This document shows, one piece after another, positions 1 to 37,232 of a stretch of DNA of 37,232 bases (position 1 is the first letter of the stretch; the number at the start of each line of letters is the position of its first letter). Made by a program: the position numbers and the translations under genes. Source of the DNA: Phycisphaerales bacterium (GTDB taxonomy: Bacteria > Planctomycetota > Phycisphaerae > Phycisphaerales > UBA1924); NCBI GenBank assembly GCA_021732675.1, contig JAKFUN010000046.1:1-37232 (forward strand), in the 5' to 3' direction. The notes below the pieces were generated by a model. That model worked only from the letters and a program-made list of their open reading frames with translations. It was not told where the DNA came from and ran no database searches.

Positions 1-140
1 AGACCATCCCAAGCGCAATTGCCATGACTCCGAGCGTAGCTCTAGCACACTTGAAGCGCTGCTCAAGCGCAGTTTGCCATGAGCCACCACATGTTTGGCG
101 GCGCGCACGCGTCTAAATACAGCCACTTGTTTTTGGGCGC

Positions 141-1367
141 TCACAGTCCCGAGGTGCCTTCACGCGCTGCCTCCACGCCGAACCGGCAAGGCACAGATGT
201 GGGGCCAGGCCCAATGTTGGGGCTGGGGTCGCCGGGGCGTCCCTGATAGCACAGAAAGCACCCCTCGACGCGGACCAGACGCTCGCTGGCGAACGCCTGC
301 GCCTCTGGCGGGTCGGTCATGGCGTCGATGAGGCGTACGTCGATGTTGGGCACCCCGGTGGTATTGGGATAGCCCAGCCAGGTAGCCTGGACCGGCGCGA
401 GCCGGCGAGAAAAACCGGCCAGGCGCGTGCCCGCGGTCCAGCCGTTGGTCTCGATGAGGACGTGAATCTTGTCGGCCCCCACCTGGGCCGCGATGTCGTC
501 AAAGCTCGCGTCGCGTACGTCGCGCCAGTGCCCGAGACTGCTGAACTGCTGAGTCATCGCGTCGGGGTGCGGCGTGGTGCTGTAGAGAAACAGCTCGATG
601 CCTTGGCCCGCCAGGCGCGAGAGGAGCGGCATCATGAATGTCCCGCAGGCGTGATCTCCCAGATCGCTGGACAAGATCCCCACTCGCAGCGGATCGGGGG
701 GCGGGGAAGGCAGTGCTGTGCGCGGGGCAATGGGCGCGGCGGCGGGCCCGGCACAGAGCAGTTCGCCCGCCCTGCGATGCATGGCCGTGTGCAGCACCGG
801 GTCGGCGTCCACAAAATTGAACGAGTAGCATGCCTGCACCAGCAAGCGCGGATCGCCGGGGTATCGGTCCACCGCCTCGCGCAGCAGCCCGGTCGCCTCG
901 TTGGTCCGCCCGATCTCCTGCAGCATCACCGCGCTGTCCCGATACAGCTCCGGCGGGTTGGGGGCGTGATCAATCGTCTGCCGAATCCGCCTGAAACCAT
1001 CCTCGAACTTCCCGGCGGCGAACAGCATCTTCACCAGGATCTGGGTCGCCGCGACGTGCCCTGGATCAATCGTGAGGGCCCGTTCCATCGCCTTGGCAGC
1101 ACCGTCAAATCGACCAAGCTGGTAGAGCGTGTTGCCAAGCATGAAGCGCAGCTCGGCGTCTTTGGGGCTGGCGTCGGCGGCCCGCTCGACATGGAAGAGC
1201 GCCTGAGGCCACTCGTTGCAAGCCGCGTGCACCATGCCCAAGAGCTTGTTCACGTTCGGTTCGCTGGGCTCCCGCTGCAGGTGGGCGCGCAGAGTTTGTT
1301 TGGCTCCCTCGGCGTCTCCACCTTGGAACAGGGCGAGGGCTTTTTCGACGGCGGCCTGGGCTCGCAT
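141..1367 (-). CDS. TPR-repeat protein with N-terminal part of a GT41/O-GlcNAc-transferase (SPINDLY-like) domain, apparently C-terminally truncated
   Basis: ORF 141..1589(-); likely start at MRAQAAVEKAL (1367). TPR-like repeats followed by LRVGILSSDLGDH...SRRLAPVQATWLGYPNTTG...ASERLVRVEGCFLCYQ, typical of bacterial OGT-like proteins; the expected downstream TFGSFN-type second half is absent before the stop. Confidence 0.7.
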   Translation of the reverse strand: MRAQAAVEKALALFQGGDAEGAKQTLRAHLQREPSEPNVNKLLGMVHAACNEWPQALFHVERAADASPKDAELRFMLGNTLYQLGRFDGAAKAMERALTIDPGHVAATQILVKMLFAAGKFEDGFRRIRQTIDHAPNPPELYRDSAVMLQEIGRTNEATGLLREAVDRYPGDPRLLVQACYSFNFVDADPVLHTAMHRRAGELLCAGPAAAPIAPRTALPSPPPDPLRVGILSSDLGDHACGTFMMPLLSRLAGQGIELFLYSTTPHPDAMTQQFSSLGHWRDVRDASFDDIAAQVGADKIHVLIETNGWTAGTRLAGFSRRLAPVQATWLGYPNTTGVPNIDVRLIDAMTDPPEAQAFASERLVRVEGCFLCYQGRPGDPSPNIGPGPTSVPCRFGVEAAREGTSGL

Positions 1368-1552
1368 GGGGGCATTATGGCCTTTGCGTGCCGGGGAGGA
1401 TGCAGGAACGGTCGGAAGGACACAGGCCGGGGGCTTTTGCCGAGAGATGGGGAAGTGGAAGCAGGGCAAGCGAGGCGCTAAGCTTCTAGTGTTTTCAGTA
1501 ATTGCTGAAAACTCGTTCCCGAGCGAGGCAACCCGCACTTCCAGGCCACCCC

Positions 1553-2977
1553 ATGACCCTGAGCATGACGTCCCGATTCGACAAAGCACTCCGGCCCGAA
1601 CTGAAGGCGACGGATGAAGGTCTGCTGGCAGCCGTTGCGGCGGGCCAGGCGCGCTTGACGCCTGAGCAAGGCGTCGAGTTGCTCACCCGCGCCCCGCTGG
1701 CATTGCTGGGTCGCTGGGCGGACGCCCGCTGTCGCACTCTTCACGGCGACACCTTTCGCACGTACATCATCGATCGCAACATCAACTACACGAACATCTG
1801 CAACGCCAAATGCACGTTTTGTGCCTTCCGCCGCGATGGGGACGAAGCCGACGCCTACACGCTGACCTATGAGCAGATTCACGCCAAGATCGCCGAGCTG
1901 GCGGCCATTGGGGGCACCCAGATCCTGATGCAAGGGGGCATGAACCCGGCCTTGCCGCTCGCGTGGTATCTGGATCTGCTGAGCGGGATCAAGGCGAAGT
2001 TCCCCAGGATTCACGTACACGCCTTTTCGCCCCCGGAGATGGTCGAGTTTGTGCATTTCTTTGCCCCCCCTGGGGCGAGCTTTGCCGAGCAGGTGCGCTG
2101 GGTGCTGCTGCAACTGCGCGAGGCCGGGCTGGACAGCCTTCCGGGGGGCGGGGGCGAGATCTTCGCCGAGCCGGTGCGGCGCAAGATCGGCCTGGGCAAG
2201 TGCGACGCCACCAGTTGGCTCACCGTCATGCATGAGGCGCAGAAGCTGGGCATGTTCACCAGCGCCACCATGATGTTCGGGCACATCGAGGGCTTCGCGG
2301 ACCGGGTGCATCACATGTCGCTGGTGCGCGCGTGGCAGGACAAGGCGCTGGCTGCGGGCGGAAGCGGGCACTACAAGGCGTTCATTTCCTGGCCCTTTCA
2401 GCGCGAGAACACCCCGCTGGGCCGGGTGCGCAACTGGGGGGAGCAGGCGGGGGAGCTAGGGCAGGAGTTTCCGGGGGACGCGGTGGCCCGGGCGTTTGCG
2501 TTCGGGGCGAGCCCCGAGGTGGATTATCGCGAGCTTGGGGCGGGGGCGGCGGAGTTTGGCCGCCGGGTCCGGATGTCGGGCGCGATCGACTATCTGCGGA
2601 CGCAGGCGGTCTCGCGTCTCATGCTCGACAATGTCTACAGCATTGGCAGCTCGTGGGTCACGATGGGCCCGCACATTGGCCAGTTGGGGCTGGTGTACGG
2701 CGCCAATGACATGGGCAGCGTGATGATGGAAGAGAACGTGGTGTCGTCGGCGGGGACGACCTATTGCCTGGACGAGGCGGTGTTGTGCCGCTTGATACGC
2801 GATGCGGGCTTTGTGCCCGCACAGCGCAACAACTCCTACGACGTGCTGCGGGTGCATGACGGGGAAGATGCCCCGGACCGGCGCGTGACGGACTGGAGCG
2901 AGCATCGCGCGAAGAAGACGCACCAGGAAAAGCCGCGCGAAGAAAAAACGCCCCTCACGGTGAGTGCGGGGCGCTAG
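1553..2977 (+). CDS. mqnC: Radical SAM cyclic dehypoxanthinyl futalosine synthase (menaquinone futalosine pathway)
   Basis: YIIDRNINYTNICNAKCTFCAFRR (CxxxCxxC radical SAM motif), GGTQILMQGGMNP, MMFGHIE, FISWPFQRENTPLG; ATG at 1553 chosen over the TTG at 1502. Confidence 0.87.
   Translation: MTLSMTSRFDKALRPELKATDEGLLAAVAAGQARLTPEQGVELLTRAPLALLGRWADARCRTLHGDTFRTYIIDRNINYTNICNAKCTFCAFRRDGDEADAYTLTYEQIHAKIAELAAIGGTQILMQGGMNPALPLAWYLDLLSGIKAKFPRIHVHAFSPPEMVEFVHFFAPPGASFAEQVRWVLLQLREAGLDSLPGGGGEIFAEPVRRKIGLGKCDATSWLTVMHEAQKLGMFTSATMMFGHIEGFADRVHHMSLVRAWQDKALAAGGSGHYKAFISWPFQRENTPLGRVRNWGEQAGELGQEFPGDAVARAFAFGASPEVDYRELGAGAAEFGRRVRMSGAIDYLRTQAVSRLMLDNVYSIGSSWVTMGPHIGQLGLVYGANDMGSVMMEENVVSSAGTTYCLDEAVLCRLIRDAGFVPAQRNNSYDVLRVHDGEDAPDRRVTDWSEHRAKKTHQEKPREEKTPLTVSAGR
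2942..2974 (-). terminator. Intrinsic terminator for pdhB, embedded in the 3' end of mqnC
   Basis: CGCCCC (2949-2954)/GGGGCG (2968-2973) stem with inner TCAC/GTGA; A6 at 2943-2948 gives a U6 tract on minus-strand RNA directly after the stem. Confidence 0.7.
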
Positions 2978-3056
2978 CCAGACAAGTAAAGTTCGAGAAG
3001 CAGGACGGGAGGACGGCGACTTTTGCAGCGGCGCGCCGGGCGGGGGCGACCAGAGG

Positions 3057-4103
3057 TCACATTCCGAGGGTTTTCTTGACCGCCTTGAGGATCTTGCCCT
3101 TGTGAGGCAGGAACTCCTGCTCGAGGCCCTTGGCATAAGGCGAGGGGACGTCGTCGCTGTTGACTCGCACCGGGGGGTGGTCCAGCCAGTCGAAGCAGCG
3201 TTCGCAGATCTGCGTCACCACTTCGCTCGCCACGCTGGCGAAGGGCCAGCACTGGTCCACCACGACCACGCGACCGGTCTTCTGCACACTCTTGATGATC
3301 GAGTCGATGTCGAGCGGACGAATCGTCCGCATGTCGAGCACATCGACGTGAATGCCTTCCTTGGCCAGCTCGGCGGCCGCGTCGAGGCAGAAATGCACCG
3401 GACGCCCGAAGCTCACCAGCGTGCAGGCGTCGCCCTCGTGGGCGAGGTGGGCCTGGCCGAAGGGGATGTAGTACTCCTCCTCGGGCACATGGGCCTTGTC
3501 GCCCAGCATGCGCTCGCTCTCGAGGAAGAAGACTGGGTCCATCTCGCGCAGGGCGGTCTTGAGGAGGCCCTTGGCGTCGTAGGGGTTGCTGGGGATGACG
3601 ATCTTAACGCCCGGGACGTTGCTATAGAGGCCTTCGACGCACCAGCTATGGGTGCTGCCAAGCTGGCCCCCCGCGCCGTCGTTGCCGCGAAAGACGATGG
3701 GGCAGCCCCACTGCCCGCCGGACATGTACAGCATCTTGGGGACGTTGTTGAGGAGCTGATCGGCGGCGACGAGGCTGAACGACCAGCTCATGAACTCGAT
3801 GACGGGCTTGAGGCCGTACATGGCCGCCCCGACCGCCAGCCCCGCAAAGCCGTTTTCGCTGATGGGCGAGTCGATGATGCGCTTGGGGCCGAACTCTTCG
3901 AGCATCCCGCGGCTGACCTTGTACGCACCGTTGTACTGGGCCACCTCTTCACCCATCAAGAAAATGCGATCATCGCGTCGCATCTCCTCGCTGAGGGCCT
4001 CGCGCAGCGCATCGCGGAACTCGATGATGCGATCACCCTCGCGGGAGGGGAGGGGCTTGGTGAAATCAGGGAGAGCAAAGGGAGCAGGGGCGAGCGTCGT
4101 CAT
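3057..4103 (-). CDS. pdhB: Pyruvate dehydrogenase E1 component beta subunit (alpha-ketoacid dehydrogenase E1 beta)
   Basis: IEFRDALREALSEEMRRDDRIFLMGEEVAQYNGAYKVSRGML..RIIDSPISENGFAGLAVGAAMYGLKPVIEFM; ends ..HKGKILKAVKKTLGM. Start at MTTLAPAP (4103). Confidence 0.9.
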   Translation of the reverse strand: MTTLAPAPFALPDFTKPLPSREGDRIIEFRDALREALSEEMRRDDRIFLMGEEVAQYNGAYKVSRGMLEEFGPKRIIDSPISENGFAGLAVGAAMYGLKPVIEFMSWSFSLVAADQLLNNVPKMLYMSGGQWGCPIVFRGNDGAGGQLGSTHSWCVEGLYSNVPGVKIVIPSNPYDAKGLLKTALREMDPVFFLESERMLGDKAHVPEEEYYIPFGQAHLAHEGDACTLVSFGRPVHFCLDAAAELAKEGIHVDVLDMRTIRPLDIDSIIKSVQKTGRVVVVDQCWPFASVASEVVTQICERCFDWLDHPPVRVNSDDVPSPYAKGLEQEFLPHKGKILKAVKKTLGM

Positions 4104-4450
4104 TGGGGCTTCTCGGAAGGAACCAGGGACCAAAGGGTTCGCAAACTGTTCGTCGCGAGAAGTTCCCGCGTCGAGGGCCCATGGGACCCAGCGGGCATGC
4201 TAGGCACTTCGAGGAAGGGTTTGCGGGCGAATCAGCACTAGGCTGGGAAGGCGGCGATAGCCGGTGCAGAGAGGAGTAACTCCTCCCGAGACCGTCCTAT
4301 AGCGCGGCCCGAGACACGACAAAACCCGGTTATTCCATCTAATCCGCGCGAAGGGCTGGCATTTTCGGTGATTCTGGCGCATCTTAGTGATGGACGGGGC
4401 CGAGTTCGCGCGCGTGGCGGAAGGTGCCCCTCCCTTGGAAGGATCTGCCC

Positions 4451-5116
4451 ATGCTGCTTGAAACCCTTGTCCTGGCCGCGGCCATCACTGCCTCTGACCC
4501 CTTCAACCACCCCGGCTACTCCCTCCCTAACGGGGCGGCCGGCGCGAGGCAGATCGATAGCCCACCTCCCTATCCCTACGCGCGAGTCGACTCGACCCGG
4601 CGCCCCGGATTCGGCGGGCGCCTCTGGCTCACGCTTCCCTACATGGGCGGGGTAGACGCCTTTCCCTCCGGGCAGGAAGATCTCGCCGAGGCGCACGGCG
4701 TGATCGAGCGGGGCCAAGTTGTTCGGGCCCGGGTGGGCGAGCTGGCGGTACCCATCAGCCCGTGGCGCCGCTGGGATGACCGCAGCTATCGCCGCCTGGA
4801 AGCTTCGCGTCAGCAGTGGCTGGCGGAGAACGGCTTCACGGGGGGCGTGCGGACGTTCGTGAACGACGCCAACTTTGACTGGAACGGCACCGGCGCGGGC
4901 GGCTACGAAGTCGCTCAGGCCACCCCGGCCCGCGTTGATCCCGCGACGATCCAGCCGCGCGGAATCATCGAGCTGTCGCCCGAGGTGACCAAGTTCCGGA
5001 GTCGCATGCATGTGGATGCGGGTCGAGTGAATGAAGCCCTCAGCCGCGCGGGCGTGCAGGTGCGGACCGTGACCAAGGTGATCGTGCCGCAGACGACGGT
5101 GGCGCAGGCGAAGTAA
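4451..5116 (+). CDS. Hypothetical protein, possibly secreted
   Basis: ORF 4424..5116; ATG at 4451 is preceded by GGAAGG; short hydrophobic N-terminus (MLLETLVLAAAITA); no family recognised. Confidence 0.6.
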   Translation: MLLETLVLAAAITASDPFNHPGYSLPNGAAGARQIDSPPPYPYARVDSTRRPGFGGRLWLTLPYMGGVDAFPSGQEDLAEAHGVIERGQVVRARVGELAVPISPWRRWDDRSYRRLEASRQQWLAENGFTGGVRTFVNDANFDWNGTGAGGYEVAQATPARVDPATIQPRGIIELSPEVTKFRSRMHVDAGRVNEALSRAGVQVRTVTKVIVPQTTVAQAK

Positions 5117-5189
5117 GCACGGCGGGTCGGAAGTAGCAAAGCGGCAAAGTGACGAGGTGCTCGAGCACCTCGATGCTCCGAAAAGAGAA

Positions 5190-5229
5190 CAAGGCCGAGA
5201 GGAAAGCCTCCCGGCCTTGGTCGTTTTTG
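5190..5229. terminator. Probable intrinsic terminator, possibly bidirectional, between convergent genes
   Basis: CAAGGCCGAGAGG-AAAG-CCTCCCGGCCTTG stem (one mismatch) followed by tcgtttttgt on +; minus strand reads TTGTTCTCTTTTC after the stem. Confidence 0.65.
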
Positions 5230-5292
5230 TCCAATGGGGGTGCATCCGTTCCGGCCCCTAGTGCCCAGTGCCGAGTCCCCAGTGCCTGGCGC

Positions 5293-7722
5293 TCACGGAC
5301 ACTCGCCACCCGCGACGACGTTCACCAGCGCGTCGATGTCGGTCTGGTCGGCGTTGCCGTCGTGGTTGAAGTCGGGGTTGATGCGGAGGGTGCTGAGGCC
5401 ACCAGCGATCACGTCGATCAGCGCGGCGACGTCGTCGCTGTCGGCGTTGCCATCGCGATTGATATCGGGGTCGCAGGGGTCCGAGCAGAGGTTGGTCCAG
5501 CGAGCGAAGCCCGAGGCGATCTGGTCACCGGCCCGAACGAACGGACCCACTACCGCAAGGTCGCCCCCGGGCAGCTCAGCGACCGAAAAAGTGCTTCCGG
5601 AACCAACGCCCGACACGGTTCCGCCCACGCGTGCCCAGGTGTTCGTTTGCCACTGGTAGCGGTACACGCCCAAAGGGGCTCGCCTGTAATTGCCGCCATC
5701 GCTGACCAAAAAGAACAAGTCTCCGTTCGCGGCTTCGCCCTCGACATCCGACAACTGCCATCCAAACACGCCCTCGGGCAGCGAGAGCACATCCCACGTG
5801 CCCAGCGCAGGATGAAAGCGAACCCACCGGTAGTCCGAAGCAAGACCCATCGACCGGAAATAGCCCCCCGACACGATGTCACCATCGGGCAGCGCGCGGG
5901 CACTGAACAACCAATCTTGCGTACTGGCGTAGATCGGCGTCGTCGCGCCCGACTGCGGGTCGAGCAATGAGACCCTGGCCTCGAACACACCGTCTTGGTT
6001 GAGATTGGTGCCGTAGAGAATGACCTTGCCATCCAAATAGGGATTGATCTCGGTGAAACTTGGCAAAGAGACGTCGAGCATCGCCCACGTCGAGGTTTGA
6101 GTCTGGTAGCGAGCAAGCCGGTGTTGAGGCCGGCTGCCCGAGGTGCGTTCCAGTGCCGCGAACAAGTCGCCGTTGGGCAACGGGAGTGCGCGAGCAACCG
6201 CCCCATAGTCCTCAGGTCCCGGGATCAGGGAGGTTTCCCGAGTTGCGGGGTTGAGGATTACCGCGCCCGCTCCGACTTGACCGAGCGCCTCCGTCGCGCC
6301 GCCAAAGAACCCGACCAACCGCCCGTCGGGCAGCTGGCGGAATCTGCCCACATCAGAGATCAACGCATTGGACACAGCGGTAAATCGCCCCGTCGAGGGC
6401 TCGTACAACGCGACGTTGCGAGCGTCGACGCCTCCAACCCGCGCGAAGTCCCCGGTCACCACCACGCTTCCATCTGCGAGTGGCGACAGAGTCCCCGGCG
6501 CGCCGCTATCGCCATCAGTCAGGGCCCGCCATTCATTGCCTTCGGGGGTCCACATCGCGACTCCCTGCGCAGTCAAGGTTTGGTCTGCCAGTCCATTGAA
6601 GCCTGCGAACACAGTCCCATCGGAAATCACGCCGAATTGGGGGGAGAAGTAAGACCGCGATGCCATCGCCAGTCCGGCCGGTGTCACTTTGCCCGTCTCC
6701 AAGTTTGCCCGCAGCGCCGAGGCCTTTGTGCCGTCGCCGAGCTCGAAGAAGCCTCCAAACAAGACTTCGGGCCCGCCCAAACTCACCATCGAAGAGACAA
6801 ATCCGCTCTGCCACAACTGGGGCATCTCCGTCCAGTGTCCACTCGCAGGGCTGTATCGTGCGAGCCCTCTCACCTGCAGCGAACCCGCGGTCGTGAAAAC
6901 TCCCCCGGACAGCAGATCGCCCCCTGGGAGCGTGAGGAGCGCGTTGACGTACGTGTCGTTCCCGTCGGCGTCTCCAATCCCCCCATCCAGCGGCAACCAC
7001 CGCTGTGCCTGCGGATCCCACCTCAACACCCCGCCCCTCAGGACCGTGTTCGAGTTTGGCAGGTCTGAAACACCTACCACAACATCGCCATTCGCAAGCA
7101 CCGCCCCCACGCTCTCTCCGTACACCGAGATCCATTGCTCCGCAGGCAACGGCGTCCACTGACCACTGTTCGGGTCGTAGATGCCCGCCGGCGCCTGAAA
7201 CTGGCCGTTCGGAATGTAGTACAACCCGGTCATCAACAGGCGCCCACCACCCAGCGGCGAGATCGAACGAGTGACCCCAGCCCACGCGACATCTCCCTCA
7301 GCCAAAGTGACTGGCGTCGACAGGTCATTCACGGTATCCAATCGAACTAGGCCATAGGGCGGCGCGGAGTACCCACGATCGATGTTCGTGCCTAGGAGCA
7401 ACTGCCCGTCTTCGAGCCGATGAATGCAGTTCACCGCCGCATAGCGATCGCCAAACTCAAACGACGGAACCGCCGCGAAGATCCCGGTATCGCGGTCGTA
7501 GATCGCCAGACTCTTGGCGGGCGTCGAGCCAGCGGTCGCGAAGCTTCCTCCGACGAGCACCCGGTGTTCATCCAGCCTCAAAAAGGCAGACGCTCGCCCA
7601 TCCACCCCCGCCACCCCCGAACCGGGGAGCCAGCGTCCGGCACACTGTGCCTGGCACACCCCGGCGCTTACTAACATCCCGGCGAAGAGACCCGCCACCC
7701 GGGACCAGAATCGGTTTCGCAT
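5293..7722 (-). CDS. Large secreted protein with propeller/kelch-like repeats and C-terminal dockerin-like EF-hand pair
   Basis: Signal peptide MRNRFWSRVAGLFAGMLVSAGVCQAQ at 7722; repeated GG.LL.GG.F..AG.. motifs; C-terminal DINRDGNADSDDVAALIDVIAGG...DFNHDGNADQTDIDALVNVVAGG. Confidence 0.78.
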   Translation of the reverse strand: MRNRFWSRVAGLFAGMLVSAGVCQAQCAGRWLPGSGVAGVDGRASAFLRLDEHRVLVGGSFATAGSTPAKSLAIYDRDTGIFAAVPSFEFGDRYAAVNCIHRLEDGQLLLGTNIDRGYSAPPYGLVRLDTVNDLSTPVTLAEGDVAWAGVTRSISPLGGGRLLMTGLYYIPNGQFQAPAGIYDPNSGQWTPLPAEQWISVYGESVGAVLANGDVVVGVSDLPNSNTVLRGGVLRWDPQAQRWLPLDGGIGDADGNDTYVNALLTLPGGDLLSGGVFTTAGSLQVRGLARYSPASGHWTEMPQLWQSGFVSSMVSLGGPEVLFGGFFELGDGTKASALRANLETGKVTPAGLAMASRSYFSPQFGVISDGTVFAGFNGLADQTLTAQGVAMWTPEGNEWRALTDGDSGAPGTLSPLADGSVVVTGDFARVGGVDARNVALYEPSTGRFTAVSNALISDVGRFRQLPDGRLVGFFGGATEALGQVGAGAVILNPATRETSLIPGPEDYGAVARALPLPNGDLFAALERTSGSRPQHRLARYQTQTSTWAMLDVSLPSFTEINPYLDGKVILYGTNLNQDGVFEARVSLLDPQSGATTPIYASTQDWLFSARALPDGDIVSGGYFRSMGLASDYRWVRFHPALGTWDVLSLPEGVFGWQLSDVEGEAANGDLFFLVSDGGNYRRAPLGVYRYQWQTNTWARVGGTVSGVGSGSTFSVAELPGGDLAVVGPFVRAGDQIASGFARWTNLCSDPCDPDINRDGNADSDDVAALIDVIAGGLSTLRINPDFNHDGNADQTDIDALVNVVAGGECP

Positions 7723-7727
7723 GTCAT

Positions 7728-7764
7728 GGCTCCTTGATGGGTAGAGCCATCGACCGGAGGAGCC
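7728..7764 (-). promoter_or_regulatory. Candidate SD-sequestering hairpin in the 5' UTR of the dockerin-protein gene
   Basis: Minus-strand RNA GGCUCCU-CCGGUC-GAUGG-CUCUAC-CCAUC-A-AGGAGCC; the 3' arm contains the SD (AAGGAG) 7 nt before the ATG at 7722. Confidence 0.45.
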
Positions 7765-7974
7765 CTCCGACGTGCGTTTTCGATCGCGAAGATTACATTG
7801 GGGTTCGCTCGGATGGGTTCCACCGGCCGCGGACACACCATGCCCGTCAGACTGTGTGATCGTTGACGAAACTCCGCGTTCGCTTCGAGCCGTTCACAGA
7901 TTGAGCAAGGGGAACTCGAGAAACGAGCTGGAAGCCGGTGTCACAAAATCGGAAGGCTGATTCCTAAAGGCCGC

Positions 7975-8613
7975 CTATCGCGGCATCTCAAAGTCGGGAA
8001 CCTCGCAGATGTCGTTGTAATAGTGAAGAATCCAATCCAACGAACCCCCCTCGTACAAGCGAGTGAAGAGTTCGACGCACTTGGGGTCGTAATGGGTGCC
8101 CATTCCGGCCTGAAGTTCGACGATGGCGACGCGGGCCGCCTCCTCCCCCACCGATTCCCGATAGGGCCTCAGACTCGTCAACGCATCGAAGCTGTCGATC
8201 ACCGCAAAATATCGAGCCTCGGCCGGAATGCGATCCCCCGCCAGATTGTCGGGGTAGCCGCGACCGTCGACGCGCTCGTGATGATGCCTGACCAGGTTCA
8301 GAATCACCGCGTCATCCTCGCCCATGTCGAGCAATCGCCGGTGTCCCAATGCGGGGTGGTGTTCCATCACCTTGCGTTCTTCGGGGGTCAGGGGCCCGGG
8401 TTTTTGCAGGATCGCGTCGGGGATGTCGATCTTGCCGACATCGTGCAAGGCCGCGGCGTGCACAAGTCGCGAAATGAGCTCCTGAGGCAACCCCGCGGCT
8501 TCGGTCAGGGCGCGGGTGTAAAGGACCACCCGCCAGGTGTGAGCCGCGGTGCTCAGGTCCTTGCGTTCGATCTGACGCACCAGGTTCTGAATGTCTTCCA
8601 AAGATACCTTCAC
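7975..8613 (-). CDS. HD-GYP domain protein (putative cyclic-di-GMP phosphodiesterase or related)
   Basis: [35 protein letters not shown]...[21 protein letters not shown]...[16 protein letters not shown] start overlaps the lipA stop. Confidence 0.87.
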
Positions 8614-9755
8614 GCCTTGGCCCGGTCCTTCAAGATGTCGGTCAGGCCGTCGGCTTGATGATCGGCGTGGTAGCTGCTGCGCACGAGCGGGCCGCTCTCG
8701 ACGACCTTGAAACCGCGGGCCAGCCCCTCGGCCTTATACATGGCAAAGGTGTCGGGGTGGACCCATCGGGCGATCGGCAGGTGATTGCGGGTGGGCTGGA
8801 GGTATTGGCCGATGGTGAGGATGTCGCAGGAGTCGGTGGAGGCGGCGTTCGGTATTCGTGATTCGGCCTTCGTTCTTCCCGAGCTCGCTTCTTGCGAATG
8901 CTGAATGCCCCATGCCGAATGCCGGATCACTTTCGTCGCCGCCTGAATCTCGTCGATCATCCCCAGCACTTCGTCGTCGTGTTCGCCGATGCCGACCATG
9001 ATGCCGGTCTTGGCGACGCCCCCTTGTTCTTTCACGCGTCGCAGCAGTTCCAGCGAGCGATCAAACTTGGCGCTGGGGCGTACCGCGGGGTACATCCGCC
9101 GGATGGTTTCGAGATTGTGATTGATAATATGGGGGCGGGCGTCGATCACCATCTGCAGCGCCGGCCAGTTGCCCTCAAAGTCGGGGATGAGGACTTCGAC
9201 GGACATGGTCGGGCAGGCTTCGCGGGTGCGAACGATGGTCTCGGCCCAGATGGCGGCACCGCCGTCGGAGAGCTCGTCGCGGTTCACGCTGGTGATGACG
9301 ACATGCTTGAGACCCATGAGGGCCAGGCTCTCGGCGACCCGTCGCGGCTCGTCCTTGTCGAGCGAGCTGGGCCGTCCGGTTTTGACGTTGCAGAAGCCGC
9401 AGGCGCGGGTGCAGGTGTCGCCCAGAATCATGATGGTGGCCACGCCCCGGCTCCAGCACTCGCCCATGTTGGGGCAGCCGGCCTCTTCGCACACGGTGTG
9501 CAGGCGATGCTCGGTCATGATGCCCTTAAGGCGTTGATATCCCGGGCCACCGGGGACCTGAGCACGGAGCCACTCGGGCTTTCGCTTGATGAGAAGCTGA
9601 TCGGGGGTTCCGGCCTGGTTATTCAGGACCATGCCGGAGAGGCTGAGTTTGGGAGGATCAATCGTGCGCAGGGGGTCCCCGCCAGCGGGGCGGGGGTGGC
9701 GGGCGAGCGTGCGCTGTACGCTTGGGTCGGCAAAAGCCTTATCGGGAGGCACCAT
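8610..9755 (-). CDS. lipA: Lipoyl synthase, with an atypical internal insertion
   Basis: [13 protein letters not shown] and [10 protein letters not shown] cluster motifs, [46 protein letters not shown]; likely start MVPPDKAF (9755). Confidence 0.93.
8841..8935. repeat. Degenerate heptamer fold-back element inserted in frame within lipA
   Basis: Minus strand: GGCATTC-GGCATG-GGGCATTC-AGCATTC arm, central GCAAGAAGCGAGCTCGG, then GAAGAAC-GAAGGCC-GAATCAC-GAATACC-GAACGCC arm; encodes about 35 residues not expected in LipA. Confidence 0.6.
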
Positions 9756-10102
9756 TGGACGCAACTGTAGCGAGCCAGGCCGGGGCGCTTGCGAGGCGGG
9801 CCGGGAAAAGCGAAAGGTGAAATCCGGCGAACACCGAGCCCGCCCAAGCGTATTTCCGTTCAGCCGCATGAAAGGGTGGAACCGCTCGTGTGAAACCGGG
9901 GCCTGCGACTTGAGGGAAGTGCGTGATTTGGTTCGGGACAGGCAAGGGGGCTGGGGCATGAATCGGACCGAAATTCCCGCCCGGGGCTGAACCTGGCCCT
10001 GTCGGTGGGTCGATTCTGACGGTCCGGGAACTACTATGCTGGTCCTGCTGACCGAGGCCTTCCCCAGGATGGGCGGCTTCCGCGTCGCGATGGTGGATTG
10101 AT

Positions 10103-10118
10103 CGCGGGGATCCCCGCG
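10103..10118. promoter_or_regulatory. Perfect 16-bp palindrome just upstream of the Shine-Dalgarno of the Wza-like gene
   Basis: CGCGGGGATCCCCGCG is self-complementary; followed by AAGGAG (10122-10127) and GTG (10134). Confidence 0.4.
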
Positions 10119-10133
10119 TGCAAGGAGTCGGGC

Positions 10134-11660
10134 GTGAGGATGAAGCGATTCGAATCCAAACAGGCCAAAGCTTCGGCGAGTCTATTGCTCGCGGCGAGCG
10201 CGGGGCTCGTCGGTTTGCTCGGGGGATGCACCAATCGGTCCTTCCTTGACCCAAGCATCGACAAGGGCGGCCGCTGGGGGCGCACGCCGACCTCGGTTCC
10301 CATCCTCAATCGCCTGGCAGCCATCGAAGAAGACCAAGGCGAGGTCGTCGAGTTCAGCGACCCGGTCGAAGGCGATCTCAAGCCCCAGCCCTCGCGATAT
10401 CGCCTGGGACAGGGGGACGCGCTGCAGGTCACTGCCTACGACCTCATTCAGCAAGGGGCGGCTGAACGCTTCGATGTCGAAGTCGATTCGCGCGGGTACA
10501 TCGAGATTCCACAGCTTGGTCGCATCCTGGTCGGGGGTCGAACTGCCGAAGAGGCCACCAAGGCGGTCGAAGAAGCCATGACCCGGCTGGTGACCAACCC
10601 GCTGGCGTCGGTGGTGGCGACGGCGCAGCGGCAGCAGACCTTCAACATTGTGGGCGGGGTCGAGCGCCCCGGGCCTTACTTCATCCCCCGCTCCAACTAT
10701 CGAGTGCTCGAAGGGTTGACTGCGGGTGGACGCTTTGACGAGGCCATCGAAGAGGTGTACGTCATTCGTCAGGTCGCGCTCAACGACGAGGTATTGGGGG
10801 GGGACCAGCCAGCAAGTGCCGCACCCAGCGAGCCCAAGACCCAGGGCGGGCCGGACGGCAAGAAGCTCATTGACATCATCGATCAGCTTGCCCCCGAACC
10901 CGTCAAGCCGCCCGTCACCCAGCCGACAGGAGGGCAACCCGGCGTGCTGGGCGCGAGGCGGGGGCAACCGGCTGGCAAGCCGCGGGCGCCGGTGGTGAAT
11001 CTTCCCGACGACGCTCCGGCATCGGTCGCCCAGGAAGCGCCGGCTCCGATCGGGCCCGAGGGGCGCTGGGTCTTTTTGAACGGCAAGTGGGTGCAGGTGT
11101 CGAGCATGCCAGCCCCCAAGTCCAGCGAGGGAAAGTCGGACAGTTTGCCCGCTCCGACCGAGACGATGATCACCCAGCGAATCATTCGGATCCCGGTCCG
11201 GGACCTGCTGGCGGGGAAGCAATCGGTGAACGTGGTGCTTCGCCCCGGCGATGTGCTGCGGGTGCCCCAGGCTCCGTCCGGGAACGTGTACATCGCGGGT
11301 CAGGTGCAAAGGCCCGGGGTCTTCGCGCTGCCGGGACAGGGTGGCGGGTTGACCCTGACCCGCGCGATCACCGCGGCGGGCGGGCTGAGCAGCATTGCGA
11401 TCGCCAGCCGCGTGGATTTGGTGCGTATGACGGGGAAAGACCGCCAATCCACGATCATGCTCGACCTTGGCGCGATCAACAACGGCGAACAGCCCGATCT
11501 GTGGCTCAAACCCAATGACCATGTGAACGTGGGGTCAAACTTCTGGGCACTGCCCTTGGCGGTTTTTCGCAACGGGTTTCGTGCCAGCTACGGCTTCGGC
11601 TTTGTGCTTGACCGGAACATCGCGTCGGACATCTTCGGGGTCCAGCGCAGCAGCAACTAA
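10134..11660 (+). CDS. Polysaccharide biosynthesis/export outer-membrane lipoprotein (Wza-like, SLBB domains)
   Basis: Lipobox [83 protein letters not shown]-type motifs. Start GTG 10134 or ATG 10140. Confidence 0.85.
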
Positions 11661-11812
11661 CCAGTCGGAGCGGCGGCGCAGGTTGGCGGCGGGTCGGATT
11701 TTGGAGCGGGGAGAGAAAGGGAGTGCGGGCGAGGTCGCAGGGGGTGCTTGTGGGCATCGGGTTATCGGTGCCGAAAGAGGACGGTGGGCGTTACGGGAGG
11801 CGGGATCGAACC

Positions 11813-12769
11813 ATGTCGACCATGAGCGAACGAAAACCTATCGCCGGCTCGCTCCAGCGGACGCAAGTTTCGCGAGTGTCGGCGTGGACCTGGGTACGGT
11901 TCTCGCTCCTGGTCGCGGCTTTTGCCGGGCTCTTTTTTCGCTGGCTGATCGCTCAGAAAGATTTCAGCCTGGCCAACGTGCAGGACTGGGGGCACACCCT
12001 GATCATGCCCGCGATTGGGGGGTATCTGCTTTGGTCCAGGCGGGCCGAGCTGGCCCGCAACACTCCGGAGACCTTTTGGCCCGGACTCCTCCCGCTGCTG
12101 CTTGGCATCCTGAGTTATTTTTACTTCATCGTGGGCGTGACCAACCACATGCTCCAGGGTTTCGCGATGGTGCTCTCGCTCGCGGGACTGACGCTCTTTG
12201 TGGGTGGGCCCAAGATCTTTCGCTTGGCCTTCATTCCCATTGCGCTGCTGGTCTTCAGCGTGACGATCTCTGACCAGATCATGGAAAAGGTCACGTTTCC
12301 ACTCCAGTTGATCTCGTCAAAGGGTGCGTGGTTCATGCTGCGGATCATCAGCCTGCCCGGCGACTGGTTTCTGGTGGATCTGGATGGCAACACGCTGAAG
12401 ATCTTTAATCGCACCAAGGGCGCGTGGAACGCGATGGGTGTGGCGGAGGCGTGCTCGGGGCTGCGGATGTTGGTGGCGTTTGTGGCGCTGGCCGCCATCG
12501 TTGGGGTGCTTTCCTGCCGCCAGTGGTGGCAGCGAATTACGCTGCTTCTCCTCGCGGCTCCGGTGGCAATCCTCTTGAACATCTTCCGGGTCACTCTGCT
12601 GGGCGTCCTGAGTTTGTGGGATGTCAACTTCGCTTCGGGGGATGCGCACATCCTGATCGGGACACTGCTGCTGGTGCCCGGGCTGGCGTTGTTCCTGGGA
12701 ATCGTGTGGGCGCTCAACCGGGCGGTGGGCGAAGATGAACCGGCCCAGAGCGCCAAGGTGAAAGCATGA
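11813..12769 (+). CDS. Exosortase (EpsH-like membrane transpeptidase)
   Basis: Multi-TM protein with VAEACSGLRML (Cys), NIFRVTLLG (Arg) and GDAHILIGTLLL (His), the exosortase catalytic signature; ATG at 11813. Confidence 0.9.
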   Translation: MSTMSERKPIAGSLQRTQVSRVSAWTWVRFSLLVAAFAGLFFRWLIAQKDFSLANVQDWGHTLIMPAIGGYLLWSRRAELARNTPETFWPGLLPLLLGILSYFYFIVGVTNHMLQGFAMVLSLAGLTLFVGGPKIFRLAFIPIALLVFSVTISDQIMEKVTFPLQLISSKGAWFMLRIISLPGDWFLVDLDGNTLKIFNRTKGAWNAMGVAEACSGLRMLVAFVALAAIVGVLSCRQWWQRITLLLLAAPVAILLNIFRVTLLGVLSLWDVNFASGDAHILIGTLLLVPGLALFLGIVWALNRAVGEDEPAQSAKVKA

Positions 12770-13632
12770 GCACCAAGCTGGCAAAGTTTGCGGGGTTTGG
12801 CGTGGCGATGGCGGTGCTGCTGGGCTCTTCTTTGGGGATCGTGTCGGCGATCTCGGCCTTCAAGCTCACCTTGCGCAAAAAGCCAATCTATCCAGAGTCT
12901 GGCTTGCTGCTCACGTCTCTACCCACCGAAACCGCCTCGTGGGTGCGGGTGGGTTCGGATCGCAAGGAGTCTCCTGAGGTCGAAGAGGTGCTGGGGACCA
13001 AGAACTACATCTCTCGCTTGTACAAAGAGAAGACCCCCAAGGACAAGTCGCGTCCGATCGTGCTCGACCTGCATGTGGCGTACTACACGGGCAAGATCGA
13101 CACCGTCCCGCATGTGCCGGATCGGTGCTTTGTGGGTGGGGGTATGCAGATCGGAGATATTCTGGGGGATCTGCCCCTGCCTTTGGATCGATCGCGCTGG
13201 CGCGAGGACACGAGCGTGCCGCCCGATCTGAAGGGGCGGATCTTTGTGACGCGCAGCGCCAACGGGCTCTACCCCAGGCTGCCTCGCGACCCGGGCGAGA
13301 TCAGGCTGCGGACGATGCGATTTTTGCAGAAGGACGGGCCCGAGATCTTCGCGGGGTACTTCTTCATCGCCAATGGCGGAGCGGTGGCCAAGGCCGAGGA
13401 GGTCCGCCTCCTGGCCTTTGATCTGAGTTCCACGTACGCGTACTACGCGAAGGTACAGGTGACGACCTCGACAGTCGCCAACGGCGAAGAAATGACCCGT
13501 GTGAGCGCGAGCTTGCTGGATGAGCTGATGGGTGATGTGATGATGTGCCTGCCCGACTGGGTGGCAGTTCAGCAGGGGGAGTATCCCCCCAAGGACGCAG
13601 GCGAAACAGACGGACACGTGAGTGGGAAGTAA
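12766..13632 (+). CDS. Exosortase-associated EpsI-like protein
   Basis: Overlaps exosortase by ATGA; N-terminal TM; VAYYTGKIDTVPHVPDRCFVGGGMQIGD resembles the EpsI H-x-P-x-x-C-x-x-G-x-G region. Confidence 0.8.
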   Translation: MSTKLAKFAGFGVAMAVLLGSSLGIVSAISAFKLTLRKKPIYPESGLLLTSLPTETASWVRVGSDRKESPEVEEVLGTKNYISRLYKEKTPKDKSRPIVLDLHVAYYTGKIDTVPHVPDRCFVGGGMQIGDILGDLPLPLDRSRWREDTSVPPDLKGRIFVTRSANGLYPRLPRDPGEIRLRTMRFLQKDGPEIFAGYFFIANGGAVAKAEEVRLLAFDLSSTYAYYAKVQVTTSTVANGEEMTRVSASLLDELMGDVMMCLPDWVAVQQGEYPPKDAGETDGHVSGK

Positions 13633-13692
13633 CGAAGAGTCGATGACGCGTCCGGGGCGGGCTTCCGGAGCGTATTCAACGCGGAGAGTGAC

Positions 13693-16600
13693 ATGGCTTC
13701 GAAGGTGAATGTGAAGTTTGTGGCATCGCTGGGCGCGGGGTTGGTCGTGCTCGTCGGCGGGCTGGGGCTGGCGACCTACTTCCTGCTGGTGAACAGCGCA
13801 GCCGACCTGGCCAAGAAGGGCGACCAGGCGATGTCCAAGGAGGACTACGCCTCGGCGGCCGTCTACTACTCGAAGGCGGTGGACAAGGAACGCACGAACA
13901 TCGCGTACCTGGGCAAGTGGCGCGAGTCGATGGCCAAGAAGGTGCCGGATACCCGCCAGAAGTTCTCCGAGGCGTATCGCAACTGGCTGGGGATCGCCCG
14001 TCAGATGGCGATCGTGCAGCGCGACAACCTGACCGACCAGTTGGCGTACGCAGAGATCGTGCGCCAACAGTACCTGGTAGGGCCATTCAACCGCGACGCG
14101 AACACGCAGGCGCTGAATGAGATGGAAACGATGATCGGATACTACTCGGGCAAGCCCGAGGGGCCATGGGAGAAGCTGCGAAAGGTTCGAGGGATCGCGC
14201 GGCTACGCGCGGTAAACGAGGCGGCGGACGCCAAGGAGCAGCAGTGGGCAGACGCGCTGGCGGACCTCCAAGCCGCGGCCAAGGCCGACCCGGCGGATTC
14301 GGAGACGGCGCTCACGTTGGTCTCGTATTACGGGGTGCAGGCGCAGCGGGCGGAGCGGCGCGGCGAGCAGGAAAAGAGCGACGAGTTGCTGGCCACGGCG
14401 CGAAAGGTGGAAGAGGACTTTATCGCCCGCAACCCTGAAGACGCGACGATGCGTCTGTCACTGATTCGGCTAGATTTGGATTTGGCGATCCGCGACTTTG
14501 CGAAGCAGAAGGACGGCGGAGGGGACGCGATCGCGGCTGGGCAGGCGTTTACGGAACGCAATCGCCCCCGCTTTGAAGAGGCCACGGCCAAGGCGCTGGC
14601 ACTGGAGCCGGGCAAGGTGGATGTCGGGCTGCTCACGCTCCATCGCCAGATCGAGGAGACGGTTTCCGCGGCCAGTAAGCTCAGCCACACCGAAGCGCTG
14701 CTGGAGCATGCCCTGGCGACCCGGCCCGATGATGCGGGGCTGCTGATGTTCAAGGCCGACCTGGCGGGAGACCGGAGCGATTTTCCCCTGGCGATCGCGA
14801 CGTCGGAACGGATCATCGCGCTTCCCGGGTTGCCCGTGGGGCTTCCAGGCTCGGCGCTCTTCTCGCAGAAGGACGTCAGCCGCTTTTTGCGGGTGCTGTG
14901 GGGTGTGAAGCAGTTGGGGGCAGCGCTGCCGGCGGATCGGGACGGGATCATGCAGCGGGTCCGCGCGTATCGGCAGGATCTGGCGTCGAATGAATCGCAG
15001 GACTCGCCGCGGCTGGCCCTGGCTGACGCCTGGGTTGCCCAGGCGGAGGAGCAGTGGGACAAAGCCGACCGGCTGCTGGATCAGCTGGAGCGAACCGGCA
15101 AGGTGAGCGACCCCGATACGCTGCTCCTGTGGGCCAACGTGGCCCTGAAGCGCGGGCAGACGGGTAAGGCCGAGGATCGCCTGCGCCAAGCGCTGGCCGC
15201 GTCGCCGAGCAACGTGACGGCGGCGGTCGCGCTGGCCGAGCTGAACATCCGTCTCGAGAATCCTCGGGAAGCGGTGGTGATTTATGAGAACCTGCTGCGT
15301 GTCCAGCCGGGCAACAAAGAGCTGGCCAGCCGCCTGCAGGAAGCCAAGGCCCGGGCGAATCTGGGGACGTCGAGCGACCCGGTGCTCCAGGCGTTGATCG
15401 ATGCCGACCGCTTGAGCAAGCCCCGGCCCGGCGTCGCCAACCCGGCGGATGAGGTTCTCAAGCACCTGACCGCCGCGATGAAGAAACTCCCCCCGGATGA
15501 ACGCCTCTATGGGGCGTTGGCGGGGGCGTATCTGAACGTTGGCGATCGTGACAACGCCTTGGCCACGGTTCAGGCGGCCCTGGCGAAGTTCCCGCAGTCG
15601 GAGCGATTGAAGGCGTTTGAGCTCCAGCTATCGAGCAAGGACCCGGTGGCGGCCCAGCTCATCCTGATTGACCAGTCCAAGAACAGCGATCTTGACAAGG
15701 CCTTGGCCAGGTTCTCGCTGCTCAAGGCGGCACCCGGCCGGCAGGCCGACGCCCGGGCCGAGGTCGCGAAACTGCAGGCCTTGGCGCCGAATGATGCCCG
15801 CGTGGTTGAAGTCCTCTTCCTCGACGCCTTGGAGCGTGGGGAGCTGGACAAGGCGGCGACGTTCGCGGCCAAGGCGACAGAGATCGACGCCGACAACCTG
15901 GGTGGCAAGACCTTCCAGGCCCGCCTGCTTTCGACCAAGAAAGACTTTGCGGGTGCCCTGAAGCTGATGCAGGATGTGATCGGGCAGGGTGGTGCCCAGC
16001 CCGAGACCTGGCGCTTGCTCGGACGTTTCCAGGCCCAGGTGGGTCGCTCGGCCGACGCGGCGAACAGCTTTCGCGAAGCCCTCAAGCAGCGCCCCGACGA
16101 CGTGGGCGCGATCAATGACCTGATCGACGCCCTTGTTTCGAATGGCCAGCGTGAGCAGGCATTGCTGGTGGCCCGCGAGAGCCAAAAGTTCCCCACGGTG
16201 GGGTCCAGCCGCGAGTTTTCGGAGCGTTGGCTGGGGCTGGAGCGGGACATCGGCAATCGCGAGGTGGCGCTGATGCGTCGCGAGCAGATCGCCAAGGCCG
16301 ATCCGGCGAACCGAGGCAACCTGGAGGCACTCGCCGGGCTGTATCTGAACCTCGGGCAGTTTGACAAAGCGCGGACCACGATCGACAAGATCCGGGCCGG
16401 GGGAGATGATCTGAACAGCGTCCAGCTCGACGCCCAGTATTACTGGAGCAAGCGCGAGACGGAAAAGGCCCTGAAACTCTTCCAGGATTACGCGAACGCC
16501 ATGCAGGGTCGCGACAAGTTGGTGGGGCAACTAGCGCTGGCCTCGTTTCTGCTGTCGCACGATCTGGCCGACGACGCCATCAAGGTGCTGGAAGCGGCCC

Positions 16601-18315
16601 GGGCACTCCAAGACCCCAAGACGCTTGAAGCGGATCGCTCCATCGCCGAAACGACCTTCCGTCTCGGGCGATACGACGAATCGGTAGTCGCGCTCAAGCG
16701 GGTGATCGAGGTCAATGGCGATGGCGAAGACCACGTCTTTCGCAAGCGCCTGGTGGAGACCCTGACCCGCAAGGGCGACTTCGCCGAGGCCGAGAAGGAA
16801 CTCAGCCCGCTCAGCTCGGCCAAGGAGCCGGACGCGGTAAGCCTTCTCCTGCTGGCAGAGATCAAGATCGGCGCCAAGGACACCAAGGGGGCCCGAGATG
16901 TGCTGAACCGCGCGGTGGGCCGATTCCCCACGGACTCAGCGGTCTTCGTGAAGCGCGGCCAGTTCCTGATGAACGATCAAACGACCCTGCGCGACGCCAT
17001 CGAAGACTTCACCAAAGCGATCCAGCTCTCCCCCAACTCCTGGCAGGTCTATCGCCTACGGGCCAGCGCGTATGGGACCCAGCAAGGAAGCGAGAGCGAC
17101 CGGGCCCGGGCGGTGGACAACGCCATCGCCGACTGGCGCAAGGCCGTCCAGCTCAACCCCGGCGATGACTCACAGCTTAATGACTTTGTGTACCGGCTCA
17201 TCACCCTGGGCCGGGATCAGGACGCCGAGGCGATGGCCGACGAGGCGTTGGCCGGTCGTCCGCAGGACGCGAACGTGCTGCGGAACATGGGGATTGTGTT
17301 CTCCCAGCTTCGCAAGAATCGCAGTGCTGCGAAGTACTTCCAGCAGGCCTTTACAATCGACAACAACGACGGCATCGCCCAGCGACTGCTGGATGCGTTG
17401 CTGGCAGCCGACGTAGAGGACGTTACGACGGCGCAGAGGGTTCTGGCGGCGCTCGGGAAGCCGAAGGTGACGGGCAATCCGGGCTTCTTGCTGGCATCGG
17501 CGAAGGTGCAGATGAAGCTGGGCAACGCGCGCGAGGCGGGCCAATCGGCGATTCAGTCGTTGCAGTTGCTGAACCCCGCGATGCCCAACCAGATCCTCTC
17601 GTGGCACAGCGACATGAGGCAGCTCATCCCGCTGGTCACCAAGCACATTGATTTCCTCGATGACGTGATCAAGCGGGGAACGGTGCCCCAGGCCAATGAA
17701 TGGCTGGTGTATCTGCGCAACATCATGGCGGCCAACGAGCCGGCGCTGCGCGAGACGGCGATCAAGCAACTGGGGGACCTGGCGGCCCGGGCGCAAGGTA
17801 AGGAAGCACGCCAGTTCGCCCGGCGCGGGCACGGGGCGGTGCTGTTTGGGGAGAAGCGGTATCAAGAGGCTGCGGACTCGATGCGTGACGGGCTGAAGGA
17901 CTTCCCGGAGGACCCGGAGCTGCTGAACAACTACTCGTTCTTGCTGGCGAAGTACCTGGATCGCCCCGCCGACGCGATGCCGCTGGCTGAGAAGCTCGAG
18001 GCGATCTTCAAGGACGCGGCGTCACCCCAGGCCGAGATTTTGGACTCGATCGGTTTTGTGTATCTCTCGAACCGGCAGTTCGAGAAGGCCGCGGGCGTGC
18101 TTCGAAACGCCCGGAATCTTGCGACCTCCGCCCGGGTGGCGCTGAGCGCGTCGATCCACCTTGCCCAGGCGCAGCTGGAGTTGGGCAAGAAGGAAGAGGC
18201 GATCCGCCTCACGGAAGATGCCGAGAAGTTGATGAACGAGACGAAGGAAGAGATTCCGGATAAGGACGAGATCAAGGCGGACCTTGCCGCCCTGAAGGCC
18301 AAACTGGTCAAATAG
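13693..18315 (+). CDS. Very large (1540 aa) membrane-anchored TPR-repeat protein (PrsT-like role in the exosortase/EPS locus)
   Basis: N-terminal TM (VNVKFVASLGAGLVVLVGGLGLATYFLL) followed by many TPR-like helical repeats (e.g. ALATVQAALAKFPQSERLKAFELQLSS, AANSFREALKQRPDDVGAINDLIDALV). Confidence 0.8.
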   Translation: MASKVNVKFVASLGAGLVVLVGGLGLATYFLLVNSAADLAKKGDQAMSKEDYASAAVYYSKAVDKERTNIAYLGKWRESMAKKVPDTRQKFSEAYRNWLGIARQMAIVQRDNLTDQLAYAEIVRQQYLVGPFNRDANTQALNEMETMIGYYSGKPEGPWEKLRKVRGIARLRAVNEAADAKEQQWADALADLQAAAKADPADSETALTLVSYYGVQAQRAERRGEQEKSDELLATARKVEEDFIARNPEDATMRLSLIRLDLDLAIRDFAKQKDGGGDAIAAGQAFTERNRPRFEEATAKALALEPGKVDVGLLTLHRQIEETVSAASKLSHTEALLEHALATRPDDAGLLMFKADLAGDRSDFPLAIATSERIIALPGLPVGLPGSALFSQKDVSRFLRVLWGVKQLGAALPADRDGIMQRVRAYRQDLASNESQDSPRLALADAWVAQAEEQWDKADRLLDQLERTGKVSDPDTLLLWANVALKRGQTGKAEDRLRQALAASPSNVTAAVALAELNIRLENPREAVVIYENLLRVQPGNKELASRLQEAKARANLGTSSDPVLQALIDADRLSKPRPGVANPADEVLKHLTAAMKKLPPDERLYGALAGAYLNVGDRDNALATVQAALAKFPQSERLKAFELQLSSKDPVAAQLILIDQSKNSDLDKALARFSLLKAAPGRQADARAEVAKLQALAPNDARVVEVLFLDALERGELDKAATFAAKATEIDADNLGGKTFQARLLSTKKDFAGALKLMQDVIGQGGAQPETWRLLGRFQAQVGRSADAANSFREALKQRPDDVGAINDLIDALVSNGQREQALLVARESQKFPTVGSSREFSERWLGLERDIGNREVALMRREQIAKADPANRGNLEALAGLYLNLGQFDKARTTIDKIRAGGDDLNSVQLDAQYYWSKRETEKALKLFQDYANAMQGRDKLVGQLALASFLLSHDLADDAIKVLEAARALQDPKTLEADRSIAETTFRLGRYDESVVALKRVIEVNGDGEDHVFRKRLVETLTRKGDFAEAEKELSPLSSAKEPDAVSLLLLAEIKIGAKDTKGARDVLNRAVGRFPTDSAVFVKRGQFLMNDQTTLRDAIEDFTKAIQLSPNSWQVYRLRASAYGTQQGSESDRARAVDNAIADWRKAVQLNPGDDSQLNDFVYRLITLGRDQDAEAMADEALAGRPQDANVLRNMGIVFSQLRKNRSAAKYFQQAFTIDNNDGIAQRLLDALLAADVEDVTTAQRVLAALGKPKVTGNPGFLLASAKVQMKLGNAREAGQSAIQSLQLLNPAMPNQILSWHSDMRQLIPLVTKHIDFLDDVIKRGTVPQANEWLVYLRNIMAANEPALRETAIKQLGDLAARAQGKEARQFARRGHGAVLFGEKRYQEAADSMRDGLKDFPEDPELLNNYSFLLAKYLDRPADAMPLAEKLEAIFKDAASPQAEILDSIGFVYLSNRQFEKAAGVLRNARNLATSARVALSASIHLAQAQLELGKKEEAIRLTEDAEKLMNETKEEIPDKDEIKADLAALKAKLVK

Positions 18316-18327
18316 CGACAAGAATGG

Positions 18328-18409
18328 GCTTTGGCACGCCAGCGGGCCAAAGCGAACCGGGTTCGCGGACCGAAGGTAGTAAGGATGGGCGACGGACTCT
18401 CGGGTCTGT
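18328..18409 (+). other. Structured intergenic leader with three adjacent hairpins upstream of the Wzc-like gene
   Basis: GCTTTGG(18328-34)/CCAAAGC(18347-53); GCGAAC(18352-57)/GTTCGC(18361-66); ACGGAC(18392-97)/GTCTGT(18404-09, one G-U). Confidence 0.4.
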
Positions 18410-18446
18410 ACGCAGCTTGTTTGGATAGGAAAGAAAGGTTCGGCAC

Positions 18447-20684
18447 ATGACGATCGTTCCAGCAAGTCCAGCTGCTCAGGTGTCGCCCAATCGCTCGATG
18501 GCGCCGATGCCCCCTGCGCCTGCGGCGGCGGCGGGGAGCACGATTGATCCGGTGAAGCTGCTGCTTCGGTACAAGTGGATTTTGGCAGCGGCGCTGATCG
18601 TGGGGGCGGTGGTGGGCACGGTGGCGAACTACGTACTCGCGTCGGTGGCTCCGCGCTGGAGCTCGACGGTGATTTTCGAGTGCAAGCCCCAGACCCAGAG
18701 CATCACCGAAATCGCGGGTACCGGTCAGGCCGAGGAAATGCAGCGGTTCATGTTGACGCAGATCAGCATCATCCGGCAGGACCGGGTGCTGCAGCGGGTT
18801 GTCGAGGACTCGGGGGTGCTGACCAAGCGCGCCCCCAAGTGGAGCTCGCAGTTTTCGACCTCCGGGGGAGTTGGTGCAGAGGGGGGGTTCGACACGGTCG
18901 GCGCGCTTAAGGATCTGCGGCGGATCGTCGGGGCGGGTATCGTGTCCGGGACCAACCTGGTGCAGGTCTCGGTCTCCAACCGGGACAAGGACGAAGCCAC
19001 CGAACTGGTGGGGATGGTCAAGGAAAAGTACGTCGCCTTCCTCAACGAACGCGGCCAGGCGGGGTTTGACGACAAGATCGCCGGTCTCAAGAGCCAGATT
19101 GATCGCTTCGAGAGCGATATGAAGATCGAGGTCGGTAAGCGCCAAGCGTTGATCCAGTCCAAGGGGCTGGATTCGGTGGACGATCGGCAGTCGACCACCA
19201 AGTTCGAGCTGACCCAGGTCACGGACAAGCTGCTCAACGCGGCCCAGACGCTTGAGGCCCAGCGCACCACACTGAAGCAACTCGAAGCTGAGTTTATGAG
19301 CCCTGGAGGGATCGTCTACGGGGCGGAACTCCGGGCCGAGGCCGAGCGCGACCCTCAGGTACTGGACCTGCGGGGCCAATCACAGCGAGTGCAGTCGCAG
19401 ATCGAAGCGATGCTGGTCAGCGGGGTGAAACGCGACCATCGCCAGGTGGTGCAGCTTCAGAGCCAGCTCGAGGGGCTGGAGTCGACCCTCACGCAAAAAC
19501 TCAGCGAAGTGCTCAAGAAGAGCTTTGAGGCTCAGCTCGACAGCACCCGCAAGAGCATCGCCCAGTATGAGGCTGTCGAACAATCGTGGCAGATCAAGAG
19601 CAAGGAGCTCTCCGATCGGTTGGTCGACCTCTCCAAAGCCCAGCAGGACCTTAACGACTTCGCGACCAAGATCTCGGGCTTGTCGGAGAGCCGGGCAAAG
19701 AGCAAGCAGGAGATGGAAAACCTGATTGCCCAGAAGGGCTCGGCGGACGTGAACCGCGTGGTGCTGGTGCAGGACCAGCGGGCACCGACGGATCGGTCGT
19801 TCCCGCAGTTGAAGATTCTGCTTCCCGCCGGGGCGATCCTGTTTCTGGGGATCTGCGTGGGTGTGATCGTGCTGGTGGAGCTGCTTGACACCCGGGTCAA
19901 GAGCCCGTCGGACGTGGCGATCATGCCTCGTGTGCGCCTGGTTGGGTGGGTGCCGGACGGCGGCGAGGACCCGGCGGGTCAGGGAGCGATCGAGACCGCG
20001 TTCAGAGAGCGCCCACGCGGGGTGGTGGCGGAGAGTTTTCGCCAGATTCGCGGGTCGATCGCCAAGCGGCTCCACGCCGGCGGGCACCGATCGCTGCTGG
20101 TCGTATCGGCGATGCCTCAAGCGGGCGCCACATCGGTGGCGGCGAACCTCGCCTTCTCGTTCGCTTCTGCGGACAAGCGGGTGTTGCTGATTGACGCCAA
20201 CTTCCGCCGCCCGGCGCTGCACCGGGTCTTCAGCCTGCAAGAATCGCCCGGACTGGCCGACGTGCTGGCCTCCAAGCCCGACGAGCGGGCCCATCGCCTG
20301 GGCGAAGTGACGCAAGCAACGACGACCCCGAGCCTGGACCTGTTGACCGCAGGCACCAAAGACCAGCGGATCTTCGAACGCCTGGCGACCGACGCGATGA
20401 GCGAGCTGCTCGCCCTGGTCAAGTCGATGTATGACATCGTGATCATCGACGCGGCTCCTGTGGTCGTCAGTGGCGACGCGATGGCCCTGGCCAATCGCTG
20501 CGATTGTTCAGTCATGGTGGTTCGGGCCATGGCGGACCGGCGCGGGATGGTCGCGCGAATCAAAAACGAGCTGGGCGAAGCCCGAGGCGAGTTCCTGGGG
20601 ATCATCGTAAACGGAGTCAAGGCCTCCAGCGGCGGCTACATGAAGCGCAACATCCAGACGGCCCACGAATACCAGAACCCCTAA
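18447..20684 (+). CDS. Wzc-like polysaccharide chain-length determinant fused to a BY-kinase-like ATPase domain with degenerate Walker motifs
   Basis: N-terminal Wzz-like region, two TMs, coiled coil, then SLLVVSAMPQAGATSVAANLAFSFASADKRVLLIDANFRRPALHRVF..YDIVIIDAAPVV..GIIVNGVK. Confidence 0.85.
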   Translation: MTIVPASPAAQVSPNRSMAPMPPAPAAAAGSTIDPVKLLLRYKWILAAALIVGAVVGTVANYVLASVAPRWSSTVIFECKPQTQSITEIAGTGQAEEMQRFMLTQISIIRQDRVLQRVVEDSGVLTKRAPKWSSQFSTSGGVGAEGGFDTVGALKDLRRIVGAGIVSGTNLVQVSVSNRDKDEATELVGMVKEKYVAFLNERGQAGFDDKIAGLKSQIDRFESDMKIEVGKRQALIQSKGLDSVDDRQSTTKFELTQVTDKLLNAAQTLEAQRTTLKQLEAEFMSPGGIVYGAELRAEAERDPQVLDLRGQSQRVQSQIEAMLVSGVKRDHRQVVQLQSQLEGLESTLTQKLSEVLKKSFEAQLDSTRKSIAQYEAVEQSWQIKSKELSDRLVDLSKAQQDLNDFATKISGLSESRAKSKQEMENLIAQKGSADVNRVVLVQDQRAPTDRSFPQLKILLPAGAILFLGICVGVIVLVELLDTRVKSPSDVAIMPRVRLVGWVPDGGEDPAGQGAIETAFRERPRGVVAESFRQIRGSIAKRLHAGGHRSLLVVSAMPQAGATSVAANLAFSFASADKRVLLIDANFRRPALHRVFSLQESPGLADVLASKPDERAHRLGEVTQATTTPSLDLLTAGTKDQRIFERLATDAMSELLALVKSMYDIVIIDAAPVVVSGDAMALANRCDCSVMVVRAMADRRGMVARIKNELGEARGEFLGIIVNGVKASSGGYMKRNIQTAHEYQNP

Positions 20685-20696
20685 GGCCCCCTCCCC

Positions 20697-21734
20697 GTGG
20701 GACACACCGAACAGAGAACCTCTGCCGATGGGGGCACACGGCGCGCTGGGCGTCGGGTGCTCGTCAGTGGCGGCGCGGGGTTTATCGGATCCCACCTGGT
20801 CGATCTGCTGCTGGCCCGGGGGGATGAGGTCACGGTGGTGGACAATCTCTCCACCGGACGCCGTGCCAACCTGCCCGCGTCGCACGCACGCCTCCGATTT
20901 GTGGAGGCGGACCTAGGTCAGGCCTTGGGCGCCTTTGGCAAGGGGGAGCTCTTCGACCAGATCTACCACCTCGCGGCGGCCGTCGGGGTCAAGCTGGTCA
21001 TCGACGACCCGATCCGGTCCATCGATACCAATGTCGAGGAGACGTCGGAGCTGCTTCGCTTCGCCGTCACCCACGGCCCGGGGGGCGGAGGCTCGCGAGT
21101 ATTGATCGCCTCCAGCTCCGAGGTGTACGGCAAGGCCTCGCACAGCCCCTTCAGCGAAGGCGATGACGTTGTCTATGGCCCCACCTCGGTGGCCCGCTGG
21201 TCATACGCCTGCTCCAAAGCGATCGATGAGTACCTGGCGCTGGCGTATCACCGAAAGAAGGGCCTTGGGGTCACGGTCGCGCGGTTCTTCAACACCGTCG
21301 GGCCAAGGCAGGTCGGTGAGTACGGAATGGTCGTCCCCCGGTTTGTGGGGTGGGCTCTGGCTGGGGCGCCCCTCGAGGTGTATGGCGAGGGTTTGCAGTC
21401 GCGTTGCTTTTGCGACGTTCGGGATGTCGCGGGGGTCTTGCCGGCGATGCTGGAGCGGACCGAGACGGCGGGGGGCATATTCAACGTCGGGTCGGATCAA
21501 CCAATCACAATCCGGGCGTTGGCCGAACTGGTCATCAAGACGCTGCGAAGTTCGTCCGAGATCCGCACGATTCCGTATGCTGAGGCGTACGCTGCGGGCT
21601 TCGAGGATTTGCAGCAAAGGCGGCCCGCGCTGACGCGGATTCGCGAGGCGGTCGGTTTCGCGCCGCGATTTGAGCTTGAGGAGACGGTGCGTGATGTGGC
21701 GGCATGGATGCGCCTGCATGGAGAGAAGCGTTGA
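20697..21734 (+). CDS. NAD-dependent epimerase/dehydratase (nucleotide-sugar, extended SDR)
   Basis: VLVSGGAGFIGSHLVDLLLARGDEVTVVDNLSTG, SSSEVYG, YACSKAIDEYLALAY, FNTVGPRQ. Confidence 0.88.
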   Translation: MGHTEQRTSADGGTRRAGRRVLVSGGAGFIGSHLVDLLLARGDEVTVVDNLSTGRRANLPASHARLRFVEADLGQALGAFGKGELFDQIYHLAAAVGVKLVIDDPIRSIDTNVEETSELLRFAVTHGPGGGGSRVLIASSSEVYGKASHSPFSEGDDVVYGPTSVARWSYACSKAIDEYLALAYHRKKGLGVTVARFFNTVGPRQVGEYGMVVPRFVGWALAGAPLEVYGEGLQSRCFCDVRDVAGVLPAMLERTETAGGIFNVGSDQPITIRALAELVIKTLRSSSEIRTIPYAEAYAAGFEDLQQRRPALTRIREAVGFAPRFELEETVRDVAAWMRLHGEKR

Positions 21735-23167
21735 CCGGACTACCCGACATCCTGATCGCTGCCATGAAGGCAACGGGCGTGATCGCCTTGGGGGTTGAGG
21801 GATCAGGCGATGCCTCGACCGTTGAACCGACGCGGCTGTCGATCGTCGAGGGATACGTGGGTGTTCTCATGGCGGCCTTTTTGGTCACGCTCTGTGCAAC
21901 CCCCATCATGCGACGCGTCGCCGTCGCTCAGGGCATCATCGATCGCCCAAACGAAGCCCGCAAGGTTCATCGCATCCCGATCGCCTACCTCGGTGGGGTG
22001 GCGGTCTACTTGGGGATCATCGCAGGGATCTTTTATAGCGTGCTGGGCGTCAAGATTGACGGACTGGTGGACTGGCACACCTCCAAGTTCCATGAGCTTG
22101 GGTCGTTTTTTCTGCCGATCCCGCCTTCGATCGTGCTTGGGATGACCGTGATCATGCTGGTGGGGCTGATCGATGACGTGACGGGGATCAGCCCGCGCGT
22201 GAAGATCGGCGGGCAGCTTTTCGCGGCGGCCGCAATGGCTGTGGACAACGTCGGCGTCAAGCTGGCTGCGGGGATTTTGATCCCAGTCGCGCACAGCCTG
22301 GGGATTACCCCCACCGTTCTGCCGGATACTTCGAGCACGCTGCTCTTTCACATCCCGCTGCCATTCACGATTTTGGGGTCCTCGGGGATCCCTGTGGACG
22401 TCGTCTATTGGGTTGGGACGGCGATCATCGCGGTGGCCGTGCTGGGGTTGTGCAACGCCTCAAACCTGATCGACGGACTCGATGGGCTGCTCAGTGGGAC
22501 GACCGCGATCTCGGCGATGGGTCTGTTGGTGGTGGCGTTGGGGCTGGCGGTGATCGACGACGGCCCGCGTGATTCGCAGCGGATCATTTTGTGCCTGGCG
22601 TTGCTGGGGGCGTGCCTGGGGTTCCTGCCTCACAACTTCAACCCGGCAAACATATTTTTGGGCGACGCCGGATCGCTGCTGCTGGGGTACGTCACGTGCG
22701 TGATCATCCTGATGATGGGCGACACCGGCAAAACCTGGCTGGTGGCGGCCGGGCTAATGATCTATGCCGTGCCGATCATTGACACGACACTCGCGATCGT
22801 GCGGCGGAAGATGGAAGGCAAACCGATCTCCGCTCCGGACGACCAGCATCTGCACCACATGCTCAAGCGGGCGTTGGGAGTGAAGGGGGCGGTCTTCGCG
22901 TTGTACGGGATCGCCGCGACGTGTGCGGTGCTCGGAGCGAGCATCACGCTGATCCGGGCCCGGGGGGTGTACTTCCTGGCGCTGCTGCTGGTCTCCTACG
23001 TGGGCGTCACGGCGATCAAGATCGCCCGCAAACGGGCTATCGAAGCCCAGGCGGCAGAGTACGAAGCCAAGCGGGCTGCGGGGCTGGCTGGGCCTGCCGC
23101 GGCAACCGGAGCTGGCGGGGGCGCAGTCGCGGGGAGCCCAGCCAACGCCAGGTCGACCAACGCCTAA
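21704..23167 (+). CDS. MraY/WecA-family undecaprenyl-phosphate sugar-1-phosphate transferase (GT4)
   Basis: RKVHRIPIAYLGGVAVYLGI, LIDDVTGISPRVKIGGQ, LCNASNLIDGLDGLLSG, NFNPANIFLGDAGSLLLGY, DDQHLHHMLKRALG. Start overlaps the previous CDS. Confidence 0.9.
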   Translation: MDAPAWREALTGLPDILIAAMKATGVIALGVEGSGDASTVEPTRLSIVEGYVGVLMAAFLVTLCATPIMRRVAVAQGIIDRPNEARKVHRIPIAYLGGVAVYLGIIAGIFYSVLGVKIDGLVDWHTSKFHELGSFFLPIPPSIVLGMTVIMLVGLIDDVTGISPRVKIGGQLFAAAAMAVDNVGVKLAAGILIPVAHSLGITPTVLPDTSSTLLFHIPLPFTILGSSGIPVDVVYWVGTAIIAVAVLGLCNASNLIDGLDGLLSGTTAISAMGLLVVALGLAVIDDGPRDSQRIILCLALLGACLGFLPHNFNPANIFLGDAGSLLLGYVTCVIILMMGDTGKTWLVAAGLMIYAVPIIDTTLAIVRRKMEGKPISAPDDQHLHHMLKRALGVKGAVFALYGIAATCAVLGASITLIRARGVYFLALLLVSYVGVTAIKIARKRAIEAQAAEYEAKRAAGLAGPAAATGAGGGAVAGSPANARSTNA

Positions 23168-23171
23168 GGCT

Positions 23172-23203
23172 TGGACCCTTGGCAGCACGGGTATACTCGG
23201 CGC
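23172..23203 (+). promoter_or_regulatory. Candidate sigma70 promoter giving a near-leaderless parA transcript
   Basis: TTGGAC (23172-77), 15-nt spacer, TATACT (23192-97), 6 nt to ATG at 23204. Confidence 0.45.
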
Positions 23204-24082
23204 ATGCCTGACCGACCTGTCCGCCTCATCGCGATGATGAATCAGAAGGGCGGGGTGGGGAAGACCACCACCACCGTCAACCTCGCGGCTTCGTTTGCCC
23301 GGGGCGGACGCTCTACGCTCGTCATCGACCTTGATCCGCAGGCGCACGCCTCGCTTCACCTGGGCGTCGACGCCGACGCTATTGAACGGAGCGTCTACGA
23401 CGTGCTGATCGACCCGGCCTTTGACGTCGCGTCCGCAATCCACAAGGTCAATGACAGGCTGGCAGTGCTGCCCGCCCAGACGGATCTGGCGGCGGCCGAG
23501 ACCGAGCTGGCCCAGGTGCCTGATCGGCAGCGGCGCCTGGAGAAGGCGATCGCGTCGTTGAACGGGAAGTATGAGTTTGTGCTGCTGGATTGTCCCCCGT
23601 CGCTGGGACTTTTGACGATCAACGCGCTGGCCGCGGCCCGCGAGGTGATCATCCCGATGCAGGCGCACTTCCTGGCGCTACAGGGGGTGGGCAAGCTGCT
23701 AGAGACAGTGAAACTGGTGAGCGGGGCGGTGAACCCGCGCCTGCGGGTCACGGGTGTAGTGCTGTGCATGCACGACACGTCGTCAACGCACACCCGCGAG
23801 GTGGTGATCGACCTGGAGAAGTTCTTCGAGGAAGCCCGCAGGCAGGAGAGCCCGTGGCGTTTTGCGCGGGTGCTGCGCCCTGCGATCCGCCGCAACATCA
23901 AGCTGGCCGAGTGCCCGAGCTTTGGGCAGACGATCTTTGACTACGCCCCCGACGCCCCGGGGGCGGCCGACTACGGGGCGCTGGGCGAATCGCTGCTGAA
24001 GGAATGGGACGCGCTGCTGGCCAAACGCGGGGGCGAAGTAGTCGTACTCCCGGGCGCTCAGGCGGGGGCGCCGAAGGGGTAA
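23204..24082 (+). CDS. ParA/Soj-family ATPase
   Basis: VRLIAMMNQKGGVGKTTTTVNLAASFARGG, VIDLDPQAHAS, VLLDCPPSLGLLTINAL, GKLLETVKLV; no parB adjacent. Confidence 0.9.
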   Translation: MPDRPVRLIAMMNQKGGVGKTTTTVNLAASFARGGRSTLVIDLDPQAHASLHLGVDADAIERSVYDVLIDPAFDVASAIHKVNDRLAVLPAQTDLAAAETELAQVPDRQRRLEKAIASLNGKYEFVLLDCPPSLGLLTINALAAAREVIIPMQAHFLALQGVGKLLETVKLVSGAVNPRLRVTGVVLCMHDTSSTHTREVVIDLEKFFEEARRQESPWRFARVLRPAIRRNIKLAECPSFGQTIFDYAPDAPGAADYGALGESLLKEWDALLAKRGGEVVVLPGAQAGAPKG

Positions 24083-24264
24083 AGCCCCGAACCCTGTTCG
24101 GAGGGTCAGAGACGCAGATCAGCCCACCCACCCAGTGGACCTACGGCACCGTCAAGTTGGCTGGGTGAAAAAGGCGGTAGCCCGGGGCGAGTGAGCGGGC
24201 CGGAGGGAGGCCACCTGGGCGGGGCAATTCGTGACGAAGCGGCTTGGCCGCTATTCTGAGTGTC

Positions 24265-25722
24265 ATGCACGGAAACGATCACGTTCACGGTCAAGCCTGG
24301 TGGTACGGCCCGCGCCTTTGGGCGATGAGTGCGCTGGCGGGCGGTGGTCTGGGCTTGGGGCTGGCTTGGCTGGTGCCGGGGGGGTACGCGGATGGGGCGG
24401 CGGTGGCGCCGCGGGTCCCGGTGTGGCTGATCGCGCCGTTTGCGCTCCTCTTGATGTCGATTGCGATCCTCCCGCTGGTGAGCGCGAAGTGGTGGCACCG
24501 ACATTTTCCGGATGTCGCATTCTTCCTGGGCACATTGGTGGTGGCGTACTTCCTCACGGCGTATTCGCGGCCCGGATACGAGCAAGGGCTGAGCTACGGC
24601 AAGGCCAAGCTCATGCACGCGGGGATCGAGTATGTCTCATTCATCGCGCTGATCGGCGGGTTGTATGTGGTCTCGGGGGGGATTCTGGTATCGCTGCGCG
24701 GGCGGGCGACCCCTTTGGTGAACACGGCGCTGCTGGGGCTGGGGGCGGTGCTCGCGAACATAGTCGGCACGACCGGGGCGTCGGTGCTGCTCATTCGCCC
24801 GTTCATGAAGTCCAACGACGGTCGCCTGCGGCCTTTGCATGTGGTTTTTTTCATCTTCATAGTCAGCAACTGCGGGGGATCGCTGACGCCGATCGGCGAC
24901 CCGCCCTTGTACCTGGGGTTCCTCAAGGGCGTGCCGTTTTTCTGGGTGCTGGAAAACATGTGGTACAACTGGCTGCTGACCATCGGGCTGCTGCTGGGGC
25001 TGTTTTTTGCCTTTGATCGATGGGTGGCCCGAAAGATCGCGTCAAGCGCCGATCCGGTCACTGCTGAACCGGGGGTTTCGATCGGGATTCATGGGCACAC
25101 TGGCGTGATATGCCTGCTGCTGATGGTCGCCGGGGTCTTCATTGATCCGGTGATCTACGCTCGCACGAGCTTGCCTCACCTCCCATACGGGGCGGTTTTC
25201 CAGATCTGCGTGGCGGCGGTGGCGCACCGGTTGGCGCCCAAGGACATTCTTTCGGCCAACGAGTTTTCGTTCTTCCCCGTCAAGGAAGTCGGGCTGCTTT
25301 TCATCGGTATCTTCGCGACGATGGTTCCAGCGTTAGCCTATCTCTCGGCCAATGGCCAGAGCTTGGGAATCTCCTCCCCCACTGCCTACTACTTCGCGGC
25401 CGGGGGCCTGAGCGCCGTGCTCGACAACGCCCCGACCTACCTCAACTTCCTGCAACTCGCGTTGGTCCCCGAAGAGATCACCAAGGAGAGCTTGCGGGTG
25501 TGGCTTTCCACCGAGTCGGGAGTGAGGATCTTGGACGCGATCTCGTGCGGGGCGGTCTACTTCGGGGCGATGACGTACATCGGCAACGGGCCCAACTTCA
25601 TGGTGCGCTCGATCGCCGAGAGCTATGGGGTCAAGATGCCCAGCTTTTTCGGGTACGTTGGCTGGGCGCTGCTGCTGCTTCTGCCGGTGCTGGTGGTGCA
25701 ATGGCTGGTCTTCATCCGATGA
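24265..25722 (+). CDS. NhaD-type/ArsB-family sodium:proton antiporter-like membrane protein
   Basis: Multi-TM; ANIVGTTGASVLLIRPFMKSN, VVFFIFIVSNCGGSLTPIGDPPLYLGFLKGVPFFW, LDNAPTYLNFLQLA, GAMTYIGNGPNFMVRSIAE. Confidence 0.85.
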   Translation: MHGNDHVHGQAWWYGPRLWAMSALAGGGLGLGLAWLVPGGYADGAAVAPRVPVWLIAPFALLLMSIAILPLVSAKWWHRHFPDVAFFLGTLVVAYFLTAYSRPGYEQGLSYGKAKLMHAGIEYVSFIALIGGLYVVSGGILVSLRGRATPLVNTALLGLGAVLANIVGTTGASVLLIRPFMKSNDGRLRPLHVVFFIFIVSNCGGSLTPIGDPPLYLGFLKGVPFFWVLENMWYNWLLTIGLLLGLFFAFDRWVARKIASSADPVTAEPGVSIGIHGHTGVICLLLMVAGVFIDPVIYARTSLPHLPYGAVFQICVAAVAHRLAPKDILSANEFSFFPVKEVGLLFIGIFATMVPALAYLSANGQSLGISSPTAYYFAAGGLSAVLDNAPTYLNFLQLALVPEEITKESLRVWLSTESGVRILDAISCGAVYFGAMTYIGNGPNFMVRSIAESYGVKMPSFFGYVGWALLLLLPVLVVQWLVFIR

Positions 25723-25759
25723 AGTGGAAGCGCGGAGGGGCGTTCCCTCCCCCACCACC

Positions 25760-27454
25760 ATGACCACCCGGCCCGACACCGTGACCAATCCCCCATCCAC
25801 GCCGCCGGGCCCGAACGACTCGGATCACGTCTCCACCGGCATGCTTGGGGGGGCGGTGCGGACCGTGTCTGGGTTGACGCTGGTGAGCCGCTTCGCGGGG
25901 CTGGCTCGCGACGTGATCACCGCGCGGCTGCTCGGAGACGACGTGCTGGGCTCGGCGTTTCGGGCGGCGTACGCCTTGCCGAACCTGTTTCGGCGGCTGT
26001 TTGGCGAGGGGGCCCTATCCGCGGCTTTCTTGCCCGAATACACCTTGCTGCGCCGCGACGACCCGCAGATCGCCAGCCAGCTAGCCACCTTGGTCGTCAG
26101 GCTCATCACCCTGCTCACCGGCGGAATCACGCTGGTCATGATGCTGGGGTTCGCGGGGGCAATTTTGGTTTTGCCGCAGGACCCGGACCGGGCCTTGAGT
26201 TTCAAGCTCATGATCCTGATGTTGCCGATGATGCCCGCGGTCTGTCTGACCGCGATTCTGGGCGGGATGCTCCAGGCCCACGGCAGATTTGCAGCTCCAG
26301 CGGCGGCCCCGATCCTGCTCAACCTCTTTCAGATCGTGGCCGGGCTGGCGTTTTACTTCGGGTGGGCGCAGGGGCGCGTCACCGCGGCGTATTCGATCGG
26401 GGTGGCGGCGGTGCTGGCGAGTGCCGCCCAGGTCTTGTGGTCTTGGTGGGCGCTGCGAGGGATGGTGGAGTGGGGCCGGGCGGGCCACGCAGCGAATGTC
26501 CATGGGCGGGCGGTGCTGAAGCGTTTCATTCCCGCCATGATCGGCCTGGGGACCCTCCAACTCAACACCACCATGGACATGGTGATCGCGATGTGGCCGA
26601 CCTATGTTGGCCCCAAGATCTTGGGGTTTGACGTGCCCCTGGACAAGAGCTCGAACGCGATCCTCAGCTACACCCAGACGATCTATCAGTTTCCGCTGGG
26701 CGTTTTCGGGATCGCGGTGGCGACCGCTGTCTTCCCCATGCTTTCGCGCAGCGCCGATCACCCGCACGAGTTTGTCGCGACGCTGCGGCGGGGATTGCGA
26801 CTCAGCCTCTTCATCGGCCTGCCCGCCAGCGTTGGACTCTTGCTCATCCGGCACGATCTGGTACACATGATCTTCGGGGGTTCGGGCAAGCACGGCTTTT
26901 CGCAGGAAGGTTTGGCGCGGGCGGCGAGCGTGCTGGCCGGCTTTGCGCCCGGGGTGTGGGCGTACTCGCTCAATCACGTTTGGACGCGGGCGTTTTATGC
27001 GAGAGGGGACACGCGGACGCCGATGCGTCTGGCGATGGCGATGGTGGCGCTCAACCTCACGCTGAATGTCACGATGATTTGGTGGCTTCGAGAGGCGGGG
27101 CTCGCGTGGGCGACGGCGATCGCCGCGACCGTGCAGTGCCTGGTGCTGGGGCTTTGGTGTCGGCAAAAATTGGGTATCGAAGCACTGGACGCAGCGACCT
27201 GGAGGGCTTTTGTGCGGATCGGTTTGGCCAGCGCAACGATGGGTGCATGCGTGTGGGTGGGGAACATGCTGATCCCGAGCACGGGGTGGTGGGCGAGTTG
27301 GGGCGGACACGCGGCTCGCTGCGCCGCCGGGGTGACCATCGGCGGGGGCGTGTATGCCTTGGCCGCGTTGGGCTGGCGAGCACCTGAGATCCGCTGGTTG
27401 CTCCGTCGCAGCCCAGGCGGGGGCGGGGGACCGAGCGGGATGAGCTTTGAGTAG
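25760..27454 (+). CDS. murJ: Lipid II flippase MurJ (MviN family)
   Basis: TLVSRFAGLARDVITARLLGDDVLGSAFRAAYALPNLFRRLFGEGALSAAFLPEY is characteristic of MurJ; ATG at 25760. Confidence 0.92.
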   Translation: MTTRPDTVTNPPSTPPGPNDSDHVSTGMLGGAVRTVSGLTLVSRFAGLARDVITARLLGDDVLGSAFRAAYALPNLFRRLFGEGALSAAFLPEYTLLRRDDPQIASQLATLVVRLITLLTGGITLVMMLGFAGAILVLPQDPDRALSFKLMILMLPMMPAVCLTAILGGMLQAHGRFAAPAAAPILLNLFQIVAGLAFYFGWAQGRVTAAYSIGVAAVLASAAQVLWSWWALRGMVEWGRAGHAANVHGRAVLKRFIPAMIGLGTLQLNTTMDMVIAMWPTYVGPKILGFDVPLDKSSNAILSYTQTIYQFPLGVFGIAVATAVFPMLSRSADHPHEFVATLRRGLRLSLFIGLPASVGLLLIRHDLVHMIFGGSGKHGFSQEGLARAASVLAGFAPGVWAYSLNHVWTRAFYARGDTRTPMRLAMAMVALNLTLNVTMIWWLREAGLAWATAIAATVQCLVLGLWCRQKLGIEALDAATWRAFVRIGLASATMGACVWVGNMLIPSTGWWASWGGHAARCAAGVTIGGGVYALAALGWRAPEIRWLLRRSPGGGGGPSGMSFE

Positions 27455-27509
27455 ACGAAAAGCCGTCGCCAAAACGCTGGGCACGTGGGCGCGATACAGT
27501 GTGCTTCCC

Positions 27510-27995
27510 ATGACCCGGTCAACCGGCATAACTCGGGCGCTGGTCTGCCTCATTCTCGCGGCGCTGCTGCCTTTGTGTTGCTGCAGCGTTCGCGGTTGGT
27601 TCGGCGCGCCCGAATCAAACCTGGCGTGGAAATCGTCGGCATGCTCTGATTGCGTGGACGAGGCAGCCCAGCCCGAGGATGGCGGGCAGGACGCCGCCCT
27701 CTTGGGGGTGGACGAGGGGGCAGATTGTGTGGGTGAATCGTGCGCTGGCTCGGCGCTGCGGTGCTCGCGCCATCCTGCGGACGGGGACCACTGCAAGTGC
27801 GGGAAACATGACACGAAGATGCTGACCCAGGCATCGTTCGCGATTGAGTTCCCGATGCCTTTGTTGGTCGCGACGTTGAACTGGGTCGGCGCGATCGATC
27901 CCAATGGCTGCACGTCGACGCTGCGGGGCTACCCCGAGGCCCCGGTGCAGCCTTGCAATGCGTTGCTACGCCTGCACTGCGCGCTGGTGATCTAG
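27510..27995 (+). CDS. Small Cys/His-containing secreted or lipoprotein-like protein preceding the metal-efflux genes
   Basis: MTRSTGITRALVCLILAALLPLCCCSVRG signal; SACSDCVDE, CVGESCAG, HPADGDHCKCGKHDTK; located just upstream of CusB/CusA-like genes. Confidence 0.6.
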   Translation: MTRSTGITRALVCLILAALLPLCCCSVRGWFGAPESNLAWKSSACSDCVDEAAQPEDGGQDAALLGVDEGADCVGESCAGSALRCSRHPADGDHCKCGKHDTKMLTQASFAIEFPMPLLVATLNWVGAIDPNGCTSTLRGYPEAPVQPCNALLRLHCALVI

Positions 27996-28165
27996 CCTCT
28001 CCTACAAAGATAAGGGCTGGAGCCGCGCCGACTGTGGGCAGAACAGGCGTTGGGCCGTTGCCCCTTTGATACGACCGGCCCGGAAGATTGCTGGCGGGCG
28101 CACGCCGCGCCTTGCTCCCTATTCCTGATCGCACTGATCGACCTCCACCCATCCGGAGCATTCCT

Positions 28166-29557
28166 ATGGCTCGTGTACGCGCGGTTTATGTCGCAGGCGT
28201 TCTGGCCCTCGCCGGCGCGGCGATTCTCATTCCCGCCCAGGCTCATGAAGGGCACGCCAAGGCCGTCGCCTCGACAGTCGACCCAAATGCGCCCAAGAAG
28301 GTCTCGGCGGCCACGGCGCTGGCGATCGGTCTTAAGACCACCGAGGTGGACTTTGGGCAGGTCGAAGACGTGCTCCGCCTGACGGGGGTTGCCCGGCCCA
28401 GGCCGGAGCAAACGCGGGTCATTTCTTCACCCTTCGCGGGCATCACACGGAGCATCTCGGTTCGTCTGGGGGACACGGTCGTGCCGGGCGTGGTGTTGGC
28501 GGAGGTGGAGTCCCCCGAACTGGCCAAGCTGGCGTATGAACTTGGCCGTACGGGCGTCGAGCACGAAAAGCTGCTCGCTGAGGTTTCGGATGCGCAGGCC
28601 GAGGTAGCATCTTTGGAAATCGAGGTGCGATCGCTGGGTGAAGTAGCCGCCCTGACCGAGGCCGAAGTCGAACGCCTGACCGAGGCGGGAGAGAATGTGT
28701 CGGCCAACCTTCGCGCCCAGCGCCGCGTCGAGGCACTGCGTCTGACTGCCCAGGCCAAGACCCGCGAAATGGCGCTCGGGCAGGCCAAAGCACAACTGGC
28801 GTCGCTACAACGTCAGGCACAGGCGAGCGAGCTCGCCCGGGCGGGCCTTCGAGGGGCACTATCTGCCCAAGACCCCAGCCAGGCGTCGGAGGAGAGCCTG
28901 CCCGCCACCCACGGAGTGCTGCGCTTCCAAAGCCCAATCGGCGGAGTAGTAGTCCAGATTGGTGCGACAGTCGGGGGCGGCGTCGGTGCGGGAGAGGCCA
29001 TTCTCACCATTGTCAACCTGGACGCAGTCCAAGCGGAGAGCGACGTCCCCGAGGGGCTGCTCGGGCAGCTTGAATCAAGCTCGCCACTCAGGGTTCGCGT
29101 GCGCCCCGCTGCCGGCGGCGGGGCTTTGGCCGAGGGCGTAGTTCGCCTGGTTGGACCGGTGATCCATCCCACCCGGAGAACCGCGACGCTCATTGCCGAT
29201 GTGCCCAACCCAAGCGGGCTTTTCCGCGACGGCCAGAGCGTCGAGCTGTGGGTGGTGCGCCGCGCCAGCGAAAGCGTCCTCGTGGTACCCGCGTCGGCCG
29301 TTGTCAAAGAGGGCCCCCTGCAGTACGTCTTCGTGAAAGAGGGCACAGGCGACAAAGAAATGTACCTCAAGCGTGACATCGCAACCGGGGCACGCGACGA
29401 CCGTGTTGTCGAAGTTCGGCTCGGGCTGATCCCCGGCGACGTCGTCGTCTCTGAGGGCGCTTTCGGCCTCTCGCAGCTTCGCGGCTTTGTTCCCGGCAAC
29501 GCCGACGCGCCCCAAAGCCATGACGACACCGACGCTCATCACGGGCACGCTCACTGA
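28166..29557 (+). CDS. RND efflux periplasmic adaptor (CusB/CzcB-like)
   Basis: Signal peptide MARVRAVYVAGVLALAGAAILIPAQAHEGHA; VISSPFAGITRSISVRLGDTVVPGVVLAEVESPEL; LVVPASAVVKEGPLQYVFVKEG; His-rich tail DDTDAHHGHAH. Confidence 0.87.
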   Translation: MARVRAVYVAGVLALAGAAILIPAQAHEGHAKAVASTVDPNAPKKVSAATALAIGLKTTEVDFGQVEDVLRLTGVARPRPEQTRVISSPFAGITRSISVRLGDTVVPGVVLAEVESPELAKLAYELGRTGVEHEKLLAEVSDAQAEVASLEIEVRSLGEVAALTEAEVERLTEAGENVSANLRAQRRVEALRLTAQAKTREMALGQAKAQLASLQRQAQASELARAGLRGALSAQDPSQASEESLPATHGVLRFQSPIGGVVVQIGATVGGGVGAGEAILTIVNLDAVQAESDVPEGLLGQLESSSPLRVRVRPAAGGGALAEGVVRLVGPVIHPTRRTATLIADVPNPSGLFRDGQSVELWVVRRASESVLVVPASAVVKEGPLQYVFVKEGTGDKEMYLKRDIATGARDDRVVEVRLGLIPGDVVVSEGAFGLSQLRGFVPGNADAPQSHDDTDAHHGHAH

Positions 29558-29599
29558 TCTCCGGTCGCCCGACTGGCCCAAAGAAGAAGGACCGATCTC

Positions 29600-32500
29600 G
29601 TGCTGAACTGGATCATCAGATCATCCCTGAACAACCGCGTGCTGGTGCTCATCGCGGCGTTGCTGCTCGTGGTCTATGGCATGTACATCACTGCCAAGAC
29701 CCCCACCGACGTGCTGCCCGACCTCAACCGCCCGGTGGTCACCATCTTCACCGAAGCCCCCGGGCTCGCACCGGAAGAGGTTGAGGCCCAGGTGACCTTC
29801 GTCATCGAATCCGCTGTGAACGGGTCGCCTGGGGTTGAGCGCGTCCGCAGCGTCTCTTCGCTGGGGCTCTCGATCGTCTTTGTCGAGTTTCAGTGGAGCA
29901 CCGACCTCAGGTACAACCGCCAAGTTGTGACCGAACGCCTGGCGACCCTGGCTGGGCGCCTCCCCCCCGGGGCTGTTCCTGCGATGACCCCCGCCACCAG
30001 CATCATGGGGGAGATCGCCCTCATCAGCGTCTCCAGCAAGTCCATGTCGCCGATGGATGTTCGCACCTTCGCGGAGTTCACCCTGCGCCCCGCGATCTTG
30101 TCGATTCCCGGCATCGCACAGGTCACGGCCCAGGGGGGGGACCTCAAGCAGTATCGCGTGCAGGTTGATCCCGACAAGCTGAGGACCTTTGGGCTGACCC
30201 TGGAGGATGTGGAGTTAGCGCTGAGGGCCGCCAACAAGAACACCGGTGGGGGCTTTCTCACGCAGGGGGCGCAGGAGCTGGTGGTCCGCAATATCGGGCG
30301 CGTGCAGAGTGCCTCGGACATCGCGTCTTCCCTCATCGCCACCCTACCCGGTGATTCCGGATCACTCCCCCGGCCCGTGCTGGTGAGCGACGTCGCAACG
30401 GTGATCGAAGCTGGCCCCAGCATCAAGCGGGGCGACGGCTCGGACAACGCCTCGCCCGCTGTGATCATGGCGATCCAGAAGCAGCCCGGGGCGGACACGC
30501 TCTCGCTCACAAGGGCGCTGGACGACACCATTGCCCAGCTTCGCCCCACGCTGCCCCCAGGGATCGAGATCAACGCCGATGTCTTCCGGCAATCGCACTT
30601 CATCCATGCCGCGATCACCAATGTGATCCACGCCCTTCGCGACGGGGCCGTTCTGGTGGTCATTGTGCTCGTGCTCTTCCTGATGAACGTGCGCACGACG
30701 CTGGTGACCCTCACGGCCCTCCCGCTGTCGATCGCCACGACCATGCTGGTCTTCCACTGGGTGGGGCTGAGCGTGAACACCATGACGCTCGGGGGATTGG
30801 CGATCGCCATCGGCGAGCTGGTTGACGACGCGGTGGTGGACGTGGAAAACGTCTACCGGCGACTGGGCGAAAATCGACGCTCGGCCAGCCCCAAACCGGT
30901 CGCCACGATCGTCTTCGAGGCCTCCAGCGAGATTCGCAACCCCATCATTCTCGGCACGATCATCGTAAACCTGGTCTTCCTGCCGGCGTTCTTTCTCCCG
31001 GGGATCGAAGGCCGCCTCTTCGCTCCGCTCGCGAGCGCGTACATCGTCAGCATCTTCGCCTCCCTCCTGGTAGCCCTTACCACGACGCCCGTGCTGGCCT
31101 TCTACCTCCTCCCGGGCATCAAACGCATGACCCACGGCGAAGACGGACTGCTGCTTCGCCTTTGCAAGCGATTGGCGCTGCGCTCGTACGCCATCTCGAT
31201 GCCCCGCCCAGTAACGGTGCTCTCCATTCTGGGGCTCCTGGTGGCGGGCGCATTGCTTTTGGTAACTCGTCTAGGCTCGGAGTTTCTGCCCGCGTTCAAC
31301 GAGGGGACCGCGGTGGTTTCGTTCTATGGGCGCCCGGGCTTGTCGCTGGACGAGTCCAATCGGCTGGGCAATCGGGCGGAGGAGTTGATTCTTTCTATCC
31401 CGCAGGTGAAGAGCACGGCCAGGCGCACAGGCCGCGCGGAGCAGGACGAGCACGCCCAAGGGGTTCATGCCAGCGAAATCGAGGTTGACTTCTGGACCGA
31501 AGACGAAGCTCGCAATCCGAAAACCCCTTCGACTTCGGCGGGCAGACGCCCGCCTCCCGCAGGAGCGATTGTCTCGCGCGAGGCGGCCTTCTCGCAGATC
31601 GAGGAGAAGCTGGAAGCGTTTCCGGGCATCTCGGTGGGCATCGGCCAGCCGATCAGCCACCGGATAGAGCACCTGCTGTCAGGGGTGCGTGCCCAAGTTG
31701 CGATCAAGATCTTTGGCGATGACCTGGGCACACTGCGAGCGCTGGCCAACCAGGCCAAGGCGGCGATGGAAGGAATCCCCGGTGTTGCCGACTTGCAGGT
31801 CGAGCAGCAGGTGCTGGTGCCGCAGTTGCACATGAGCGTTGATCGGGCCGCCGCAGCCCGGTTCGGCTTCACGCCCGCGATGTTGACTGATGCGATGGAA
31901 ACCGCGACCAAGGGGCGCGTTGTGGGCCAGGTGCTCGACGGCCTCAAGGTCTTCGACATCTCGCTCACGCTGGACGAAGCACATCGCAAAGACCCGGCCA
32001 CCCTCGGCCAACTGACGCTCGTTTCACCCACCGGGGCGATCGTTTTGCTGAGCGATGTTGCCACACTGGTCGAGAAGCCGGGGCCCAATGAAATTCAGCG
32101 CGAAAGCCTGCGCCGGCGGATCATCGTCTCCGCCAATGTGCGCGGGCGCGACCTCGGATCCACGGTGCAGGAGATCCAGGCGTCGATCGCCCTGGACCTA
32201 GAGCTCCCCGAGGGGTACACCATCCAGTACGGCGGGCTCTATGAAGCTCAGCAAGAATCCACCCGCTTGCTGCTGGCGGTTGGGCTTGCGTCGTTGCTGG
32301 GGGTGTTCGTCATTCTGCTCACCCACTATCGCTCGGCGATGATCGCCGCCCAGATCATGCTCAATGTCCCCTTCGCGTTGATCGGAAGCGTCGCCGCACT
32401 GGCCCTGGCGCGAGAACCCTTCAGCATCGCGTCACTGGTAGGCTTCATCTCGCTGACCGGGCTCGCGGCCCGCAACGGCATCCTCATGATCAGCCACTAC

Positions 32501-32932
32501 ATTCACCTCATGACCCACGAGCGTCAACCCTGGAGCAAAGCACTCATCATCCGCGGGAGCCAGGAGCGGGTCGCGCCGGTGCTCATGACTGCCCTGACCG
32601 CCGGAATCGCGCTCGTGCCTTTAGTGCTGAGCAAGGGCGAACCCGGAAAGGAGATTCTCTACCCGGTGGCGCTGGTCATCCTCGGGGGACTGTGTACCAG
32701 CACGCTGCTGGACTTTTTCGTCACCCCCGCCGTCTTCTATCGCTTCGGCAAGCAGGCTGCCCAGCGCCTGGCGGACGAGCATCTCACGAAACATGGCGGG
32801 GCTGCCCAAGCTCCCGCGTCAACGCTGCACACCCACATCGCGCCCATGGCAGAGGCGGGCGATGAGGGGTCCCAATCCGCCCCTGCCAGCCCTCCAGCTC
32901 AACCCGGCAGCACTGCGGGCTCAGCTCCATAA
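29600..32932 (+). CDS. Heavy-metal RND efflux permease (CusA/CzcA family)
   Basis: LPDLNRPVVTIFTEAPGLAPEEVEAQVTFVIESAVNGSPGVERVRSVSS; GGLAIAIGELVDDAVVDVENVYRRL; GIGQPISHRIEHLLSGVRAQVAIKIFG; GTG start at 29600. Confidence 0.93.
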   Translation: MLNWIIRSSLNNRVLVLIAALLLVVYGMYITAKTPTDVLPDLNRPVVTIFTEAPGLAPEEVEAQVTFVIESAVNGSPGVERVRSVSSLGLSIVFVEFQWSTDLRYNRQVVTERLATLAGRLPPGAVPAMTPATSIMGEIALISVSSKSMSPMDVRTFAEFTLRPAILSIPGIAQVTAQGGDLKQYRVQVDPDKLRTFGLTLEDVELALRAANKNTGGGFLTQGAQELVVRNIGRVQSASDIASSLIATLPGDSGSLPRPVLVSDVATVIEAGPSIKRGDGSDNASPAVIMAIQKQPGADTLSLTRALDDTIAQLRPTLPPGIEINADVFRQSHFIHAAITNVIHALRDGAVLVVIVLVLFLMNVRTTLVTLTALPLSIATTMLVFHWVGLSVNTMTLGGLAIAIGELVDDAVVDVENVYRRLGENRRSASPKPVATIVFEASSEIRNPIILGTIIVNLVFLPAFFLPGIEGRLFAPLASAYIVSIFASLLVALTTTPVLAFYLLPGIKRMTHGEDGLLLRLCKRLALRSYAISMPRPVTVLSILGLLVAGALLLVTRLGSEFLPAFNEGTAVVSFYGRPGLSLDESNRLGNRAEELILSIPQVKSTARRTGRAEQDEHAQGVHASEIEVDFWTEDEARNPKTPSTSAGRRPPPAGAIVSREAAFSQIEEKLEAFPGISVGIGQPISHRIEHLLSGVRAQVAIKIFGDDLGTLRALANQAKAAMEGIPGVADLQVEQQVLVPQLHMSVDRAAAARFGFTPAMLTDAMETATKGRVVGQVLDGLKVFDISLTLDEAHRKDPATLGQLTLVSPTGAIVLLSDVATLVEKPGPNEIQRESLRRRIIVSANVRGRDLGSTVQEIQASIALDLELPEGYTIQYGGLYEAQQESTRLLLAVGLASLLGVFVILLTHYRSAMIAAQIMLNVPFALIGSVAALALAREPFSIASLVGFISLTGLAARNGILMISHYIHLMTHERQPWSKALIIRGSQERVAPVLMTALTAGIALVPLVLSKGEPGKEILYPVALVILGGLCTSTLLDFFVTPAVFYRFGKQAAQRLADEHLTKHGGAAQAPASTLHTHIAPMAEAGDEGSQSAPASPPAQPGSTAGSAP
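31537..31554. repeat. Perfect GC-rich hairpin within the CusA-like CDS
   Basis: GGCGGGC-AGAC-GCCCGCC inside codons for SAGRRPPPAG, in a linker that looks longer than usual. Confidence 0.5.
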
Positions 32933-32944
32933 AGGAATTCACTG

Positions 32945-34285
32945 ATGGCATCTCACGTACTGGCTCGCCTGGTGGCCGCCCTCGGGGCGAGCACTCTCTG
33001 GGCATCATCGCTCATGGCCCAGCCTGCCCCCGCCACGCAAACCCAGCCCGCTCACGACCACTCGCACGCCGAAGTGACGACGCCCACGAACTTCTCCGCG
33101 GCGCTGCGCGACATCTCCGACCACATGGCCGACCTGGCACGCGAACTGGGCGGGCAGAACCTCGACGCGGCACACGAACACTCCGACGCGATCAGTTCGC
33201 TGGCAAAGTCGCTGGGCGCGTTGGCCTTCAAGCCCGACTCGGGCGTGCCCAAAGAGAAGATCAAGGAGATCAACAAGGCGGGCAAGGCACTGGCAGACGC
33301 CTGCGACGGGGTACACGACGCCAGCGAGAAACACGATATTGGGGCCGCCACTCTCGCCCACGCCCAGATGAAGGAACGCCACGCCTTGCTCGTCGCGCTC
33401 GCGCCAGACGTCGCCGTCGCGCTCGCCGCGACCTACGCCTGCCCCATGCACTGTGAAGGCGACAAGACCTACAGCAAGCCGGGCAACTGCCCCGACTGCA
33501 ACATGCACCTGAAGCTTCAAACTCCCGCGACGTACTCCGTTTCGGTTATCGCAACGGGCGGCAGGCTCATCGCTGGCAAGCCTGCCTCTCTCGTCTTCAC
33601 CCTCAAAGACCCCGCCGGCACGCCCGTGGCAGCACTCGAAACGGTACACGAAAAGGTCTTGCATCTGCTGATTGTCTCGAAGGACCTCGCATGGTTCGCC
33701 CACGAGCACCCGACCCTTCAGAAAGACGGCACCTTCACCCTCGACTTCACATTTCCCGCCGGCGGGGAGTTCGTGCTCTACAACGATTTCACCCCACCCA
33801 AAGTCGGGCAGCAGGTGGTCCGCGTCCCGCTCAACGTCGAGGGCAAGCCCGCGCCCCTCATGCCGCTCTCGCCCGACGCACAGGCTTCAAAGACCATCGA
33901 CGGATACGCCGTTGCGCTCGATGCGTCTGGGCCCATCAAGACCGGGGGCGAGACCGTGCTTTCGTTCTCAATCTCTAAGGACGGGCAACCCGTCACCACG
34001 CTGGCAACTTACCTTGGCGCCTTTGGACACTTGGTTGTGATCAGCGAAGACGGCACCCAGTTCGTGCATTCGCATCCCCACGAGGACGGCCAGGCACACG
34101 CTACGGGTGGGCCCATGGTTGACTTCGCAGCCCACTTCAACCAACCCGGGCTTTACAAGGCCTGGGGGCAGTTCAACGTCGGCTCTCGGGAACACGAACG
34201 GGTGATCACCGTTCCCTTCACCTTTGTGGTCGCCAAAGGCGAAGCACAGGGCGAAACCCCCACCCATCATCACGACCATAAATAA
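32945..34285 (+). CDS. Secreted multi-domain metal-binding protein: helical N-domain, heavy-metal-binding domain (HMBD), duplicated beta-sandwich-like C-domains
   Basis: Signal peptide; YACPMHCEGDKTYSKPGNCPDCNMHLKL (HMBD); repeated HLLIVSKDLAWFAHEHP / HLVVISEDGTQFVHSHPHED; HHHDHK C-terminus. Confidence 0.8.
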   Translation: MASHVLARLVAALGASTLWASSLMAQPAPATQTQPAHDHSHAEVTTPTNFSAALRDISDHMADLARELGGQNLDAAHEHSDAISSLAKSLGALAFKPDSGVPKEKIKEINKAGKALADACDGVHDASEKHDIGAATLAHAQMKERHALLVALAPDVAVALAATYACPMHCEGDKTYSKPGNCPDCNMHLKLQTPATYSVSVIATGGRLIAGKPASLVFTLKDPAGTPVAALETVHEKVLHLLIVSKDLAWFAHEHPTLQKDGTFTLDFTFPAGGEFVLYNDFTPPKVGQQVVRVPLNVEGKPAPLMPLSPDAQASKTIDGYAVALDASGPIKTGGETVLSFSISKDGQPVTTLATYLGAFGHLVVISEDGTQFVHSHPHEDGQAHATGGPMVDFAAHFNQPGLYKAWGQFNVGSREHERVITVPFTFVVAKGEAQGETPTHHHDHK

Positions 34286-34293
34286 GCCCCTTC

Positions 34294-34325
34294 GCGGCGG
34301 CTTCGGCCAGCGCCGACACCGCCGC
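34294..34325 (+). other. Intergenic hairpin between the HMBD protein and TolC-like genes
   Basis: GCGGCGG (34294-34300)/CCGCCGC (34319-34325); no U tract. Confidence 0.35.
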
Positions 34326-34347
34326 TTGAACTTCGGAGATTGCAGTC

Positions 34348-35739
34348 ATGCTGAGCCTGCCGTTTCATGTTGGTCCGGTCTCTCGCCTCGCACGGTCCGC
34401 TGCCCTCCTGGGGGGATTGACGTTTGCCGGAGGCTGCGCGTCGCTCGATCCGGCGCCTGACGTTGATCGCGCGGAACATCTGGTCGCGGATCGCGCGGGG
34501 GCCCTCCCGGACTGGACCCAGCCCTGGGAGCCCGCGCTCGGACTGTGGGACGGTCACGCGCCGCTCCGGCTTCAGACGGCGCTGGAGATGGCGCTCCGCA
34601 ACAATCGCGATCTGAGGGCAGAGGTTGAGCGGATCGCGGCGTCGCGTGCCGATCTGGTGCAATCGGGGCTCTTGCCCAATCCGGTATTGGGCGTGACTCT
34701 GCGCTTTCCGTTTGACCCCATCAGCGGCGGCTCGTTTGTTGGGGCCCAGGTGGTCCAGGCCTTCACCGCCCTGTGGCTGCGCGACGGACGCATTGCAGCC
34801 TCTGAGGCCCGCCTCAACCAAACCATACTCGACGTCTCCGATCGCGCACTCAGCCTAGTGGCCGAAGTGAAAGCTTCCCACGCCCGGCTTGCCTTTGGCC
34901 AACACTTGCTTCAGTTGGGGGGCCAGTCCGTTCAGGTGCTGGAGGCCTCGACGCTCGCGGCGGAGGCGAGGGTCCGTGCTGGCGAGGCTTCTCAGGCCGA
35001 GATCACCCGGGCGCTTCAGGCTGAAGCCATCGCGAGGGCGGCCCAGGACGGAATCGTCCGTGAACTGGCGAAGGAACGCCGGCGATTGCTCGAACTGATT
35101 GGCTTTGCGGGCGAAAGCGCGGAGTGGCCTGTCGAAGAACCTCCGCCGCCCGACCCTGTGCCTGTGATTGATGAAGCTGACGCGGTGATGCTGGCGATCA
35201 CCCAGCGCCTGGACACCGCCGCGGCCAGTCTTATCGTCGACGCCCAGCGCGCCGAACTCTCCACCGAAGAACTGGGCCGCCTGAAGGACTTCGGGCTCGG
35301 CGCTGACTTTGAACGCGAAGTCGACGGCCAACGCACCATCGGACCGGTGATCGAAGCGAGCATCCCGATCTTCGACACCAACCAGGCCCAGATCGCCAAA
35401 GCAGGAGCACTCGCGCGGGCGTCGCTGGCGAAGTACGAAGCGGTGCGCCAGCGAGCGATTCGCGAGGTTCGCGTGGCCTGGATGGGGCTTGCCGGCGCGA
35501 CTCGTCTGGCCTCTCAGTTTCGCGAGCGCGAACTGGCGCTCAGTGAACAACTGCTCGCACTCTCGCAGAGGTCGCTCGCCTCTGGCCAGGGCGACCTTTC
35601 GGGCTTGCTCAATGCCCGACAGATGCTTCTAGAGGCCCGGAGCGCACTCGTCGCCCTGGAACGCGAAGCCACCCTCGCAAACATCAACTTCGAACGGGCC
35701 CTTGGGGGAGCGATCGCCAGCAATCCGGGCGAGCACTAG
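34348..35739 (+). CDS. TolC-family outer-membrane efflux lipoprotein (CusC-like)
   Basis: Lipoprotein signal GGLTFAGGCASLDP; LQTALEMALRNNRDLRAEVERIAASRADLVQSGLLPNPVLGV; second OEP repeat with EASIPIFDTNQAQIAKAGALARA. Confidence 0.87.
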   Translation: MLSLPFHVGPVSRLARSAALLGGLTFAGGCASLDPAPDVDRAEHLVADRAGALPDWTQPWEPALGLWDGHAPLRLQTALEMALRNNRDLRAEVERIAASRADLVQSGLLPNPVLGVTLRFPFDPISGGSFVGAQVVQAFTALWLRDGRIAASEARLNQTILDVSDRALSLVAEVKASHARLAFGQHLLQLGGQSVQVLEASTLAAEARVRAGEASQAEITRALQAEAIARAAQDGIVRELAKERRRLLELIGFAGESAEWPVEEPPPPDPVPVIDEADAVMLAITQRLDTAAASLIVDAQRAELSTEELGRLKDFGLGADFEREVDGQRTIGPVIEASIPIFDTNQAQIAKAGALARASLAKYEAVRQRAIREVRVAWMGLAGATRLASQFRERELALSEQLLALSQRSLASGQGDLSGLLNARQMLLEARSALVALEREATLANINFERALGGAIASNPGEH

Positions 35740-35744
35740 CTCCA

Positions 35745-36533
35745 TCACCCAAGCTGCTTGCACACCAGGATGCACTGATCATCCTGAGGGGCCGCCCCGT
35801 GCTCGTGCTGCCTGAGCGCCCGCACGATCGCGTCACACACGCCCTGTGCCGTCGCGTCGTTGGCCGGGCCGAGCGCGTCGATCAACCCACGCAACCCAAA
35901 CTCTGTCCCACCCACGGCCCGAGCCTCCGTGATCCCGTCGGTGTACAACACGAGCGCATCCCCAGCATGAAAGACTGAAGCAATCGTCGGAGGGGCAATC
36001 TCGGGCAGAATCCCCAGCGGCACCGAGCCTTCCCCGTTCACCATTTCGAGCTCGCCGCCAGCGCGTCGGATGATCGCGGGAGGGTGACCACAGTTGCCGC
36101 TGTAGAACACCTGCGCAGCAGGATCCAGCGAAACAAAGAACGCGGTGATGAACATCCCCGGAACCGCGATCTCGTTGACGATCGCGTTCACGTCCTGCGG
36201 CGCCGACTCGCGAAGCCGACCAAACACCCGGAACGCCGCCAGTGCGCTGCGGAGGGCAGCCATCATCACCGCCGCCACCGCCCCATGCCCCGCGACGTCC
36301 GCAACCACAAACCCCATTCGCCCATCGGCGAAGGGTTGAAAGCCGTAAAAGTCACCCCCGGCTGCCTCGCAGGGGCGGTAGTACACGGCAAACTCATACC
36401 CCGGCACCGTGGGCACGCTGGCGGGCAGAAGATATCGCTGGAGCTGGGCCATCGCCTCCGCCCCGGCCTCAAGCGTCGGCCCCGCCTCTCGCGAAGTCTG
36501 GGGCGCGGGAATCTGTGGTGGCGGAGTTGACAT
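35745..36533 (-). CDS. PP2C-type serine/threonine phosphatase (SpoIIE/RsbU domain)
   Basis: AQLQRYLLPASVPTVPGYEFAVYYRPCEAAGGDFYGFQPFADGRMGFVVADVAGHGAVAAVMMAALRSALAA..YSGNCGHPPAII..LVLYTDGITEARAVGGTEFG. Confidence 0.92.
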   Translation of the reverse strand: MSTPPPQIPAPQTSREAGPTLEAGAEAMAQLQRYLLPASVPTVPGYEFAVYYRPCEAAGGDFYGFQPFADGRMGFVVADVAGHGAVAAVMMAALRSALAAFRVFGRLRESAPQDVNAIVNEIAVPGMFITAFFVSLDPAAQVFYSGNCGHPPAIIRRAGGELEMVNGEGSVPLGILPEIAPPTIASVFHAGDALVLYTDGITEARAVGGTEFGLRGLIDALGPANDATAQGVCDAIVRALRQHEHGAAPQDDQCILVCKQLG

Positions 36534-36570
36534 AGTCTTTTAGAGTATTTACTCTATGGGCTGATGTCAA
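36527..36570. promoter_or_regulatory. Overlapping symmetric divergent promoters with central inverted-repeat operator
   Basis: + strand TTGACA 36527-32, N17, TACTCT 36550-55, N8, ATG 36564; - strand TTGACA 36570-65, N17, TACTCT 36547-42, N8, ATG 36533; centre TAGAGTA-TT-TACTCTA. Confidence 0.8.
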
Positions 36571-37184
36571 GGCGGACAGATAGCCTAGCCTTCGCTCGAA
36601 AGCTCTTCAACGAACGGGGCAGCCACGCCGTCACAACCAACCACATCGCCCAGGAAGCCGACATCAGCGTCGGGAACCTCTACTACCACTTTCGCAGCAA
36701 AGAAGAGATGATCTTGGCGCTCTTTGATCAGCTCGACGAAGCTTGGAGGACGCGGCTGAATGTTCCAGACCCCTCGCGAGTGACGTGGGCAGACCTTCGC
36801 TCGCTCATGGCCGAGCACTTTGCCATTGTGTGGGAGTTCAGATTCTTCTATCGTGAACAGATCACCCTGAGGCAGAACGATCGTCGCCTCACCCGGCGTT
36901 GGAAACTCGCCAACCAACGCGGTCGCGACGACATGCTCTCGCTCCTGAAGAGCTACTTTCATTGCCTCGGGTACGCCCCGCCAGCCCCGACCGGGCTCGA
37001 CCGCCTCGCCGACGCTTGCTGGCTCGTCGCCGACTTCTGGCTTGTCCACCAGGAAATGCGGACCGGTCCCGTGCGTCGCAAGGACCTCGACCTGGGCGTG
37101 GAACTCTTCGCGTCGATCATGCGCCCCCTGATCGCCTCGCTCGAAGCCCGGTGCCCGCCGCTCGAGAGACCCGATGCCCACTGA
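36564..37184 (+). CDS. TetR/AcrR-family transcriptional regulator
   Basis: ARKLFNERGSHAVTTNHIAQEADISVGNLYYHFRSKEEMILALFDQ is a TetR N-terminal HTH; ligand-domain-like C-terminal half. Confidence 0.92.
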   Translation: MSRRTDSLAFARKLFNERGSHAVTTNHIAQEADISVGNLYYHFRSKEEMILALFDQLDEAWRTRLNVPDPSRVTWADLRSLMAEHFAIVWEFRFFYREQITLRQNDRRLTRRWKLANQRGRDDMLSLLKSYFHCLGYAPPAPTGLDRLADACWLVADFWLVHQEMRTGPVRRKDLDLGVELFASIMRPLIASLEARCPPLERPDAH

Positions 37185-37232
37185 CCAACCCGCTGACACG
37201 ACCCGCCCGCCCGACCTCGTCAACCCCACCAC
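37174..37232 (+). CDS. Possible start of a further ORF overlapping the tetR stop, cut by the window edge
   Basis: ATG at 37174 in another frame reads MPTDQPADTTRPPDLVNPTT without a stop to the window end; overlap of 11 bp suggests an operon. Confidence 0.35.
   Translation, partial: MPTDQPADTTRPPDLVNPT

Follow-up and report, generated by a model that had tools for sequence, protein, structure and literature searches.

The 37,232-nucleotide stretch of a Phycisphaerales genome analysed here (the window; contig JAKFUN010000046.1) encodes a lipoyl synthase whose gene contains a fold-back of short degenerate repeats, and the question raised by this locus is where such DNA comes from and how it came to lie within the reading frame of a core enzyme. 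A sequence-only reading had described GGCATTC-type heptamers followed by an inverted arm, in frame in LipA, and this description holds, with an insert of 105 nt that adds 35 aa. The gene, the insert and the parts of the hairpin are as follows.

8610..9959, minus strand: lipA, lipoyl synthase open reading frame (profile match TIGR00510/PRK05481 and PDB relatives)
8829..8933 (105 nt), minus strand: 35-aa in-frame loop insert after EIQAAT (alignments, relatives and AF2 model)
8895..8923, minus strand: left arm, in coding sense GGCATTC GGCATGG GGCATTC AGCATTC G (24/30 match to the arm of the IVP element described below)
8873..8894 (22 nt), no strand: hairpin centre, containing CGAGCTCG
8844..8872, minus strand: conserved right arm, reading CGAAGGC CGAATCA CGAATAC CGAACGCC in coding sense (10 aa when translated)

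The protein matches TIGR00510 with an E value of 6.5e-101; the first ATG of the long open reading frame is at 9959, and the true start may be internal. HMM and PDB alignments are interrupted exactly at the insert (aa 338/377), and the stretch from KTGIM to IGQYL, which is 71 aa here, measures 43 aa in the nearest relatives and 37-54 aa in most of 47 related LipA proteins. The AF2 model, which is weak as a whole (pLDDT 58.7) and built on a shallow alignment, has the insert disordered (pLDDT about 30), with helix 265-278 of the query on one side and strand 317-323 on the other. In other genomes the same loop is filled with different 7- or 8-nt repeats, namely AGTTCCGA in G004, AGTGACGA in G017, AGCGAAAC with an inverted GTCTCGCT arm in G034, CCGGAAT in G040 and AGGGACGA in G052. 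When the LipA tree was computed with the loop removed, the seven repeat-bearing loops required seven changes, many branches of this tree being weakly supported, and turnover of one old insert could be a partial cause of finding different repeats in the same loops. As a separate matter, three LipA proteins from one family of the order (L054, L055 and L056) have about 60-100 extra residues in this loop, of non-repeat sequence ending in TYPGVH(D/E)T.

The 29-nt arms of the hairpin are complementary at 21/29 positions, which was reached by 0 of 20,000 letter shuffles, and the stability of the hairpin exceeds that of its shuffles with a z score of -3.5 as DNA and -2.8 as RNA. No Rfam match was found in 8300-9500. 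Several of the differences between the arms had been described as of the G-U type, and this part of the description has to be withdrawn, since none of the eight is G-U on the mRNA strand and the three that are transitions give A-C there and G-T only on the other strand.

The DNA of the insert has many related copies; those in its own genome (G000) have the right arm, ACGAATGCCGAATCACGAATGCCGAATGCC, as their common part, and this arm also recurs in relatives, one of them from another genus; the match of the LipA right arm to the C3 copy has an E value of 2.2e-10. When up to 3 mismatches were allowed and overlapping matches in arrays included, copies of a 28-mer of the right arm numbered 11 in the own genome, 29 in G001, 16 in G017, which belongs to another genus, and 0 in most relatives, while a reversed control pattern had 1 match in all 41 genomes; the own genome is 71% complete and has stretches of N, and the relatives are mostly fragmented assemblies. 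For a repeat census, 433 kb were sampled from the own genome and 400 kb from a relative; stretches with a period of 7 or 8 nt were in excess in the 433 kb, and almost all of them came from three families. In alignments of LipA orthologues, the insert is absent or different in relatives; with the insert neither conserved in this way nor unique as DNA, both observations that the sequence-only reading had named as counting against it are absent.

What the arms belong to is indicated by contig C50 of the own genome, where two perfect inverted 30-nt copies flank one gene of family PF05635, the '23S rRNA-intervening sequence protein' (here IVP; E 1.5e-34, also TIGR02436). The right arm in lipA matches the arm of this gene-bearing element at 27/30 positions. 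The four-helix-bundle protein is the only protein between the C50 arms, and no transposase, nuclease or reverse transcriptase was found within the element. To our knowledge, no function has been assigned to PF05635 proteins, many of which are annotated either as '23S rRNA-intervening sequence protein' or as 'four helix bundle protein'. Four IVP genes are present in the own genome, and three of them have arms that are the genome's three repeat families, so that each family has an IVP gene with matching arms: besides the C50 element, the AGGCACT family flanks an IVP gene on contig C80, and the AAGTGGCA family flanks an IVP gene inside dnaE on contig C8. Both of these families also occur in the window.

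5257..5287, minus strand: arm of the second family, AGGCACT heptamers (26/31 match to the C80 IVP-flanking family)
5131..5161, plus strand: arm-like stretch of the third family, AAGTGGCA octamers (24/31 match to the C8 family)

These two single arms adjoin a hairpin that resembles a terminator, where the gene at 5293-7836 ends. Intergenic copies in L204, L205, L211, L219, L006 and L019 directly adjoin hairpins resembling rho-independent terminators, which suggests a target preference.

The pairing of gene-bearing and gene-less copies is found in relatives as well. G001 has one gene-bearing copy with a GAATGCC-type arm and many gene-less copies, and in G004 a single octamer makes up the IVP arms and recurs in the loops of both LipA and CarB. 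G017 has 16 GAATGCC-arm copies (on C1, C2, C3, C8 and others) although none of its three IVP genes has a matching arm, for which cross-mobilisation, a lost parent and recent transfer are candidate causes. Comparison of G000 with G001 indicates purifying selection on IVP (pN 0.08, pS 0.76, with synonymous sites saturated), and the arms of the IVP elements in these two genomes are nearly identical despite the saturation. A model of IVP fits 2gsc and 2rld, which have five chains each, and more distantly Avd of diversity-generating retroelement (DGR) complexes.

Armed IVP loci are not confined to this group of genomes. Inverted arms were present in 40/50 IVP loci of relatives (p<0.01 against 400 random windows), with a period of 7 nt in 20 and of 8 nt in 20. 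An all-genome scan of species-representative genomes, a few of which may duplicate those of the 50-locus set, found 80 IVP loci, of which 79 were tested; 62 had inverted arms, with period 7 in 37 and period 8 in 25, and the loci came from Planctomycetota, Bacteroidota, Clostridia, Chloroflexi, Nitrospirota, SAR324, Saccharibacteria and others. The named genomes with the closest IVP point to a Phycisphaerae-like planctomycete as the source of the DNA studied here, and an environmental Flavobacterium isolate is among the carriers of armed IVP. The arms are about 4.4 units or 31-35 nt in size, and the units follow a grammar with an AG core (G in 51/52 heptamers, [AG]AG in octamers) and carry information above that of shuffles. 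Arm and protein also vary together: the distance between arm units is 0.02 at IVP identities of at least 75%, compared with 0.44 where identity is 40-50% (P about 0.002 by permutation), and the arm period changes 15 times on the IVP tree, where shuffles need at least 28 changes. The 10/50 loci without arms belong mostly to a divergent subgroup. This subgroup (ENLxVYQKA or similar; L139, L140, L142, L143 and L167) lacks 7/8-mer arms and may have a different activity. Because copies of this arm flank the C50 gene and IVP genes generally lie between arms of this kind, the insert in the window is best read as an IVP-less copy, quite probably a non-autonomous, gene-less (MITE-like) copy of a mobile fold-back element whose full form encodes IVP.

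Tandem 7/8-mers and quasi-palindromes are also typical products of replication errors, and the heptamers may instead have grown in place by slippage, the inverted arm arising by a fold-back template switch with nothing mobile involved. Unit numbers do differ between copies, and long pure arrays exist (C14 of G003). However, the 28-mer, with its odd TGATTC unit, is found mismatch-free at many unrelated sites in two genera, a conserved gene is framed by arms with a period of only 7 or 8 in those 40 of 50 loci, and the arm sequence tracks the identity of the IVP. Identical arms at unrelated sites and shared element junctions have largely been seen already, and we consider growth in place quite unlikely.

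A role at the RNA level was also considered, in which RNase III would cut the hairpin from the transcript so that the insert is not translated. In its favour, the intervening sequences of 23S rRNA, for which IVP is the protein, have terminal inverted repeats and, in Coxiella, heptameric repeats (PMC4990558). Against it, cutting of an mRNA without ligation would split lipA, and all coding copies are open in frame with the right arm in one frame, as expected if they are translated. The differences between arms comprise 32 G-U and 36 A-C; since G-U is not favoured over A-C, we see no sign of RNA-hairpin selection and rejected it for the arms. Removal of the insert from the transcript is therefore very unlikely.

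The mobile element itself might depend on a partner encoded elsewhere. Hairpins are the usual substrate of HUH enzymes, and an HUH (Y1) transposase acting in trans could move them in a REP/RAYT- or IS200/IS605-like manner; Y1_Tnp genes are present in 34/41 relatives, and the own genome has one that lies in frame inside valyl-tRNA synthetase. Y1_Tnp was not found, however, in the IVP-carrying genomes G007, G023 and G041, the first two of which carry IVP elements with arms, and with no Y1 gene between the arms and arm-IVP covariation pointing to IVP as the partner, this route seems unlikely. Retro-mobility through a DGR-like reverse transcriptase, with IVP in an Avd-like role, is suggested by the modelled match of the IVP fold to Avd in DGR ribonucleoprotein structures and by the relation between PF05635 and Avd noted in PMC10053308, but RVT_1 was not found in 29/41 genomes, including the IVP-carrying G003, G004, G014 and G015, nor in the 71% complete own genome, and we regard it as highly improbable. 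Since a reverse transcriptase was not found in most carriers and Y1 not in some, neither seems obligatory, and both were rejected as obligatory partners. The in-frame Y1_Tnp (IS200-like HUH) domain of valyl-tRNA synthetase (G000 C12:6092-6334; L094 4136-8023, minus strand) is an observation in its own right, and a dozen relatives have Y1_Tnp matches within open frames of 1230-1529 aa, which points to an insertion that is widespread.

The gene-less copy in lipA is one of several that reside in protein-coding genes. Ten arm copies lie in verified genes, for LipA, CarB, DnaE, GcvP, ThiC and a CofH/MqnC-like protein, and in all ten the right arm is read in one frame, giving TNAESRMPNA or variants of it (with 8 sites taken as independent, P is about 5e-4); a copy in one open reading frame without a Pfam match uses the same frame. 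The copies in CarB are at the same site in G000 and G001, those in DnaE at two sites in G001, one of which is also occupied in G017, and those in ThiC at different sites in G001 and G003. Chimeric inserts with the left arm from another family occur in CarB of G000 and DnaE of G001. Tandem arms are read in all phases because the unit length is not a multiple of three, and the right arm is open in four other frames, two with cysteines and two more hydrophobic, so that survival of the mildest peptide may, we infer, explain the frame bias. An octamer fold-back from the AGTGGCAA family, to which the dnaE-nested IVP element belongs, lies in frame in PurL (L093 17415-17518).

Complete elements can also lie within genes. 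An IVP element occupies one position of DnaE/DnaE2 in G000, G008, G013, G023 and G024, which represent five genera, and the host frame is stop-free through the 481-630 nt of the element, with IVP always +1 to the host; the site is empty in G001, G002, G003 and G005. General dual coding of IVP elements was rejected, with 33/40 armed elements not open in an alternative frame and five of the seven open ones being those in DnaE/DnaE2. A second site, between dcd and an nrdJ-like gene, is filled in G000, G001, G003, G017 and L322 and empty in G004, G010 and G016. The elements there are of at least two IVP-arm types, and the presence of IVP genes at this conserved place suggests vertical inheritance besides movement, with re-use of the site as the alternative to vertical persistence. 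No clear target-site duplication was found in the flanks of filled and empty sites, the relatives being diverged, and no recent excision was found.

The full element is about 450-550 nt long and consists of a left arm of 4-5 direct 7/8-nt repeats, the IVP gene and the repeats inverted, each unit with an AG core. In our working model, IVP, whose solved relatives are pentamers, may recognise the arms, perhaps with one 7/8-nt unit per subunit, and may help to copy or insert the element; insertion of the IVP-bound hairpin in a replication-coupled manner is the least supported step. The lipA copy would have landed in a permissive loop, where it survives because the arms are stop-free in the frame used, and LipA would be translated with an extra disordered, hydrophilic loop. 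Sequence comparison shows arms of fixed period, their cross-phylum link to IVP, IVP-arm covariation, gene-less copies, several families per genome, a patchy occurrence among genomes, unoccupied sites, and elements lying in frame within essential proteins. As a broader and more tentative proposal, PF05635 proteins might be the dedicated partner of phylum-crossing minimal mobile elements, each recognising its own AG-anchored 7- or 8-nt units, roughly one per pentamer subunit, with stop-free arms through which the elements could persist inside essential genes and give proteins extra loops, also where the gene of the element itself is nested in a second frame.

These results go beyond the sequence-only reading in that the LipA element has a gene-bearing PF05635 relative and the LipA copy is one of a class. 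The arms give PF05635 proteins a candidate substrate and may connect three puzzles, namely the intervening sequences of rRNA, the patchiness of heptamer repeats, and inserts that lie in frame in proteins. If this is true, a mobile element without a recognisable transposase adds disordered loops to core enzymes (DNA polymerase III, CarB, LipA and GcvP) in several genera, and the evolution of protein insertions becomes directly testable. In the open literature searched, no paper that we came across describes IVP genes flanked by arms of 7/8-mers, and the element class is apparently undescribed.

Among systems already described, intervening sequences of 23S rRNA that contain an S23p/IVP open reading frame occur in Leptospira and Coxiella, with 28-bp terminal inverted repeats and heptameric repeats upstream of the open reading frame in Coxiella (PMC4990558). 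The gene-bearing copies resemble them as small selfish units with terminal inverted repeats around a PF05635-type gene, but the present elements occur genome-wide, in protein genes and between genes, their arms consist wholly of 7/8-nt repeats, and gene-less copies exist, including the one in lipA. Heptamer direct repeats such as TAACTGA have been described in Beggiatoaceae, Cyanobacteria and Bacteroidetes, with a proposed role in translational regulation, and for some Bacteroidetes the regions in the closest relatives are shorter and show no obvious heptamer sets; neither S23 nor helix bundle proteins are mentioned in the text consulted (PMC4679880). The heptamer tandem sets seen here are likewise patchy across phyla. 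The 23S rRNA IVP also appears in a figure legend on CRISPR-linked domains (PMC10910872), and periodic arms might be mistaken for arrays.

Like MITEs, the short gene-less copies have terminal inverted repeats that match a longer element, the putative autonomous parent on C50; unlike MITEs, the parent has no known transposase, no target-site duplication was found, and the arms are tandem repeats. REP/BIME elements are GTAG/CGTC-tagged palindromes of 20-40 bp with a linked RAYT gene, whereas the arms here are arrays of 7/8-mers, the element has no Y1 gene, and Y1 was not found in some IVP carriers. With Avd of DGRs, IVP shares the four-helix-bundle fold and multi-chain, ring-like crystal forms; unlike in DGRs, no reverse transcriptase, template repeat or variable repeat is present here. 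No paper joining intervening sequences, Rickettsia palindromic elements (RPEs), heptamer sets and IVP was found in the open literature searched. RPEs are in-frame palindromes in unrelated housekeeping genes that encode a conserved peptide, as described by Ogata et al. 2000 (cited in PMC10969869). The present elements differ from them in being built of 7/8-mers, in having a gene-bearing parent of a known protein family and in occurring in another bacterial phylum. The likeness, an architectural analogy, lies in the palindromic element found in frame in LipA, CarB, DnaE, GcvP, ThiC and the CofH/MqnC-like protein, and the comparison already drawn in the sequence-only reading works because the arm is read in the same frame in a number of housekeeping proteins.
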